NCBI GenBank assembly: GCA_016213825.1
Contig: JACQZP010000026.1
Coordinates: forward strand, 434,001-498,000
Source: Acetobacterium woodii
GTDB lineage: Bacteria; Bacillota; Clostridia; Eubacteriales; Eubacteriaceae
DNA length: 64,000 nt
Reading direction: 5' to 3'
Positions 1 to 64,000 of the stretch are shown piece by piece. The notes beneath the pieces were generated by a model, which was not told where the DNA came from, made no database searches, and saw nothing but the letters and a program-made list of their open reading frames with translations. Each line of letters opens with the position of its first letter. Position 1 is the first letter of the stretch. Both the position numbers and the translations under genes were made by a program.

Positions 1-2
1 CC

Positions 3-608
3 GAGGCATACTATGGAGTACCAAAAGAACTGGAAGAAAAAGCTCTGTTATATCTGGATACTGAGCTTCGTGAAATTTATGATAACTGGCAAGAATATTT
101 AAAAACTGGTCCTCGCTTAATAGTTGTAAGAGAAGCCGCCCTTGGGGAAAGGGAACTCCTTTTTAGGGACGGCTATCAGGAGTGGTCCAAAAATAGAAGC
201 TTAGAAGAATACATCCGGGACAACTCTAAAGAAGACAACTATGGAAAACGTTTTGTCATCGATTTGGAGGGGAAAATCATCAGTTCATTGATCGTTTTGA
301 ACTTGAAACCGATTATGGGGAAAACGGTTTACGGCATTGGTTCGGTACTCACCCCCAAACTCCATACTGGCAAAGGTTACGCAACGATTCTATTGAAAAA
401 CTGTATTAAACAGATTGAAAAAGACGAGAATGCTCTGATTTTTCTTTTTTCCGATATCAATCCGGATTTTTACAAAAAGTTGGGCTTCAAATTGCTCCCA
501 AAAGAACTGCAGAAAAGCGGAAAAAGTCCGTGTATGGTCAGATGCGGAGAGCAGGACTGGCATAATCTACTCAAGGTTTCAATTGATCGAATTCCAGAGT
601 ATTTTTAA
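3..608 (+). CDS. GNAT-family N-acetyltransferase, 5' end cut by window edge
   Basis: The reading frame is open from the first bases of the window, with no start codon upstream of the GNAT core, so the N-terminus lies outside. The C-terminal half carries the acetyl-CoA binding motif A (LHTGKGYATILLKNC, near bases 351-405) followed by FYKKLGFKLLP, the typical closing beta-strand region of GNAT proteins. About 200 residues are visible. Members of this family transfer an acetyl group to small molecules or protein N-termini; the substrate cannot be told from sequence. A TTG at 264 could open a shorter reading, but the homologous-looking sequence continues upstream of it. Confidence 0.75.
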   Translation, partial: EAYYGVPKELEEKALLYLDTELREIYDNWQEYLKTGPRLIVVREAALGERELLFRDGYQEWSKNRSLEEYIRDNSKEDNYGKRFVIDLEGKIISSLIVLNLKPIMGKTVYGIGSVLTPKLHTGKGYATILLKNCIKQIEKDENALIFLFSDINPDFYKKLGFKLLPKELQKSGKSPCMVRCGEQDWHNLLKVSIDRIPEYF

Positions 609-676
609 GCCCGGCTTATCGATCTAGAGTCTAATCCCAGTGGAAAAAGTATTGAACTAATCGAGGTGGTGAGAAA

Positions 677-913
677 ATGTCTTTTATTTTGGAATACGAA
701 AATTTAATCCAGGAGATTAATGAAGACATCGAAGCGGGCATTGTGACCGTGAATGATTGCATAAAGGTTGTCCGTAAAAGAAAAACCGGTCCAGATGATT
801 ATTGCCCAATTAAGGATTATTACTATGCCGATAATCATCCCAATGTAAAAGTTGAGCAAATGCAAGTTGGTGAGGTCTTAAAAGAATTGACACTGCGTAA
901 TATGATGCGATAA
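677..913 (+). CDS. Small hypothetical protein (78 aa)
   Basis: A good Shine-Dalgarno (GAGGTGG, about 663-669) lies just ahead of the ATG, and a strong terminator follows the stop, so this is probably a real short gene. The protein is acidic at the N-terminus (EYENLIQEINEDIEAGI) and has one basic patch (VVRKRKTG). There are no membrane segments, signal peptide or recognisable domain. It may be co-transcribed with the acetyltransferase gene 69 bases upstream, since no terminator lies between them. Function unknown. Confidence 0.6.
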   Translation: MSFILEYENLIQEINEDIEAGIVTVNDCIKVVRKRKTGPDDYCPIKDYYYADNHPNVKVEQMQVGEVLKELTLRNMMR

Positions 914-978
914 TATCGAAACAATAATGGGATCATGGTTATCAAAACAGATGCTTAGTGTTGGGTATTACTGAAACA

Positions 979-1018
979 AAAAAACAAACGGGATGTTACT
1001 CACCACGTTTGTTTTTTT
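979..1018 (+). terminator. Rho-independent terminator
   Basis: Arms AAAAAACAAACG (979-990) and CGTTTGTTTTTT (1006-1017) are fully complementary around a 15-base loop, with a run of T closing the structure. It ends the unit of the two genes upstream. Confidence 0.75.
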
Positions 1019-1118
1019 AATTGCAATTAAAATTATAGCGAATCTCAACATGACTATCAATAATACTTAATTTATATATAGAAAAAACGCAAAAAAGAGA
1101 ATATATGGGAAAAAAGCA

Positions 1119-1147
1119 TTGACTTTGAAATCGTAAAATATTACAAT
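1119..1147 (+). promoter_or_regulatory. Sigma-A-type promoter for the URO-D-family gene
   Basis: TTGACT (1119-1124), a 17-base spacer and TACAAT (1142-1147). Transcription would start near 1154, leaving an unusually long leader of about 290 bases before the ATG at 1444. The rest of the 530-base gap (914-1443) is A+T-rich; no known riboswitch class was recognised in it. Confidence 0.65.
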
Positions 1148-1443
1148 AATATAAATTTAACCTGTTAAGTTTACATTATATTAAATGCATTTAATTTAGA
1201 AATGGATCGTGGCGAATTGATCAGCTTCACATCCGTTCTGATAACTAGCACGTTTACTTGCATCACTTGAAAACGATTGCTAATACGGTGTTCGTACAAA
1301 AAAACAGAAGCATCTTTGATTCCATTCAGACAAAAAGTGTCGGCCTAAAACCAGATCACCGATGTCAGCTAAAGAAGGATGTTCAAAAGTATAAAAGTAT
1401 AAAACTACAAAACTAAATAATTATAGTTGGAGGCAGAATAATA

Positions 1444-2526
1444 ATGAATAAAATACCATTTGATTCCAAAGAACTGCAGGTTGTAGGGGAAATACCAAAC
1501 TTTTTTGGTACCACCGACCCAATTTTCAACTCTCCGGTAAGCATGAAAGAGAACTATCTGCTGACCATGAAAAAAGATCCGGTTTGGGAAAGTCTGGGGA
1601 ACGAGTCCGGTTTGTTCTGTCCTGCAGTTGTGCCGGATAATATTGCCCGAGCCTTTGTTTTTGAAGCAAATATGTTGCCACCCCAGGATGGTATTGATAT
1701 GTTTGGGATCCCCTGGGAATATGTTCCTGATGCTCAGGGCTCCATGGTCAGACCCGGCAATCACATTCTGGCGGATGCCAATGACTGGAAAGAAGTGATC
1801 AAATTCCCGGATATTGACAGCTGGGACTGGGAAGGAAGTGCCAAAGCCAATAACGGAACCTTTTTAAACGGCAATGCTTTCGTTCTGGCGTGGCAAATCA
1901 ATGGATGGTGGTTTGAACGTCTGATTTCGTTTATGGGTTTTGAGGGAGCAGCCGAAGCCCTGATTGATGAAGATCAAACAGACGCCGTCAAAGAAATTTT
2001 TGAAGCAACCACTGATTTGGCTTGTCGCATCGTCGATAAATTTGTTGAACATTTTGATAATATCGACGGGTTTACGGTTCATGATGACTGGGGCTCCCAA
2101 CGATCGCCTTTCTTCTCGGAAGCTACTGCCCAGGAAATGATCGTTCCTTATATGAGAAAACTGACGGATCACATTCATTCCAAAGGACTATGGGCAGATC
2201 TTCACAGCTGTGGCCATATTGAGTCCCGAATTCAATGTATTCTGGATGCCGGCTGGGATTCCTGGAGTCCTCAAAATATGAACGATACCATCAAGCTATT
2301 TGATGGTTATGGCGACAAAATCAGCCTGGGACTGATTCCCGAAAGTTTTGATCCGGAAACAACCAGCGAAGAAGACCAGCGAAAGCTTGCTCGACAATTT
2401 GCAGAAAAAATTTGTGTCCCCGGAAAATCATCATTTATCAGTGTCTATGCCGTATTGGGCGGAATTATGACACCAGCATTTCGGGAAGAACTTTACAAAC
2501 AGTCAAGAATTCTCTACAGCAACTAA
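1444..2526 (+). CDS. Uroporphyrinogen decarboxylase (URO-D) family methyltransferase
   Basis: The 360-residue protein has the fold signature of the MtaA/CmuA branch of URO-D proteins rather than of heme-pathway HemE. These zinc enzymes move methyl groups from a methyl donor or methylated corrinoid to another acceptor. A probable zinc site is visible as H254-x-C256 (LHSCGH) with C324 as a possible third ligand. The motif HDDWGSQRSPFF is typical of the clade. In acetogens such proteins often belong to O-demethylase or methylamine systems, but no corrinoid protein or activator gene is adjacent, so the substrate is open. The Shine-Dalgarno TTGGAGG precedes the ATG. The gene stands alone between its own promoter and terminator. 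Confidence 0.8.
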   Translation: MNKIPFDSKELQVVGEIPNFFGTTDPIFNSPVSMKENYLLTMKKDPVWESLGNESGLFCPAVVPDNIARAFVFEANMLPPQDGIDMFGIPWEYVPDAQGSMVRPGNHILADANDWKEVIKFPDIDSWDWEGSAKANNGTFLNGNAFVLAWQINGWWFERLISFMGFEGAAEALIDEDQTDAVKEIFEATTDLACRIVDKFVEHFDNIDGFTVHDDWGSQRSPFFSEATAQEMIVPYMRKLTDHIHSKGLWADLHSCGHIESRIQCILDAGWDSWSPQNMNDTIKLFDGYGDKISLGLIPESFDPETTSEEDQRKLARQFAEKICVPGKSSFISVYAVLGGIMTPAFREELYKQSRILYSN

Positions 2527-2535
2527 ATACTGATA

Positions 2536-2604
2536 AAATGCTCCCTTGATGGGCGAACGATTATGATACGCATCGTCGCTTCTCAGAGGAGCATTTCTTT
2601 TTTT
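2536..2604 (+). terminator. Rho-independent terminator after the methyltransferase gene
   Basis: Arms AAATGCTCC (2536-2544) and GGAGCATTT (2588-2596) enclose a long loop that itself could pair, followed by CTTTTTTT. Confidence 0.7.
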
Positions 2605-2755
2605 GATGGCAATAAAAAGTGATGGATTTATGTTTTGCCAGAGCATTGGATTAATCAGATTTCTTTTAATTTTTATATAAAAGCTAGAATGACTTAATGT
2701 AGATTTCAATAATCGCCTAATATTGATGTGTTTGCTGGATAAAGTAGAATACAAG

Positions 2756-2764
2756 TGATATAAT
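2756..2764 (+). promoter_or_regulatory. Extended -10 promoter for the zinc-ribbon gene
   Basis: TGATATAAT fits the extended -10 form (TGnTATAAT); no good -35 is visible. It lies about 135 bases before the start codon at 2901. The remainder of 2605-2900 shows no gene. Confidence 0.4.
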
Positions 2765-2900
2765 GTTGTAAATTGGCACAAAACAAAATAGTAGGTTCAC
2801 AGTTTTTAGCAGAGAAGCGGCGCAATCGGATGTGGCAGCCTTTGCTTAATGACTACGAGAAAAAGGCCTGTTTCAAACCGATCAAAAAAGGAGAGCGAAG

Positions 2901-3563
2901 ATGTTATGTAAAAAATGCGGGACACAACTAACTGATAACACTGAGTTTTGCAATGAATGCGCTAGCACGACCAAAGATGAAGATACATCAACCCGATCCG
3001 ACGATACAGCAGGTCTCGTCGGATGGTCAACATGTTATCAGAACCCTGAGATCGTTGCTGTCGTTAAAAAGAAAAACAAATCGTTCATCGGATACGCATG
3101 GGCCCTGGTGCTCGTCTTTCCAATTGGCTTCCTCATTGCGGGATTATTTTTGCAAACGAGGTCCCTTGTTGGTGGACTCGTCATTGGTTTTGGATTGGGT
3201 CTGGTGATGGTGGTCATCAATATGTTGTATGTAAAAAACCGGAGGGATCAGATTTGGGAAGGTGTAATCGCCGAGAAATATCAAAAGGAAACTGCTGACG
3301 ACGATTCAGATCAAATTGATACCGATTATGTGCTTGTGGTTGAGAAAACCGATGGTCAAAAGCATCCAATAATTTATCAGAATCGCAGAGAACTGTATGA
3401 CTATTTTCAGATCGGCGACCGAGTGAGGTATTACGTGGGCTTGGCGACCTATGAAAAATATGATAAATCAAAAGACCGGATAATCTACTGCAATGTATGC
3501 CTAACAGAAAATCCGATTTCAAACGAGCGATGCAAGAACTGCCACAATCTGCTGTTTAAATAA
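2901..3563 (+). CDS. Membrane protein with zinc ribbons at both ends
   Basis: The 220-residue protein opens with a zinc ribbon (CKKCG at residues 3-7, then CNEC near 17-20). Two hydrophobic segments follow (roughly residues 65-110), then a cytoplasmic-looking charged region, and a second ribbon closes the protein (CNVC and CKNC in the last 25 residues). Both ribbons would lie on the same side of the membrane, presumably the cytoplasm. Zinc-ribbon membrane proteins of this kind are common in Firmicutes but mostly uncharacterised. A strong Shine-Dalgarno (AAAGGAGAG) supports the start. The gene is monocistronic, ending at the hairpin 3569-3608. Confidence 0.7.
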   Translation: MLCKKCGTQLTDNTEFCNECASTTKDEDTSTRSDDTAGLVGWSTCYQNPEIVAVVKKKNKSFIGYAWALVLVFPIGFLIAGLFLQTRSLVGGLVIGFGLGLVMVVINMLYVKNRRDQIWEGVIAEKYQKETADDDSDQIDTDYVLVVEKTDGQKHPIIYQNRRELYDYFQIGDRVRYYVGLATYEKYDKSKDRIIYCNVCLTENPISNERCKNCHNLLFK

Positions 3564-3568
3564 AAATG

Positions 3569-3608
3569 AAACACTTCCTGATCTGCAATTCAATCGGGAA
3601 GTGTTTTT
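3569..3608 (+). terminator. Terminator hairpin, one of two near-identical copies
   Basis: Arms AAACACTTCC (3569-3578) and GGAAGTGTTT (3597-3606) with a following T run. The same arms with the same flanks recur at 6664-6705. The marR promoter starts immediately after it. Confidence 0.75.
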
Positions 3609-3610
3609 AA

Positions 3611-3639
3611 TTGACAATCAATATCTATTATGCTAAGAT
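3611..3639 (+). promoter_or_regulatory. Promoter of the marR-MFS operon
   Basis: Perfect TTGACA (3611-3616), a 17-base spacer and TAAGAT (3634-3639). The -10 element overlaps the left end of the palindrome at 3637-3673, so a bound repressor would block it. Confidence 0.75.
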
Positions 3640-3673
3640 AGTTGTCGTTACAACAATTGTAACGACAACTATC
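3637..3673 (+). promoter_or_regulatory. 37-bp perfect palindrome: MarR operator and/or leader hairpin
   Basis: Two 17-base arms, GATAGTTGTCGTTACAA and its exact reverse complement, flank a 3-base centre (CAA). It begins inside the -10 box and ends about 20 bases before the marR start codon, the expected place for an autoregulatory MarR operator. It is followed by TTTTTT, so the RNA form would also resemble a terminator. Confidence 0.7.
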
Positions 3674-3701
3674 TTTTTTAAATTTGAGGTGAATGATGTT
3701 G

Positions 3702-4133
3702 ATGAACAATCTTTCGATTATAGTCCGTCACAGCAAGGTGTTTTGCGAACGCCGCTTGCATGATTTCGGGGTGGGATTTCCAGAACAGGTGATCCTGATG
3801 TATTTGGCCTCGAACAATGGGGTGAATCAGGATGCTATTGCCCAGCATTTTATGTTGGATAAAGGAGCAATCGCCAAAACGCTGCGGAAACTGGAGGAAA
3901 AAGGCCTGATTGAGCGCCATCAGAATCCCGAAAACAAACGGGAAAATCTTATCTCCATCGCGCCGCAGGGACAAAACATTCTGGGCGAAATGGGAAAAGC
4001 GCTGACCGAATGGAACCAGTATTTTTTTGAAGGCTTAAGTGCCGACGATATCAAACAGTATGAACGGATAACTAATATCATTGCTGACAATGTAGCCAAA
4101 CTAAATGAAAAAAACAGTGAGGATAACCAATAA
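3702..4133 (+). CDS. MarR-family transcriptional regulator
   Basis: A winged-helix regulator of about 143 residues. The central part (NQDAIAQHFMLDKGAIAKTL) is the recognition helix-turn-helix and RHQNPENKRENL is the wing, as in MarR proteins that answer to phenolic compounds or drugs. Start codons at 3693, 3696 and 3702 are all in frame; the Shine-Dalgarno GAGGTG (3686-3691) is too close to the first, so 3696 or 3702 is used. It overlaps or abuts the downstream MFS gene and very likely represses the shared operon through the palindrome at 3637-3673. Confidence 0.85.
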   Translation: MNNLSIIVRHSKVFCERRLHDFGVGFPEQVILMYLASNNGVNQDAIAQHFMLDKGAIAKTLRKLEEKGLIERHQNPENKRENLISIAPQGQNILGEMGKALTEWNQYFFEGLSADDIKQYERITNIIADNVAKLNEKNSEDNQ

Positions 4134-4155
4134 AAGCGGAAGGACAGTGAATGAA

Positions 4156-6534
4156 ATGACCAATCAGAATAAAAAATTCAATTATGGCCTGATCATGGCG
4201 GTATATCTTCTCGGAATTTTTATGGGAGCTTTGGATACTGGGATTGTCACACCGGCACGAACGGTGATTCAAACCAATTTACTGGTGGACGATAAAACCG
4301 GAATTTGGATGATTACTATGTATACCCTGGCTTATGCAGCAAGTATTCCAGTGATGGGGAAATTGGCGGATCGATTCGGCAGAAAGTACATTTATCTGCT
4401 GAGCATCTTTCTTTTTGGATTAGGTTCACTATTTTGTGGTTTGTCACAGAATTTTGAAAGTTTTCCAATGCTGCTGGTGGCAAGAGCAGTTCAGGCCATT
4501 GGTGGTGGCGGTATCGTACCAGTAGCAACCGCCGAATTTGGGACAACCTTTCCCAAAGAAAAGCGGGGTATGGCTTTAGGTTTAGTAGGCGGGGTCTATG
4601 GGATTGCCAATATTTTTGGGGCTTCAGCCGGCAGTGCCATTCTGGATCTGGCCGGAACCGCCAACTGGCAGTATATTTTTTATATTAATGTACCGATCAC
4701 CATTTTTATTCTGGTGGCAGGCCTGATTTGTTTGCCCAATACCCGGGTAGAAAATGTCAGGAAAATCGATATCGGGGGCATCACCATTGTAACGATCATG
4801 GTTCTTTGTGTCCTCTATGGATTAAAAAACATCGATTTCTTTGATTTTAAAAATACCTTCCTCAGCACAGAAGTTTATCCCTTCCTGATCTTTTTTACGC
4901 TGCTGCTTCCGGTTTTTATACTGGTTGAGAAAAAGGCCGAAGATCCAGTTATTAATTTATCCTATTTTAAAAATAGAAATATTTTAATCACGCTGATTTT
5001 GTCATTCATTACCGGGGTGATTATCATGGGGATGATTTTTGTGCCCCAGTTCTGTGAAAATGCCATGAAAACGGCAACCGGAAAGGGCGGTTATTATGTC
5101 ATTATTCTGGGTCTATTTGCTGGTGTGGGCGCACCATTTTCAGGCAAATTAATTGACAAATTCGGAGTGAAAATAACCCTAGGATTCGGTTTTCTGGTGT
5201 CAGTGATCGGTTCGCTGTTCTTGATTTTAGTGACCACCAATTATCCCAATACCCTGACGGTAGTCATCAGTCTGATTTTAATGGGGCTGGGGATTGGTTT
5301 CACCATGGGAACACCAATTAATTATATGATGTTGGACAACACCAAAGTCGAGGAGTCCAATTCAGCCCTGGCAACTGTCTCACTGATCCGATCCATTGGT
5401 ACGGCGGTGGCACCGGCCATCATGGTTGGCTTTATTGCCCACGCTGGTCTGACGGTACAGACAAACGTTATGAATCTGCTGCCAACTGAAGTGAATGTCC
5501 CGACCCTGCCGTATGCCCAGGAGCTGACGGATGAATTTAATCAGCTAAAAACCAATGAAGCCATTGGCGATAAGCTGGCAACCGTCACCTTACCGGACTT
5601 AACTGCCAATAGGACGATTGAAATCAATATGAATGCTGACAGTGGCAATGATGTGCCCGAGGATCTGGTGGCAATGATGAAGGAGTCGGATGTGACGACG
5701 ATCACTGAAAATAGTAAAATATTTGCTGAGCGGATGTTTGCGATTATGACACCGGAACCCATCGCCGAGATCAATAGCGGCATTGATACCGGCATTAATG
5801 GATTAAATACCGGCATAACCCAACTGGACGGCAACATTGCCGAACTCCGATCGGCTTATGATGGCATCGGTGAAGGCATTGCCGGTATGGAATCGGCCAT
5901 TGCATCTCAAGAAGAGGCGCTTTCGCAACTTGAAAGTCTGCGGGTGACGATGGTGGATATGATGGCGGCGGCTGCAGCACAAATGGCTGCAGCGACACCG
6001 GCATCCGGGATGCCAGCGGGTGTGACGGGGCCTCCGGCCGCGGTTTCTTCAGCTATGGGCGGAGGTACCGTCGATGTGGTCAGTATGATTCCCGAAAGTG
6101 TTCGGAGCCAGTTGCCCCAATCGGTTCTGGATGAACTCAGTGATGTCAAAAGTATTGATGATCTGGATGTGAAGATCGGGTCGTTGGAAAGTGCTATCGC
6201 AAATCTGTCGGATCAGGTGGACGCGGCCCGGACAAGCCAGGCACAGATGCAGGTAGCCATTGATTCGATGGCGGATGTGAAAAATCAGTTAGCTAATATG
6301 GTTAATCAGATGACGATCATGAAAAATGCGGTGCCAGGTGCCTTTGAAACTGCTAAAAATGATTATCTAGCGGCGATTGACAGTCGCAGTGGAGTAATTG
6401 AAGACGAATTCCAGCGAACGCTGAACAATGGCTTCAAGCAGGTGTATATGACCGTCGCCATCGCTTCGACGCTGGCATTGATTATTCTGGGTTTTTATAA
6501 AAAGCAGTCAGTACTCGAAGTAGCTCAACCATAG
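4156..6534 (+). CDS. DHA2-type MFS drug transporter with a large extracytoplasmic insert
   Basis: The first 430 residues are a typical 14-helix EmrB/QacA-type multidrug transporter: motif A is LADRFGRKY, and RAVQAIGGGGIVPVA follows in the next segments. The usual last loop is replaced by about 325 residues (roughly 435-760) with two helical, heptad-like stretches (GINGLNTGITQLDGNIAEL and SLESAIANLSDQVDAA) joined by an Ala/Gly/Pro-rich linker. A final helix (VAIASTLALIILGFY) then follows. At about 792 residues it is far longer than the usual 470-520. The start at 4156 is chosen because GGAAGGA (4138-4144) lies 11 bases upstream; GTG 4147 is an alternative. It is co-transcribed with marR. Confidence 0.85.
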   Translation: MTNQNKKFNYGLIMAVYLLGIFMGALDTGIVTPARTVIQTNLLVDDKTGIWMITMYTLAYAASIPVMGKLADRFGRKYIYLLSIFLFGLGSLFCGLSQNFESFPMLLVARAVQAIGGGGIVPVATAEFGTTFPKEKRGMALGLVGGVYGIANIFGASAGSAILDLAGTANWQYIFYINVPITIFILVAGLICLPNTRVENVRKIDIGGITIVTIMVLCVLYGLKNIDFFDFKNTFLSTEVYPFLIFFTLLLPVFILVEKKAEDPVINLSYFKNRNILITLILSFITGVIIMGMIFVPQFCENAMKTATGKGGYYVIILGLFAGVGAPFSGKLIDKFGVKITLGFGFLVSVIGSLFLILVTTNYPNTLTVVISLILMGLGIGFTMGTPINYMMLDNTKVEESNSALATVSLIRSIGTAVAPAIMVGFIAHAGLTVQTNVMNLLPTEVNVPTLPYAQELTDEFNQLKTNEAIGDKLATVTLPDLTANRTIEINMNADSGNDVPEDLVAMMKESDVTTITENSKIFAERMFAIMTPEPIAEINSGIDTGINGLNTGITQLDGNIAELRSAYDGIGEGIAGMESAIASQEEALSQLESLRVTMVDMMAAAAAQMAAATPASGMPAGVTGPPAAVSSAMGGGTVDVVSMIPESVRSQLPQSVLDELSDVKSIDDLDVKIGSLESAIANLSDQVDAARTSQAQMQVAIDSMADVKNQLANMVNQMTIMKNAVPGAFETAKNDYLAAIDSRSGVIEDEFQRTLNNGFKQVYMTVAIASTLALIILGFYKKQSVLEVAQP

Positions 6535-6622
6535 TCGATCCTGTGCATCTCAAAAGCACAAGAAAATTTATTCTTCCTGGATTAGAACTAACCTTCAAAC
6601 TATGGAACAATAAAGAAGACTA

Positions 6623-6631
6623 TGCTATAAT
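6623..6631 (+). promoter_or_regulatory. Extended -10 promoter upstream of the ABC-F gene
   Basis: TGCTATAAT matches the extended -10 consensus exactly; the -35 region is poor. Transcription would begin near 6638 and pass through the hairpin at 6664-6705 before the ATG at 6734. Confidence 0.5.
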
Positions 6632-6663
6632 AAAAATGTTAAAGTCATAGGATATCGTATAAA

Positions 6664-6705
6664 AAACACTTCCTGATCAGTAACACCAATCCGGAAGTGT
6701 TTTTA
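6664..6705 (+). terminator. Second copy of the repeated hairpin, in the ABC-F leader
   Basis: Arms AAACACTTCC (6664-6673) and GGAAGTGTTT (6693-6702) plus T residues. It may end the marR-MFS transcript, or act as an attenuator for the ABC-F gene because a promoter lies just upstream of it. The arms and flanks match the hairpin at 3569-3608. Confidence 0.6.
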
Positions 6706-6733
6706 ATTGGAAAAAATTTGAAATGGAGAATAA

Positions 6734-8290
6734 ATGAGTATTTTAAATGTCGAAAATCTTTCTCATGGTTTTGGTGATCGGGCGATTTATAATCAGGTAT
6801 CGTTTCGGTTATTAAAGGGAGAGCATATCGGTTTAATTGGTCCAAATGGAGAAGGTAAGTCAACCTTCATGAATATTGTTACCGGCAAGCTGATGCCGGA
6901 TGAGGGCAAGGTGGAATGGGCTAAAAATGTCCGTATCGGCTACCTCGATCAGCATGCGGTTTTGCAGCCGGGAATGACCGTCCGGGATGTGCTGACCTCG
7001 GCCTTCGATTTTCTGTTGGAGATTGAAAGCCGAATCGGTTTTCTTTATGAAAAAATGGCTGAAGACAGCCCCGAAGAAATAGAAAAAAGCCTGGAAGAAG
7101 TGGGCGATCTTCAGGAGCTGCTGGAGTTTCATGATTTCTATCTGGTCGATTCAAAGGTGGACGAGGTAGGGAATGCCCTGGGTCTCAATGACATTGGCAT
7201 GGATAAAGATATCACCGAGCTCAGCGGCGGCCAGCGTACCAAGGTGCTGCTCGGAAAACTGCTGCTGGAAAAACCCGATATCCTGCTCTTGGATGAACCC
7301 ACCAACTATCTGGATGAACAGCATATTGACTGGTTAAGGCGCTATCTCAACGATTATGAAAATGCCTTCATTCTGATTTCCCATGATCTGCCCTTTGTTA
7401 ATTCAGTTATTAATCTGATTTATCATATGGATAACCAGAAACTGACCCGTTATGTAGGGGATTATGCAAAATTCCAGGAAGTGCTGGAAGCAAAAAAAGC
7501 CCAGGAACAGGCAGCTTACAATAAACAACAAAATGAAATTGCCGATTTAAAAGACTTTGTGGCCCGCAACAAGGCCCGGGTAGCGACCCGGAATATGGCC
7601 ATGTCCCGGCAGAAAAAACTGGATAAAATGGACATCCTCGAACTGGCCTCTGAGAAACCTAAACCAAAATTTAATTTTAAAGAAGCGGGAGCCACTGGCC
7701 GCCGGGTTTTTGAAACTCAAGATCTGGTCATCGGTTATGATGAACCGTTGTCCAGGCCCCTTAATTTAGTGATGGAACGAAAACAGAAAATTGTCTTAAA
7801 GGGAACCAATGGGATTGGCAAAACAACCCTTTTAAAAAGCATTCTGGGACTGATTCCACCGGTTGCCGGTACCGTTGAGCAGGGCGAAAAACTGCAGATT
7901 GGTTATTATGAACAGGAAATGGATCAGGATATCCGCACCAGCTGCATTGAAGAAGTATGGAAAGAATTCCCTTCGCTGAATCAGAATGAGGTGCGTTCGG
8001 CCCTGGCCCATTGCGGATTGACCCGAAAGCATATCGAGAGCATGGTCAGAGTCTTAAGTGGTGGGGAACAGGCCAAGGTACGGCTATGTAAGCTGATTAA
8101 CCGGGAAACCAATATTCTGGTTCTCGATGAGCCCACCAATCATCTGGATGTGGATGCCAAAGCCGAACTGCAGCGGGCGTTAACAGCTTATAACGGGGGG
8201 ATTCTGATGGTTTGCCATGAACCGGAATTCTATGAAAGCTTTGTCAACGAAGTTTGGGATTGTTCCCAGTGGACCACCAAAGTACTCTAA
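6734..8290 (+). CDS. ABC-F family ATPase (ribosome-associated type)
   Basis: The 518-residue protein has two ATP-binding cassettes in one chain and no membrane segment, the ABC-F layout. The first Walker A is GPNGEGKS (about residue 37), with signature LSGGQRTK and Walker B ILLLDEPTNYLD. The second Walker A is GTNGIGKT, with signature LSGGEQAK and LVLDEPTNHLD. A charged linker (about residues 235-300, rich in Lys, Gln and Ala) separates them, as in ribosome-acting ABC-F proteins. These act on translation in the cytoplasm; some give antibiotic resistance by ribosome protection, others are housekeeping factors. The linker is not long enough to assign resistance by eye. Confidence 0.85.
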   Translation: MSILNVENLSHGFGDRAIYNQVSFRLLKGEHIGLIGPNGEGKSTFMNIVTGKLMPDEGKVEWAKNVRIGYLDQHAVLQPGMTVRDVLTSAFDFLLEIESRIGFLYEKMAEDSPEEIEKSLEEVGDLQELLEFHDFYLVDSKVDEVGNALGLNDIGMDKDITELSGGQRTKVLLGKLLLEKPDILLLDEPTNYLDEQHIDWLRRYLNDYENAFILISHDLPFVNSVINLIYHMDNQKLTRYVGDYAKFQEVLEAKKAQEQAAYNKQQNEIADLKDFVARNKARVATRNMAMSRQKKLDKMDILELASEKPKPKFNFKEAGATGRRVFETQDLVIGYDEPLSRPLNLVMERKQKIVLKGTNGIGKTTLLKSILGLIPPVAGTVEQGEKLQIGYYEQEMDQDIRTSCIEEVWKEFPSLNQNEVRSALAHCGLTRKHIESMVRVLSGGEQAKVRLCKLINRETNILVLDEPTNHLDVDAKAELQRALTAYNGGILMVCHEPEFYESFVNEVWDCSQWTTKVL

Positions 8291-8337
8291 TTCAAAGCTG
8301 ATTTAATCAAAACTAACTATTCGTGGAGAAAAATAAA

Positions 8338-8841
8338 ATGCATACAGTTACAGACATTTTCATTAGACAAGTATTAAGCAATGATTTAAATTCAGTTGAA
8401 CAGGTTGAGAAACGATGTTTTCCTGAGGCAGAAGCTGCCAGCAGAAATTCACTGGAATTGCGTATTCACGCCTTTCCAGAGTGCTTTCTTGTGGCTGAAA
8501 GCGATGGTCAGATCATCGGCTTTATTAACGGATGTGTTATCAATGGAAAAGTTATTGATGATCAATTATTTGAAGATGTCAGGCTACATGTTGCGGATGG
8601 CGCCTATCAGACAATCTTTGGGTTGGATGTCATCCCTGAGTATCGTAATCAGGGGATTGCGGCTTGTCTGATGAATCACTTTATCACGGTCTCGAAGGAT
8701 GCCGGGCGTAAAGGTCTCATTCTGACTTGTAAGAGCGAGCTGATTCATTATTACGAAAAGTTTGGATTTATTGACAAAGGTATTTCCAGCTCAGTTCATG
8801 GAGGGGCTATCTGGTACGATATGATTTTAGAATTTAAATGA
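8338..8841 (+). CDS. GNAT-family N-acetyltransferase
   Basis: A 167-residue acetyltransferase. The N-terminal part reads IRQVLSNDLNSVEQVEKRCF, typical of GNAT strand 1 and helix 1. Motif A is LDVIPEYRNQGIAACLMNHF, where RNQGIA contacts coenzyme A, and the closing YYEKFGFIDKG is present. The layout resembles serotonin/arylalkylamine-type N-acetyltransferases. GTGGAGAA (8323-8330) is read as the ribosome-binding site for the ATG at 8338, not as a GTG start. It is probably transcribed with the ABC-F gene 47 bases upstream, since no terminator intervenes. Confidence 0.8.
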   Translation: MHTVTDIFIRQVLSNDLNSVEQVEKRCFPEAEAASRNSLELRIHAFPECFLVAESDGQIIGFINGCVINGKVIDDQLFEDVRLHVADGAYQTIFGLDVIPEYRNQGIAACLMNHFITVSKDAGRKGLILTCKSELIHYYEKFGFIDKGISSSVHGGAIWYDMILEFK

Positions 8842-8994
8842 CTTTAAGCGATTGTTATTTTACTCATGACAGTAACAGGAATTTTGCTGAATATTCAATA
8901 ATTTTAATTACATTGAACACATAAAAATATCCCAATATGCCATAACTTGAAGTTTAAGAGTTAATTAAATTTGCGGATATCTGGTTGAAGAAGA

Positions 8995-9023
8995 TTGACA
9001 TTAACCGAATGGTCATTTACTAT
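8995..9023 (+). promoter_or_regulatory. Promoter of tetR with an operator in its spacer
   Basis: TTGACA (8995-9000), a 17-base spacer and TACTAT (9018-9023). Confidence 0.7.
9002..9019 (-). promoter_or_regulatory. Putative TetR operator, copy 1
   Basis: On the minus strand it reads TAAATGACCATTCGGTTA, an imperfect palindrome matching 16 of 18 bases with the site at 9693-9710. It fills the spacer between the -35 and -10 boxes, a classic repressor position. Confidence 0.6.
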
Positions 9024-9045
9024 TAGATAAAGTTAGAGGTGGTGC

Positions 9046-9609
9046 ATGAGAAAAAGAGATGACGAAAAGGAAAAAAGCATTAAAGAAGCAGTCATCAAAC
9101 TGATATTAGCAGAAGGGTTTCATGGGACGTCGATTTCTAAAATTGCCAAGATGGCAGGCGTTTCTCCGGCAACTGTTTATACTTATTTTGAGAGCAAAGA
9201 AATCATGCTGCAGGTTATTTATCGGGAGTATTCCGAAGAAATCTGTCATTTTGTTTTAAGCAGAGTGCATTATGGCATGGACGAAAGGCAGCTCATCGAG
9301 GGATTGATTCGGAGTTACTATGATTATATAGAAGAAAACCAGGAAATATTCAGCTTTATTGATCAGTTTTCCAATTCTCCATCATTAGTAGGTGGTTGTT
9401 CAGAAATTGAAGGCTTTTTTAAGATAAAGATGATGATTACGGATCTAAAACAGCGGGAAATCATCAAAGATTATCATCACGAAAATGTCCTTGCAATGAT
9501 TGTCCAACCGGTAAAATCAATTGCCGTGAGCAGCAGCAAAACAAAAGCCGAAAGAGCTGAACTGCTTAATGAAATGATCGGCATGATACAAGACACCTTA
9601 TTAATGTAA
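9046..9609 (+). CDS. TetR/AcrR-family transcriptional regulator
   Basis: The 187-residue protein has the TetR DNA-binding domain at residues 8-55 (GTSISKIAKMAGVSPATVYT is the helix-turn-helix, then YFESKEIMLQVIY). The C-terminal ligand-binding half is helical and matches no family I can name. The Shine-Dalgarno GAGGTGG precedes the ATG. Its promoter contains one operator-like palindrome, and a second lies between this gene and the ftsH-type gene downstream, so it probably represses itself and the protease. Confidence 0.85.
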   Translation: MRKRDDEKEKSIKEAVIKLILAEGFHGTSISKIAKMAGVSPATVYTYFESKEIMLQVIYREYSEEICHFVLSRVHYGMDERQLIEGLIRSYYDYIEENQEIFSFIDQFSNSPSLVGGCSEIEGFFKIKMMITDLKQREIIKDYHHENVLAMIVQPVKSIAVSSSKTKAERAELLNEMIGMIQDTLLM

Positions 9610-9632
9610 TAGATGTAATAGTAAAAATTAAT

Positions 9633-9674
9633 GCGTGATTGTTTTACGAACAGAGATTATAAAAGCAATCACGC
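9633..9674 (+). terminator. Hairpin after tetR
   Basis: Nine-base perfect arms GCGTGATTG (9633-9641) and CAATCACGC (9666-9674), followed by TATTTCTT. The weak T tract suggests partial termination before the protease gene. Confidence 0.45.
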
Positions 9675-9692
9675 TATTTCTTAAAGAATAAT

Positions 9693-9710
9693 TAAATGAA
9701 CATTCGTTTA
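9693..9710 (+). promoter_or_regulatory. Putative TetR operator, copy 2, upstream of the ftsH-type gene
   Basis: TAAATGAACATTCGTTTA is an imperfect palindrome (14 of 18 positions symmetric), nearly the same as the site in the tetR promoter. It lies 125 bases before the TTG start at 9835. No promoter could be fixed clearly around it. Confidence 0.55.
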
Positions 9711-9834
9711 AAAACGGAAAAGCAAAGAAAGCAGGTCAAATGAGCGTGAAGTCAAAAAAAAGTAGTCAAGAAAATTTAAGCAATTCGGTCAGTAAAAATT
9801 CGTCTAGGACAGTTAATTTAATGGAGGTTGAACT

Positions 9835-11658
9835 TTGAAGTATCTAAAAAAACAGGGCATCTTTCTGATTATTTTTATCGTCATCGTGGGATCGATTGCC
9901 TTTAGTTCAATGAAAAATAGTCCCCAAAATATGGATTACTCCAGGCTGTTGACAGAAATCCAGGCGGGTAATGTCAATAGCATTGTGCTGGAAGGTGATA
10001 GCGCACAAATTCAGCTAAATGCAGCATTGGATGAAAACAGTGATATTACTGGCTACAATGTTACCGTTCCGCCAGATATTACTTCAGCTTCGGATCGATT
10101 TACCCAGGCATTGGATAATCAACTGATCCAGACTTACAGTATTAAACCGCCTTGGACAATGCCATGGTGGTATCCAATTGTACTGTCGATTGGTTTCATT
10201 ATCCTATTGGGTACTTGGTTTACCCTCAGTCAACGTCAGCAAGGTGGCAGTATGGGTGGCAATCGCGCTACGGCAATGGGCAAGAGTCGGGCAAAATTAT
10301 CGGTCGATGATCAAAAAACAGTCAGCTTTGCCGATGTTGCTGGCGCCGATGAGGTAAAAGAAGAGTTGGAAGAAATTGTTGAGTTTCTCAAAGCGCCGGA
10401 TCGATTTGTGGAACTTGGAGCCAGAATACCCAAAGGCGTTCTCCTGATTGGACCGCCGGGCACTGGCAAAACACTTTTGGCAAAAGCCGTATCCGGTGAG
10501 GCCGGTGTACCCTTTTTCAGTATCAGTGGTTCAGACTTTGTCGAAATATTTGTCGGGGTTGGTGCGTCGCGAGTGCGGGATCTTTTTGAACAGGCCAAGA
10601 AGCAGGCACCATGTATCGTTTTTATTGATGAGATCGATGCAGTTGGCCGTCAACGGGGCGCCAATATGGGCGGCGGAAATGATGAGCGAGAGCAAACCTT
10701 GAATCAATTACTGGTTGAAATGGATGGTTTTGGCATTAATGAAGGGGTCATCATTCTGGCTGCTACCAATCGGCCGGATGTGCTCGACCCGGCACTTTTA
10801 CGACCGGGACGCTTTGATCGACGCGTGATTGTTGGCTTGCCGGATATTAAAGGCAGAGAACAGATCCTAAATGTTCATGCCAAAGGGAAACCTTTTGCTG
10901 ATGATGTTAAATTGGATGAACTGGCACGAATCACACCGGGTTTTTCTGGCGCAGATCTTGAAAACCTGCTTAATGAGTCAGCCTTATTAACGGCTCGAGA
11001 ACATAAGAAAGTCATTAATAATGAAGTTATCAAAGAGGCAGCATTCAAGGTCATGATGGGGCCGGAGAGAAAAAGCCATGTGATGAGTGACCAAGATAAA
11101 AAGGTAACTGCTTATCATGAGGCAGGTCACGCTATTGCTATTAAACTGATTTCGTCAAGTCGGAATGTTGATCGCGTCTCGATAATTCCCTCAGGAATGG
11201 CGGGCGGTTATACTGCCAGCAGACCAACCGAAGATCAGAGTTATCATACCAAGTCTCAGCTGATCGAAGAAATCATCATTGCGTTAGGCGGTCGGGCGGC
11301 CGAAGAAATTGTTTTGAATGAAGTCAGCACTGGCGCTTCAAGTGACTTGAAACGGGTCAATCAGATTGCTCGAAATATTGTAACAAAATATGGCATGAGT
11401 GATCATTTAACCAATATGATCTTTGGTGATGAAAATGGTGGTTCCTATGATGGCAGGGATTATGGATCTCAAAATTGCAGTAACGAAGTTGCAAATATTA
11501 TCGACGATGAGGTCAAGCAGATAATTGATCATGCTTACCAGAGAACCCTGGCATTGCTTAAAGAAAACATCAGCAAGCTGCACAAGCTGGGGGAAGTTTT
11601 ACTGGAAAAGGAAAAAGTCGAAGGACCAGAGTTTGAATCAATTTTTATGGCCGTATAG
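9835..11658 (+). CDS. ftsH: FtsH-type membrane AAA+ zinc metalloprotease
   Basis: The 607-residue protein has the full FtsH layout. A membrane helix near residues 8-25 is followed by a short extracytoplasmic domain and a second helix near residues 110-132. The AAA+ module has Walker A GPPGTGKT at 206-213 and Walker [10 protein letters not shown], and the arginine-finger region is RPGRFDRR. The M41 protease has the zinc motif HEAGH at 428-432. FtsH degrades damaged membrane and regulatory proteins using ATP. The start is TTG, seven bases after GGAGG (9823-9827). The gene is away from the usual tilS-hpt neighbourhood and next to a tetR, so it may be an accessory, inducible paralogue rather than the housekeeping copy. 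Confidence 0.93.
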
Positions 11659-11676
11659 AATAATAAAATAATTAAT

Positions 11677-11715
11677 AAAAGACCTTGTCGGACGAACAGT
11701 CGGACAAGGTCTTTT
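11677..11715 (+). terminator. Bidirectional terminator
   Basis: AAAAGACCTTGTC (from 11677) pairs with GACAAGGTCTTTT (to 11715). The arms start with A and end with T runs, so it can serve the ftsH-type gene and the convergent MFS gene. Confidence 0.8.
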
Positions 11716-11742
11716 GCGTTATTTAAAACAAAAACTAATTGA

Positions 11743-12981
11743 TCAGATATTTTTTACGCCCACACAAGGGATTTTTGATTTCATAAACACATTCCATGAC
11801 AGCAGTGCCAGCAGCGAGAAGACGGTGATCAGAACGCCCAGCCCAAAGACAATGTTTCCCCATGGAATCGACGCCAGAGCCATGCCCACGCTTCCCAAGA
11901 CAGTGAATAAGGTCCCGATGACAGATGAAGCCGAGCCGATATCGCTTTCTTGTTGATCCAACAGCAGATTAGAACTAAAGGGACGCATCACGGCCCCGGA
12001 TAACGACATGATCAGGAATGAAAGCCAGAAGAATACTGGCGTTAAGGTTCCCAGCGTCATGACTAAAACGCCACTCAAGGTTGAAACGGCTAAAATCAAT
12101 GAAGCAAATAGTTTTTTATCCATATTACTCAGGAATTTGACATAAATAAACGGACCGGCGATGGACAGTAAGGCGTTGGCCGCAAAGAAATAGCTGTATA
12201 CTTGGGCATTGAGACCAAAGTAATCCACATAAATATAGGATGAAACAGCGATATAACCCATAAATGGCAACATACTTAGTGAAAAGATCAGGGCCGGGAC
12301 AATAAAGCTTTTATTTTTACTGACAACGACCAGACGTCCCAGCGAGCCAAACAAAGTTCCTTCGTATCGCTCTTCATTATTTAAGGTCTCCTGGAATAAG
12401 ACTGTGAAACCCAGATTGACAAGACTGACAAGCGCCAGCGCCCAGAAAGAGCCTCGCCAATCGGAAAAGGTTAGAATCAAAGCACCAACAATAGGGGCGA
12501 TCATCGGTGCAAGTCCGGAAATGGACTGACAAATGGCTAAAATCGATTCCCGTTTTTTACCGGAGTAGGAGTCCTTCACAATCGCCAGGGAAACGGATGT
12601 TATTCCGCCGGCACCAATACCCTGGAGGATTCTGGCAGCGATCAGAAAATAAATATTAACAGAAAGGGCGCAAGCGACACTGCTGGCCGCATATAGAATA
12701 CTACCTAACAAAAGAATCGGTTTACGGCCATACTTATCGCTAAGTGGCCCCCAAAATAAAATTCCCAGGGCATAGAATAGGAAAAAAGCGCTTAAAGTTA
12801 AGTTTGTAATGGCAGAACTGCTGCCAAAATAAGAATTCATACTCGGCAGCGCCGGCAGATACATGTCAGTGGAAAGTGGAATAAACATGTTCATCAGTGC
12901 CAAAAAAGCGATTAGTCCTTTGTGGCCCAGATATTTTTGTTTGCTGCCAGCTTCCTGGCTGGTTTGGTTCGATTGAGTCAT
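11743..12981 (-). CDS. Bcr/CflA-family MFS multidrug transporter
   Basis: A 12-helix MFS protein of 412 residues. Features of the Bcr/CflA group are STDMYLPALPSM in helix 1, motif A (LSDKYGRKPIL) and RILQGIGAGGITSVSLAIV after it. It is expected to export drugs or other small molecules across the cytoplasmic membrane by proton antiport. The ATG at 12981 follows AGGAGGGA at a good distance; an upstream TTG is less likely. It sits 20 bases behind a marR gene and is presumably controlled by it. Confidence 0.87.
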   Translation of the reverse strand: MTQSNQTSQEAGSKQKYLGHKGLIAFLALMNMFIPLSTDMYLPALPSMNSYFGSSSAITNLTLSAFFLFYALGILFWGPLSDKYGRKPILLLGSILYAASSVACALSVNIYFLIAARILQGIGAGGITSVSLAIVKDSYSGKKRESILAICQSISGLAPMIAPIVGALILTFSDWRGSFWALALVSLVNLGFTVLFQETLNNEERYEGTLFGSLGRLVVVSKNKSFIVPALIFSLSMLPFMGYIAVSSYIYVDYFGLNAQVYSYFFAANALLSIAGPFIYVKFLSNMDKKLFASLILAVSTLSGVLVMTLGTLTPVFFWLSFLIMSLSGAVMRPFSSNLLLDQQESDIGSASSVIGTLFTVLGSVGMALASIPWGNIVFGLGVLITVFSLLALLSWNVFMKSKIPCVGVKNI

Positions 12982-13001
12982 CAATGTCCCTCCTTTTAGG
13001 T

Positions 13002-13427
13002 TTATTGAATATTCTTGTAGACAATTTTTAGTAATGATTTTAATTCTTTGATTTGCTTGTCTGTCAAATCCTGCAGCATATTTGCTTCATTGTTTTTACG
13101 GAAATGATCCATTGAGTAAAAGACCTTGCCACCCTTATCAGTGAGAAAAATGCTTTTAACCCGCTTATCTTTTGAGCAATGTTCACTGTGAATAAAGCCT
13201 TTTCCCTCTAGTCTGTTTAAGATACCGATGATTGTCGGATGAGACACTTCAAAAAATTCTTCAAGATCTTTCTGAGAGGTGGTAGCATCCTGATGATCAT
13301 GGAGATAAAAAAGAATCCGAGCCTGCGATAAGGTCAAATCAAAAGGTTTAAGGGCTTGGTTGGCGTTCTTTTCGATACATTCATTAATCAATTTTAAAAA
13401 AAATCCGATATCATCACTTGGACACAT
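13002..13427 (-). CDS. MarR-family transcriptional regulator
   Basis: A winged-helix protein of 141 residues. The DNA-binding core is TSQKDLEEFFEVSHPTIIGI and the wing is HSEHCSKDKRVKSIFLT. It is the first gene of a two-gene operon with a drug transporter. A 14-bp perfect palindrome directly after the promoter's -10 box (13446-13459) is its likely operator, giving repression of its own operon. The single Cys in the wing (SEHCSKDKR) could in principle be redox-sensitive, but that is speculation. Confidence 0.87.
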   Translation of the reverse strand: MCPSDDIGFFLKLINECIEKNANQALKPFDLTLSQARILFYLHDHQDATTSQKDLEEFFEVSHPTIIGILNRLEGKGFIHSEHCSKDKRVKSIFLTDKGGKVFYSMDHFRKNNEANMLQDLTDKQIKELKSLLKIVYKNIQ

Positions 13428-13445
13428 GGTTAACCTCGCAGAATA

Positions 13446-13459
13446 TGTAGCATGCTACA
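13446..13459 (-). promoter_or_regulatory. MarR operator palindrome
   Basis: TGTAGCATGCTACA is a perfect 14-bp palindrome lying immediately downstream of the -10 box and about 20 bases before the marR start. Confidence 0.65.
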
Positions 13460-13489
13460 ATTATACATAATAAACAGTAAAAAGGTCAA
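13460..13489 (-). promoter_or_regulatory. Promoter of the marR-MFS operon (minus strand)
   Basis: Read on the minus strand: TTGACC (13489-13484), an 18-base spacer and TATAAT (13465-13460). Confidence 0.7.
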
Positions 13490-13614
13490 TATTTAATAAC
13501 GCTTTTTTTATTTCTGAAAACCATATCATTGATAAATCGGTGTTGAAAAAGGTAAAAAGCTGTCCACGCGGCAATCCGTTTATCTAATCACAACCCTCAA
13601 TTGGTGATTAAAAA

Positions 13615-13662
13615 AAACCAGTCAGTTATAATCAGAACGATCGATTATAACTGGCTGGTTTT
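13615..13662 (-). terminator. Terminator of rsmH
   Basis: A nearly perfect 19-base stem (AAACCAGTCAGTTATAATC on the plus strand against GATTATAACTGGCTGGTTT). On the minus strand it is followed by eight T residues. Confidence 0.8.
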
Positions 13663-13700
13663 GATGAAATTTTGAGCAAATAAAGAAACAGAACGATGAA

Positions 13701-14750
13701 TTATGCTTTGATCGCCCACCGCAATTTAGCGGAACGGGCACGGCCATTGGTATTGCATTCTTCAGCTGATGGTCGGATTGGACCGTCAGCGACTTCACGA
13801 TAGATGCCTTCACGAAAAAAGTGTTTAAATGATTTTTTAACCAGTCGATCTTCTCCCGAATGAAATGAAAGGATCGCCACCCGTCCACCCGGAGCCAGAA
13901 CGGTGGGGAGCTTTTCTAAAAACTCATATAATACTTCAAATTCATCGTTGACATCAATGCGCAATGCCTGAAAACAGCGTTGACAGGATTTTTTGATGGC
14001 ATCTTTGCTATTGCTGCCGGGGATAAACTTCAACGCTTCTTTGATAATTTCCTGGAGTTGGGTGGTTGTTGAGATCTCGATACCCTTATTTCTTTGGGAA
14101 ATGATCGCATCCGCAATTGCTTTGGCATTGGGTTCATCAGCGTTTTCAATGAACATGCCTTCTAATTCATCCACGGAAATGGTTTTTAATCGTTCGGCTG
14201 CTGAGATACCTTTTTCAGGATTGAGCCGCAGATCCAAGGGTCCTTCAAACTTAAAGGAAAAGCCGCGATCCGGATTATCAATTTGCATCGATGAGATCCC
14301 CAAATCGGCCAACACAAAGTCCAATGGTCCGGATTCTGAAGCAATTTGATCAATCTCCGAAAAATTGAGATGTCGGATCGTTAAAATTTCGGAACCATAA
14401 CCTAAATTTTCCAGGCGCTTTTGGGTGCGGGGGAGCTCAATCGAATCCACATCCGTTGCATACAAGTGACCCTTTGCATCTAAACACTTTAGCATCGCCA
14501 GGGTATGACCGCCAAAACCCAGAGTGGCATCTAATCCTGTTTGTCCGGGTGTGATTTGTAAGAATTCCAGGATTTCATCCACACAAATAGAGCGATGCAT
14601 CCCGGCCGGGGTACTACCTTTTTGAATTACTTTTTCCACCGTATCCGCGTATTTATCGGGTTGTAATTCCTTATATTTATCTTTATACGCTTTTGGGTGG
14701 GTTCCTTTGTATCGCGGACGACGTTGATGTTTTTGTTCTTGATTATCCAT
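13701..14750 (-). CDS. rsmH: 16S rRNA (cytosine-1402-N4)-methyltransferase RsmH
   Basis: The protein uses S-adenosylmethionine to methylate N4 of C1402 in the ribosomal decoding centre. The SAM-binding motif is LDATLGFGGHT, then ATDVDS, and DLGISSMQIDNPDRGFSFKFEGPLD..R is diagnostic. The C-terminal VAILSFHSGEDRLVK also fits. At 349 residues it is about 35 longer than typical RsmH because of a basic N-terminal extension (about residues 1-45, QKHQRRPRYKGTHPKAYKDK). It stands alone rather than at the head of a division/cell-wall cluster, so it may be a second copy. GAGG precedes the ATG. Confidence 0.9.
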   Translation of the reverse strand: MDNQEQKHQRRPRYKGTHPKAYKDKYKELQPDKYADTVEKVIQKGSTPAGMHRSICVDEILEFLQITPGQTGLDATLGFGGHTLAMLKCLDAKGHLYATDVDSIELPRTQKRLENLGYGSEILTIRHLNFSEIDQIASESGPLDFVLADLGISSMQIDNPDRGFSFKFEGPLDLRLNPEKGISAAERLKTISVDELEGMFIENADEPNAKAIADAIISQRNKGIEISTTTQLQEIIKEALKFIPGSNSKDAIKKSCQRCFQALRIDVNDEFEVLYEFLEKLPTVLAPGGRVAILSFHSGEDRLVKKSFKHFFREGIYREVADGPIRPSAEECNTNGRARSAKLRWAIKA

Positions 14751-14877
14751 GATATGCCTCTGAAAAATTTGAATTCAGGAATTTAAAATATAAATTAGTT
14801 TGATTATTAATTGCGGTAATCATTATTTCCTCCGTGTTTATCATTTTAGATAGCAAATTATATAATACCAAATAAAA

Positions 14878-14934
14878 GCCAGTCTTGTCATAACTGAATT
14901 TATCAGTTATGATAAAAGATATAAAACAACTGGC
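14878..14934. repeat. Nested inverted repeat upstream of rsmH
   Basis: A perfect 10-base hairpin (TCATAACTGA 14888-14897 with TCAGTTATGA 14903-14912, 5-base loop) lies inside a second pair, GCCAGT (14878-14883) and ACTGGC (14929-14934). It lies over 120 bases from the rsmH start, in a gap that otherwise holds only the pseudogene at 15030-15317. Confidence 0.4.
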
Positions 14935-15029
14935 ATTAACTGTGATTCTTTTGGTATCGATTAAAAGGCAAGTGTAAAATTATCGGTTGCTTTGGCATAA
15001 ATAAAAAAGGAAGGTCGAAAACGAAAAAG

Positions 15030-15317
15030 ATGGCATGGCAAAATGTGTTGGATTTTTAGTTCAATCTTGAAAATAAACCTTTTTGGTTTCAAAAGAATGA
15101 AACCTTTGATCAGCAAATAAACGAAAAATTTTACGATGTCCGGTTCGCTGGGAGTCAGGGCTGACGAGCAAATTAGCGAACGTCAATTCAGGGCAGCTGT
15201 GCCGAAATTATTGTATCAGATCAATTTGGACGCTATCCACATCGAAATGAGATTTTGCACCGACAGTCCACGTTAGCGGAACTTGAATTTCTAAAATTAC
15301 CCGACAGTAGCTTCTAG
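15030..15317 (+). pseudogene. Decayed DUF924-family gene
   Basis: Conceptual translation from the ATG at 15030 gives MAWQNVLDF, a TAG stop, then PFWFQKNETFDQQINEKFYD, which fits the DUF924 N-terminus where VLDFWF is usual. The TAG stands where family members have Trp. After another stop and a frame change, 15205-15317 encodes FGRYPHRNEILHRQST and LAELEFLKLPDSSF, the characteristic DUF924 C-terminus. The middle of the domain, with the LDQFPRN-type motif, is missing. The total length is about 95 codons against roughly 180 in intact members. The cause is thus a nonsense codon, a frameshift and a large internal deletion. Confidence 0.75.
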
Positions 15318-15332
15318 AATATGCCTCTAAGC

Positions 15333-15707
15333 TCAATTCAAAAATTTTGATCGGGTAAAAGGCGGTTCGAGCGAGTAAACACTATCATCGTCATCGGCCA
15401 CTTTTGGTATTTCAGGTCGGGTATGATAGAGTTTGCGAATCAGGTCATTATACACCCATTCCAAATTGTCCAACTCTTCCAAAAGAGTCAATGTGTCGGT
15501 GACGATCTCAGCTGCCTGGTTATACTCAGGATTTTTTGAAAGTCGTTCATATTCTTTCTTGCTGATAACATCAGCACCGTAGGATTTTCCTGACTCGGCT
15601 TTTGATGCTGCAAAAATCTTGATTCCTTTTTCAAAATTTTCTTGAGACAGGTTATCAAGATCTTTACGGAGTTGACGGATTTTTTCAAGCAATTTTTCTG
15701 AGATCAT
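15333..15707 (-). CDS. Hypothetical protein (124 aa), helical
   Basis: The start at 15707 is preferred because AGAGGTG lies five bases before it; an ATG six codons upstream would put that site inside the gene. The protein is mostly charged helix (KLLEKIRQLRKDLDNLSQENFEKG) with an acidic patch DDDD near the C-terminus. There is no signal peptide or membrane segment. I do not recognise the family. It ends 16 bases from the stop of the decayed DUF924 gene on the other strand. Confidence 0.6.
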   Translation of the reverse strand: MISEKLLEKIRQLRKDLDNLSQENFEKGIKIFAASKAESGKSYGADVISKKEYERLSKNPEYNQAAEIVTDTLTLLEELDNLEWVYNDLIRKLYHTRPEIPKVADDDDSVYSLEPPFTRSKFLN

Positions 15708-15915
15708 GGGTGCACCTCTTTTCATGTTTTGTTAATCATAACCATATTTGTAAAAAACGTCAAGGATAAAACCTTGCTTTCTTAGAACCCTTTCAGTTTA
15801 CAGTGAAGATACATAAAGTAAATAATATTAAAGGGATTTGAACTAAGCCAAACATCCTGTTATGATGATACAAAGTTATGACATTAGTTAAATTAAATAA
15901 ATATAATAAAAAGAA

Positions 15916-16458
15916 ATGAGTATAAAAATGAAAGAAATACTTCTTGTTATTGATTATCAGAATGATTTTGTGAATGGTGCCCTTGGCTTTCCTCAAGCGG
16001 TTTCATTGGAAGATGCGATTGCTGAAAAAATAAAAATATATCGCAATAACGGTGCTGAAATTATCTTTACCTTTGATACCCATACTGGGGAATATTTGAA
16101 CACTCAGGAAGGCCGAAATCTCCCAGTTGTACATTGTATCAAAGGAACAGAAGGCTGGAATCTTTACGGAAAAATTGCTGAACTATGTACTGAAAAAGAT
16201 ACAATCTTTGAGAAGATTGCCTTCGGATCAATGGAATTAGCTGAATATCTGGCCGAAAACCAATATGATCGAGTCGAGCTGGTAGGGGTTGTTTCGAATA
16301 TCTGCCTGCTTTCTGATGCAGTCCTGGCAAAGGCAGCGTTGCCGGAAGCGGAGATTGTCGTGGATGCGGCCTGCGTCGCCAGCAACGATGAGCGATTGCA
16401 TGAGGCTGCTATGGATGTAATGGAAAGCCTTCAGATTAGGATCATAAACCGGCTATGA
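15916..16458 (+). CDS. Isochorismatase-like cysteine hydrolase (nicotinamidase-type)
   Basis: The 180-residue protein shows the catalytic triad of the isochorismatase/nicotinamidase superfamily: Asp in VIDYQNDF, Lys in HCIKGTEGW and Cys in VVSNICLLS. A likely metal site is formed by FDTH and the His before CIKG, as in nicotinamidases that make nicotinic acid and ammonia for NAD salvage. A pyrazinamidase-like role is therefore plausible but not proven. There is no strong Shine-Dalgarno; ATG 15916 and ATG 15928 are both possible starts. Confidence 0.8.
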   Translation: MSIKMKEILLVIDYQNDFVNGALGFPQAVSLEDAIAEKIKIYRNNGAEIIFTFDTHTGEYLNTQEGRNLPVVHCIKGTEGWNLYGKIAELCTEKDTIFEKIAFGSMELAEYLAENQYDRVELVGVVSNICLLSDAVLAKAALPEAEIVVDAACVASNDERLHEAAMDVMESLQIRIINRL

Positions 16459-16662
16459 AGCCGGTAAGACAGACCGGAAAGACTTCGTGATACTCAGATG
16501 AGTAATCATCGATAGAATTTTTGGTACTTATGTTATCGTATTCGTATTAGTTTATGTAATTTAAAGAGCATTGAATTACATATTGTGATTTTTTTTAAAA
16601 GAGCATTATAATAATATCTCAAAAAATTTAATTAAATACATATTTAGAAATGGAGTAGAAAA

Positions 16663-17976
16663 GTGAAAAAAATATCGAAGTTTTTATCCTTATTGATGGT
16701 AATGGCTATGTTGTTCACGCTGGTACCGGTATCGGCATTAGCAGCAAATGATGAAGCAGCAGCGGTAGCAACTGACAATAACATAAGTCTTGTTTTGATA
16801 ACAAGTGAAGCAGCAACAGCGGCACCCATTGAGTCAGAACAAGCCGTGCTTGTAAATGCCATTGCGCCTGCGGTTGAGGCTGAACAACCAGTCACCGATG
16901 AATTGATTGTTCCAGTGGATATAATGTCTGAAACGCCAGTTGTTCCGGAACAAATGACAACATCAGACCGTAATCCCGCTGTTGTTGAATCAGCGGCCGT
17001 TGATTCTCAAACAGCAACTTATTTATGCTTAACCCAGAATGGCGTGATCATTGATGTTCTGGCTGCCAACACCGGTGCTGACTATGCCTATGATACAGCA
17101 ACAAATGAATTGACCATCAATAATTTTATTGGCGAAAAGCTGGATGTCAAAACGGCAGCAGTTCCTTTTAAACTTGTGCTATTGGGAACCAATATACTTA
17201 AAACCGATAATGCTTTTGCAGTTAAAGTTGAAGGTGATATGAATGCCAGCGGCACGGGCACCCTAATCGCTGAAGGACAGGCGACACCTGATTTAATGGG
17301 TGGCGGAATTAATGTCGTTGGTAATCTGGTCATTGACAGCGGTACTTATGATATCTCAGCAGTCGGCTATGGAAATTCCAGTTCCGCCGTTGGCATTTTA
17401 GCAGGTGATAATGCTGAAGTCATGACTATGGGTAATCTTACTATTAATGGTGGTAACATTGATGTGACTGCTTATAACAGTGATTATGCCGGTGCCTTTG
17501 GTCTATTTGCTTTTGGTGATCTGGTCATCAATGGCGGGAATCTTGATGTCTTCACCGATGCTCCAGTCAGTTACAGCAGAGGCATTGGAGCCTATGATAA
17601 CCTGGTAGTTAATGGTGGCGTCACCACAGTGAAATCAATCGCTGAAAATGGTGACGCCGGAGCACTATTTTCTTATAATAAGATCAGCATCAACAACGGG
17701 ATTCTTGATCTTTGCACCCATGGGGCAATTGCCAAAGCGCTTGTGGCTGAAGGCAGCATTGCGATCAGCCCAATTTATGGGGATGTCGATCTTAACGCCT
17801 CCCACTTGTACCTTGAGCCGCTTTCATCGAAGGATTTTAAAAAACACTATGCCAACTCATCCAATCCTAAAACAGGTGTAGATACAACTGGAACGGATGC
17901 AGCAGTGGCAGGACTAGCCTTGTTAGCGCTGGTTGGTCTTGCTTATCTAGTAAGAAAGCGAGAAGTCAACGCTTAG
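16663..17976 (+). CDS. Secreted surface protein with NPKTG wall-sorting signal
   Basis: The protein has 437 residues and starts with GTG. A signal peptide covers residues 1-27 (KKISKFLSLLMVMAMLFTLV, ending VSALA). An Ala/Glu/Val-rich region of low complexity follows to about residue 110. A beta-rich domain with repeated INGGN/VNGG turns (about residues 210-350) suggests a right-handed beta-helix like the carbohydrate-binding DUF4353 type. The C-terminus has NPKTG (about 401-405), a hydrophobic helix and the tail RKREVNA, which together form a sortase anchor. It is probably displayed on the cell wall; ligand unknown. The stop is 19 bases before the next gene. Confidence 0.8.
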   Translation: MKKISKFLSLLMVMAMLFTLVPVSALAANDEAAAVATDNNISLVLITSEAATAAPIESEQAVLVNAIAPAVEAEQPVTDELIVPVDIMSETPVVPEQMTTSDRNPAVVESAAVDSQTATYLCLTQNGVIIDVLAANTGADYAYDTATNELTINNFIGEKLDVKTAAVPFKLVLLGTNILKTDNAFAVKVEGDMNASGTGTLIAEGQATPDLMGGGINVVGNLVIDSGTYDISAVGYGNSSSAVGILAGDNAEVMTMGNLTINGGNIDVTAYNSDYAGAFGLFAFGDLVINGGNLDVFTDAPVSYSRGIGAYDNLVVNGGVTTVKSIAENGDAGALFSYNKISINNGILDLCTHGAIAKALVAEGSIAISPIYGDVDLNASHLYLEPLSSKDFKKHYANSSNPKTGVDTTGTDAAVAGLALLALVGLAYLVRKREVNA

Positions 17977-17995
17977 AAATTTGAGGAATGCTCCG

Positions 17996-18970
17996 ATGAA
18001 AAGAAACCCAAAACGCACAATTTATCTGGATGAATATGTATTGATTAATGGTATTGACCAATTTTTTTTTCATCTGGGAACGAAAATAGACAATCCCGTT
18101 ATGTTGTTTTTGCATGGCGGTCCTGGTTCGTCAGAATCATTATTTACTGAGGCTTTTCAGCAAAAATGGGAGGACAAATATACAGTGGTTCACTGGGATC
18201 AGCGGGGAGCCGGGAAAACGCTGTCTAGAAATCCTGATAAACAGCCGACAATCGATCTGATGCTGGAAGATATGCTTGAAGTGATCCACTATCTCAAAAA
18301 GAAATATAATAAAAACAAAATCATTCTATTGGGGCATTCCTGGGGAAGCGTGTTGGGCACGGTATTTATCAGGCGCTATCCTGAAGAGATTGCGTATTAT
18401 ATTGGCGTTGGTCAAGTTGTATGTATGGTAGAAAATGAACAAATCGGCTATAATAAGGTCAAAGAAGTAATTGGGCAAGCAAATGATCAGAAATCCATGA
18501 AGAAGCTGGAGTCCATCGGTGAGTATCCCGGGGAAACGATCGTTTTTGATAAAGTCTTTTTAGAAAAATGCAAGGTGATTCGAAAGCTCCAGAAAAAATA
18601 TCAATTGGACAATGAGTCTTCTTTTAATAGTGTAAAAACAATACTAAAAAGTCCAATATTCAAGTTTTCTGATATTTTGGCGTTTTTAAATATCAACAAG
18701 GCGAATAAACTGGTGCACCGTTATCTTGGTGAATTTAACTTGAGAGTTGAATCCCGGGATTATCAGATACCCATCTACTATATTCTAGGCGGAAATGACT
18801 GGCAGGTGCCGTATATAATAGCACAGGATTATTTTAATGAGGTTAAAGCGCCAAGAAAAATGATAACCATTATTCCGGATGCCGGACATTTAACGATGAT
18901 GGATCAGCCAGATCTTTTTTTTGAAGCGTTGTCAGAAATACATAACATCGAGACTCAAATGAAATCATAA
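17996..18970 (+). CDS. Alpha/beta hydrolase, proline iminopeptidase-like
   Basis: The 324-residue protein has the oxyanion motif HGGPGSSE, which is typical of proline iminopeptidases, then VVHWDQRGAGKT. The nucleophile elbow is GHSWGS (Ser). Later come an acid residue in GGNDWQVP and His in DAGHLTMMDQP. It is expected in the cytoplasm and could release N-terminal proline from peptides or hydrolyse small esters or amides. The start at 17996 is chosen because GAGGA (17983-17987) sits eight bases before it. It may be co-transcribed with the surface-protein gene. Confidence 0.82.
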   Translation: MKRNPKRTIYLDEYVLINGIDQFFFHLGTKIDNPVMLFLHGGPGSSESLFTEAFQQKWEDKYTVVHWDQRGAGKTLSRNPDKQPTIDLMLEDMLEVIHYLKKKYNKNKIILLGHSWGSVLGTVFIRRYPEEIAYYIGVGQVVCMVENEQIGYNKVKEVIGQANDQKSMKKLESIGEYPGETIVFDKVFLEKCKVIRKLQKKYQLDNESSFNSVKTILKSPIFKFSDILAFLNINKANKLVHRYLGEFNLRVESRDYQIPIYYILGGNDWQVPYIIAQDYFNEVKAPRKMITIIPDAGHLTMMDQPDLFFEALSEIHNIETQMKS

Positions 18971-18974
18971 TTTT

Positions 18975-19061
18975 GGAGAGGTTCATATAATTCATGCCTC
19001 CGGTCACACTCCCGGACATTCAATTATTCAGTATCGAAATATACTAATAAATTGGAAATGA
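18975..19061 (+). pseudogene. Fragment of a metallo-beta-lactamase-fold protein
   Basis: One frame reads GEVHIIHASGHTPGHSIIQY and then RNILINWK before a stop. HASGHTPGHS followed by a short beta-strand is the third metal-binding motif region of MBL-fold hydrolases. The preceding HxHxDH part and the following Asp/His regions are absent, so this is a relic of under 30 codons. The remaining bases to 19243 hold no other recognisable gene. Confidence 0.5.
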
Positions 19062-19243
19062 TTTAAGGAAAGGCGAATCCATCGTTATGAAAATAATTAT
19101 ACTTCGCATGGCTGGTGTTTTTGTGGCTCTATTTTTCGTTTAGAAAGTTATAAAACTGCATTGAGGGTAGTTTGATTTACCTATTATTAAATGAAAGGAT
19201 CGCGTATTGGCTTTACATAATTTTACGATAAAGTTAATACGAT

Positions 19244-19993
19244 GTGAAAATGATGGTTACTTATATTCACGAAACCGAACTGCATAAGGGCATTGAGGAG
19301 GCCATGAAAGCTTTGAATAAGGCTGATGTTGTCATGGGCAAAAATCAGGATCGGGAAGACAATTTAAAAGAAATTCACCTGCTGATGGACATTGACAGTG
19401 TCCAGGAGATAAAAATAACAATGGCGATGCCAACCGGATTGGAAACCCTGGTGGACTATGTATTAGAAATTGTTGAAGGGACAAAGGATTTTGAAAAAGA
19501 TATGTATGGCTATACCTATCACGACTTGTTCTCTAAAAACATTGATTTCATAATCAATAAACTAAAAGAGGATCCCGAGACCAGACAGGCGACCCTGCAT
19601 GTAGCAAATCAGGAGGCGGCGCGGTTAAATCATCCACCTTGCCTGCAGCTGATCCATTACACCATTAAAGACGGCAAATTAAATACGGACGTAGTATTTA
19701 GAAGCAATGATGGGGTTAAGGCCGTTGCCATGAATATTTTCGCGCTCCTCGAACTATCAAGATTTATCGCCAGCGAAGTCGGGATTAAAGAACTGGGGTC
19801 CTATACCCATCATGCCCTGAGTTTTCACGCCTACAGCCGGGACTGGAAGGCGCTGGAGGGGTATTGCAAATCGTTTGATAACCGGGATTGCACCATCGAT
19901 TACGAAGATTACCTGGAAGCTTATGCCGATTATGCCGAAGAATGCCGGGAAAATAGTCTCTTGCTGAAAAATAAACAGGAGCAAAAGAATTAA
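19244..19993 (+). CDS. Thymidylate synthase-family protein, short and divergent
   Basis: The spacing of key residues matches ThyA closely. C133 (PPC) corresponds to the catalytic Cys, R153/D156 (FRSND) to R166/D169, N164 (MN) to N177, and H195-x-Y197 (FHAY) to H207/Y209 of E. coli; R114 (DPETRQ) matches the phosphate-binding Arg. The spacing Cys-Arg 20 and Cys-Asn 31 is the same. Differences: Cys is followed by Leu instead of His, the Arg pair is RQ, and the protein has 249 residues rather than 264. It may methylate dUMP, act on another pyrimidine nucleotide, or be altered. The start is GTG (ATG 19250 also fits) with no clear Shine-Dalgarno. Confidence 0.72.
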   Translation: MKMMVTYIHETELHKGIEEAMKALNKADVVMGKNQDREDNLKEIHLLMDIDSVQEIKITMAMPTGLETLVDYVLEIVEGTKDFEKDMYGYTYHDLFSKNIDFIINKLKEDPETRQATLHVANQEAARLNHPPCLQLIHYTIKDGKLNTDVVFRSNDGVKAVAMNIFALLELSRFIASEVGIKELGSYTHHALSFHAYSRDWKALEGYCKSFDNRDCTIDYEDYLEAYADYAEECRENSLLLKNKQEQKN

Positions 19994-20004
19994 AATTTAT
20001 TATA

Positions 20005-20055
20005 AAGGCCGCCATTCAATCGATTTCGGTGATTGAATGGCGGCCTTATTTTTAA
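20005..20055 (+). terminator. Bidirectional terminator
   Basis: A perfect 17-base stem, AAGGCCGCCATTCAATC (20005-20021) with its complement at 20031-20047, is followed by T residues. It separates two convergent units. Confidence 0.85.
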
Positions 20056-20079
20056 TAGATGGCAGATGGATTAAGATTA

Positions 20080-20763
20080 CTAAATTTTATGATACTTATA
20101 CTGAGGCCGGCCCACCTTACCGTACTCAACCTGCTTCTTGATTTTCTTCTCTTTTTCCATATGTTCAAGATAGCGCCGCACCGTAACCCGGGCGATGCCC
20201 AGTTTTTCGGCCAGAACATCGGCAGTAAACTCGCGGTAATTGCTTTTTTCGATTTCAGCCCAAATGGATTGATAGGTGTATTTATTAAAACCTTTGGCAA
20301 AATCCTCTTCTTGATTTGTTGGGTTGGTATTAGCGATCAGCTGATCCAAATCCTGTTGCTCAATTTCTTCATTTTTTTTGAATTTTTCATGTCGGCTTTT
20401 AAATTGAAGCAATGCTTCTTTGAATCGTTCAAAGCTAAAAGGTTTGATCAGATAATCCACCGCTCCATAACGAAAGGATTCCTGAATCCGGTCAATGGAT
20501 TTATCAGCAGTGATTAAAATAATATCCACATCGATGTTTTTTTCCCGGATCCATTTGAGAAAATCGATACCATTTTCTTTAGGTAGATAGACATCGAGTA
20601 GAATCAGATCCGGTTTTTTGATGGCAATATATTTGCGGGCGTTTTCGAGATTGGCAACCGCTGCACAAAGTTTGAACCCGTCAATCCGCGCCAGAAATTT
20701 TGCATTGATATCCCGCACCATCGGATCGTCTTCAACAATCATCACCTCAATCATTTTTGTCAC
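20080..20763 (-). CDS. Response regulator, CitB/DcuR type
   Basis: The 227-residue protein has an N-terminal receiver domain (acidic pocket VEDD, phospho-Asp in LILLDVYLP, Lys in LIKPF). Its C-terminal helix-turn-helix is VLAEKLGIARVTVRRYLEHM, as in CitB/DcuR/MalR regulators of carboxylate metabolism. It overlaps the sensor kinase gene by 17 bases and is the last gene of the malic-enzyme operon. The TTTGATAAA boxes near the operon promoter are candidate targets. Confidence 0.9.
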   Translation of the reverse strand: MTKMIEVMIVEDDPMVRDINAKFLARIDGFKLCAAVANLENARKYIAIKKPDLILLDVYLPKENGIDFLKWIREKNIDVDIILITADKSIDRIQESFRYGAVDYLIKPFSFERFKEALLQFKSRHEKFKKNEEIEQQDLDQLIANTNPTNQEEDFAKGFNKYTYQSIWAEIEKSNYREFTADVLAEKLGIARVTVRRYLEHMEKEKKIKKQVEYGKVGRPQYKYHKI

Positions 20764-22354
20764 CCCTTTTCATCGGAATACTGATATTCCAGAAAACACC
20801 ATCTTCGCAGTTGAGACTGATGGTGCCATCAAATTCGTCAATGATGTTTTTTACAATAAACATACCGTTGCCCCGTTGGTCTTTTTTAGTGGAAAAGCCC
20901 TGGCTGTAAATTTTGTCCCAATTTTCAGGAGCAATTCCGCCGCCATTATCCTTCACCTGAATGATTAACTCTTTTGTATCCGCCAGAATTTTAATATAAA
21001 CAGTTCCGGTGCCATCATTTTTAACCTCATCCAGAGAATTTTCGACCAGGTTACCGATGATTGAAACAATGTCTTCAGTTCTCATGTTCATCGGCAGTTG
21101 GCGTAATCCTGATTCTTCATCAATGATCAGTTTGACCCGACATTCTTCAGCCTTGGCATATTTAGACAATAAAAGCGCCGAGATATAGGGATTTTTGATA
21201 TTATTGGTTAAAATATCACTGATGTTGTTACGGCTTTTAGCCACTTCCGAAATAAAGGTCAGGGCTTCATCATATTCTTCAAGCTGGATCAGTCCCGAAA
21301 TGGTATGGAGCTTGTTCATAAATTCGTGATTTTGAGCCCGTAAAGACCAGGCCAGTTTTTTAACCCCAGTCAGCTCTTCAGCCAATTTGGTCACTTGGGT
21401 TTTATCGCGGAACGAGGCAATCGCTCCGATAATCTTACCCTCATTCATAATGGGAATGCGATTGGTGACGATAATGGTGGTATCGATGCGCTGTTCCTGA
21501 TCAAATTCGGATTTACCACTTTTCAGAATTTTTATCATTTCAGTATTGGGAATCACTTCGTCGAGATTGTGACCAATCAGATTATTTTTGTCATATTTGT
21601 TACCAAATTTTAAGATATTAATGGCAGCATCGTTAATCAAGGTAATATGTCCCAAATTATCAACAGCAATTAATCCTTCATGAATAGCTTCCAGCATCCC
21701 CATTTTTTCGGTATAGAGCTTGCTGATTTCCTCAGGTTCAAGCCCCAATAAAATCTTTTTAATATTATTGGATAAGGCAAAAGCGCCGATAATGCCTACG
21801 GCTAATGCCCCCAGACTGATTAAAATAATATAGAGAATGGCCGTATTCTTGGCAGTTTCAATTGTGTTGGTAAGGGTTCCTACGGCAACAAAGCCAATCT
21901 CGGTCTGATTCGCTGAGTCATAAATGGGCGCAAAGGCTCGTAACGCCTTTCCCAGGGTTCCGGTAGCCTCCGAAATATAGGTTTCTCCTTCCTGAGCCAC
22001 CCGGATTTCATCGCCGCCAACAAACTTATCACCGATCATATCTGGATTAGGATGGGAATAGCGAATGCCATCCATGTCGACGACAATGATATAATCAACT
22101 TGGGCTAAATTTTTGATCAGGAGATCAGCATAACCAGCAATTCGGCCATCCGGGTCTTTATTCTCCAGCGCACTGACGATTTCTTCCGAATGGGCAATCA
22201 TCTTTGCTACATTCAAGATATTGGTTTCCGCCTTGTTTTCAATCGTATTGGTCATCCAGGTCACGGCAAAAAAAATGATGATGGATATGGAAACAAAAAC
22301 CACGGTTGTAACCAATAGGGTAATCTTAGTCTGCAATTTGATTTTACTTTTCAT
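20747..22354 (-). CDS. Sensor histidine kinase, CitA/DcuS type
   Basis: A membrane kinase of 535 residues. A transmembrane helix (about 10-32) is followed by an extracytoplasmic Cache-type ligand domain (about 35-170), a second helix (about 172-195), a PAS domain (about 215-325) and the kinase. The phospho-acceptor region is RAQNHEFMNKLHTISGLIQL, diagnostic of the citrate/C4-dicarboxylate sensor family. The ATP-binding motifs are NLVENSLDEV and VKDNGGGI. The Cache domain contains YSHPNPDMIG, very like citrate and malate sensors. It is expected to sense an external carboxylate and phosphorylate the overlapping response regulator. Confidence 0.9.
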   Translation of the reverse strand: MKSKIKLQTKITLLVTTVVFVSISIIIFFAVTWMTNTIENKAETNILNVAKMIAHSEEIVSALENKDPDGRIAGYADLLIKNLAQVDYIIVVDMDGIRYSHPNPDMIGDKFVGGDEIRVAQEGETYISEATGTLGKALRAFAPIYDSANQTEIGFVAVGTLTNTIETAKNTAILYIILISLGALAVGIIGAFALSNNIKKILLGLEPEEISKLYTEKMGMLEAIHEGLIAVDNLGHITLINDAAINILKFGNKYDKNNLIGHNLDEVIPNTEMIKILKSGKSEFDQEQRIDTTIIVTNRIPIMNEGKIIGAIASFRDKTQVTKLAEELTGVKKLAWSLRAQNHEFMNKLHTISGLIQLEEYDEALTFISEVAKSRNNISDILTNNIKNPYISALLLSKYAKAEECRVKLIIDEESGLRQLPMNMRTEDIVSIIGNLVENSLDEVKNDGTGTVYIKILADTKELIIQVKDNGGGIAPENWDKIYSQGFSTKKDQRGNGMFIVKNIIDEFDGTISLNCEDGVFWNISIPMKRGDKND

Positions 22355-22378
22355 ATCAACTCACCTTTGAATGAAATA

Positions 22379-22465
22379 AACACGGAAACATATAAGACTA
22401 ATTAGAATGCAACATATAAAGATATTATATATCAAGACTTCTAAAATTGTCTTAGTTTCCGTGTT
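22379..22465 (-). other. Intercistronic hairpin between transporter and kinase genes
   Basis: AACACGGAAAC (22379-22389) pairs with GTTTCCGTGTT (22455-22465), and inside it AAGAC (22394-22398) with GTCTT (22449-22453). No T run follows on the minus strand, so this is more likely a processing or stability element, or a weak attenuator, than a full terminator. Confidence 0.5.
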
Positions 22466-22496
22466 CATGAACAGAATCTTTTTATTCGGTTACTGT

Positions 22497-23486
22497 TTAG
22501 GATACAATCGGTTCACTGCTTAACTGCGCGGATCGATTTTTATTTTCTTTGTATTTATTTAATAGTTTAAAGGCATAGGTTACCACCAGCGGGCAGATAA
22601 TGGCAGAGACCACACAGGCAGCGGCTACTTGGGCAGTCGCCACGGTTGCGATAACGGCTAAAGTTGGGTCGGCAGCAGCCACGGCGGCCGGGGTGGCAAC
22701 GGCGTTACCGGCTGTTGATCCGGTAGCCAAACCAATGATCGGTTCTTCTTTAAATAGTTTTAATAACAGAAAAGCGCCGATTCCGGTAAAAGCAGCGACT
22801 ACACCCAGGATGATGCCAGGGCCGCCGGCGGTTACGATGGTTTGCAGGTTCATACTGGCTCCCAGGGGGAATGAAAAGAAGGGAATCAGCAGCATCTTGC
22901 TGCTGCCCAGGAACTTTCGCATATCGGGATCCAGATTTCCTAAAATCATCCCGATACCAATTGGAATCAACACAGCGACCAGGGCCATAAAAGGGACTTG
23001 TGCCAGACCGGATGCACCCAACGCGACCAAGGTGAAAAATGGACCGTCTTTAATGGATAGCAGGGCATAAGCCCCAACATCTGTTTCATCTCCATATTGG
23101 GAGGCCAGCGACGCATAGAGTCCGCCATTACAATTGGTTAGTGCCGCCAGAACCGCTAGTGGCGATAAACCGAGGACACCGGCAGGACCAAATACTAAAC
23201 CGACAAAGATACCAATACCGGCGCCGACGATGAACTTACCAGAGATGAGCAGGGCACCTTTCTTGATGGCTTTTGGAGCCAGCTTGAAATTAATCTGAGA
23301 CCCGATTAAAAACATAAAACAGGCCAGGATGGTTGATGATGCCTTGGGACTGAATAGGGCTGTGGTGAACCCGCCGATTTCTAAAAATTGGGGAAAGAAG
23401 GTATTAACTAATACTCCTAAAAATAAGGGAACTACCATCATACCGCCGGGAATTCGATCCAGCGTTTTTTTAATTGGAATTTGCAT
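22497..23486 (-). CDS. KdgT-family (2-keto-3-deoxygluconate permease-like) transporter
   Basis: A hydrophobic protein of 329 residues with about ten helices, the same length as KdgT. The family motifs are visible: IPGGMMVVPLFLGV at the start, FLIGSQIN, ALTNCNGGLY and GSTAGNAVATPAAVA. KdgT imports 2-keto-3-deoxygluconate with protons. Here, however, the gene lies 24 bases behind malic enzyme and ahead of a carboxylate-sensing two-component system, and no hexuronate gene is near. A malate- or other hydroxy-acid-transporting role is therefore a better inference than sugar-acid uptake. GAGGTG precedes the ATG. Confidence 0.82.
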   Translation of the reverse strand: MQIPIKKTLDRIPGGMMVVPLFLGVLVNTFFPQFLEIGGFTTALFSPKASSTILACFMFLIGSQINFKLAPKAIKKGALLISGKFIVGAGIGIFVGLVFGPAGVLGLSPLAVLAALTNCNGGLYASLASQYGDETDVGAYALLSIKDGPFFTLVALGASGLAQVPFMALVAVLIPIGIGMILGNLDPDMRKFLGSSKMLLIPFFSFPLGASMNLQTIVTAGGPGIILGVVAAFTGIGAFLLLKLFKEEPIIGLATGSTAGNAVATPAAVAAADPTLAVIATVATAQVAAACVVSAIICPLVVTYAFKLLNKYKENKNRSAQLSSEPIVS

Positions 23487-23510
23487 TTTCTACACCTCAA
23501 TATACCTTTC

Positions 23511-24683
23511 TTATATACGTGCTACGCCAGTTTCTCTGGCAGCTTTTTTAATTGCTTCTGCGATAATCGGTGCAACCGATTTATCCAACGCGTTGGGAAT
23601 GATATTATTTTCATTCAAATCTGCATCTTTAATCATCGAAGCGATGGCATGGGCAGCGGCCAACTTCATCGCCTCATTAATATCAGTGGCTCGGACATCC
23701 AGGGCGCCTCTGAAGATGCCGGGGAAAGCCAGGACGTTATTGACCTGATTGGGAAAATCCGAACGACCGGTTCCAATCACTCTGGCGCCAGCGGCCTTAG
23801 CCTCATCCGGCATAATCTCCGGTGTGGGGTTGGCCATTGCAAATAAAATTGAGTCTTTATTCATCGATCGAACCATATCCTGGCTGACGATACCTGGTGC
23901 AGAAACGCCGATAAAGATATCTGCACCGACTAAGGCATCCGCCAGGGTTCCCTGAACATTATCCGGATTCGTTATTTCAGCCAGGTTCTTTTTCGCATCA
24001 TCCAGATTTGGCATGCCTCGGTAGAGTATACCCGATTTATCGCAGGCAATCAGATTTTTTACGCCCGAAGACAGCAATAGCTTGGTAATGGCTGTTCCCG
24101 CAGCTCCGGCACCATTGACGACGACGTTTACAGCTTCGATATTTTTACCAACTACTTTTAATGCGTTAATGACACCAGCGAGGACAATAATGGCGGTACC
24201 ATGCTGATCATCGTGAAATACCGGGATATCCAATTCTTTTTTTAACCGCTCTTCGATTTCAAAGCATCGTGGAGCGCCGATATCTTCTAAATTAATGCCG
24301 CCAAATCCAGGAGCGATGAGTTTAACTGTTTTAACGATTTCATCAACGTTTTTTGTATCCAGACAGATCGGGAAGGCATCGACGCCAGCGAACTCCTTGA
24401 AGAGAATGGCTTTGCCTTCCATTACTGGCAGGCCAGCCATGGGGCCGATATCCCCCAAACCAAGGACGGCGGTTCCGTCAGTGACGACAGCCACGATGTT
24501 CCCCTTGGAAGTGTATTTATAAACGTCTTGCGCATCGGCATGAATGCGGCGACAGGGTTCTGCAACACCGGGGGTATAGGCTTTGCTTAAATCATCTCGG
24601 GTATTGATTTTAACCTTTGAGACAACCTCGATTTTGCCCGAATACAGTTCATGCATTTTTAAACTTTCTTCAGAATAATTCAT
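23511..24683 (-). CDS. NAD(P)-dependent malic enzyme
   Basis: The short (390-residue) bacterial form. It oxidatively decarboxylates malate to pyruvate and CO2 in the cytoplasm. Visible are the substrate/metal region AYTPGVAEPCRRI, then VTDGTAVLGLGDIGPMAGLPV, LEDIGAPRCFEIE and DDQHGTAIIV. The Rossmann motif is VVNGAGAAGTAI. It is the first gene of an operon with a transporter and a CitA/CitB-type system, which points to growth on external malate. The Asp in the ACDKSG region after the nucleotide-binding strand would favour NAD, but cofactor choice cannot be settled here. Confidence 0.92.
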   Translation of the reverse strand: MNYSEESLKMHELYSGKIEVVSKVKINTRDDLSKAYTPGVAEPCRRIHADAQDVYKYTSKGNIVAVVTDGTAVLGLGDIGPMAGLPVMEGKAILFKEFAGVDAFPICLDTKNVDEIVKTVKLIAPGFGGINLEDIGAPRCFEIEERLKKELDIPVFHDDQHGTAIIVLAGVINALKVVGKNIEAVNVVVNGAGAAGTAITKLLLSSGVKNLIACDKSGILYRGMPNLDDAKKNLAEITNPDNVQGTLADALVGADIFIGVSAPGIVSQDMVRSMNKDSILFAMANPTPEIMPDEAKAAGARVIGTGRSDFPNQVNNVLAFPGIFRGALDVRATDINEAMKLAAAHAIASMIKDADLNENNIIPNALDKSVAPIIAEAIKKAARETGVARI

Positions 24684-24710
24684 TTCTTTTTCCCTTCGTT
24701 TTCAACTAAT

Positions 24711-24829
24711 TTTGATAAAGATTAATTTGATAAAATTTTGCTATGGCCACATAATAACACCAGTTTTTTATATTGAAAATATTATGAAATTTAAAAAAGA
24801 ATTGTGGTCATAAAGAATAGTTTGATAAA
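24711..24829 (-). promoter_or_regulatory. Malic-enzyme operon promoter with three TTTGATAAA boxes
   Basis: On the minus strand TTTTCA (24779-24774), a 17-base spacer and TATTAT (24756-24751), preceded by TGT as in an extended -10. TTTGATAAA occurs three times on the plus strand, at 24711-24719, 24726-24734 and 24821-24829: one upstream of the -35 and two downstream of the start point. These are candidate response-regulator sites. Confidence 0.5.
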
Positions 24830-24872
24830 AATTTAACATAGAACACGAAGAAAAAACATGAAGAGTAAGCAT

Positions 24873-24902
24873 AAAAAAGCCAGGCTACGGAGGAAGCCTG
24901 GC
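24873..24902 (-). terminator. Terminator after the 4-TM protein gene
   Basis: GCCAGGCT (24879-24886) pairs with AGCCTGGC (24895-24902). On the minus strand six T residues follow (24878-24873). Confidence 0.8.
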
Positions 24903-24917
24903 AAGGGTAAACAACAA

Positions 24918-25334
24918 TTACATTGTCTTTGGTATCGTTAGTTTATTGAGTTTACTCAGATAGCCAATACTGTAGTAAGTAATTGCAATAAAGACCAGCG
25001 TGCTCAATTCAATCATGATTTCGAGGTTAGCGGCTTCACAAATAATCCGGTTGAACTCGGCAAGGCTCACAATCGCCAGTGAAAACAGATATAAGAAAAT
25101 GGAAGAGGTGTTACTTAATTTGTTGACACTGATTGTAAGAAATATGCAGATCAGCAGTTGTACCACAGTCACTAATCCGACCAGGGTTTTATTAAAAGGC
25201 AGGAGTCCTTGAAATAAAACGAGGATTAAATAAAAGATTCCGTAGACTGTCAGGGTCAGATATGCTTTTTTAGATTCGACGACAGTTGTTTCAATTGAGT
25301 GAGTTGATTTTTGATTTCTATTCGTTAATTGCAT
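24918..25334 (-). CDS. Small membrane protein with four predicted helices
   Basis: The 138-residue protein has a polar N-terminus of about 25 residues and four hydrophobic stretches, including YGIFYLILVLFQGLLPF, LVGLVTVVQLLICIFLTI and FLYLFSLAIVSLAEF. No family was recognised. It stands alone, upstream of and in the same direction as the malic-enzyme operon but separated from it by a terminator. The gap 25335-25521 shows no gene. Confidence 0.6.
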   Translation of the reverse strand: MQLTNRNQKSTHSIETTVVESKKAYLTLTVYGIFYLILVLFQGLLPFNKTLVGLVTVVQLLICIFLTISVNKLSNTSSIFLYLFSLAIVSLAEFNRIICEAANLEIMIELSTLVFIAITYYSIGYLSKLNKLTIPKTM

Positions 25335-25521
25335 AACCTAAAGTCCTTATCATTGTCAAAATTTTGTTATGGGTAAGAATTGATTGCTCTAATCTTACGA
25401 TATGGACTTGTTTGCTGGATGTAAACTTTATGATTTATATGTGAAGATCAAATTGATTAAGATTAAGTAAAGAAATATTTCTCGCAGCCAGCTTAGGACA
25501 TACGTAACATCTTTGGACCAC

Positions 25522-25551
25522 AAAAAAAACGACCTTCAAAAAAGAAGATCG
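25522..25551 (-). terminator. Terminator of the tetR gene
   Basis: On the minus strand CGATCTTC, a six-T loop, GAAGGTCG and then eight T residues; one G-U pair in the stem. Confidence 0.65.
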
Positions 25552-25576
25552 GCTGGGATGATTTATTTCATTATAT

Positions 25577-26176
25577 TCAGCGCCGGTATTTTGATAACTC
25601 GATTTGAATCCCATTTGTTGTCGCGGCCAGGAGCAATTCCAGAAATTGTTCGGTTGGCAGGTCTTTGTCATTGGCATACCATTTCGCAATCGTGCTGAGC
25701 ATTGCCGCACTCTGGTATTCCATTAAATAGCTCACTTCCAGAAGTTCTTGAGGGGTTAGTTTTTTATACATCGAAAGTACCGTCGGCGTGAGTTTTTTTA
25801 AGACCTTCTGGCGGAAATGGGGATCACCGTTTTCTCCCAGTAAAACTGGGAGATAGGTCTTGTTTTTTTCAAAAAATTCGAGAATTGATTTTAAAATTAC
25901 TTTTTTTCGATGATCGTGAAAAAGATTGCCGTAAAAAAGATTTTTTATGACGATTTTCTTAAAATCTTCAACGGTAATGGTTTGTTCTTCAATTTCTTCC
26001 AGAATTTCATAGGCATCTTTAAAATATACATAAAAAGTCGAGCGGTTATATCCGGCCAGCTCACAGATTTCCTTGACGGTGATCTTTTCAATTCTTTTTT
26101 GGCAGTATAATAGCCAAAATGAATCAATCAGGTTTTGTCGGGTAATTTTAGCGGTGGCTGATAAAGTCGTATTCAT
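25577..26176 (-). CDS. TetR-family regulator of the divergent ABC exporter
   Basis: The 199-residue protein has a helix-turn-helix near residues 30-55 (ITVKEICELAGYNRSTFYVYF), then helical ligand-binding domain typical of DhaS-like/TetR_C members. It is transcribed away from an ABC-type exporter operon, with 161 bases between the two starts. That arrangement implies it represses the transporter. An inverted repeat, CCAACAG (26247-26253) and CTGTTGG (26265-26271), lies between them and may be the operator. Confidence 0.83.
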   Translation of the reverse strand: MNTTLSATAKITRQNLIDSFWLLYCQKRIEKITVKEICELAGYNRSTFYVYFKDAYEILEEIEEQTITVEDFKKIVIKNLFYGNLFHDHRKKVILKSILEFFEKNKTYLPVLLGENGDPHFRQKVLKKLTPTVLSMYKKLTPQELLEVSYLMEYQSAAMLSTIAKWYANDKDLPTEQFLELLLAATTNGIQIELSKYRR

Positions 26177-26246
26177 GTCAGGTTACCTCATTCACTGTAT
26201 CATATATTTTGATTATAAACTAATGCAATGGGATAAACAAGAAAAT

Positions 26247-26271
26247 CCAACAGGTTTAAAAAGACTGTTGG
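26247..26271. promoter_or_regulatory. Possible TetR operator between divergent genes
   Basis: Seven-base inverted repeats CCAACAG and CTGTTGG are spaced by 11 bases, 67 bases before the ABC ATPase start. Confidence 0.35.
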
Positions 26272-26337
26272 TTGTAATTTAGCAGGATCAAGGCTAAAAT
26301 TGGTGTAATGATAAAATAAAGAAGAGGGTAATAAGAA

Positions 26338-27069
26338 ATGAAAATTGAAATCTTAGAAGTCGATAAGTCATTTAAAAAACAAAAAGTTTTAGAACAGATT
26401 AGCTTGATAATTGATTCGGGCCGGATTTTTTGTCTGCTGGGAGCATCCGGTTCAGGAAAAACGACACTGCTACGAATTATGATGGGATCTATTCCCACTG
26501 ATGGTGGCAGCGTAACAATTGGCAGCACTCCCGTTCCAAATCGAGAGCTGCTTTCTAATATGGGTTATATGCCGCAAAATGAGGCCTTATATGAAGAGTT
26601 AACCACTTGGGAAAATTTAAAATTTTTTGCTGGCCTGCATCAAATGAGTCGAAAAGCGTTTGAAGAGAACGCTGAAAAACTGCTCCAGATTGTGGACATG
26701 ACCAAATGCAAAAATAAATTGGTTCGTGATTGTTCAGGTGGGATGAAAAAAAGAGTATCGCTAGCCGTTGCGTTGATCCACCAACCCCGGCTGCTTTTGC
26801 TGGATGAACCAACGGTTGGGGTCGACCCGGTGTTGCGACGAAAAATATGGCAATACCTGAAGCAGTTGAGAAATGAAGGCACGACTATTCTGGTTACCAC
26901 CCATGTAATGGATGAGGTAACCCAGTGTGACGATGCGGCGTTGCTTCGGAATGGGCGGATTATTGCCAAGGATACCGTCGAAAAATTAATAGGCAGAACC
27001 CCGAATGGAAATATTGAGGAATTGTTTTTTATGGACAATCAGTCAGAAACGGAGGGATCATCATGTTAA
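26338..27069 (+). CDS. ABC transporter ATP-binding protein (drug-export type)
   Basis: The 243-residue ATPase has Walker A GASGSGKTT (about residues 38-46), a Q-loop in MPQNEALYEELT, signature CSGGMKKRVSLA, Walker B LLLLDEPTVGVDP and the switch His in TTHVMDE. The GVDP and MKKR features place it with NatA/CcmA-like ATPases that work with ABC-2 permeases. The gene overlaps the permease gene by seven bases, so the two form one exporter at the cytoplasmic membrane. It is likely repressed by the divergent TetR protein. Confidence 0.9.
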   Translation: MKIEILEVDKSFKKQKVLEQISLIIDSGRIFCLLGASGSGKTTLLRIMMGSIPTDGGSVTIGSTPVPNRELLSNMGYMPQNEALYEELTTWENLKFFAGLHQMSRKAFEENAEKLLQIVDMTKCKNKLVRDCSGGMKKRVSLAVALIHQPRLLLLDEPTVGVDPVLRRKIWQYLKQLRNEGTTILVTTHVMDEVTQCDDAALLRNGRIIAKDTVEKLIGRTPNGNIEELFFMDNQSETEGSSC

Positions 27070-28073
27070 GTATTGTCAAGCGAATTCTTGGTCAAATCAA
27101 AAACGATAAACGCTCATTGGGATTACTTTTATTTGCGCCACTACTTGTTTTAACTCTATTGTTTTTTATTTTAGGTGATTCCAATTATCAGCCTCAAATT
27201 GCTACTTATGATATGAATGAAAAATTTGTGACCGAGCTGGAGAACCATGCCACTGTTATTGAAGAAAGTGAAATGCCTGAGGCTGCAGATTATCTGGAGA
27301 CCAATGGAATCGATGCGCTGATCTGGAAAGATACCGATGGGACGCACATTGAACTGTTGGAGAAAAATTCCAAATCCGTCGCAGCGCTAAAAGCTATTCA
27401 GGATACCAACAAAGCCCTACAGCCAGCACAAAATGAATTGATCATTGATTATGTCTACGAGACTTCGGATGACAATCAGTTGGATTCACTATCTTTTGTT
27501 TTTCTGGGAGTGATCTCATTTTTCTTTGTGTTCATTCTGTCTGGGATGTCATTTGTAAGAGAACGTTTTGGCCAGACTTTAGAACGAATGCTGATGACCC
27601 CCATCAGTCGGATGGACGTCATCGGAGGATATACCCTGGGGTATGGTTTGCTGGCAGCCTTACAAAGTGTGGTAATTATTCTATATGCTGTTTATGTATT
27701 GCAGCTTCACGTGGAGGGATCGGTGGCCCTGTGTACCCTGGTCATGATTTTAATGGCATTCTCGGCGGTTTCCGTGGGAGCCCTGGTTTCCATCTTTGCA
27801 AACAATGAATTACAGATGGTTCAGTTTATTCCGGTGATAATCATACCGCAGATCTTTTTCTCTGGGTTGATCCCAATTGATACCATTCCCTTTGGACTGG
27901 GAAATCTGTGCTATTTGACCCCCATTTATTATGGCTGCACAGCCCTGGAAATGATTATGATTCAAGGCAAGGGATTTTTAGAAATTTGGCCCTGGTTAGT
28001 GGGATCGATTGTCTTTATTGGGGTATTGTTTTTAGCGAATGTAACCGCTCTGAAAAAATATCGAAGACTTTAG
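27063..28073 (+). CDS. ABC-2 type permease
   Basis: The 336-residue protein has one N-terminal helix (LGLLLFAPLLVLTLLFFIL), an extracytoplasmic domain of about 125 residues, then five helices in the C-terminal half. The motif SFVRERFGQTLERMLMTP between helices is the ABC-2 family signature, and it pairs with the ATPase encoded just upstream. Substrate unknown; this architecture (YhgE/NatB/drug-export type) is usual for efflux of drugs or peptides. Confidence 0.87.
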   Translation: MLSIVKRILGQIKNDKRSLGLLLFAPLLVLTLLFFILGDSNYQPQIATYDMNEKFVTELENHATVIEESEMPEAADYLETNGIDALIWKDTDGTHIELLEKNSKSVAALKAIQDTNKALQPAQNELIIDYVYETSDDNQLDSLSFVFLGVISFFFVFILSGMSFVRERFGQTLERMLMTPISRMDVIGGYTLGYGLLAALQSVVIILYAVYVLQLHVEGSVALCTLVMILMAFSAVSVGALVSIFANNELQMVQFIPVIIIPQIFFSGLIPIDTIPFGLGNLCYLTPIYYGCTALEMIMIQGKGFLEIWPWLVGSIVFIGVLFLANVTALKKYRRL

Positions 28074-28080
28074 AGAGTCA

Positions 28081-28122
28081 AACGCTTTATCGAACAGTTA
28101 TGTTCGATAAAGCGCTTTTTTT
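28081..28122 (+). terminator. Terminator of the ABC exporter operon
   Basis: A perfect 14-base stem, CGCTTTATCGAACA (28083-28096) with TGTTCGATAAAGCG (28101-28114), a four-base loop and seven T residues. Confidence 0.88.
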
Positions 28123-28162
28123 ATTGACAAACTAGATTTAGTTCGCAACCACCCTGGTTTTG

Positions 28163-28171
28163 TGCTATGAT
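28163..28171 (+). promoter_or_regulatory. Extended -10 promoter
   Basis: TGCTATGAT lies 70 bases before the 85-residue gene. TTGACA at 28124-28129 is too far upstream to be its -35. Confidence 0.4.
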
Positions 28172-28240
28172 TCATTTATTATATTTTAGTTGAAAATATT
28201 TAGTTGAAAAGTACAAATACAATTCAGAAAGAAGAAAACT

Positions 28241-28498
28241 ATGTTAAATCAGGAATACATTGAAGCACAAACAATTATGAACCAGGCACAAAAAGATCTG
28301 GAAACTATTTTTGACAAGGTCAAACCGCAAACACCGGAAGATCAGGAAGCGCATAACAGTTTATTAAAACTAATTGATCAATTAAAAAGCATGGATGCTT
28401 ATTATAATCACTTAAAGACGGCCAAAATCGAAGCTATGTCTCCAAATGAGAAATTGTTTATTAATCTCATCAAGAAAAATAAAGAAAATCTTAAATAA
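28241..28498 (+). CDS. Small helical hypothetical protein (85 aa)
   Basis: Preceded by an A/G-rich ribosome-binding region (GAAAGAAG) and a likely promoter. The sequence is charged and alpha-helical throughout (IMNQAQKDLETIFDKVKPQT; LLKLIDQLKSMDAYYNHLK), with no Cys and no membrane segment. It may form a coiled coil or a small helical bundle. No family recognised. It is monocistronic; 28499-28618 shows nothing else. Confidence 0.55.
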   Translation: MLNQEYIEAQTIMNQAQKDLETIFDKVKPQTPEDQEAHNSLLKLIDQLKSMDAYYNHLKTAKIEAMSPNEKLFINLIKKNKENLK

Positions 28499-28618
28499 GA
28501 TTGTTAACAGCGATTGATATGGTATTTCCCATAAAACGATTGTATCTCAGGAAAATATCAATAACCACTTATTTGGTATGACATGTGAATTTGGTTGAGT
28601 ATTTAGAACTACAAGCAG

Positions 28619-30466
28619 TTATGATAACAGATCGGCAAAAAGATAATCATTGATCCGCTCAATCAATTCCCGTGGTTTGATCATTTGTTCAACGGTTGTC
28701 CGGGTCTGAGCCACGTCGTCGGTAATAATGTTATCAACGCCAATTTTCAACATTTTCTCGGTCGATTCCTGTGAGTCGACCGTCCAGGCTAAGACTTCTT
28801 TATTTTCCCGATGAATGGCACCAACGATCTCCGGGGTGATGAAGGATGATTCGATGCTGTAAATATCAACCGGTAGTTTTTGGATATCACCAATGGCTAA
28901 GGCGGTAATGTAAGCTCGTTTTTGATCAGGAGCCACCGAGCTGACCTTTTCTAAGGTGGGATAATCCAGGGATGCCAGGACACATTGGTCAGAAAAATCA
29001 TTTTGTTGGATAATAGCAACAGTGGATTCTACCAGACTTGCTTCATGTCCGGTGGGTTTAAGTTCGATATTTAAACGGATTTTGCCATGGCAAAGCTGAA
29101 TCGCTTCTTCAAGGGTAGGGATATGTTCGTTTTTAAACTGTGGACCAAACCAACTGCCGATATCCAGATCTTTGATATCAGCATAATTTGATGACCAGAT
29201 ATTCAAGTCCTTTCCAGAGATGCGTTTGATGTTATTATCATGAGAGACCACAATTACCCCGTCTCTGGTTTGAGCGACATCAATTTCAGCATAATCAGCG
29301 CCTTCATCGATGGCTTTTTGCAAAGCAGCCAGGGTATTTTCCGGAGCCAGGTTGGAACCGCCGCGGTGGGCAGTTATTTGCGGACCTGATAAAAACTGGT
29401 CGTTGAATGTCTCAGAAAAGGTATTAAAAATCGCAAAACTATTTATAGTAATAAAAAATAAAATAGTGGTTACGCCGATGGCCACGATTGTTTTTTGTTT
29501 TACGTTTATTTTGTATTTATCTTTTTCAAGCGGTTCAGGATTCACTGCCAAGCTGGCTGAGGTCGAATACGCATAATAAAATTCCGATACCACCGCCAAA
29601 TTGAGGGATGTGGTCAGCAGCTGAAAGATGGTAAACAAACCAGACACTAGCAAACCGAAGGTAGCAATAAAAATGGATAAAGCCAGTGGATGTTCCAGGA
29701 GCTGTCCTAAGATAAAGAAAGCGATGATTTCAAGCATAATCACAGCAATAACCAGCAGAACCAGAATGATGAGATTAAAGAATACAATAAAGAAAATAGT
29801 CTGCCAGAAATGCCCTTTAATCAGGAGTCTGCTTTTTTTGATTGCTTGAAAAAAATGACAACTTTCCAGGGTGAAATAATGAAATGAAAAAATCCAGATG
29901 ACTGAAAGCAGAAACAGTAACAACGACAGCGTTGTGAAACCGGTTGAGTACAAAGGGCTGGCAGTGATATAACTCATGACAAATTCGGGAATTGAGATTT
30001 CCGAAATAAAATTAGAAGACAATGAAAACTCAGTTAAAGGGATAATAATAAGAATAAAAATGACAAAGGGAAAATTCTTAGTCTTTATTATTTTAATAGC
30101 CCGCTTAAATCCCTCTCGACAGAGTGGAATCAGTTGAACTTTGCGTTTAAAATGACTTTCATTAAAAAGTAGGATTAATGTAGTAAATTCCAGAAGACCA
30201 AAAAAGGCAACGACAAAAGCGAAACAAATAAGGGTGATCAGACAAAGCGGATTGGTCATTGCCTGAGTGAAATTAGAACCGCTTAAATAAGGAAACCCCA
30301 AGAGGGCCATCATTTTGTTGAATAGAAAAAATCCACCGGGATAAATGATCATGGAGCCGACAGCGGTATAGATTGCTTCGAAAAAGAGCAAATGCAGAAA
30401 ATTAAACTTGATAAGAGTGAGTATTTCTTTGGCCCGGCTTAAAATAACAGATCCTTTTTTATCCAT
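28619..30466 (-). CDS. Glycerophosphodiester phosphodiesterase with N-terminal membrane domain
   Basis: The protein has about 615 residues. The first 340 contain around seven to eight hydrophobic helices (the membrane domain found ahead of some GDPD enzymes). The C-terminal catalytic domain has the GDPD signature ITAHRGGSNLAPENTLAAL, then AEIDVAQTRDGVIVVSHDNN, with the metal-binding E/D pair and catalytic His residues, and NIELKPTG. It cleaves glycerophosphodiesters to glycerol-3-phosphate and an alcohol, probably on lipid or teichoic-acid breakdown products at the membrane. The start at 30466 has AAAGGA ten bases upstream; an earlier ATG gives a non-membrane-like leader. Confidence 0.9.
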   Translation of the reverse strand: MDKKGSVILSRAKEILTLIKFNFLHLLFFEAIYTAVGSMIIYPGGFFLFNKMMALLGFPYLSGSNFTQAMTNPLCLITLICFAFVVAFFGLLEFTTLILLFNESHFKRKVQLIPLCREGFKRAIKIIKTKNFPFVIFILIIIPLTEFSLSSNFISEISIPEFVMSYITASPLYSTGFTTLSLLLFLLSVIWIFSFHYFTLESCHFFQAIKKSRLLIKGHFWQTIFFIVFFNLIILVLLVIAVIMLEIIAFFILGQLLEHPLALSIFIATFGLLVSGLFTIFQLLTTSLNLAVVSEFYYAYSTSASLAVNPEPLEKDKYKINVKQKTIVAIGVTTILFFITINSFAIFNTFSETFNDQFLSGPQITAHRGGSNLAPENTLAALQKAIDEGADYAEIDVAQTRDGVIVVSHDNNIKRISGKDLNIWSSNYADIKDLDIGSWFGPQFKNEHIPTLEEAIQLCHGKIRLNIELKPTGHEASLVESTVAIIQQNDFSDQCVLASLDYPTLEKVSSVAPDQKRAYITALAIGDIQKLPVDIYSIESSFITPEIVGAIHRENKEVLAWTVDSQESTEKMLKIGVDNIITDDVAQTRTTVEQMIKPRELIERINDYLFADLLS

Positions 30467-30696
30467 GATAATAAGTCCTTTCTTGTGTGAAAATTTTTTT
30501 GGAGGAAAGTACAATGAACTTTTTAATGGTTATAAAGCCTTTAAAAATGAGCCATCTTTTGTCAGCAACACGAAGCGATGTTTTTGTGATTGTATCATGA
30601 TGAACATCGCAAAACAAGAAAAAAGGCCGGGGTGTTTCCTGGTAATTTAGTTGAAATAATCAATAAAACGAAAGATATAACGATCGTGAGGTTAAA

Positions 30697-31458
30697 ATGA
30701 AAGTCATTGCAATTATGGGAAGTCCCCACAAAGGGAGAGGTTTTGAGATCGTACAAAAAATTGAGGCTGAACTCTGCCGCTTGGATGAGGTTGAATTCAC
30801 TTATGTTTTTTTGAAGGACGTAAATTTAAAAGCCTGTCAAGGTTGCTTTGTTTGTATCGGCAAAGGGGAGCAGTTATGCCCACTAAAGGATGAAAAAAAC
30901 AACATTGAAGCCGAAATATTAAGTGCCGACGGCGTCATTCTCAGTACTCCTGGTTATGCCATGAATGTCAGTGCACTGATGAAAAACTTCATCGATCGCT
31001 TTGCGCACAGCCTGCATCGTCCTAAGTTCTTTAATCAATCACTCCTGCTGGTGGCAAATGGGGGTTCAGGTTTATCCAAGGTCAATTCATCTCTGGGCAT
31101 GACGTTGGGAGGCAGCAATAAGGTTGGCGAATTGAAAATTACAACAACCCCATGGGAAGCGACAGCGGACTATCAGAATCGGGTGGAGAAAGATATCGCA
31201 AAAGCAGCGCAGATTCTCTATCGTTCCATGAAAAACAAGAAGCTTGCTCCGCCATCGCTGGGTAACCTGATCTGGTTTCAAATTTTTAAAAAAATGGCCA
31301 GTCTTTCTGAGCAGAACCTGCCAGCGGATTACGAGTATTATCGAACCAGAACCGATTATTTTTATTCGACCCGAGTGAATCCCATTAAAAACGGAGTGGC
31401 TGGGATCATTGCAAATATTGGGGTGGCCACCATGAAAAAGCAAGTTAAATTTAAATAA
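30697..31458 (+). CDS. Flavodoxin-fold NAD(P)H-dependent FMN reductase-like protein
   Basis: The 253-residue protein opens with the FMN-phosphate loop IMGSPHKGRGFEI. A cysteine-rich loop (CQGCFVCIGKGEQLCP) follows near residues 48-63, as in the iron-sulfur flavoprotein/reductase group, and then the flavin-binding STPGYAMNVSALMKNFIDR. It probably reduces flavin or other acceptors with NAD(P)H or a ferredoxin; the Cys spacing (CxxCxxC, then C after a gap) could carry a cluster or a disulfide. It lies upstream of a tetR and an FMN-binding membrane protein, so the three may act on flavin-linked electron flow. Confidence 0.8.
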   Translation: MKVIAIMGSPHKGRGFEIVQKIEAELCRLDEVEFTYVFLKDVNLKACQGCFVCIGKGEQLCPLKDEKNNIEAEILSADGVILSTPGYAMNVSALMKNFIDRFAHSLHRPKFFNQSLLLVANGGSGLSKVNSSLGMTLGGSNKVGELKITTTPWEATADYQNRVEKDIAKAAQILYRSMKNKKLAPPSLGNLIWFQIFKKMASLSEQNLPADYEYYRTRTDYFYSTRVNPIKNGVAGIIANIGVATMKKQVKFK

Positions 31459-31596
31459 ATATTTATCAATAACATCAACCCCAGATAATCTGGGGATTTT
31501 TTTTGTTGTAAATTATTTTTTATAAACAGCTTGATTAATGACATGTTTATAGATACAATTGAACCAAGAGTTTAATTAATGAAACGAGGGTTTAAT

Positions 31597-32241
31597 ATGG
31601 GGCGGCGAAAAAAAGAATTAACCGATTTTCACAGAGATAGTATCATAAAAATTGCTGAAACACTTTTTGAAAAAAATGGCGTTGAGAATACGACAATGAA
31701 TGACATTGCAAGGGAAGCTGAGTATAGTAAGGCAACCTTGTATGTGTATTTTAAAAATAAAGAAGAAATTGTCAACTGCATTATATTAAAAAGCATGAAA
31801 ATGCTTTATGATCGTATTCAAACGGCTACCCAAACAGGAAACGATTTGTTTGCGAAGTATTATGGCATTTGCAATGAACTATCCGCTTATTGTGATGACT
31901 ATCCTTTGTATTTTCAAACAGTACTTCAAGAAATTAATGTGGATGTTAACAATGCAGATACGCCACCAGTTTTTCGAGAAATATTTGAACTGGGAGAGCA
32001 AATTAATAAACTGATTGGCGAGTTTTTTGCGGATGGGATAATACAAGGTATTTTTCGTTCGGATCTTAAAATCCCGGAGACCGTGTTTATTTTCTGGGCC
32101 AGTTTGTCCGGGATCATTCTGATGACCTGGAAAAAACAGAAATATATTGAGCAGGCCATGGATACAACAAAAAATGATTTCTTGAAATACAGCTTTGATA
32201 CTCTGCTTAATTCAATCCTGAAGGAGGAAAAAAATGGATAA
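31597..32241 (+). CDS. TetR-family regulator preceding an FMN-binding protein
   Basis: The 214-residue protein has an N-terminal helix-turn-helix (TTMNDIAREAEYSKATLYVYF, near residues 30-50) followed by KNKEEIV. ACGAGGG (31584-31590) precedes the ATG at 31597 by six bases, so the ATG at 31579, six codons upstream, is less likely. It overlaps the downstream gene by eight bases, so regulator and FMN-binding protein are translated together, and it may control that operon. Confidence 0.83.
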   Translation: MGRRKKELTDFHRDSIIKIAETLFEKNGVENTTMNDIAREAEYSKATLYVYFKNKEEIVNCIILKSMKMLYDRIQTATQTGNDLFAKYYGICNELSAYCDDYPLYFQTVLQEINVDVNNADTPPVFREIFELGEQINKLIGEFFADGIIQGIFRSDLKIPETVFIFWASLSGIILMTWKKQKYIEQAMDTTKNDFLKYSFDTLLNSILKEEKNG

Positions 32242-32632
32242 AATAAAAACAATTGTTATACCACTAATCATTGCTATTCTTGTTATTGGGATCTTTTTTG
32301 GCATATGTTACCTCAGTGATGTAAACAACTATAAAAAAGTGGTCGCTGGCATCACAATTGCCGACATCGATCTATCAAAAATCCCTGATGGTGTTTATGA
32401 TGGCTCTTATGACGTCGGATATATTGCGGCCAAGGTTAAAGTTGCTGTTACCGATGGAACAATTCATAGCATTGACTTAATTGAACATAAAAATGAACGA
32501 GGTTCTGCTGCCGAGATAATTACCAAAACGATTGTTGAAGAACAAAAAATCAATGTGGATACGGTTTCGGGAGCGACCAATTCAAGCCGAGTGATAAAGA
32601 AAGCCGTTGAAAACGCCCTGCTTCAAGAATAA
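32234..32632 (+). CDS. Membrane-anchored FMN-binding domain protein
   Basis: The 132-residue protein has one N-terminal helix (IVIPLIIAILVIGIFFGICYL, about residues 7-27) and an extracytoplasmic FMN_bind domain. The flavinylation motif DTVSGAT ends at T115, where a flavin-transferase (ApbE) would attach FMN covalently, as in RnfG/NqrC. A small anchored domain of this type could shuttle electrons outside the membrane, for example in extracellular electron transfer or in a reductase complex. No ApbE gene is visible in the window. Confidence 0.85.
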   Translation: MDKIKTIVIPLIIAILVIGIFFGICYLSDVNNYKKVVAGITIADIDLSKIPDGVYDGSYDVGYIAAKVKVAVTDGTIHSIDLIEHKNERGSAAEIITKTIVEEQKINVDTVSGATNSSRVIKKAVENALLQE

Positions 32633-32674
32633 TACAGTTGTTTGCAGTTGGTGTGCTTTTTTTATCATTAAAAA

Positions 32675-32706
32675 TAAAAAAAGCTCCCCATAAAATCAGG
32701 GAGCTA
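32675..32706 (-). terminator. Terminator of the YrdC-like gene
   Basis: On the minus strand AGCTCCC, loop, GGGAGCT and then a run of seven T residues. Confidence 0.78.
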
Positions 32707-32742
32707 AGAGCAGAAATCGGGTCGATAATCAGATTAGTTGGA

Positions 32743-33417
32743 TTATTCAAGGCCATGTTCAGTGAGAATCGCTTTGATTTTTTCAAAGGGAAAATGAGTG
32801 GCGGCTCTCCTGGACTCGACTGGTTTTGTCCGGATATCAATGTGCGGGCTGGCATTGTCGCCTTTTGCCGGGCCTCCGTCAATATAAAGATCAACATTTT
32901 CGCCAAAATAAGCAATCGATTCTTCGATGGTTTTGGCAGCAAGCAAAGCTTTGGTGTTGGAGGAGCTGATGGCGAGGATGGTGCCACAACATTCATAGAG
33001 ATCCCGAATGGGACTATCCTGAAAATAAACGACGATGGCATCCGAGGAAGCGGTGGCGGCGTCAAGTGGCGTTTTTTCTTTTTTTTGAACATACATACTA
33101 ACTGGCGAGGGAGAAAAAATATCAATTATCTTTTGCTGGCGATCATCAATCACGGCATATTCCGGTATTTTGGATTTATCCATGACAATGGTAATGGGTT
33201 TATCCGCTGGGCTGTGGCGGATTTCTCTCAATCGTTTTAGTGCGGATGCATTAAATGCATCACACACCAGCACATAGATGGTTAGGGTGGGCATCACAAC
33301 AATTTTCCCGTCGCGAATTGCTTGAGCGGCTTTTTCATAGGCTTCCGGACTGACTTTCATGATTTGGTAGGCTGGCTCTGGTTGAGCGTTTTTGTTAACT
33401 ACTTGATTCATAGCCAT
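32743..33417 (-). CDS. Divergent Sua5/YciO/YrdC-family protein
   Basis: The fold is recognisable from KIVVMPTLTIYVLVCDAF, REIRHSPADKPITIVMD and SSSNTK. In threonylcarbamoyl-AMP synthases these read roughly PTDTVYGLVCDA, IKGRPADKPL and S-x-N. Here Asp is Leu, the Gly is Val and the KxR motif is R-H-S, so the residues that contact the threonine/bicarbonate and ATP are altered while S-x-N is kept. It probably does not act as a standard TsaC in tRNA t6A synthesis. The protein has 224 residues. GGAGGAA precedes the ATG. Its promoter closely matches that of the D-2-hydroxyacid dehydrogenase gene. Confidence 0.72.
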   Translation of the reverse strand: MAMNQVVNKNAQPEPAYQIMKVSPEAYEKAAQAIRDGKIVVMPTLTIYVLVCDAFNASALKRLREIRHSPADKPITIVMDKSKIPEYAVIDDRQQKIIDIFSPSPVSMYVQKKEKTPLDAATASSDAIVVYFQDSPIRDLYECCGTILAISSSNTKALLAAKTIEESIAYFGENVDLYIDGGPAKGDNASPHIDIRTKPVESRRAATHFPFEKIKAILTEHGLE

Positions 33418-33464
33418 TATTTAATTCCTCCTGAAAATAATTTACGCACATAATTGTTAATTTT

Positions 33465-33493
33465 ATTATATAATGGATAAAAATTAATCACAA
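33465..33493 (-). promoter_or_regulatory. Promoter of the YrdC-like gene, near-identical to 36075-36103
   Basis: On the minus strand TTGTGA (33493-33488), a 17-base spacer and TATAAT (33470-33465). Over 33 bases it differs from the other copy at five positions. Confidence 0.6.
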
Positions 33494-33551
33494 CACATTT
33501 ATAGTCGTAATGAGTTGGCGTAAATTGTGGAATGAAAGGATAAAAAAATTT

Positions 33552-33953
33552 ATGATAGCACAGGTAATGGTTATTTTTCGTTATGTGGGAATTGTTCTCA
33601 TCATTTTTTCAATTATCAGATTGATCCAACTTAAAAAAATGGAAACCAACGGAGTCGAAGTTGAGGCCGTAGTTGTGGAAATGAAGGAAAACAAGGTCCG
33701 AACCGGGAGGCAGGTTTATGATGAATATACGCCGATTCTGGAATACACGATTGAGGAAAAGGTTTATCATACTGATGCGTTGGCAACCCAGGGTGATAAA
33801 CGTTACGAATTAGGACAGATTATCCGGATTCGTTGTAAAACAGACAATCCTGAAGATGTGATCATCGTTGGTGATCAACGTTATTTTTTCAACGCCGTGA
33901 TTATTGGAATTGCTGGTGTGTTGATGGAGATTTTACCTTTTATCGTTCAATAG
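33552..33953 (+). CDS. DUF3592-like membrane protein
   Basis: The protein has about 133 residues. An N-terminal helix (FRYVGIVLIIFSIIRLIQL) is followed by a beta-rich domain (VEVEAVVVEMKENKV ... YTPILEYTIEEKVY) that resembles the DUF3592 sandwich, and a C-terminal helix. GAAAGGA (33534-33540) supports the ATG at 33552 instead of the one at 33510. Role unknown; family members are membrane-associated and uncharacterised. Confidence 0.6.
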   Translation: MIAQVMVIFRYVGIVLIIFSIIRLIQLKKMETNGVEVEAVVVEMKENKVRTGRQVYDEYTPILEYTIEEKVYHTDALATQGDKRYELGQIIRIRCKTDNPEDVIIVGDQRYFFNAVIIGIAGVLMEILPFIVQ

Positions 33954-34101
33954 AAAAATGAGCTTTGCTAAATACAAACAACACGACTAGTAAAGGTATT
34001 TGTGAACTTGTGTATCCTAACAGCTGTCTGTGGTTAAGTTAAAATGATAAACATTGATCGTTGGATTGAATCTCACTGGTTATAAGAAGAGGAGGTTAGC
34101 G

Positions 34102-34908
34102 ATGAAGCTGAAAGTCATTGTTGATAATTATACTTATATTGATGAATACTATTGGGGTGAACCTGGTGTTTCCTATTTTATCGAAGATGAAGACGAAGCG
34201 ATCCTCTTTGATGTGGGCTATACGGATCTTTTTTTAAGAAATGCACAGGCTATGAACATTGATCTTGAAACAGTCAAAACCTTTGTTTTGTCCCATGGTC
34301 ATGACGACCATACCAGAGGGTTGAAAAGTCTGTTTAAAAAAGAATGGCCAGAACCACTCAGGATTATCGCCCATCCTGATGCGCTGAACCATAAAGAATG
34401 TGACGGGCTAAAAATATCGGCACCGTTTACTAAAATAGAACTGGAAAAACGATGTCGTTTGACGCTTACCCGGGAGCCCATGAAAGTTACCCCGAATATT
34501 ACATTTCTGGGCGAAATTCCTCGAATAATCTCCTTTGAAACCTGCGAGGCCATTGGCCAGCAGCGTATTAATGAAAATCTGGTCGATGACTATCTGATGG
34601 ACGATTCGGCTCTGGTCTATCAGTCAAACCAGGGCATTTACATTATTACCGGGTGTTCGCACAGTGGCATCTGCAACATCATTGAATACGCTAAAGCGGT
34701 AACTGGAGATAATCGGGTCTGCGGTGTCCTTGGAGGATTTCATCTTTTTGAGGTAACTGACCGGGTGGCTCAAACCATTGCCTATTTTGCAGAGAATGGT
34801 ATTCGGGAGATTTATCCCTGTCACTGCACCTCATTTGCAGTCAAAGCCGCTATTCACCGTTTTATTCCCGTTCGGGAAGTGGGTGTTGGTCTGGAGTTGA
34901 ACTGGTAG
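34102..34908 (+). CDS. MBL-fold metallohydrolase, COG1237 type
   Basis: The 268-residue protein has the metal motif SHGHDDHTRGL (HxHxDH) near residue 73, then GCSHSGICNIIEYAK and VLGGFHL with further metal ligands, and CHCTSF near the end. These features match the COG1237 group, sometimes annotated as a dihydropterin/ribofuranosylaminobenzene phosphate synthase; in bacteria the reaction is unproven. GAGGAGG precedes the ATG at 34102; a possible upstream start at 34054 has no such site. It is a single gene. Confidence 0.83.
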   Translation: MKLKVIVDNYTYIDEYYWGEPGVSYFIEDEDEAILFDVGYTDLFLRNAQAMNIDLETVKTFVLSHGHDDHTRGLKSLFKKEWPEPLRIIAHPDALNHKECDGLKISAPFTKIELEKRCRLTLTREPMKVTPNITFLGEIPRIISFETCEAIGQQRINENLVDDYLMDDSALVYQSNQGIYIITGCSHSGICNIIEYAKAVTGDNRVCGVLGGFHLFEVTDRVAQTIAYFAENGIREIYPCHCTSFAVKAAIHRFIPVREVGVGLELNW

Positions 34909-34943
34909 CGAATGCCATTGAATTATATTTTATAAAATGATAA

Positions 34944-34984
34944 AAATAAAGTCCCCCAAAACCATTGTCCTGGTTCTGGGGGAC
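34944..34984 (-). terminator. Terminator of the D-2-hydroxyacid dehydrogenase gene
   Basis: GTCCCCCAAAACCA (34951-34964) pairs with TGGTTCTGGGGGAC (34971-34984), with one mismatch. On the minus strand TTTATTTTT follows. Confidence 0.8.
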
Positions 34985-34991
34985 GTATCAG

Positions 34992-35981
34992 TTATAAGTT
35001 ATTAACAATATTAATCGGGCGGTTTCCTTTGGAAACCGCCAAGATATTTGACCAAACCGTTCGATGCATTTTCTCAAAGGCTTGTTTGGTGGTTCCGGCG
35101 ATATGAGGGCTAAAAAGTAGTTGATAATGACATGCTTCTGGCAGGTTAAGAAGCGGATTATCCAACGTTACGGGTTCTGGATACATAGTATCCAGACCGG
35201 CTCCAGCAATCTGTCCACTGATCAGGGCGGTGACCAGATCTTCCTGAACAACCAGCTCGCCACGGGCTGTATTGATCAGGAGGGCGGTTGGTTTCATCAG
35301 CATCAGCAGATTCGTATTGATCAGGCCGGTTGTTTCTGAGGTTACCGGTAGATGGAGACTGATGATATCACATTGTTGACAGAGTTCCTCCAAAGGCAGA
35401 TAGGTCATTCCCAATTCGTTCTCTGCTTCACTTTTTCTTGAACGATTAAAATAGCTGAGTTTTGAACCAAAGGGCTTTAAGCGCTTAGCCGTTTCCATGG
35501 CGATGGAACCCATACCAACCAGTCCCACATGACAGGAACCCAGTTCAGGTATACCATCCAGAATAAAGGACCCCTTAGCCTGGATTTGTTGCCCAGTGCG
35601 AACCAGCTGATCACCTTCCAGTAGTCGCCGTTGGAGTGCTAACATTAGCAGGATGGTGTGTTCGGCCACGGCGGCAGAATTGGCCGCGGTATTGTTACAG
35701 ACATAGATGCCTTTTTCTCGGGCAGCAGTTATATCGATTTTATTAAAGCCCACTCCTTCAGAATGGATCAGTTTAAGATGGGGCATGTTATCAATCAGGT
35801 TTTTACTGACTTCTCGGACAGCATCGGCAAAAATGAAATCAGCATCACTGGCAGCATTTAATACGTCGCTATCGGTAATTAGCGCTTCTCCGTAGATAAG
35901 TTCCCAGTCTTTGGGGAGTTCAGATAAATCAGAAAATTTCTCCATGCGTTTCCTGGATGTTAAAATTAGTACCTTTGTCAC
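34992..35981 (-). CDS. D-isomer-specific 2-hydroxyacid dehydrogenase
   Basis: The 329-residue NAD-dependent enzyme converts 2-ketoacids and D-2-hydroxyacids. The cofactor motif is GLVGMGSIAMETAK, the catalytic Arg lies in NTARGELVV, Glu in YPEP and His in FSPHIAG. The GTG start at 35981 follows GGAGGTGA at four bases, which is better than the upstream ATG at 36041. The substrate is not predictable; lactate, glycerate and phosphonate enzymes share this pattern. Confidence 0.87.
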   Translation of the reverse strand: MTKVLILTSRKRMEKFSDLSELPKDWELIYGEALITDSDVLNAASDADFIFADAVREVSKNLIDNMPHLKLIHSEGVGFNKIDITAAREKGIYVCNNTAANSAAVAEHTILLMLALQRRLLEGDQLVRTGQQIQAKGSFILDGIPELGSCHVGLVGMGSIAMETAKRLKPFGSKLSYFNRSRKSEAENELGMTYLPLEELCQQCDIISLHLPVTSETTGLINTNLLMLMKPTALLINTARGELVVQEDLVTALISGQIAGAGLDTMYPEPVTLDNPLLNLPEACHYQLLFSPHIAGTTKQAFEKMHRTVWSNILAVSKGNRPINIVNNL

Positions 35982-36074
35982 AGGGTCACCTCCGTTATAT
36001 TTATGCAAATCATTATTAAGCAATTGCAAAACTAAATTCAAAGCTCACGGCATTTTAGCAATTACCAATAATTC

Positions 36075-36103
36075 ATTATATAATGGAGGAAGATCAATCA
36101 CAA
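36075..36103 (-). promoter_or_regulatory. Promoter of the hydroxyacid dehydrogenase gene
   Basis: On the minus strand TTGTGA (36103-36098), a 17-base spacer and TATAAT (36080-36075), with flanks like the promoter at 33465-33493. Confidence 0.6.
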
Positions 36104-36238
36104 CTAAATTTGTTCCATAATGCTTGGTTGAAGAACTAAATAGGAGATGACAATAGTGACCACGATTGACTAAAGTAATTAGACGCTTCGGATTAATTAT
36201 CCAGTTGTCAAATTTTATCCGTTTTATGATTCGTTTTA

Positions 36239-36247
36239 TGGTATAAT
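36239..36247 (+). promoter_or_regulatory. Extended -10 promoter for the 347-residue unknown
   Basis: TGGTATAAT fits the extended -10 form, about 105 bases before the start at 36351. The rest of the 369-base divergent gap shows no gene. Confidence 0.45.
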
Positions 36248-36350
36248 TTAACTACAATAGCCGTGGGCAGAGGCAATCTGATTCCGATTCAGGGGGACGA
36301 AAAGAGATGATCGTACCAGACTGTTGTGGTCTATAAGAATAGGAGAAAAA

Positions 36351-37394
36351 ATGATTGAATTATTAAAAGCAGCGGTAAGCCATAAAACTTTTGGTACCGG
36401 GAGTATTAAAGAAGTAGAAAATGGTCACGTCGTTATTTTGTTTGGAACGAGCGATACGTGTGAACCTAATGAGAAGAAATTTATCTATCCGGATGCCTTT
36501 AAGAACTTTTTGAAAATTAATGATCCGGCAATTGCGAAACAGGTCGATTGTCTTATAAAAATTAAGGATGATGAGAATGATAAACGACGGGAACTGGAAG
36601 AACAGGACAAACGAGAAAAAAGAGTTGCTTATATAAAAGCTCTGGAAGAATTAAAGAAAAAGCAACCACTTAAAACCAAGACTAAAAAGACAAATTCAAG
36701 ACAAAACATTGCTTTCAAATTAAACTATTGTGATGGTGGCGAATCTCTGGATCGAATCGGTTTTAATGGTATCTGCAGCGAAGCAGTGATTCGATACAAT
36801 ATCGAAAAAGAGAAACGGGTGTGGTGCAGCAGCAAAGAGTCCCCTTGCGCTGAATACCTCAATGGAGACTTGAATCGAACGGGCTTGGATGATTTAATGA
36901 CAGATGGCAATTTTGTCTGTTATGAAAGTCAGTTGCTAAAAAGCTGGAAAGTTATGGCTGGCGAAGATGGTGACGGCAAAACAAGAAAGATAAAGAGTGC
37001 CAGACGCAATAGCCTGGCAGTGCTCACGACCAGACTGCCAAATACCAAGGAAGCGGAACGGATCATTTTTGGGGTATTTTTAATTGATGACGTATTGGAA
37101 GGTAATGATCGGGAGTCGGGATATGTAGCAACCAAATCGCCTCATCGAATCACCCTGACACTGGAAGAGGCTAAGTTGATGCAATTCTGGAACTATCATA
37201 CCAATACAACGGGTAAAGTAGCTGCAAAATGGGGTTCGGGGTTGTTTCGTTATATGGATGATACCCAGGCCGTTGCACTGCTGCAGGATTTGAAGAAGAT
37301 AAAACAAGACACAAAAGAGGCCTTGTTGGCAGATGATCTTCTGGAATCTTATTGTCGGAATAATCTCATCGAATTAAGTGCCGTTTCTCAATAA
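36351..37394 (+). CDS. Unrecognised 347-aa protein with a five-cysteine region
   Basis: The start at 36351 has AGGAG six bases upstream. Three parts are visible. Residues 1-60 form a beta-rich domain (AVSHKTFGTGSIKEVENGHVVILF). Residues 70-118 form a very charged helix (DDENDKRRELEEQDKREKR). From 119 on there is a globular domain with cysteines at 127, 142, 159, 166 and 190 (NYCDGG, GIC, WCSS, SPC, FVC). The cysteine spacing could hold zinc or an iron-sulfur cluster. The helix resembles a coiled coil. The family is not known to me, and a nucleic-acid or regulatory role is only a guess. It is a single gene with its own promoter and terminator. Confidence 0.65.
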   Translation: MIELLKAAVSHKTFGTGSIKEVENGHVVILFGTSDTCEPNEKKFIYPDAFKNFLKINDPAIAKQVDCLIKIKDDENDKRRELEEQDKREKRVAYIKALEELKKKQPLKTKTKKTNSRQNIAFKLNYCDGGESLDRIGFNGICSEAVIRYNIEKEKRVWCSSKESPCAEYLNGDLNRTGLDDLMTDGNFVCYESQLLKSWKVMAGEDGDGKTRKIKSARRNSLAVLTTRLPNTKEAERIIFGVFLIDDVLEGNDRESGYVATKSPHRITLTLEEAKLMQFWNYHTNTTGKVAAKWGSGLFRYMDDTQAVALLQDLKKIKQDTKEALLADDLLESYCRNNLIELSAVSQ

Positions 37395-37400
37395 GATGCA

Positions 37401-37434
37401 AAAAAACAACGATGGCAGCATCGTTGTTTTTTTA
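37401..37434 (+). terminator. Bidirectional terminator
   Basis: A perfect stem AAAAAACAACGATG (37401-37414) with CATCGTTGTTTTTT (37419-37432) and a 4-base loop, between convergent genes. Confidence 0.85.
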
Positions 37435-37435
37435 T

Positions 37436-37768
37436 TTATAGGGATTTGAATTTTATGGCCTTCATCTGGGTATCAAAGTAGAAGTCGCCAGCGGAAGAAA
37501 CCATTTCTGACCAGTTTGGAAATGTGCTGTTTTGGTGAACCCAGGTATCCATCATGGTAACTGGGATCGACTCAAAATCCTGCTGAGTGTCAGCGGAAAA
37601 TCCGGCGGATTGCAAAAAATCGTCAAGGCAGGAGAAAACAGTGTATTTTTTCATGAACGCTGGGGTTAAGTAGTTTTTAATTAAATCAAGATCGTCTTGG
37701 ATACCGATCACCGAACCGTCATCTGTTGGCAGATTTGAATGGCCTGTTTGAGTTTCAAGGGTTTTCAT
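37436..37768 (-). CDS. Small hypothetical protein (110 aa)
   Basis: Strong Shine-Dalgarno (AGGAGGTAG) six bases or fewer from the ATG. The sequence is acidic at the N-terminus and rich in aromatic residues near the C-terminus (TWVHQNSTFPNWSEMVSSAGD). No membrane segment or known motif. It faces the unknown Cys-containing gene across a shared terminator. Function unknown. Confidence 0.65.
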   Translation of the reverse strand: MKTLETQTGHSNLPTDDGSVIGIQDDLDLIKNYLTPAFMKKYTVFSCLDDFLQSAGFSADTQQDFESIPVTMMDTWVHQNSTFPNWSEMVSSAGDFYFDTQMKAIKFKSL

Positions 37769-37925
37769 TAGCTACCTCCTGGAAATTTGGTATGGTTAAA
37801 CGTTAATGACATATCCATCTTATATCGTTTTAGCTGGTGTGACAAGAAAAATTTGATCTTTATGACTTCAATTGTTTTATCTTATTTGGATATGACAAAC
37901 CATTAAAGAAACAAGAGGATTAATA

Positions 37926-39548
37926 ATGATAAGTGAAGATGCGAAAGCACTGATGAATTATATTAAAGCCCTGATAAATGATGAGCAGTTGGGCGTGCTA
38001 CCCGAAAAATTTGCTGAAGATGATGAATTTCAGGAATTGGACCAAGCGATGCGGGAAATTCGGGATTTTTCATTGGCATTAGGGAACGGGAATCTTTCAC
38101 ACGATATTTATGGAAGTGGTATTGTTGTAAAATCGATGGAAAGTTTTCAGAAGCAGTTTAAATACTTTGCAGCTAAAGCCTATGATATTATCCCACAAGG
38201 TTTATCGATTAGTGATAAGCGGTCCTTTGACTTCTCTGATATTTTTGACAGTATGAATCAGCAAATTGAACACTCAATCAAAAAATTCACAGAATCATGC
38301 GAGAATTTCGAAATGATTTTTAGGAATATTCCTGATGCTACCGTCATTATTAGTATGGAAGATCGGAAAGTCATTGCAGTTAATCAGACTTTTTTAGAGA
38401 TAACCGGATTAAGTGAAGAAGAAGTAATTGATCAGCACGTCAATATCTTGCAATTAGGGATGAGTGATACAGAGTTTAATGATGCATATGATGAATTTGA
38501 ACAGAGAAAATACTACAAAAATATCGAGACGACTTATAAAAACAAGCTCAATGAAGAGTTCTTCTGGAATATCTCATTAAAAATAATTACCATTGGCGGG
38601 GCAGAATGTATGCTCACAGTGATCCGGGATGTGACCGCCATCAAAGAACTGGAAAAGAAACTTAGAGAGAGTGAAGAAAGACATCGCCTTTTAATTGACA
38701 ATGCTGGCGATATTATTTCCACGGTAAACCTGAAGGGCGAATTCACCTATATCAGCCCATCGGTGGAAAAAATAACCGGTTATACGGTTGATGAAGTCAT
38801 GAATCATTATCTGGAAATTAATTATTTTTTACCGGATGCATTAAAGGTAATGAAAAAAACACTGGAGATTATTAACCGCATGGTAAAAAGCGGACAGCAT
38901 TTTAATTCGGTACAATTTGAACAGCAACAATTTCATAAGGATGGCACTCCCATTTTTACTGATACGATTATGTCCGGGATTTATGATGAACAAAACCAAT
39001 TTAAGGAGATCCTTGGAGTGACCCGGGATATTACCGAAAAAGTAAAACTTCGGGACGAAATCATCAAGCTTTCAGAAACAGATAAACTGACTCAGCTTTA
39101 TAACCGCTATAAATTGGATGATGCGCTTGAAAGAGAATTCAAACGATCCAAGCGAACGCAAAGTCCTTTTGCCGTGATTCTTTTGGATATCGACCATTTT
39201 AAACAGGTCAATGATATTTTTGGACATCAGGCTGGTGATGTCATTTTAAAAGAGATGGCGGATGTTTTTAAAAAGAGCATCCGGGCCACCGATATTGTCG
39301 GTAGATGGGGCGGTGAAGAATTTATTTTTATCCTCCCAGAAACAAATGAAGACGGAGCAATGCTGTTGGCGGAAAAAATCAGAATGCGGATCAGTACTAC
39401 GCATTTTTCCCATCCGCAAAAGATCACGGGTAGCCTGGGGGTATCAGTCTATCGCGGTGATCGTGCCATAGGGACGATTATCTCCCGAGCTGATCAGGCT
39501 CTGTATGCCGCCAAGCATAATGGTAGAAACAAGGTGCGGATGATTTAA
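37926..39548 (+). CDS. Diguanylate cyclase, PAS-PAS-GGDEF
   Basis: The 540-residue protein has an N-terminal HAMP-like helical part (about residues 1-120, LALGNGNLSHDIYGSG), PAS domain 1 (about 125-235), PAS domain 2 with PAC (about 245-375) and GGDEF (about 380-540). The active site is GRWGGEEF. RATD five residues before it is the RxxD inhibitory I-site, so it should make cyclic di-GMP under product control. There are no membrane helices, so the signal is cytoplasmic; the PAS pair could hold a cofactor or ligand. AAGAGG precedes the ATG. Confidence 0.9.
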   Translation: MISEDAKALMNYIKALINDEQLGVLPEKFAEDDEFQELDQAMREIRDFSLALGNGNLSHDIYGSGIVVKSMESFQKQFKYFAAKAYDIIPQGLSISDKRSFDFSDIFDSMNQQIEHSIKKFTESCENFEMIFRNIPDATVIISMEDRKVIAVNQTFLEITGLSEEEVIDQHVNILQLGMSDTEFNDAYDEFEQRKYYKNIETTYKNKLNEEFFWNISLKIITIGGAECMLTVIRDVTAIKELEKKLRESEERHRLLIDNAGDIISTVNLKGEFTYISPSVEKITGYTVDEVMNHYLEINYFLPDALKVMKKTLEIINRMVKSGQHFNSVQFEQQQFHKDGTPIFTDTIMSGIYDEQNQFKEILGVTRDITEKVKLRDEIIKLSETDKLTQLYNRYKLDDALEREFKRSKRTQSPFAVILLDIDHFKQVNDIFGHQAGDVILKEMADVFKKSIRATDIVGRWGGEEFIFILPETNEDGAMLLAEKIRMRISTTHFSHPQKITGSLGVSVYRGDRAIGTIISRADQALYAAKHNGRNKVRMI

Positions 39549-39601
39549 TGATAAAGGAATTATAAGAGGATTACAGATGCCCCCTCGTCAAAAGAAGCCA
39601 C

Positions 39602-39655
39602 AAAAAAGTCTTCCAGTAGTGGTTTGTGTTGAACCACTAGTTTGGAAGACTTTTT
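39602..39655 (+). terminator. Bidirectional terminator with nested stem
   Basis: Outer arms AAAAAAGTCTTCCA (39602-39615) and TGGAAGACTTTTT, and inside them AGTGGTT and AACCACT, with T residues beyond. It serves the cyclase gene and the convergent CHAP gene. Confidence 0.85.
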
Positions 39656-39671
39656 GTTTTACATCAATAAG

Positions 39672-40616
39672 TTAGCTTTTTAAACTAATTTCACCCAGAC
39701 TGGTAAAGGTGTCGGCTCTGGTGATTGAGGTGCCAATCATACTGAATAAACCGGCTTTGTCATAGGCATAAACGTGAACGTTATAGTTACCCAGCTCGTT
39801 ATTGTGATCACTGTATGGAATAAAACAGCTGGCCACGTTCCCTTCAACAGTTCCTTCGTACCAGATTAAATCATCCTGGCCACCGTTTTCGGTCCAGACG
39901 GGAAAGTAAACATGTCCAACACCGCTTAAATCATCTGAAACCAGTGCAGTAACCCGAATTCCCTGGTGTTCATAATCGGTGACAAGTACATCTGATAATG
40001 TTGGGGCTGTTGTATCGGATGAGGCATCGATATAATCACCGATGTAAATATAACCCTGGAATCCACCCACAGAGGTCGAATCCTCAGCACCAATGGTATA
40101 GGTGTAATTCTGGAAAAAGATACCACTATAGGTAGATTCGGAAAGGGTGACCGTATTGCCATTGATGGCTTCTACAATTGCCACATGACCGTCTGAGCTA
40201 CCGCCCCAACAGATAACAGCGCCCAATTTAGGGGTGGAACCGGATGGATAATAACCAGTGCTCTGGTTATAAGCCCACCAGGAATTGGCGTTGCCCATGC
40301 ATAGATTAGGTTTGGTGCCCAAAATTTCATAAGCCCGGCCAAAGGCATAAGCAGTACAGTTTGGCATGCCATATCCGCCTTGGGCGTAAGGGTTATTGGC
40401 AAAGAAATTGGCATTATCTGAACCAGGCGCAGTGGTTCGTGCTGAAAATAGGTTTGGCAGGGGAGCAGCTGATTCTGCTTGTGCTGTTTCTACTGCCTGG
40501 GCAATTTGTGTTACATCCACTGTTTGTTCTTCTGCCATAACTGGTCCGGGTACCACACCCAGACAGAAAACAAAGGCAAGACTCACACATGCGCTTTTTA
40601 TTAAATTTTTCTTCAT
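39672..40616 (-). CDS. Secreted CHAP-domain peptidoglycan hydrolase
   Basis: The protein has 314 residues. A signal peptide covers residues 1-28 (KSACVSLAFVFCLGVV, ending PVMA). The CHAP domain (about 70-185) has catalytic Cys87 (MPNCTAYAFGRA) and His144 (DGHVAIVE). The last 110 residues (SDTTAPTLSDVLVTDYEHQG) resemble the GBS-Bsp/bacterial Ig-like repeat used for surface attachment. It probably cleaves peptide cross-links or amide bonds of the cell wall. GGAGGTC precedes the ATG at 40616. Confidence 0.87.
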   Translation of the reverse strand: MKKNLIKSACVSLAFVFCLGVVPGPVMAEEQTVDVTQIAQAVETAQAESAAPLPNLFSARTTAPGSDNANFFANNPYAQGGYGMPNCTAYAFGRAYEILGTKPNLCMGNANSWWAYNQSTGYYPSGSTPKLGAVICWGGSSDGHVAIVEAINGNTVTLSESTYSGIFFQNYTYTIGAEDSTSVGGFQGYIYIGDYIDASSDTTAPTLSDVLVTDYEHQGIRVTALVSDDLSGVGHVYFPVWTENGGQDDLIWYEGTVEGNVASCFIPYSDHNNELGNYNVHVYAYDKAGLFSMIGTSITRADTFTSLGEISLKS

Positions 40617-41334
40617 TTGACCTCCGTTGTCAATAAATGATGGTGTCACGGTGATGTCTGTGACTTAAATGCATCATTGGTTGTTGCAATTTATTTACAA
40701 ATTAGCAATGCGTATAATACAATAGACCCGGAGATTTTGCAAGTCTGTGGTTAAATTGATTTAAGAAATAAGTAGAAATTTATTGAACAGCTTATTTTTG
40801 AGAGATAGAAAAACGGCTTGACAAAAGGAAATATAATCATTGTCTTTAGCATCAATTCAATAATTTTAGAAGTAATCTTAAAAATATATAATTAATTTAC
40901 GTTTAAGCTAATATGAACTAACTTACCAATAAGTAAAACTGATATCTAGAAATGAGTTATGTTGGCGTTTTCTATGTTCTGTGAATGCCATTGATTTTAA
41001 AATTAATAAACTAAAAAATTTTAGGCGCTTCAGGAAAGTTGCTTGTTGACGAGTTTTTGATAGGTTGTTGAAGCATTGTGAGCAATTTAAAAACTTTGGG
41101 TTAAAGGTTGAATGAATAAGAGCATTATGAAAATAATTTATAAAAAGATTCTTTCTATTCAAATTCTAGCAGCAGTTACCATATTTTGATGAAAAACGTA
41201 TGAATTTGAGGATCATCAAATTTCGAAATAATTGCGAAAAGAAACATTAGACGTTATAATGAATGTTATTATCGAAATTAATCATAAAAAATATAGAAGG
41301 TCAGGTCTTTCAGCAGTGAATTAGTGATAAAGTC

Positions 41335-41363
41335 TTCACGTGGGATTAAATAAAGTGTATAAT
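41335..41363 (+). promoter_or_regulatory. Promoter candidate for rsmA
   Basis: TTCACG (41335-41340), 17 bases and a perfect TATAAT (41358-41363) with TG just upstream, 70 bases before the gene. The whole gap 40617-41433 is A+T-rich; apart from this promoter I see no supported feature in it. Confidence 0.5.
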
Positions 41364-41433
41364 AGTTAAATTGTGAACGAAATCTCTGGAGTCTCTCATA
41401 ATGCGTAAATAGTTGGAAAATGAAAGGAAATGA

Positions 41434-42318
41434 ATGGAAAAATTAACATCACCAAGGGTTATTGAAACAATCCTAAAAAAATATGATCTCCACTTCAATA
41501 AACGGTTTGGACAAAACTTTTTAATTGATGAAAATATTGTCCAAAAAATAGTAAAAGCCGGGGACGTTGGGGAAGACGATCTGGTTTTGGAAATAGGGCC
41601 AGGGATTGGGACTATGACCCAGGCACTCAGCGATCATGCCGGAAAGGTGATCACCGTTGAAATTGATAAAAAACTCATCCCGGTTCTGCATGAGACACTG
41701 AAAGAATGTGATAATGTCACAGTTGTTCAGGGCGATATTTTAAAAACGAATGTTAAAGAAATATTAGCAGATGATCTGTCAAACATGCCCCTTAAAATTG
41801 TGGCGAATTTACCTTATTATATAACGACGCCCATCATTATGGGGTTTTTGGAATCCGATCTGCCAGTTGAAAGCATGACTTTTTTAATACAAAAAGAGGT
41901 AGGGGAGCGTTTGTGCGGGGTTCCCGGGACAAAAGCCTATGGATCCCTGAGTATCGTCGCTCAATTTTATGCTGATATTTCTATCGATTTTGAGGTGCCA
42001 GCACATGTGTTTATCCCCAAACCAAAGGTAGATTCCATCGTGGTGACGTTGAAAAAGCTGGCCACACCAAGAATCGAATTGGAAAATAAAGAATTGTTTT
42101 TATCGGTTGTCAAAGCCAGTTTTCTGAACCGACGAAAAACCCTGATCAATGGGCTGATGATGAATACCCCGTTTGATAAAGAGGTGCTGCTCGAGGTTCT
42201 GGAAGCCTGTGAAATACCACCAGGTATCCGAGGGGAGACCCTCACGGGATCCGACTTCGGTCGCATTGCCAATGCGCTGAATCAGCGAATGGATATAGCT
42301 GGAGATCCTATTAAATAA
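41434..42318 (+). CDS. rsmA: 16S rRNA dimethyladenosine transferase RsmA (KsgA)
   Basis: The 294-residue enzyme dimethylates A1518 and A1519 near the 3' end of 16S rRNA using S-adenosylmethionine, late in small-subunit assembly. Motifs: FGQNFLIDENI, the SAM site VLEIGPGIGTMT, NLPYYITTPI (catalytic NLPY) and MTFLIQKEVGERL. The length fits the family. GAAAGGAA precedes the ATG. Its neighbour downstream is an ABC exporter at a 27-base gap, probably transcribed together. Confidence 0.95.
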   Translation: MEKLTSPRVIETILKKYDLHFNKRFGQNFLIDENIVQKIVKAGDVGEDDLVLEIGPGIGTMTQALSDHAGKVITVEIDKKLIPVLHETLKECDNVTVVQGDILKTNVKEILADDLSNMPLKIVANLPYYITTPIIMGFLESDLPVESMTFLIQKEVGERLCGVPGTKAYGSLSIVAQFYADISIDFEVPAHVFIPKPKVDSIVVTLKKLATPRIELENKELFLSVVKASFLNRRKTLINGLMMNTPFDKEVLLEVLEACEIPPGIRGETLTGSDFGRIANALNQRMDIAGDPIK

Positions 42319-42345
42319 CGCTAATTTGTTGTAAGGAGATAAAGA

Positions 42346-43362
42346 ATGATTGAAATAAAGGATGTCACCCTTAAATATTCAAGTACTAAGGGGATTTTTG
42401 ACTTGAATTTAAAGGTTGGCAAAGGTGAAGTGTTTGGTTATGTCGGACCAAATGATGCCGGAAAAACGACAACCATTCGGATGCTTATGGGGTTTATCCG
42501 GGCTGGTCGGGGGAGTGCCACCATCGACGGACTAAACTGTTTTAGCAGAGCATCTGCGATCCAAAAACATCTGGGTTATGTTCCTGAGGACGTGGCCCTC
42601 TTTGAAAACATGCGGGTGAAAGAGTATCTCAATTTTATTAGACAAATGCGCGGGTCCTTCGGAGCAAAAGACACCAAAGTCAGAGACGAGTTAATCGAGC
42701 GCTTTGAAGTGGATACCCGGGGCAAAATCGAAAATATGTCAAATGGTATGAAAAAGAGACTTGCCATTGTGACGGCCTTGATGCATGATCCCCAAATTCT
42801 GGTGTTGGATGAACCCACCAGCGGACTGGATCCGTTGATGCAGTCCCGGCTTCTGGATCTCATTTTGGAAGAAAAACGACGGGGAAAAACAGTGTTGTTA
42901 GCGACTCACAAATTTGAAGAAGTGGAACGAACCTGCGATCGGGTCGGAGTCCTTAAGGAAGGCCATCTGGTTGAAGATACCGATATCGTCAGTCTGCGAG
43001 CCCAGGAAACTAAAGCTTATCTGGTTAAATTTGCAGCACCTCCGAATCTGGAACAAATTAAAAAATATGGTTTCGGTTATCACCAGTTTTCACAAAGTGA
43101 CTTCGAAATCTTTTCACAGGGAGATCGGATTGATGTGCTCTTAAAGGTTTTATCGCATGAAAAGGTGTTGGTGTTTAATTCAAAAACCCAATCGTTGGAA
43201 GAAATCTTCCAACAGCATTATCATAAAGAAATTAAACACAAAGAGACTAAAAAAGCTGTGCAAAATAAAGACGAAAAAATAAAAGTAGTCAGAGAGAAAG
43301 ACCTGAAACCGCAAGAAAATGCGGATAGTAAGGAAAAAGCCATGGAGGTAAAAAAAGCATGA
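42346..43362 (+). CDS. ABC transporter ATPase with a charged C-terminal tail
   Basis: The 338-residue ATPase has Walker A GPNDAGKT (about residues 37-44, with Asp where Gly is common but tolerated). The signature is degenerate (MSNGMKKRLAI), Walker B is ILVLDEPTSGLDP and the switch is THKFEE. The ATPase core ends near residue 300. A tail of about 40 residues rich in Lys and Glu (IKHKETKKAVQNKDEKIK) is unusual and may contact a partner. GTAAGGAG precedes the ATG. It overlaps the permease gene by four bases (ATGA), so the two form one ABC-2 exporter. Confidence 0.88.
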   Translation: MIEIKDVTLKYSSTKGIFDLNLKVGKGEVFGYVGPNDAGKTTTIRMLMGFIRAGRGSATIDGLNCFSRASAIQKHLGYVPEDVALFENMRVKEYLNFIRQMRGSFGAKDTKVRDELIERFEVDTRGKIENMSNGMKKRLAIVTALMHDPQILVLDEPTSGLDPLMQSRLLDLILEEKRRGKTVLLATHKFEEVERTCDRVGVLKEGHLVEDTDIVSLRAQETKAYLVKFAAPPNLEQIKKYGFGYHQFSQSDFEIFSQGDRIDVLLKVLSHEKVLVFNSKTQSLEEIFQQHYHKEIKHKETKKAVQNKDEKIKVVREKDLKPQENADSKEKAMEVKKA

Positions 43363-44159
43363 GTATTCCCTTGTTTCTGAAAAATATGAAAAACAATACC
43401 CTTCTGCTTCTTCTTTTTGTGGCATTGATGTCCATTTATCTGGCTGTTATCATTTATATGTATGATCCAAATGGGATTGGCGCATTAGTGGATATGTTAT
43501 CTATTCTACCGGTAACCCTGGTTAACGCCTTGGGATTTGGCACAATTGACAGTGGCCTAACCGGATTTATTGCCAGTATGTTTTATGGATTTCTGATTTA
43601 TCTTTTCCCAATGGTTTACTGTATCATTCTGGCCAATCGGCTGGTGGCAAAGTGGGTTTACGAAGGATCGTTTATTAGCTTATTGAGCACCCCAAACAGT
43701 CGGATTAAAATCATTGTCACCCAGGGAATTTATCTGCTGGCTTCCATTGCCGTTTTGTTTACGGTGCTTTTTCTGGTGGGGTATGGGATGAGTCAACATT
43801 TTTTTCCGGGAATGCTGGATGAAAAAGTATTTTTAAAATTGAATATCGGTGCGTGTCTGATGACTATGACGATTGGGATGTTCTGTTTTTTCTTTTCCTG
43901 CCTGTTTAACAGTACCAAACCAGCACTGTTTTTTGGAGCCCTGCTCCCAATTGTTTTTTTCTTGCTCAATACACTCAGCAAGCTTTCTGAGAAGACGGCC
44001 TTTTTAGGAAAGTTTTCTTTATATAATACTTTTGACGGACTTGCTATTGTTAATGGACAAAGTAGTATCACTTTGATTAGCGGTGGTTTTGCGATGTTTA
44101 TTTTACTGCTGTTTATAGCATCAGTAGGAGTATTCAGTCTAAAACGTCTGCCGGTATAA
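43359..44159 (+). CDS. ABC-2 type permease subunit
   Basis: A hydrophobic protein of 266 residues with about six helices, for example LLLFVALMSIYLAVIIYMY near the start and FAMFILLLFIASVGVFSL at the end. NRLVAKWVYEGSFISLLSTP corresponds to the ABC-2 family motif. It starts at the ATGA overlap with the ATPase gene, showing translational coupling. The exported substrate is unknown. Confidence 0.8.
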   Translation: MSIPLFLKNMKNNTLLLLLFVALMSIYLAVIIYMYDPNGIGALVDMLSILPVTLVNALGFGTIDSGLTGFIASMFYGFLIYLFPMVYCIILANRLVAKWVYEGSFISLLSTPNSRIKIIVTQGIYLLASIAVLFTVLFLVGYGMSQHFFPGMLDEKVFLKLNIGACLMTMTIGMFCFFFSCLFNSTKPALFFGALLPIVFFLLNTLSKLSEKTAFLGKFSLYNTFDGLAIVNGQSSITLISGGFAMFILLLFIASVGVFSLKRLPV

Positions 44160-44178
44160 GATTATTATCTAAATTTAT

Positions 44179-44231
44179 AAGCCAGCAACATCCTAAAGAT
44201 ACTTACGTTAGGGTGGTGCTGGCTTTGTTTT
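44179..44231 (+). terminator. Terminator of the rsmA-ABC operon
   Basis: AAGCCAGCA at 44179 pairs with the TGCTGGCTT ending near 44225, with a partly paired inner stem (CATCCTAA and TTAGGGTG), followed by TGTTTTAG. Confidence 0.72.
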
Positions 44232-44249
44232 AGTTTTTATTTGGTTGTG

Positions 44250-45143
44250 TTATTCAATCGTGTTTCTGAGGATGCCGATTTTTTCTATGGCGGCTTCAAT
44301 TACATCACCATGCTGTAAAAACTGCGGCGGATCAAGCGCAAAGCCGACACCGGCTGGGGTTCCGGTCAGAATGATATCTCCTGGCAGTAGCGTCATACCC
44401 TGGGACAGGTCGCTGATGATCGATGGAATGTCAAAGATCATCCGACCAGTATTGGAGTGCTGTCGCACTTCACCGTTGACCCGGCAGGTAATATCGAGAT
44501 CAAAGGGAATTCTTAAATCATTTTTATGGAGGATTCTCGGGCCCAGCGGACAGAAAGTGTCCAGCGATTTGCCTTTGTACCATTGGGAATGCTTTTTCTG
44601 GAGATCCCGGGCAGTGATGTCGTTGGCAATGGTATATCCGAAAATATAATCTTCCGCGTCTTCTTTTGAGATATCAGAACCTTTTTTGCCAATCACAATC
44701 GCCAACTCAACTTCGTAGTCGATTTGTTTGGTGGCTTTGGCATGGGATAGAATGACGGTGTCCGGTCCGGTAACCGAGGTAGGCAGTTTGGAAAAATAAA
44801 TGGGATTTTCCGGTACTTCTCCCATTGAAGGGATGTTTTTAATCTCTTTGGCGTGGTCCGCATAGTTTTTTCCCAGACAGAAAATATTTCTTGGGGGCTT
44901 AGGTATGGGTGCCAGCAGTTTAACCAAGCTCAGATTAATGCCTAGATTAGAGTGCTCATCCATGACTTTTTTCATGTCTGCCAGCAGTTCATCAGTAGCC
45001 AGTGGAATGAAGTCGATGAGACGCTCGGGAAACTTGAGACCCATCAGCTTTCCGATAGTGGTAATCGGCAAAACCTTTGTTTCATCTGCTGTCAGAATGC
45101 CGCCTTCACTAAATGCGTTGTATTGATAAGTTACGAAATACAT
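44250..45143 (-). CDS. Fumarylacetoacetate hydrolase-family protein
   Basis: The protein has 297 residues. The FAH fold motifs are IFCLGKNYADHAKEI and the metal-binding EVELAIVIGKKG (E-x-E), then GYTIANDITARDLQ and GDIILTGTPAGVGFA. These enzymes cleave or decarboxylate C-C bonds of aromatic breakdown products or oxaloacetate-like acids. The start at 45143 lies behind GGGAGGGA at a good distance; an upstream ATG gives a leader without homology. It is transcribed towards the rsmA operon terminator. Confidence 0.85.
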   Translation of the reverse strand: MYFVTYQYNAFSEGGILTADETKVLPITTIGKLMGLKFPERLIDFIPLATDELLADMKKVMDEHSNLGINLSLVKLLAPIPKPPRNIFCLGKNYADHAKEIKNIPSMGEVPENPIYFSKLPTSVTGPDTVILSHAKATKQIDYEVELAIVIGKKGSDISKEDAEDYIFGYTIANDITARDLQKKHSQWYKGKSLDTFCPLGPRILHKNDLRIPFDLDITCRVNGEVRQHSNTGRMIFDIPSIISDLSQGMTLLPGDIILTGTPAGVGFALDPPQFLQHGDVIEAAIEKIGILRNTIE

Positions 45144-45320
45144 ATAAAATCCCTCCCTTTTTCTTAATATCATACCATTTTCGGGGTTGAAATTCCAGAT
45201 AAATTCAAAGAACAAAAATTCAAATGGTGATAATCTGGGTACCCACAGTTACATATCAATTACTTACCCCCAAAAATGAAATAATATCTTAAGATAACGA
45301 TTTCTTTTAAGCAAAGAGCA

Positions 45321-45349
45321 TTGACAATTCAGGCTAATTAAATTATGAT
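45321..45349 (+). promoter_or_regulatory. Promoter of the pyr operon
   Basis: TTGACA (45321-45326), a 17-base spacer and TATGAT (45344-45349). Start predicted near 45356, giving a leader of about 150 bases to pyrB. Confidence 0.75.
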
Positions 45350-45362
45350 TATTGTAATTAAG

Positions 45363-45475
45363 TATGCAGGCTTTTTGTAAGCGAGGCATAAAGGTGCAAA
45401 AGGAACAATACATTTAATGAGGAAAATTGCCTATTAGAAAGTATGCCGCTATTTTTATAAAGCGGCTAGTTTTTT
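45363..45475 (+). promoter_or_regulatory. pyr leader attenuator with alternative hairpins
   Basis: Hairpin 1: TATGC (45363-45367) with GCATA (45386-45390), inner GCTT with AAGC. Terminator: GCCGCT (45445-45450) with AGCGGC (45461-45466), then six T (45470-45475). GGCATA (45385-45390) can also pair with TATGCC (45442-45447), which would break both and allow read-through. No clear PyrR consensus was found. Confidence 0.55.
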
Positions 45476-45508
45476 GCCCATAATTGTGTTTATGATAGGA
45501 GGAACATT

Positions 45509-46435
45509 ATGTTAAAAGGAAGACATTTAATCGAGCCTGGAGACTTTCAACTGGACGAAATTGAATCGATTATGCAGCTGGCTGATAATATTATTGCAGA
45601 CCCCGAGGGTTATTCTTTGGTTTGCAAGGGAAAATTATTAGCCAGCCTTTTTTATGAGCCTTCCACACGGACACGGTTCAGTTTTGAAGCAGCGATGCTT
45701 CGACTTGGGGGAGAAATCATCGGATTCGACGATCCCAATAACTCATCGGTTTCTAAGGGTGAAAGTCTGGGGGATACCATCCGGACCATCGAATGTTATT
45801 CCGACATTGCGGTAATCCGGCATCCCCGGGAAGGAACCGCCCGACTGGTTTCAAAATTTGCCAACGAAATGCCCATTATCAATGCCGGCGATGGCGGACA
45901 TGAACACCCCACTCAAACATTGACAGACCTACTAACCATCAGAAAATTTAAAGGGGGCTGTGACAACCACGTGGTGGGTGTCTGCGGTGACTTGCTCTTT
46001 GGCCGAACCATCCATTCCCTGGTCAAAACTTTAAGCCGCTATCAGGGTGTAAAATTTGTGTTTATCTCACCGAAAGAATTAAAGATGCCGGCCCATATTC
46101 TCCATCAGCTTGATCCGAAAACCTATACCGAAACCACCAGCCTGGATGAGGTCATAGGTAATCTGGATATCCTCTATATGTCCCGGGTTCAACGGGAGCG
46201 TTTTGTCAGTGAGGAAGAATATCTGCGGTTAAAAAACTATTATATTCTAGATAAAAAGAAAATGAAAAGCGCCAAAGAAGAGATGATTGTCATGCATCCG
46301 TTGCCTCGGGTTAATGAAATCGCCACCGAAGTGGATGAGGATCCCCGAGCAGTCTATTTTGCCCAGGCCAAATATGGCATGTATGTAAGAATGGCGCTTA
46401 TTGCCAAACTTTTGGGAGTGGAGGATAAGAAATGA
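45509..46435 (+). CDS. pyrB: Aspartate carbamoyltransferase catalytic chain
   Basis: The 308-residue enzyme joins carbamoyl phosphate and aspartate, the first committed step of UMP synthesis. The carbamoyl-phosphate motif is STRTRFSFE, then [12 protein letters not shown], and [10 protein letters not shown] closes the active site. AGGAGGAA precedes the ATG. The gene overlaps pyrI by four bases, so catalytic and regulatory chains are translated together. Confidence 0.95.
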
Positions 46436-46866
46436 TCAACGTATCGAAACTGAAAAAGGGTATCATCATTGACCATATTGAAGCGGGACACGGTTTTGAG
46501 ATTTACAAGGAACTGCACCTCAACGATATTGACGATGTGGTGGTACTGCTTAAAAACATTCCCAGCAAGAAAATGAAACAAAAGGATTTAATCAAAATCG
46601 AAACTGACCTGCAGATTGACATGACCGTGCTGGGTCTCATCGATCCCAATGTTACCATCAACTTTGTTAAAAACGGCGAATTGTGCAAAAAAATCAGTTT
46701 GACCTTACCAAAGGTTGTTAATGGTATTATGACCTGCAAAAATCCCCGGTGCATTACCCAATACGAGGATGTCAAAGATATTCGGTTTTATTTGGTCAAT
46801 GAAGAGAAAAAACAATACCGCTGTGAGTACTGCGACGCCTACACCACTTTTATTGACGAAGAATAG
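46432..46866 (+). CDS. pyrI: Aspartate carbamoyltransferase regulatory chain
   Basis: The 144-residue protein has the nucleotide-binding N-terminal domain ([21 protein letters not shown]) and the C-terminal zinc domain with CKNPRC and CEYC, a four-cysteine zinc site. It should bind ATP, CTP or UTP and control the PyrB chains. The ATGA overlap with pyrB shows coupling. It is the last gene before the inverted repeat in the operon. Confidence 0.93.
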
Positions 46867-46883
46867 ATATTGGTTTCGGCGCC

Positions 46884-46999
46884 GGTACCAACACGTATCA
46901 ATCAGTTGTATGTGCGCAGTTCGGACAGCCATTTCGATTGATAATCGAATTGTCTGTTCGCCCTGAGGCATACAACACGATATGATACGTGTTGGTACC
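46884..46999. repeat. 116-nt nested inverted repeat between pyrI and pyrC
   Basis: Perfect 17-base ends, GGTACCAACACGTATCA (46884-46900) and its complement (46983-46999). Inside are TTGTATG (46906-46912) with CATACAA (46969-46975), CGGACAG with CTGTTCG (one G-U), and TTCGATT (46933-46939) with AATCGAA (46943-46949). No T run follows, so it is not a standard terminator. Confidence 0.75.
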
Positions 47000-47113
47000 T
47001 AGTAGCACTTCAGTGTTTATATTGCCATGGATACATAGGCATGATACTAACTTATTTTTAAATATTTCGATCAAAGCATAATCACTAAAACCAGAAAAAC
47101 AGAAGGAGGAAAG

Positions 47114-48286
47114 ATGAAAACCTTAATCAAGAACGTTGAAATGGTTGATGCCGAAGGAAGACGGTATGGCAAAGTATTGATTGAAGACGGAAAAATCAAG
47201 AAGGTCTATAAAGAAAAGGGGAACGTCAAATCCGAATATGATCAGGAAATTGATGGTCAGGGACTTGTACTCATGCCAGGATTTATTGACATGCACTGTC
47301 ATTTGCGAGACCCTGGTTATGAATATAAAGAAACCATGGAAACCGGGATGGCGGCAGCTTTAAAGGGCGGTTTTACCACGTTGGTTGCGATGGCCAACAC
47401 CAAACCCATTATGGATGATGCGGTTGTTATTAAAGCAAATCTGGATAAAGCGATAGTTTTAAATCAATGCAATCTGATCCAGGTTGCGGCACTAACCAAA
47501 GACTTTGGCGATTCAGAACTGGTTGATTTCAAAACTATTCGCCCGCTGACCAACGTATTTTCTAACGATGGGGTTTCCATCTTAAACTCAGAAATTATGG
47601 TAAAAGGTCTGGAAGCATCCAGCGAACATGATTTTCTGCTGTTGACCCACTGCCAGCCGGAAACCGCTCTGGTCAAACGGGATGTGGAGCTGCTGGCCGA
47701 AAATGGCGGTCATCTTCACGTTTGTCACATCAGTAAAAAAGATACCCTTGATTTAATCCGAGCCGCCAAGGAAAAGGGACTGGACATCACCTGCGAAGTC
47801 ACACCCCATCATATTTTTGCCTCGGCCATGGACTACAAGGTTAACCCATCATTTCGCACCTATCCGGATCGTCGGGCTTTAATCGAGGGCATCAAGGATG
47901 GCATCGTGGACATGTGCGGCACCGACCATGCGCCTCATTCAGAAGAGGATAAGCTTAAGGGAGCACCGGGGATTAATAATTTTGAAATGGCCTTTGCCAT
48001 GTATTACACGGTATTTGACCAAAACAGCATCTCACTGGAAAAACTCAGTGAGATGTTAAGCGATGCCCCAGCCAAACGATTGGGCATTAAAGCCGGACTG
48101 ATCAAAGAACGTTATCCGGCGGATCTGGTGCTGGTGGACCTGAACTGGGAAGGGAAAATCAATCCCAAAGAATTCGTTTCAAAAAGTAAAAACAATCCCT
48201 TTGGCGGTGAGACCTTAAAAGGAAAAGTAATGATGACAATGGTGAAGGGAGAACTTAAATATGATGATAATGGATCGACTCTATAA
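47114..48286 (+). CDS. pyrC: Dihydroorotase
   Basis: The 390-residue zinc enzyme cyclises carbamoyl aspartate to dihydroorotate. The metal motif is DMHCHLRDPG, where class-I enzymes have DxHxHxR, and TDHAPHS carries the catalytic Asp near residue 273. MANTKP also fits. AGAAGGAGGAAAG gives a strong start, so pyrC can be translated on its own after the inverted repeat. It overlaps pyrF by 26 bases. Confidence 0.93.
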   Translation: MKTLIKNVEMVDAEGRRYGKVLIEDGKIKKVYKEKGNVKSEYDQEIDGQGLVLMPGFIDMHCHLRDPGYEYKETMETGMAAALKGGFTTLVAMANTKPIMDDAVVIKANLDKAIVLNQCNLIQVAALTKDFGDSELVDFKTIRPLTNVFSNDGVSILNSEIMVKGLEASSEHDFLLLTHCQPETALVKRDVELLAENGGHLHVCHISKKDTLDLIRAAKEKGLDITCEVTPHHIFASAMDYKVNPSFRTYPDRRALIEGIKDGIVDMCGTDHAPHSEEDKLKGAPGINNFEMAFAMYYTVFDQNSISLEKLSEMLSDAPAKRLGIKAGLIKERYPADLVLVDLNWEGKINPKEFVSKSKNNPFGGETLKGKVMMTMVKGELKYDDNGSTL

Positions 48287-49121
48287 TGATGCTGTAAAAA
48301 AAGGACCCATTTGTGTGGGTTTGGATACAACTCTGAAATTTTTACCAAAATACCTGTTGGACAAAGACTGGTCGGATGGTGAGAAAATAACTGAATTCAA
48401 TAAAAAAATTGTAGACGCCACCGAAGATCTGGCGGCTTCTTACAAGGTACAGATTGCCTGTTATGAATCGCTTGGTCTGGATGGCATGAAAGCCTACAGT
48501 GAAACCGTCAAATATGCCCGCAGCAAAGGGGTTGTCGTCATTGGTGACGTGAAGCGGGGCGATATTTCGTCAACCGGGGATCAATACGCTAAAGGCCATT
48601 TCAGCGGCGATTTCGAGGTCGATATTATGACCGTCAACGCCTATATGGGTGAAGATGCGGTATCGCCCTATTATAAATATATTAAAGAAAACGACAAGGG
48701 CATTTTTATTCTGCAACGGACTTCCAACCCATCGGCAGTTGATCTGCAGAACCTCAAAGTCGGGGATGACACCATCTATGAAGTCATGGGCGATAAGATC
48801 GAAGCTTGGGGAAGTGCCTTCCGAGGTGACCATGGATTTTCGGCCATTGGCTCGGTGGTTGGCCTGACTCGTCCCGAAGAATTTGAAGCCATCCGGGAAC
48901 GCTGTCCCCACACCTTCTTTCTGGTGCCGGGTTACGGCGCTCAAGGCGGAACCGGCGAAGACATTGCCAATATCCTGAAGAAATCACGATGCGCCGTGGT
49001 TAATTCTTCCCGGGGTCTGATCACCGGCCATCAAAAAGCCGGCTGTGAGGATGAAGGCTTTGCCGAGCACATCAGAAACGCGACCCTGGCAATGCAGGAG
49101 GACATTCTTAAATGGCTGTAA
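48261..49121 (+). CDS. pyrF: Orotidine-5'-phosphate decarboxylase
   Basis: The 286-residue enzyme is the longer type of OMP decarboxylase. It carries the catalytic DxKxxD array in GDVKRGDI, then GVGLDTT-like ICVGLDTTLKF near the N-terminus. It makes UMP by removing CO2 from OMP. GGGAGA (48248-48253) lies eight bases before the first ATG. The start lies inside pyrC, and the gene overlaps pyrK by ten bases at the other end. Confidence 0.93.
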   Translation: MMIMDRLYNDAVKKGPICVGLDTTLKFLPKYLLDKDWSDGEKITEFNKKIVDATEDLAASYKVQIACYESLGLDGMKAYSETVKYARSKGVVVIGDVKRGDISSTGDQYAKGHFSGDFEVDIMTVNAYMGEDAVSPYYKYIKENDKGIFILQRTSNPSAVDLQNLKVGDDTIYEVMGDKIEAWGSAFRGDHGFSAIGSVVGLTRPEEFEAIRERCPHTFFLVPGYGAQGGTGEDIANILKKSRCAVVNSSRGLITGHQKAGCEDEGFAEHIRNATLAMQEDILKWL

Positions 49122-49813
49122 TCCTAACTAATACCAGTGTATCACCGGGAATTTTTAAAATGACTGTGGAATTTACCGGTGATGTAAAACCAGGTCAGTT
49201 CTTTATGCTGCGAGCCTGGGACAAGGATCCGCTGTTATCCCGTCCCATCAGTGTACATGACTATACACCCGGCAAGCTGACTTTTTTATACCAGGTGGTG
49301 GGAAAAGGAACCGAAATTTTAGCCCGCCTTCAAACTGGGGATGATGTTACCATTCAAGGTCCTTACGGTAATGGGTTCCCAAAAATTACCGAAGACCTAT
49401 GTGTGGTCGGCGGCGGTATCGGAACGGCACCGCTTTATTATCTGGTTCGAAACTATAAAGCTGAGAACCCTACCGGAAAATGCCGGGTTTATCTGGGCTT
49501 TCGGGATACGCCCTATGGCGTAGAAGCCTTTGAAGCCTTGGCAGACGAGGTTGTTCTGGATGTGGGGGGGATTATTACCCATAAGCTTTCAGTTACACCC
49601 GATGAGACGGTGGTTACCTGCGGACCGGAAATTATGATGGAATCAGTGGCTAAAACTGTGTCGGCAGAGAACACCGTCTACGTTTCACTGGAAGCGCATA
49701 TGGCCTGTGGCATTGGTGCCTGTTTAGGATGCACCTGCGAAACCAAATCTGGCAATAAAAAAGTTTGTAAGGATGGCCCGGTATTTTTACGGGAAGAGGT
49801 GTTTTATGTCTAA
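49112..49813 (+). CDS. pyrK: Dihydroorotate dehydrogenase electron-transfer subunit
   Basis: The 233-residue protein has an FAD domain (RPISVHDY), an NAD site (VVGGGIGTAPLYYL) and a C-terminal 2Fe-2S site with four cysteines (ACGIGACLGCTCE and KVCKDG). It passes electrons from PyrD to NAD, so the pathway uses the NAD-linked class-1B enzyme. It overlaps pyrF and pyrD by a few bases each. Confidence 0.93.
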   Translation: MAVILTNTSVSPGIFKMTVEFTGDVKPGQFFMLRAWDKDPLLSRPISVHDYTPGKLTFLYQVVGKGTEILARLQTGDDVTIQGPYGNGFPKITEDLCVVGGGIGTAPLYYLVRNYKAENPTGKCRVYLGFRDTPYGVEAFEALADEVVLDVGGIITHKLSVTPDETVVTCGPEIMMESVAKTVSAENTVYVSLEAHMACGIGACLGCTCETKSGNKKVCKDGPVFLREEVFYV

Positions 49814-50711
49814 ATGTCTGGAAACAAAATTTAATGACATTCTCTTTAAAAACCCGGTGATCCCGGCATCCGGAACCTTCGGCTTTGGTCGCGAATATGA
49901 AGCTTTCTATGATCTGGCTAAACTGGGTGGGCTCTGTTCCAAAGGGCTAACCCTGGAACCTAAACCGGGGAACAAGGGCATGCGTCTCTGGGAAACACCA
50001 GCGGGACTGATGAACAGCATCGGTCTGGAAAACCCGGGAATCGATGCTTTTATCAAAACCGAATGGCCCCATCTAAAAGCAATTGATACCGTCACGGTTA
50101 TTAATGTCGGCGGAAAAGATGAAGAGTCTTATCTGACTGCCATAGAAAAACTGAATGCCATTGATGCCCAGCTCATCGAGCTGAACATCTCCTGTCCCAA
50201 TGTGAAGGCCGGCGGCATGGCTTACGGTATGAAGGCGGAAACGGCCGGGGATATCACCAAAAAAGTGGTGGATATTTCCCGCCATCCGATTATGGTCAAG
50301 CTGTCTCCCAATGGTGATTCAATTGCCGATATTGCACTAGCCTGTGAGGCTGCCGGGGCCCAGGGGATTTCGCTGATTAATACCCTTCAGGGCATGGCCA
50401 TCGACTATAAGAAAAAAAAGGTCGTCTTTGACAATCTCTATGCCGGATTATCCGGACCGGCGGTCAAACCCATTGCCCTGCGGATGACGCATCAAGTCTG
50501 TCAAACCGTGAAAATCCCGGTTATGGCCATGGGCGGTATCAGCGATTGGCAAGATGCCTTAGAATTTATCATGGCTGGGGCAACCTGCATCCAAATCGGC
50601 ACCATTAACTTTAATAACCCGATGGCTCCCATCGAGATTATCGAAGGTCTGGAAGCCTATTGCATCAACGAAGGGCTGGCTAATATTGGCGAAGTCCGGG
50701 GAATTGTTTAG
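49806..50711 (+). CDS. pyrD: Dihydroorotate dehydrogenase, catalytic subunit (class 1B)
   Basis: The FMN enzyme has 301 residues from 49806. NPVIPASGTFGFG, ELNISCPNVK with the catalytic Cys, VKLSPN and LINTLQGMAID are class-1B features. It oxidises dihydroorotate to orotate with PyrK. GAGGTG sits five bases before the start, inside pyrK; an upstream ATG would give an N-terminal tail that only reads the end of pyrK in another frame. Confidence 0.93.
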   Translation: MSKCLETKFNDILFKNPVIPASGTFGFGREYEAFYDLAKLGGLCSKGLTLEPKPGNKGMRLWETPAGLMNSIGLENPGIDAFIKTEWPHLKAIDTVTVINVGGKDEESYLTAIEKLNAIDAQLIELNISCPNVKAGGMAYGMKAETAGDITKKVVDISRHPIMVKLSPNGDSIADIALACEAAGAQGISLINTLQGMAIDYKKKKVVFDNLYAGLSGPAVKPIALRMTHQVCQTVKIPVMAMGGISDWQDALEFIMAGATCIQIGTINFNNPMAPIEIIEGLEAYCINEGLANIGEVRGIV

Positions 50712-50737
50712 TATAAAATATAGAAATGAGGAATAGT

Positions 50738-51313
50738 ATGAGTCAGGAAGTATTAGATATATTAAAAGAAACCGATGCCTTTTTAGAAGGACATTTTTTA
50801 CTCTCATCAGGCAAGCACAGCGACCAGTATGTTCAATGTGCCAAGGTGTTGCGCTTCCCGGATGCCGCAGCTAAGGTGCTGGCCCCAGTAGTGGAACAAT
50901 TAAAAGCATTAGAAATTGATAAGGTTGTTGGACCAGCTATGGGCGGGGTCATCGTCTCTTACGAAATCGGCCGTCAATTGGGCAAAGAATCAATTTTCAC
51001 CGAACGTAAAGACGGACTGATGGAACTGCGACGGGGCTTTGAAATCAAACCCGGTGAACGCGTTATCATCACCGAAGACGTGGTCACCACTGGAAAATCC
51101 ACCATTGAAACGAAAAAAGTATTGGAAGAACTGGGGGCGGTTGTTTTAGGCGTTGCCTGCATCGCCGACCGTCGGGCTGCCGGTGTTGAAATTGACATGC
51201 CCATCTACTCATCGATTAAACTGGAAATTACTGCCTGGGATCCCGACGAGTGCCCGGTTTGCAAAGCCGGTAAAGTTGCTTTAGTAAAACCAGGTTCCAG
51301 AGGCAATGCTTAA
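50738..51313 (+). CDS. pyrE: Orotate phosphoribosyltransferase
   Basis: The 191-residue enzyme makes OMP from orotate and PRPP. The PRPP-binding loop is VIITEDVVTTGKST and the start of the fold is HFLLSSGKHSDQYVQ. ATG 50738 is preceded by GAGGAAT; the ATG at 50726 is less likely. It follows pyrD by 26 bases, so it ends the run of pyr genes. Confidence 0.93.
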   Translation: MSQEVLDILKETDAFLEGHFLLSSGKHSDQYVQCAKVLRFPDAAAKVLAPVVEQLKALEIDKVVGPAMGGVIVSYEIGRQLGKESIFTERKDGLMELRRGFEIKPGERVIITEDVVTTGKSTIETKKVLEELGAVVLGVACIADRRAAGVEIDMPIYSSIKLEITAWDPDECPVCKAGKVALVKPGSRGNA

Positions 51314-51352
51314 TAATTAAGTTTACAATTAAATTTATATAGGAGGAACAAG

Positions 51353-51874
51353 ATGAAAAACAAAAAGATTATCGCGTTGATCAGTAATGATTTTGAAGAT
51401 CTTGAATTATGGTATCCGATGCTTCGCTTGCGCGAAGAAGGGGTAACCGTTCATGTTGTGGGGGAAGAAGCAGGTAAAAAGTACATTGGTAAATACGGTG
51501 TACCCTGTGTTTCCGATCTGGCCTATACTGATATTAACCCTGACGATTACGACGGCATTCTGGTTCCCGGTGGTTGGGCACCTGACGCCATCCGTCGTTT
51601 CCCAGTGGTTCTGGAGATGATCCGCAACCTGGATGGACGAAAACGGATCATTGGCCAGATTTGTCATGCCGGTTGGGTTCTGATTTCAGCCGGAATTCTC
51701 AAAGGCAAAAATGTCACCAGCACCCCCGGGATTAAAGATGATATGACCAATGCCGGTGCCATCTGGCATGACACCCCATCCATTATTGATGGCCATATTG
51801 TTTCCAGTCGCCGTCCTCCTGATCTGCCTGAATATATGATTGATTATATAAAAGTACTGAAATCTCAGGACTGA
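51353..51874 (+). CDS. DJ-1/PfpI-family protein
   Basis: The 173-residue protein has the nucleophile-elbow Cys in GQICHAGW (near residue 103), with DDYDGILVPGGWAPDAIRR ahead of it. Such proteins are proteases, glyoxalases or stress factors; the exact role is not clear here. The TAGGAGGAA site gives a strong start. It follows pyrE by 39 bases without a terminator, so it may be read as the last gene of the pyr unit. Confidence 0.85.
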   Translation: MKNKKIIALISNDFEDLELWYPMLRLREEGVTVHVVGEEAGKKYIGKYGVPCVSDLAYTDINPDDYDGILVPGGWAPDAIRRFPVVLEMIRNLDGRKRIIGQICHAGWVLISAGILKGKNVTSTPGIKDDMTNAGAIWHDTPSIIDGHIVSSRRPPDLPEYMIDYIKVLKSQD

Positions 51875-51890
51875 TCTGTTGTAGCATTAG

Positions 51891-51920
51891 AAAAAGCCAC
51901 TCAATTGAGTGGCTTTTGTT
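51891..51920 (+). terminator. Bidirectional terminator after the pyr unit
   Basis: AAAAGCCACTCAATTGAGTGGCTTTT is fully self-complementary (only 20 bases or fewer per arm), with T residues on both strands. Confidence 0.85.
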
Positions 51921-51931
51921 TAGCTTGGAAA

Positions 51932-52180
51932 TTAAAATTCCATTTTTTTGACTATGACAGAATTAAGTGCTGATAAGTCTTTTTCTAAAACCGCAATCTC
52001 TGCATCCTTATCTGGCAAAAATTCTAAAATGATCAATCCACTGGTCGCACACTGATTATCAGCTGATTCATGTAAACCAAGACGTGTCTTAATAATACAA
52101 CCGTTTTTGGTTAATAACTCTTGAACTTTCAAAGCTTCATTTTCCCGATTGCCAACTTGGATTCCAATAATTTTTTTCAT
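51932..52180 (-). CDS. Small ACT-like protein, TM1266-type
   Basis: The 82-residue protein has the ferredoxin-like fold pattern of TM1266/iron-only hydrogenase-system regulator proteins (IIGIQVGNRENEALKVQELL, then CIIKTRLGLH and SGLIILEFLPDKD). The match is by eye, so the family is not certain. GGGAGGG precedes the ATG. It ends at the terminator shared with the pyr unit. Confidence 0.6.
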   Translation of the reverse strand: MKKIIGIQVGNRENEALKVQELLTKNGCIIKTRLGLHESADNQCATSGLIILEFLPDKDAEIAVLEKDLSALNSVIVKKMEF

Positions 52181-52447
52181 AACAAACCCTCCCTACATAG
52201 TTTTATTGATTATAACCTTTTATTAGATTTGAATCAATCTAAACTTTGATTAGTTGCGATTTAGTTATCGACAAGTAAAAATTCTTCAAAATAAATCATA
52301 AAGGAAAATATGCTGATTTTAAATGACGTTGAGAAAAAATATCAATGAATTCTGAAAAAGCCATTTGATTAAGTAAAGCAACAATGGATATATATATTGA
52401 GACAGCAAGTATAGATGTCTTAAAAATTGATTTTAAAGGAGTTACTC

Positions 52448-53113
52448 ATGAATATTATTGCGATTAACGGCAGTCCCAGAAAAAAAGAAAATACGGCTAC
52501 CTTGTTGGAAAAAGCCCTGGAAGGTGCAGCAGATAAAGGTGCTCAAACCGAGCTCATTCATCTGTATGATTTGAATTATAAAGGTTGTATCAGTTGTTTT
52601 GCCTGTAAACGGATTGGTGGAAAAAGTTATGGCAAATGTGCTGTCAAAGATGATTTAACAGCGGTTTTTGAGAAGATTGAGACAGCGGATGCGCTGGTTT
52701 TAGGGTCACCCATCTATTTTGGTGAAGTTACCGGTGAAATGCGCTCATTCCTGGAGCGTTTATTTTTTCAATATCATGTCTATGATAAGCAACGTACGGT
52801 TCTTTTTCCCAAAAAAATCAAAACCGGGTTCATTTTTACCATGAATGCCCCGGAAAAGGTATTAAAAGATATCAAATATGATATGAAATTCAAGGGTTAT
52901 GAAAGTATTCTTACCCATTTCTTTGGCAGTGCAAAAACGTTAGAAGTCACAGATACCTGGCAGTTTCCCGATTATTCAAAATTCGAGGCAACCTCCTTCA
53001 ATGTAGATGCTAAAGCCAAACGGCGCCGGGAAGTGTTCCCCAATGATTGTGAAAAAGCTTATGGGTTAGGCGTGGAATTAGTAACAGCCAACAGCGAGGT
53101 TAAAACGAAATAA
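52448..53113 (+). CDS. Flavodoxin-fold NAD(P)H-dependent oxidoreductase
   Basis: The 221-residue protein starts with the FMN loop INGSPRKKENTATLL, then a Cys-containing loop (GCISCFACKR, with a further Cys in GKCAVKDD) and the flavin contact SPIYFGEVTGEMRSFLERL. It belongs with iron-sulfur flavoprotein-like reductases, as does the gene at 30697, but the two sequences are quite different. AAAGGAG (52434-52440) precedes the ATG at 52448. The upstream gap 52181-52447 shows no other feature. Confidence 0.82.
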   Translation: MNIIAINGSPRKKENTATLLEKALEGAADKGAQTELIHLYDLNYKGCISCFACKRIGGKSYGKCAVKDDLTAVFEKIETADALVLGSPIYFGEVTGEMRSFLERLFFQYHVYDKQRTVLFPKKIKTGFIFTMNAPEKVLKDIKYDMKFKGYESILTHFFGSAKTLEVTDTWQFPDYSKFEATSFNVDAKAKRRREVFPNDCEKAYGLGVELVTANSEVKTK

Positions 53114-53176
53114 TAAGAAACTAGTAATATAATGCTTTGTATGGTGAGATATTAAGCGAAACGATCTAGTTCGATT

Positions 53177-53214
53177 AAAAAATGCTTTTGTCCAATTAAG
53201 ACAAAAGCATTTTT
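53177..53214 (+). terminator. Terminator of the flavoprotein gene
   Basis: AAAAATGCTTTTGTC and GACAAAAGCATTTTT are fully complementary around a seven-base loop. Confidence 0.85.
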
Positions 53215-53342
53215 AAGTTTTTTTGATTGGTAATTTGCGAGCATCGGGAAATACTAAACAAATATATCTGATTGTAGCAACTAATGAATAAGACAATTTC
53301 ATTTCATTTAATGCAATTTATTACAACACAGGGATTCTTTCA

Positions 53343-54716
53343 TTAGAGGTAGGGTCCCATTGATTCAATGTCCTCATGCCAAACGGCAATCCGGTTTCGT
53401 CCAGCTTCCTTGGCCAGGTAAAGGGCTTCATCAGATCGCTTCAATAGATTATCAAAGGAGCTTTCGTCCATCGGGTTGGATGTAACAACACCGATAGAAA
53501 TGGTGACGACACCCTGAATTGGGGATGAATCGTGAGGGATTGCTAAATTTTGGATGGTTGCTCTTAAAGATTCAGCGACATTTTCAGCACCTTTTGCGTT
53601 GGTATTGGGCAGTAGGCAGGCGAACTCTTCACCGCCCCACCGGGCAGCCAGATCCCTGGGGCGTTTGAGGGTGCTTGAAAGGGCCGAGGCAACTTTTTTA
53701 AGACAGGTATCACCCTCCAGATGACCATAGGTGTCATTGTAAAATTTAAAATGATCAATATCAATTAAAAGAATGGATAGAATTGTCCCGGTTCGTTTGG
53801 CTTTTTTGATTTCCTGGGTCATTGTATCGTCAAACCGACGACGATTGGCAATTTGGGTAAGCTGATCAACATCTGTGTTTATTTTTAAAGTATCCTGATA
53901 GTATTTTAAGGCGAGATGATTTTTTATTTTAGCCTTGATAATAGGAACACTGAAAGGTTTGGTAATATAGTCGATGGCCCCTAGTGTTAAACCGTATTCA
54001 ATATCATTGGCGGCAGTCAGCGAGGTGAGGAAGATTACCGGAATATCTTTTGTCTTGATCCCCTGGTTCAAGCGGTTACAAATCTCGTAGCCATCCATTT
54101 CCGGCATGATAATATCTAAAAGAATAAGATCAGGCGGATCATCGGAATTACAAATGGACAAGGCTTCTTTGCCATTGTGGGTAATTAATACTTCATAATC
54201 CTCACTCAAGGCTGTTTCCAGTATTTTGGTGTTCAATGGGGAATCATCCACAACTAGGATTTTTTGACGAATCGGGCAGAGTTCCCGGAGTGCGGTTTGA
54301 ATATGCGATTCTTCAAGGTGTTTTCGCGCTTCTTGAAGACCAATGGCTGAGAGTTTGGTATGGGTAATATCGATTCCGGCTACATAGACGTAGTCATCAT
54401 GCCGATTAAATTCCCAGTCAATGTATCTGTAAGAGTTATCATCAGATCGAAAACGATTAGAAAAGGTGAGGCGGTGGCTGGTATGAATCAATTCAGAAAA
54501 AATAAAGACAGTGGCATCCCGATCATCGGGATGAACGTAATCGATAATATTAGTTCCTTCCAGTTTTTCTGGGGAATACCCAAAGATTCTTTCCCAAGCA
54601 ACGTTGATTTTTTCGAATTGGCCTTGAATCGAAAGAATACATAAAAGATCAAGATTCAGGGAAAAAATTCGGTTTAAAATCTGTGCTGGCGTATTAGTGG
54701 CGTAAAAATTTTCCAT
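53343..54716 (-). CDS. Diguanylate cyclase, PAS-REC-GGDEF
   Basis: Order: PAS/PAC (about residues 10-125), a response-regulator receiver (about 155-280, with phospho-Asp in LILLDIIMPEMDG) and GGDEF (about 295-450). The active site is ARWGGEEF and RPRD five residues earlier is the I-site, so it should make cyclic di-GMP, controlled by phosphorylation and by the PAS ligand. A GTG at 54824 would add 36 residues without homology; ATG 54716 is chosen but neither has a strong Shine-Dalgarno. It shares a promoter type with the chemoreceptor gene. Confidence 0.85.
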   Translation of the reverse strand: MENFYATNTPAQILNRIFSLNLDLLCILSIQGQFEKINVAWERIFGYSPEKLEGTNIIDYVHPDDRDATVFIFSELIHTSHRLTFSNRFRSDDNSYRYIDWEFNRHDDYVYVAGIDITHTKLSAIGLQEARKHLEESHIQTALRELCPIRQKILVVDDSPLNTKILETALSEDYEVLITHNGKEALSICNSDDPPDLILLDIIMPEMDGYEICNRLNQGIKTKDIPVIFLTSLTAANDIEYGLTLGAIDYITKPFSVPIIKAKIKNHLALKYYQDTLKINTDVDQLTQIANRRRFDDTMTQEIKKAKRTGTILSILLIDIDHFKFYNDTYGHLEGDTCLKKVASALSSTLKRPRDLAARWGGEEFACLLPNTNAKGAENVAESLRATIQNLAIPHDSSPIQGVVTISIGVVTSNPMDESSFDNLLKRSDEALYLAKEAGRNRIAVWHEDIESMGPYL

Positions 54717-54900
54717 AGGCAGTTTTTTCCAATCATTAATTCTAAATTTGCGAGTAAAACGAATGAAAGCAAGGGATCTAGTCGATAGTCCATAGATTTC
54801 AGTTGAATTTATAACGGATGTCACTATTTGTTGGTGTGGATAATTGAGAGCATAATAATGTTTGAGTATATTATTATGTCTTGATATTTGGTTTCATACA

Positions 54901-54929
54901 ATTATACATGTGGAAGGATTTTAAGTCAA
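54901..54929 (-). promoter_or_regulatory. Promoter of the PAS-REC-GGDEF gene
   Basis: On the minus strand TTGACT (54929-54924), a 17-base spacer and TATAAT (54906-54901) with TG ahead. The 20 bases at 54919-54938 are identical to 57941-57960. Confidence 0.75.
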
Positions 54930-54969
54930 AGTGATTATGCTAACAAAACAGGGCAAAAAAGAGAAAAAA

Positions 54970-54985
54970 GGCAATTTAAATTGCC
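54970..54985 (-). terminator. Terminator of the chemoreceptor gene
   Basis: GGCAATTTAAATTGCC is a perfect palindrome. On the minus strand TTTTTTCTCTTTTTT follows. Confidence 0.7.
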
Positions 54986-55007
54986 TATAATTCGTAAGGA
55001 ATAGTAC

Positions 55008-57752
55008 TTAGTATTTATCCATGTCGTCCAGAATAATTGGGGAGGTATTATTCTGGACGACAGCTTCTTTTACGGGTTTGGGAATTAGGGCAGCGGATTG
55101 TGTAGTTTTGGATTTATCTTTAAGTTTAAAGGTGTCCACCATTTCTTTGAGCATTTCTGCCTGACTGGACAGTTCCTGACTGGCAGCAGCACTTTGCTCA
55201 GCGGTGGCAGAGTTGGTTTGAACTACCAGAGAAACCTGTTCCAGACCTTTGGTGATCTGAGAAATCTCGGTCGCTTGATCATTGGAAGCCTGGGCGATTT
55301 TACTGACCAGCTCCGCAACTTTTTCAATTTGACTCAAGATTTCTTTTAAGCTCTCGGCAGTTTCGTCGGCGATTTTAGTTCCCACATCAACCTTACTAAT
55401 AGAACCTTCAATGAGTGTGGTGGTCTCCTTGGCAGCTTCAGCACTTCGTGCCGCCAGAGTACGGACTTCTTCGGCCACTACGGCAAAGCCTTTGCCGTGC
55501 TGTCCGGCTCTAGCGGCTTCCACAGCAGCATTTAAAGACAGAATATTGGTCTGAAAGGCGATGTCATCAATGACCTTGATGATTTTTGAAATATTGTGGG
55601 AGGACTCATTAATGTCCAGCATTGAAGCAACCATCTCTGCCATTTGTTTATTACCGGACTGGGCGTTGGTCTGCACTTCAACGGCTCGATCATTGGCCTC
55701 ATTGGCATTTTGGGCATTCCTTTTGGTTTCGGCAGCTACTTCGTCAATGGAAGCAGATAGTTCTTCGATGGAACTGGCCTGTTCGGTAGTGCCATGGGAT
55801 AAGTGCTGACCGCCATCGGATATTTGACGGGCACCAGTCTCTACCTGGCCAGCAGCCTCATTGATTTCACCCATTACATTGCTCAGATGGGTCGTAATAC
55901 CATTGATGGCATCTTTTATTGCAATGAAATCACCAAGGTAATCGGTTGTTATTTCCTGCCCTAAATCGCCTGCACCAATGCGTTCAAGGGTATCAGTGAT
56001 TTCATCCACATACTGTTTTAAAAAGACAATGGTTGCGTTCATATCATTTTTAATTTGACCATGCTGACCCTTGAAATTACCCTCCATGATAATATTCAGA
56101 TTACCTTGGGAAAGCTCTTTTAGTGTGGCAGAAGCGGCCTGGATAGGATCGATGACAGCATCTAGCGTTTGGTTGAATCCGGCAATAACTTTAGCATATT
56201 CGCCAGGGAATTTTGAAGTATCCCCACGATGGGCCAAATCGCCTTCGACAGCAATTTGTGACATAGACTCAGTTTCTTCCACTAACATGACAATATTTTT
56301 AATCATCCAGGTCAGACTGGGGATTAACTGATCTTTGTCACTTCGTTTTCCGGTAGTGTTTAAATCTTCAAGATCACTCATGTTACCATTGGCAATATTA
56401 TTGACGATCTCCATAATGTGAACCATCTTACTGTTGATCTTATTAATGGAGTCTGATATTTCAGCATAAATGCCGCAATAATTGCCGTTGATTGTACTGG
56501 AGAAATCATTGACACTCATCAGTGCCAGCACCTGATTTCCTTCTTCCAGAGCTCCAAGGCCGTCAATACAGGCGTTAATATTATTCTTGAGAGTATTAAA
56601 ATCGCCGTGGTAGGTATCACTGATTTTAGACGGAATTTCGCCATTGCCAATGCGTTTAATATAATCAGCGGCGACATTGAGCGGATCAATGACGGCATCC
56701 AAGGTATCATTGACACCCTGGACAATTTCTCTGAAACCGCCCTGAAAATCCCCGGCATTGCCGCGGGTGTGAAGATGCCCTTCCACAGCGGCGGCTGATA
56801 GCCGCTTCGATTCACTGATCAGGAGCCGAATATTTTCCACGGTCTGTTTCAATGCCGGTGTGATTTCGTCCCGATCGCCCAGAGATTCGATTTCCGCTGA
56901 CAGATCTCCAGCAGCGACTTGATTCAGTGTGCCGATGAGCTCCAGCTGCAGATTCTCAGCAAAGTTGTCAAGAGCAACCGCCATTTGACCAATTTCATTG
57001 GTCGGTTCCATATTCAGGCGAATTCCCAAATATCCTTGATTCATTTCCTGAATCATTTGATTAACACGATTGATTGGTCTCGTAATAGAATTTGAGATTC
57101 GATATAAGACCAGTGCAAGCACTAAAAAAACCAGCAATCCCATTCCGGCAATAAGCATGATATTTTTAGTAATGGCGGCAAAAACACTTTCCAGGGAATA
57201 GCCGATATCAATGGCACCGACCAGCTCTCCGTTGATTGTCAAGGGATACAAAACATCGTAAACGGTTACATCGTGGGATTCATAATAATACTCCGATGCC
57301 GAGGAAATGCCATCCTGGGCAGCCGCCTTCATGCTTTCATCATCAGAATAATCATTGCCGACATCATCTTTGACACTATCGGCAATGTCGATAACATTTT
57401 TATCAATGATGGCGATATAGACGATACTTTCATCATTGGCCATTTTATCAATCTGGGATTGATAACTGAATTCAGCTTTAACTCTTTCAATTTGTTCAGT
57501 GGTTGCCCCGGAAGCTGAATCTGATAATGCTTCAATGGTATTGGCATTATTTTCCAGCTGTGTGACAAAGCGCTGGGAGGTCACAAATCCATTGCTTTTT
57601 AATTCTTCCAGCAGGCTGTCGCGAATTAAATAGGAAGATATGACACCAATGGCTATAATTCCGAAAAATACACATAAAAGAGGAATAATCAGAAGCTTGA
57701 ATCGAATAGATGCGGTTTTTTTGAAATTAATATTTTCATGTTTTGCTTTCAT
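55008..57752 (-). CDS. Methyl-accepting chemotaxis protein with repeated HAMP-like modules
   Basis: The protein has about 914 residues. A helix (about 22-45) is followed by an extracytoplasmic Cache-like domain (about 46-190), a second helix (about 193-215) and HAMP. Several HAMP-like repeats follow, marked by recurring [24 protein letters not shown] and [22 protein letters not shown]. The signalling domain holds the MCP hairpin [20 protein letters not shown] and [14 protein letters not shown]. It should sense an outside ligand and control CheA; the repeated modules lengthen the relay. AAAGGTGA precedes the ATG at 57752. It is a single gene. Confidence 0.92.
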
Positions 57753-57922
57753 CAGTTCACCTTTTTTCATCAGATAATTATTATCATCAAATTTTAAATC
57801 CAGAGTTTAAGTGTTTAGGAGCAATAGAAAAACAGAACACCATCGATTGTCGGTATTTCAGGCTACATTAATCAGCCGGTATACTCAACTTGTAAGTAAT
57901 CTGGAGAGGCAGATATTATTTA

Positions 57923-57951
57923 ATTATACAGAGCAGTTGCTTTTAAGTCAA
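57923..57951 (-). promoter_or_regulatory. Promoter of the chemoreceptor gene
   Basis: On the minus strand TTGACT (57951-57946), a 17-base spacer and TATAAT (57928-57923). The -35 and its upstream flank match the promoter at 54901-54929 over 20 bases. Confidence 0.75.
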
Positions 57952-57976
57952 AGTGATTATTTTACAAAAAAGGATA

Positions 57977-58028
57977 AAAAAAGCGATGGTATAAACGGTT
58001 GTGATGAACAACTGTAAACCATTGCTTT
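57977..58028 (-). terminator. Terminator of the PD-(D/E)XK-like gene
   Basis: AAAGCGATGG and CCATTGCTTT (one G-U pair) with an inner GGTTGT/ACAACT stem. On the minus strand seven T residues follow. Confidence 0.7.
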
Positions 58029-58082
58029 TGATGATTGTCGTAAATTGATTAACCAGAAAAATTTTATCTTTGCAGTTTAGCT

Positions 58083-59201
58083 TTACTGTTCCACGAAATC
58101 GATGATGATTTCGATAAGTTCCATAGCTAATTTATTGTAGTGGTCGCCAGTAAGGTCATCAGTACCTGAATAAATTAGAACAAAAGATTTGGCGTTAAGT
58201 CCCACACCAATTTTAATCCGGGGTTTGTTCTTGAATGCAACAGGAATATTATCGTTTCTCAAGGTAATGTAGATCTTTTCCTTATCAGCAAAAAGCTTGA
58301 CCAGGGTTCGGCCATCTTCGGCTTTAATACTGTAAGAACCATTAAAGGTAATAATTTTACCAGTGGTGAGTCGGTCTCCCAGTGAGACAATAAATTCTTC
58401 CAGATTCAGTTTCAAATCCGGGCGCCATTGATCCAGAACAATGGTACGGATAGTGGGATCATTATTGCTGGCACCGGTTTCGGCCGGCAGGTGAAGGACA
58501 TTCTGCTTTGAAACAGCATAATATCCTTTTTTAAGATCAACCAACTTTTGTTCTTCCAGCATGGCATAGGTAATCAGCCCGAAAGATTGTTTTTCAGCCC
58601 GCCAGCCGCTGACACCGATCGGAGGCAGAAAATTAGCATTCTTAAAAGGCTGGATATCTGAGGGGTCGTTGGTTAGGGCAACAAACAGAAAATCCGGATT
58701 ATATCCAAAATTTTCAATACAAAGCTTGATCATCCCAGGCTTTTTAAGAACCTTGGGTACGTCATGGTAGAGTTTGTAGGCTTCATCTAAATCTTCAATA
58801 AAGCCACCGTCTTTTTGATGGTGATAAGCCTTGGCCAGACGATACATTAGGGCCAGACGAATGTTCAGTTTTGCGGCAATTCCTTTGTAGGAATTGGGGA
58901 AAAGTTTAATGTTTAATTTTTCCGAAGCATCATCATAGGCAGAAATCTTTGATTCAACAAAAATCACATGCCGCTGGAGGCTTTTTTCTTCGGCGATGAT
59001 GACGAGATTAGGTTTGCCAAATTGTCCCAGAGACGGTTCAATAATAAAACTGATTTTGACAATATCCGGCAGCCATTCGGGCTTAAAGTCATCCGTAAAT
59101 TTAATTGTATTTAAAAATTTTAATTGCTTTGCAAAATCGGTTTCCATATCAAGTATGATGCTGTTCACAACACCTTGGTTACCGTAGAATGTGGTTGTCA
59201 T
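58083..59201 (-). CDS. Unrecognised protein with a PD-(D/E)XK nuclease-like motif
   Basis: The 372-residue protein contains E55, then GKPNLVII (N65 where the nuclease motif has Asp), and the strand HVIFVESK with E83-S-K85. The order E...P(D/N)...ExK fits a PD-(D/E)XK core near residues 45-90, although the usual first Asp is replaced by Asn. The rest (YRLAKAYHHQKDGGF, and later TFNGSYSIKAEDGRTLVKLF) is unassigned. It could be a nuclease-fold protein of unknown activity or an inactive one. It is transcribed alone, with no methyltransferase or helicase beside it. Confidence 0.55.
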   Translation of the reverse strand: MTTTFYGNQGVVNSIILDMETDFAKQLKFLNTIKFTDDFKPEWLPDIVKISFIIEPSLGQFGKPNLVIIAEEKSLQRHVIFVESKISAYDDASEKLNIKLFPNSYKGIAAKLNIRLALMYRLAKAYHHQKDGGFIEDLDEAYKLYHDVPKVLKKPGMIKLCIENFGYNPDFLFVALTNDPSDIQPFKNANFLPPIGVSGWRAEKQSFGLITYAMLEEQKLVDLKKGYYAVSKQNVLHLPAETGASNNDPTIRTIVLDQWRPDLKLNLEEFIVSLGDRLTTGKIITFNGSYSIKAEDGRTLVKLFADKEKIYITLRNDNIPVAFKNKPRIKIGVGLNAKSFVLIYSGTDDLTGDHYNKLAMELIEIIIDFVEQ

Positions 59202-59297
59202 AAAAAATCCTCCATTTGTAGTGATTTAAGTATACCACGTCAAGCCCATAATAAAAAGAATTTTGATGCATCAACACACTATTTTAGAGAGGAAAAA

Positions 59298-60329
59298 TCA
59301 GGAAAAACGTGAAACCAGACCTTTCATGGTGTCAATGGTTAAATCGATATCATCAGAAGTGATGTCGTTGTTGGTGACAAAGCGGTATTCACCATTTTCC
59401 TGCCCGCTGATTTTAATATTTTTCTGCAAAAGTCCATTGACCAGTTCAGTCTCGGTGATGACAGATTCGGCCAAGGTAAAAAAAACCATATTGATGTCCA
59501 AACGATCCCGTTGAACAACACAGGACTCGATTTCTTCCAAACGGTTAGCCAGATAACGGGCGTTTTGATGGTCACTCTCCAAACGGTCGACCATGTCGGT
59601 TAAAGCAATGATTCCGGCGGCCGCCAGAATCCCGGCTTGACGGAGTCCGCCACCCATGAGTTTTCGGTTTTTGCGAGCCTTTTTAATAAAACTCTCGGTT
59701 CCCAAAAGTAAGGATCCCACTGGTGCGCATAACCCTTTGGACAAGCAAACGTTCACCGAATCGCTAAATTGGGCTATTTCTTTGGCATTTACACCTAAGG
59801 CAAGAGCTGCGTTAAAAAGACGGGCACCATCTAAATGAACCGGGATATCATGGTCGTGAGCCAGCTCATAAATTGCTTGCATATTCGAAAGTTGAACCAC
59901 CTGCCCTGAGGACTGGGCGTTTTCCATACAGATCAGTCCAGTGTCGGGAAAGTGAATATCATCGCCCCGGAGCATTCCTGCTAATTTTTGGACATCAATG
60001 TTGTTTCCAACGACTGGAAAGGTTCGAACCTGTACCCCAGAAAGCACGGCAGCAGCGCCAACCTCGTGCATCAGAATATGACAGGCATCGCCAACAAGAA
60101 TCTCATCCCCCCGTTTGGTATGAGTCATAATGGCAACCTGATTGCCAAAAGTCCCGGAAGGAACAAACAGTGCTGCTTCCTTGCCAAGGATTTCGCAGGC
60201 CAGTTTTTCAAGCTGATTGATGGTTGGATCATCGCCATACACATCATCGCCAACTGGAGCATTGGCCATGGCCTCGCGCATGGCGGGGGTTGGTTGAGTT
60301 ACCGTATCGCTTCTTAAATCAATAAACAT
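59298..60329 (-). CDS. Low-specificity L-threonine aldolase
   Basis: The 343-residue PLP enzyme cleaves threonine or allo-threonine to glycine and acetaldehyde. The start DLRSDTVTQPTPAMREAM, the region DDVYGDDPT and the PLP-lysine K198 (VCLSKGLCAPVGS) are diagnostic of the LtaE/GLY1 group. HLDGARLFNAA holds the PLP-binding Asp. AAAGGAGA precedes the ATG. It is a single gene and may feed glycine and C2 metabolism. Confidence 0.92.
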   Translation of the reverse strand: MFIDLRSDTVTQPTPAMREAMANAPVGDDVYGDDPTINQLEKLACEILGKEAALFVPSGTFGNQVAIMTHTKRGDEILVGDACHILMHEVGAAAVLSGVQVRTFPVVGNNIDVQKLAGMLRGDDIHFPDTGLICMENAQSSGQVVQLSNMQAIYELAHDHDIPVHLDGARLFNAALALGVNAKEIAQFSDSVNVCLSKGLCAPVGSLLLGTESFIKKARKNRKLMGGGLRQAGILAAAGIIALTDMVDRLESDHQNARYLANRLEEIESCVVQRDRLDINMVFFTLAESVITETELVNGLLQKNIKISGQENGEYRFVTNNDITSDDIDLTIDTMKGLVSRFS

Positions 60330-60534
60330 GTTTTTCTCCTTTATCTGTAATGCTGTATTTTCTTAGGTATTATATGTTTTAATTTGCAAAGTTTCCAGTT
60401 AAAATTTTATGAATCAGCAAGAAAAGAGTTTTAAGTGTTTGAGTTTGGGTAAAAACTACAAATAGTAAAAAAAAAGAATGTCAATTGAAGTGGGCATTAT
60501 ACCAGTCAATGTTAAGTGGAAAGTAGGGATGTAA

Positions 60535-61575
60535 TTGAACCATAAAAAGAACAGAGTAAGTCAATTGGTTCAGATGAAAAAGCGAAATTTGAAAAAAGTC
60601 ACCAATGAAGAAAGCCTTAAACAGATGCATCGGGCTCTAGTTGAGAGTGAAGAACGGTTTCAGCAACTCTTTTATGAAGCACCGCTAGGTTACCAGTCGT
60701 TGGACGGTGACGGGAACCTGATTGAGATTAATAATCAGTGGCTGGCAACTCTGGGCTATGATCGTGAGGAAGTTTTAGGTAAATGGTTTGGCGATTTTTT
60801 ACTACCAGAAGGACAGGAAACATTCAGAGAACGATTTCCGTTATTTAAAAAAAAGGGACAGATTCACAGCGAATTTGAAATGCTTCACAAAAATGGCAGT
60901 CATCGATTTATTGCCTTTGAAGGGAAAATCGGTTATGACTTAGAGGGGAACTTTAGACAAACCCACTGCATCCTTCAGGACATCACCGAACGGAAAGAAA
61001 ACGAACGAGCTCTTGAACGAGAACGCAAAGAGGCTTTGTTCCTCATTTATCACGACCAGCTAACCGGTCTTTATAACCGACGGTTTTATGAGGATGTTTT
61101 AAAAAAATTGGATCGTACTTCCAATCTGCCCTTATCTTTGCTCATGGGAGATGTCAATGGGCTTAAGCGAATGAATGATGTTTTTGGGCATAAACAAGGA
61201 GATGAACTGATTAAGTTAGCGGCTAAGGTTATTACTAAAGGGTGTCGTGCTGACGACATCATTGCCCGGTTAGGCGGCGATGAGTTTGTGGTGATCTTGC
61301 CCAAGGTAGACACAGCAGAAGCTGAGCGAATTATTGCTCGAATCAAAGAGTTATCATTGGACTACAGTATTGCCGGAACTCACGTATCGATTGCTTTTGG
61401 CCATGCTACAAAAATAAATGATGCAGAAGATATCAATGACATCTTTAAAAAAGCCGAAGAAGAGATGTACCGTCACAAGGTGATCGAACACCGGGATCAA
61501 CGGAATCAGATTATTAGTCTGTTTGCAGAAGTATTTAATGAGCAAGAAGAAAGTGAAAAAGAAATCAGTAAATAA
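60535..61575 (+). CDS. Diguanylate cyclase, PAS-GGDEF
   Basis: The 346-residue protein has a basic N-terminal helix, one PAS/PAC domain (about residues 40-160) and a GGDEF domain (about 175-335). The active site is ARLGGDEF, with the I-site RADD five residues before it, so it should be active and product-inhibited. The start is TTG (60535), after AGGGAT. The gene lies directly upstream of an HD-GYP gene, putting synthesis and breakdown of cyclic di-GMP side by side. Confidence 0.88.
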   Translation: MNHKKNRVSQLVQMKKRNLKKVTNEESLKQMHRALVESEERFQQLFYEAPLGYQSLDGDGNLIEINNQWLATLGYDREEVLGKWFGDFLLPEGQETFRERFPLFKKKGQIHSEFEMLHKNGSHRFIAFEGKIGYDLEGNFRQTHCILQDITERKENERALERERKEALFLIYHDQLTGLYNRRFYEDVLKKLDRTSNLPLSLLMGDVNGLKRMNDVFGHKQGDELIKLAAKVITKGCRADDIIARLGGDEFVVILPKVDTAEAERIIARIKELSLDYSIAGTHVSIAFGHATKINDAEDINDIFKKAEEEMYRHKVIEHRDQRNQIISLFAEVFNEQEESEKEISK

Positions 61576-61578
61576 AAT

Positions 61579-61621
61579 AATACCATCAGCATATGAAATG
61601 TTATGCTGATGGTATTTTTTT
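61579..61621 (+). terminator. Terminator of the PAS-GGDEF gene
   Basis: A perfect 15-base stem, AATACCATCAGCATA (61579-61593) with TATGCTGATGGTATT (61602-61616), and T residues. Confidence 0.88.
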
Positions 61622-61695
61622 ATTAATAAATACGAAGATAAAATTTAACCACAAATAAATATTGCCTGGATTTTGTTTAATTCTTAACAAAAATA

Positions 61696-61704
61696 TGGTA
61701 TCAT
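61696..61704 (+). promoter_or_regulatory. Extended -10 promoter of the HD-GYP gene
   Basis: TGGTATCAT lies about 50 bases before the start codon; no convincing -35 is visible. Confidence 0.45.
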
Positions 61705-61755
61705 ATCACAATACTATGTATAACGATGTTTTGTGGAAAGGAAAGAAAAAAAAGA

Positions 61756-63006
61756 ATGGTCTCTTTATTAGAGTTAACACTTCAATTATCAAGAGCTTCT
61801 GATATGGTAAGCCCGGAATTAAACAATCATCAACGTCTAGTCGCTTATATTACCTTTAACCTGGGAGAAGCGTTGAACTTTGATGAAAAGAAATTAAATG
61901 AGGTCAGTGTTGCTGCTGTTTTGCATGACATTGGGGGATTAAGTATGCAGGAGCGCATTAATGTTCTGAAATTTGAAGCCATTAACCCCCATCAACATGC
62001 TCGGATTGGATGGCTGCTCCTCAAAGATTACCGTGAATTCGAGGAAATTGCCAGAATTATAAAGTTTCATCACGTGGATTGGAGAGATGGAGAGGGACTT
62101 GAGTTTAATGGGGAAGTGGTCATGCCTGAAAGCCATCTTATTCATTTAGCAGATCGCATTGCCACTCTCATCGCTCGAGATGAAAAGATTATCAATCAGA
62201 AGGATCGGATCTATAAAAAAATCGAAAGTGCTTCCGGTCAAAAATTTAATCCAGAATATGTGAAGGCGTTTGAGCGGCTAAAAGAAAAAGAATTTTTCTG
62301 GTATGATCTGGAGTCTATTTCTAATGGTCGGCGTTATTATAAACGAATAAAATTTAAGGATCAATGCCTGAATATAGACGAATTAATCGGTATTACCAAG
62401 CTCTTCGCCCGGGTTATTGACTTCCGGAGCAATTTTACGGCCGTTCACAGCGAGGGTGTTTCGGCAGTGGCCAAACGACTGGCACAGCATTTTAACTGTG
62501 ATGAGCTCACCTGCAAGAAAATCCAGGCGGCGGGTTATGTTCATGATATTGGAAAACTGACCGTTCCCACTGAGATCCTGGAGAAACCGGGAGCACTCTC
62601 CAAAGAAGAATTTGATGTGATCAAAGAACATACTTATCACACCTATGTGTTATTATTTCAAGTTAAAGGGCTGGAAGAAATCAACGAATATGCTTCCATG
62701 CACCATGAGCGACTGGACGGAACCGGTTATCCTTTTAAACTTGAAGCAAAGGATCTATCTTTGGGAGCGCGAATTATGGCAGTTGCAGACATTTTTACGG
62801 CGGTTTCTGAAAACAGACCCTATCGAAAAGGGATGCAAAAAGAAGAGGTGGTCGAAGTCTTGAGAAAAATGTCAATTGAAAATAAAATTGATAAAAATAT
62901 CGTGGAGACGCTCATCAGCTACTACCATGAGATAAATAAAGCCAGAATTAAAGCGCAGAAAAAAGCACGAACTCGTTACGACGATTTTGCTAAGCTACTG
63001 GTTTAA
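61756..63006 (+). CDS. Tandem HD / HD-GYP domain protein
   Basis: The 416-residue protein has two HD domains. The first (about residues 15-150) has LHDIGG, HQHARIG, KFHHVDW and LADRI, with HD residues kept but no GYP. The second (about 215-390) has VHDIGK, KEHTYHT, HHERLDGTGYPF and VADIF, a complete HD-GYP phosphodiesterase. It is expected to hydrolyse cyclic di-GMP in the cytoplasm; the first domain may be regulatory or act on another nucleotide. The start at 61756 lies ten bases after GGAAAGGAAAG. It is followed by the patatin-like gene at 14 bases. Confidence 0.88.
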   Translation: MVSLLELTLQLSRASDMVSPELNNHQRLVAYITFNLGEALNFDEKKLNEVSVAAVLHDIGGLSMQERINVLKFEAINPHQHARIGWLLLKDYREFEEIARIIKFHHVDWRDGEGLEFNGEVVMPESHLIHLADRIATLIARDEKIINQKDRIYKKIESASGQKFNPEYVKAFERLKEKEFFWYDLESISNGRRYYKRIKFKDQCLNIDELIGITKLFARVIDFRSNFTAVHSEGVSAVAKRLAQHFNCDELTCKKIQAAGYVHDIGKLTVPTEILEKPGALSKEEFDVIKEHTYHTYVLLFQVKGLEEINEYASMHHERLDGTGYPFKLEAKDLSLGARIMAVADIFTAVSENRPYRKGMQKEEVVEVLRKMSIENKIDKNIVETLISYYHEINKARIKAQKKARTRYDDFAKLLV

Positions 63007-63020
63007 GGAGACAAACATCC

Positions 63021-63899
63021 ATGACAATCATCAATAACATTAAAGATACTGCCCTGATTTTCGAAGGGGGTGGGATGCGAGCCAGCTATACGGCGGGGTT
63101 TTTAAATAATTTGCTGGAAAATGAAATCTATTTTGACTACGTCGCAGGAATCTCTGCCGGCTCCAGTCATACCGTCAATTATTTGTCCCGGGATCCGGAA
63201 AGAGCCAGACGTTCATTTGTAGAGCTGGTACAGGACCCACAATTTGGCGGCTGGCGATCTTTTCTAAAAGGTGAAGGCTTTTTTCGTTCTGAATATATCT
63301 ATGAAGAAACCTCCCATCCGGAAGGCCCACTGCCTTTGGATTTTGAGACCTTTATGGCAAATCCGGCGCAATTACGGATCGGTGTTTTTGAACGGGAACA
63401 GGGTAAAGTTATTTACTATACCAAGGATGATATTCATGAAATGAAAGATCTGATGAAAATTGTCCGCTCATCATCTTCCATGCCAATTTTCATGCCACCA
63501 ACCCAATATAAAAATCATACCTATGTGGATGGCGGCCTGGGGGGCGGCATTGCGTTGGATATTGCTAAACAGGATGGATACAAAAAATTTTTTGTCATTC
63601 TTACCAGAGAGAAAGGCTATCGAAAACAACCGATGAAGTTTAAACGAACCATTAGGGCTTACTACCGCAAGTATCCCAAAGTGGCTAAAGCCATGCTGAC
63701 CCGCCATCTGATTTATAATGAAACCCTGGACGAACTGGAAGAATTGGAACGGGAAGGACGTGCTTTTCTGGTTTACCCAGACACGATGCCGGTATCCAAC
63801 CGTGAGATCGATTTTGAAAAACTCACAAACAGCTACAAATTGGGATATGCTCAGGGAAAGTGGGATCTGCCAAACTGGAAAGCTTTTCTGGGACTATAA
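63021..63899 (+). CDS. Patatin-like phospholipase
   Basis: The 292-residue protein has the oxyanion motif EGGGMRASYTAG (residues 15-26), the nucleophile Ser45 in AGISAGSS and Asp near residue 170 in VDGGLGGG. It should act on lipid acyl esters in or at the cytoplasmic membrane. There is no signal peptide. GGAGA precedes the ATG by nine bases. It is probably co-transcribed with the HD-GYP gene, and a terminator follows. Confidence 0.9.
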   Translation: MTIINNIKDTALIFEGGGMRASYTAGFLNNLLENEIYFDYVAGISAGSSHTVNYLSRDPERARRSFVELVQDPQFGGWRSFLKGEGFFRSEYIYEETSHPEGPLPLDFETFMANPAQLRIGVFEREQGKVIYYTKDDIHEMKDLMKIVRSSSSMPIFMPPTQYKNHTYVDGGLGGGIALDIAKQDGYKKFFVILTREKGYRKQPMKFKRTIRAYYRKYPKVAKAMLTRHLIYNETLDELEELEREGRAFLVYPDTMPVSNREIDFEKLTNSYKLGYAQGKWDLPNWKAFLGL

Positions 63900-63900
63900 A

Positions 63901-63945
63901 AACCACCCTTTCACCGATTGAATAAAGTCGATGAAAGGGTGGTTT
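63901..63945 (+). terminator. Terminator at the end of the window
   Basis: AACCACCCTTTCA (63901-63913) pairs with TGAAAGGGTGGTT (63932-63944), with an inner CGA/TCG pair, and a T run. Confidence 0.88.
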
Positions 63946-64000
63946 TTTGGTTGAAAGCGCAAGAACAAGGTGTCATTAATCGCGATTATATTTTTTTCTT

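Follow-up and report, generated by a model that had tools for sequence, protein, structure and literature searches.

The pyrB-I-C-F-K-D-E cluster of this Acetobacterium woodii genome carries a conspicuous 116-nt hairpin between pyrI and pyrC, which raises the question of whether this structure serves the operon or came to it from elsewhere. An earlier sequence-only reading of the 64,000-nt stretch of DNA analysed here (hereafter the window) had offered three answers, namely a MITE or REP-like mobile element, an RNA processing site separating the pyrBI and pyrCFKDE messages, or the binding site of a regulator. We compared the hairpin with the remainder of its own 3.94-Mb genome (G000), with the other genomes of the genus, and with genomes of other genera of the same family. 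These comparisons make it very probable that the hairpin is an old and diverged copy of a non-autonomous mobile palindromic (MITE-like) element of Acetobacterium. The features of the locus are as follows, in window coordinates.

45509–46435, + strand: pyrB (PF02729, PF00185)
46432–46866, + strand: pyrI (PF01948, PF02748)
46864–46883, + strand: site of the left end in well-preserved copies (about GAGGTTGTCGATAAACTACC, from the flank consensus), unrecognisable in the pyr copy
46884–46999, + strand: diverged core copy of the Acetobacterium palindromic MITE-like family (from HMM, BLAST and fold)
46884–46900, + strand: left outer arm, differing from the family arm GTACCGACCAATTGTTA, 17 of 17 positions paired with 46983–46999
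46901–46982, + strand: inner core, sharing the conserved family blocks (from alignment A1 and pair counts)
46983–46999, + strand: right outer arm, pairing with the left arm
47000–47023, + strand: site of the right end in well-preserved copies (about TRSGTTATCTTTTTTGACAGTCTG, from the flank consensus), unrecognisable in the pyr copy and without a T run
47024–47099, + strand: remainder of the enlarged pyrI–pyrC spacer (from sequence comparison of the spacer)
47114–48286, + strand: pyrC (PF01979, PF12890)
48261–49121, + strand: pyrF (PF00215)
49112–51313, + strand: pyrK, pyrD and pyrE (PF10418, PF01180, PF00156)

A single nested stem between pyrI and pyrC

The perfect 17-base complementarity of the ends, already apparent to the sequence-only reading, holds at all 17 positions, and the two arms are separated by 82 nt. 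From end to end, the 116 nt form one nested stem, as that reading had proposed, with a predicted RNA folding energy of -63.2 kcal/mol vs -27.4 ± 3.4 kcal/mol for 200 dinucleotide shuffles, none of which matched it (z = -10.5); the opposite strand, folded as DNA, gave a z of -10.8. The reading was also correct that no T run follows the hairpin and that pyrC has a ribosome-binding site of its own (AGAAGGAGG, immediately 5' of the pyrC ATG). Given the missing T run and the lack of any terminator-like site called in 46800–47150 by a scan that allows loops of 3–8 only, an intrinsic terminator was ruled out. We also weighed whether the element supplies a promoter for pyrC, and a promoter scan of the same interval called no site on the forward strand and one on the reverse strand, with 1.0 expected. 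A known Rfam RNA was likewise ruled out, since an Rfam 15 scan of 44900–47300 returned no match in the element, the lone weak match (E 1.9, to a lncRNA model) being located outside of it.

Upstream of pyrB, a promoter-like sequence at 45321–45349 (TTGACA-17-TATGAT) agrees with 11 of 12 consensus positions. On its 3' side, at about 45446–45478, GCCGCTATTTTTATAAAGCGGC is followed by a T run (by eye) in an attenuator-like arrangement, which had no Rfam match and was not called by the terminator scan with its loops of 3–8.

A dispersed palindromic repeat family in Acetobacterium

A BLAST search of G000 with the pyr hairpin recovered the query on both strands and five other places at E ≤ 0.001. All five aligned to the right-hand half of the pyr core, and the best was 84% identical over 45 nt (E 2.9e-7). 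Together with weaker ones, these places turned out to be palindromes of 98–150 nt sharing a common consensus, nine of which were extracted. When a typical copy was used as the BLAST query, G000 yielded 59 pieces up to an E of 10, in which half-copies count separately (40 of 56 candidates scored). An alignment of 25 copies and the pyr copy (A1, 26 rows) was then available for profile searches. An HMM of the 25 other copies, with the pyr copy left out, recovered the latter with an E of 8e-16, as the only match at or below an E of 10 in the 64 kb.

A covariance model made from A1, pyr copy included, was searched at E ≤ 0.01 with the best 150 candidates per genome scored, so that high counts may be underestimates. 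It gave at least 59 matches in G000 and matches in all 19 genomes of the genus, from 6 to at least 135 each and at least 1304 in total, along with six weak matches spread over three of 21 genomes from other genera of this family. The 20-nt arm pattern, with up to two mismatches, was present in 16 of the 19 Acetobacterium genomes vs none of these 21. Three Acetobacterium genomes, G007, G012 and G013, had 21, 102 and 6 model matches, respectively, and no arm pattern; since G012 has 102 such matches without it, some model matches may be other hairpins. Among the matches to the exact arm pattern listed from genome contigs (80 of 111 stretches), all belonged to Acetobacterium or to unplaced Firmicutes/Bacillota MAGs, and viral contigs gave no match to this pattern. 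The hairpin, for which the sequence-only reading had suggested a copy search, thus has relatives both in its own genome and throughout Acetobacterium.

We assembled 160 full copies with flanks, which were picked by searches and do not form a random sample. Their cores measure 96–211 nt, with 109 of the 160 at 96–100 nt, and the longer ones bear internal inserts. This range argues against the REP identity included in the earlier suggestion, as REP units would be of 20–40 nt.

Several variants were observed within this collection. L055, L197 and other copies of 181–211 nt make up a size class with an extra, hairpin-rich internal stretch of about 90 nt. Nine of the 26 A1 copies carry an insert of 18 nt (ACCCAAAGGGCAGACCCT, or nearly its reverse complement) at a matching place in either the left arm (L021(+), L028, L032, L033) or the right arm (L020, L025, L027, L031, L034), as if the arms were exchangeable. 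At L129, in the 230 nt that precede position 883 of the reverse strand, different but still complementary arms (GGGCCGATCATTTATCAATC / GATGTGATAAATGTCGGCCC) mark a copy that adjoins another right arm, the two being apparently nested. L042 holds a remnant of 48 nt, from 1510 on its reverse strand, that retains both arms and lacks the centre.

Ends, target duplications and empty sites

Across the 160 copies, flank conservation drops to near background about 18–20 nt to the left and 16–24 nt to the right of the core, which places the family ends near GAGGTTGTCGATAAACTACC (left, about 20 nt) and TRSGTTATCTTTTTTGACAGTCTG (right, about 24 nt). The core arms are strong inverted repeats, but these outermost 20 and 24 nt are inverted only imperfectly (GAGGTTGTC / CAGACTGTC). 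The right end of the family consensus is T-rich, unlike the corresponding stretch of the pyr copy.

Beyond these ends, direct repeats scoring at least 12 flank 18 of 158 copies vs none of 316 control pairings, in which a left flank was paired with the right flank of another copy (maximum control score 11); such repeats are absent from the other 140 copies, and the duplication counts are not independent as some copies are orthologous to each other. The left repeat ends 17–23 nt from the core in 14 of the 18 duplication copies, and the right repeat begins 22–26 nt from the core in 12. In 12 of the 18, the left repeat copy folds within the top 2% of 300 shuffles, and these 12 repeats are 19–38 nt long; the remaining six are not hairpins by this fold test, or are only part of one. 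At least five T within 8 nt follow the right repeat copy in nine of the 18 (by eye). At L006/L018, the loops of the two hairpin copies are opposite, GAT in one and ATC in the other, which would fit a resolution through a cruciform.

Empty sites were aligned for 12 copies, and most of these comparisons correspond to an insertion without clear duplication, sometimes splitting a hairpin. The empty site L138 has one terminator hairpin, L175 two, and L148 one plus a partial one, while the empty-site comparison for L107 is with a truncated copy in L223. Usable surroundings were available for 140 copies. By a crude ORF rule, 18 of them fall largely within a long open frame; around the remaining 122, the gene upstream is directed towards the element in 82 cases and the gene downstream in 59.

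Dispersed copies too short for a transposase gene, filled and empty sites, and flanking duplications together support the conclusion that the family is mobile and MITE-like. The MITE part of the earlier suggestion is thus supported: copies are numerous and end consistently, filled sites have empty counterparts, and the best-preserved copies are flanked by duplications.

The pyr copy among its relatives

The pyr copy has a family-like inner core and outer arms that are not family-like. No target duplication is visible in its flanks, in agreement with the sequence-only reading, the best direct repeat being the 7-nt AAAAACA; with neither a duplication nor the family ends, its mode of entry is therefore inferred from the family. 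A search of the 19 genomes for the 20-nt pyr arm (up to three mismatches) gave no match outside the pyr loci of G000 and G010, and the G010 orthologue is also the sole match to 47000–47100 among the Acetobacterium loci compared. The two pyr copies differ at 6 of 116 positions. One pair change is compensated (G12–C105 in G000, T12–A105 in G010), one difference turns a U–G into a C–G, and three leave a pair open in either genome.

The pyrI–pyrC spacer was read in 18 of the 19 genomes, that of G003 by eye, while that of G008 was not found. It is 247 nt long with the element in G000 and G010, 46 nt without it in G009, 279 nt in G017, where it holds a more typical family copy in the same orientation, and 136 nt with a different hairpin in G018. 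The gap comparison proposed by the sequence-only reading thus returned the element in G000 and G010 and another copy in G017, but also spacers of only 13–28 nt in 13 of the 18 genomes. No obvious hairpin was seen in the short spacers of relatives, which, like the missing duplication and family ends of the pyr copy, weighs against the mobile reading. The G018 spacer also matches window positions 36025–36069 (82% over 45 nt, E 1.7e-6) and pieces of several other loci (L142, L217, L180, L182, L176, L157, L207, L154, L194, L218), and represents a second dispersed Acetobacterium repeat.

A tree of pyrB, pyrI and pyrC pairs G009 with G010 as sisters (97/98) within the G000 group (100/100), and makes G016, a genome with a short spacer, the sister of G017 (100/100). 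In the simplest history, the element would have entered the spacer once in an ancestor shared by G000, G009 and G010, would have been deleted in G009, whose 46-nt spacer we read as the scar of the lost element, and would have been gained separately in G017. A single older gain would instead require about seven losses, but stays plausible given 3' spacers that are weakly alike (by eye) in G017, G000 and G009 and the TAG stop codon that these three share.

The alternative that fares best against these data is that the pyr operon has co-opted the copy, with RNase III cutting the stem, or the stem protecting the 3' end of pyrBI, so that pyrBI and pyrCFKDE levels differ. Its outer arms have departed from the family and remain fully paired, including through the compensated change between G000 and G010, the lack of a T run means that termination would not be necessary, and the same spacer has received another copy in G017 and a different hairpin in G018. 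There is also precedent, as passages of PMC2229807 describe an effect of ERIC on the stability of upstream messages in Yersinia and propose an action of RNase III on NEMIS transcripts. However, three of the six differences between G000 and G010 open a pair, so that the constraint is not tight, and a conserved role of the element in separating pyrBI from pyrCFKDE, as envisaged by the sequence-only reading, is unlikely because 13 of 18 genomes have a spacer of 13–28 nt and G009 lacks the element. Overall, we regard such co-option as unlikely.

For a mobile copy of this kind, the joint change of both outer arms while they stayed paired may reflect either selection on the hairpin or hairpin-templated (quasipalindrome) correction. 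The copy is expected to form a long stem within a transcript that spans pyrI and pyrC, without causing termination, and any effect on message processing or stability would be secondary.

Pairing and covariation

In A1, 96.8% of the cells pair, a proportion that falls to 21–48% when partners are slid, and 11 of 35 pairs have changed on both sides (shuffle mean 3.6; 0 of 500 shuffles as high). For 102 distinct copies of 96–100 nt, 96.8% of cells again pair and 181 are doubly changed vs a shuffle mean of 56 and maximum of 87, bearing in mind that the relatedness of copies inflates such covariation counts. This kept pairing favours a role for the folded form, in transposition or as RNA, or merely hairpin-templated correction.

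The doubly changed pairs and cells could also be read as the mark of an RNA family whose structure is maintained for an RNA function and not for mobility. The number of further pair types in A1 is no higher than in shuffles, however (207 of 500 as high), the element has no Rfam match, and covariation would also arise through hairpin-templated correction, or if the element had to fold in order to transpose. The filled and empty sites and the hairpin duplications largely weaken this explanation, which we consider improbable. A regulator binding site particular to the pyr operon would account for a long dyad in an operon spacer, but is very improbable, because the same core sits at many other places of the genome and 13 of 18 genomes have spacers that could not hold the dyad. 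Finally, the restriction of the exact arms to this locus in G000 and G010 might suggest a chance or relic structure without relatives, a possibility that the homology (E 8e-16) and the fold (z = -10.5) refute and that we consider negligible.

Search for a mobilising transposase and proposed mechanism

With cores of just 96–211 nt, there is no IS30 transposase within the element. An IS30 profile gave matches in nine of the 19 genomes, above cut-off in two, namely G002, as two overlapping frames, and G007, with an internal stop, while G000, G004 and G010 had no IS30-family match of any strength. Family ends were absent from the G002 and G007 matches, both in motif scans of the loci examined and by eye. 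None of the 23 inspected among 40 unpaired arms, and none of 27 unpaired outer-end matches, brackets a transposon-sized element in the loci examined, and no correctly oriented pair 0.8–3 kb apart was seen by eye among the arm matches listed in G002 and G003. An autonomous transposon sharing the family ends was thus found neither in the loci examined nor among the places listed in these two genomes.

Based on the duplicated hairpins, we propose that a transposase acting in trans would cut both strands at the feet of a target hairpin, and that repair would then duplicate this hairpin, by analogy with IS1630 and YPAL/RU-2. Our tentative suggestion, which we hold at somewhat less than even likelihood, is that the mobilising enzyme targets an extruded hairpin or cruciform and cuts at its feet, such that the target stem, and not the enzyme, sets the length of the duplication (19–38 nt in 12 clear cases). 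If true, terminators would be natural landing pads, a terminator hairpin would be left on either side of each insertion, and the element could spread without costing the genome its terminators. Species already sequenced provide both filled and empty sites, so the idea of a stem-set duplication length can be tested directly.

Comparison with known elements

A search of the open-access literature for a described Acetobacterium repeat of this kind found none among the records listed. Passages of an A. bakii paper (PMC6239172) on the searched terms contain no such repeat, and the terms Acetobacterium and IS30 are absent from a review of prokaryotic MITEs (PMC10969869). We consider this repeat family to be new, although the kind of element is known; the absence of an earlier description is provisional because the literature searched was open access only. 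An acetogen genus thereby gains a repeat family with 6 to at least 135 model matches per genome, the best-preserved copies of which duplicate terminator-type hairpins. For the pyr operon, a conspicuous hairpin explained as a mobile copy means that no annotation in pyr regulation should be made without experiment.

Several known short elements resemble this family in part. REP sequences are also dispersed extragenic palindromes, but consist of units of 20–40 bp according to the abstract of PMC3733652, vs cores of 96–211 nt in Acetobacterium. ERIC (127 bp, enterobacteria) and NEMIS/Correia (Neisseria) are similarly short, dispersed, and able to form long stems in transcripts, but have TA at their termini (both points from passages of PMC2229807), whereas the Acetobacterium family duplicates hairpins; these elements are set apart here by description. 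A closer likeness is offered by YPAL/RU-2 of Yersinia (about 168 bp), for which passages of the same source report an intergenic palindrome with internal inverted repeats, filled and empty sites, and target duplications of 3–26 bp at or beside dyad symmetry. The host group differs, however, the duplicated hairpins of Acetobacterium are 19–38 nt long, and the likeness is one of behaviour, by description only. The mode of insertion described as similar for IS1630, an IS30-family element of Mycoplasma fermentans, also duplicates the target hairpin, with duplications of 16, 23, 25 and 26 bp in strain M64 in the passages available to us. IS1630 is 1.2–1.4 kb long and encodes its transposase, unlike the 96–211-nt Acetobacterium core, for which no IS30-type partner with its ends was found. 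Together, IS1630 and YPAL/RU-2 are the few precedents that we met for the hairpin-duplicating habit of this family.
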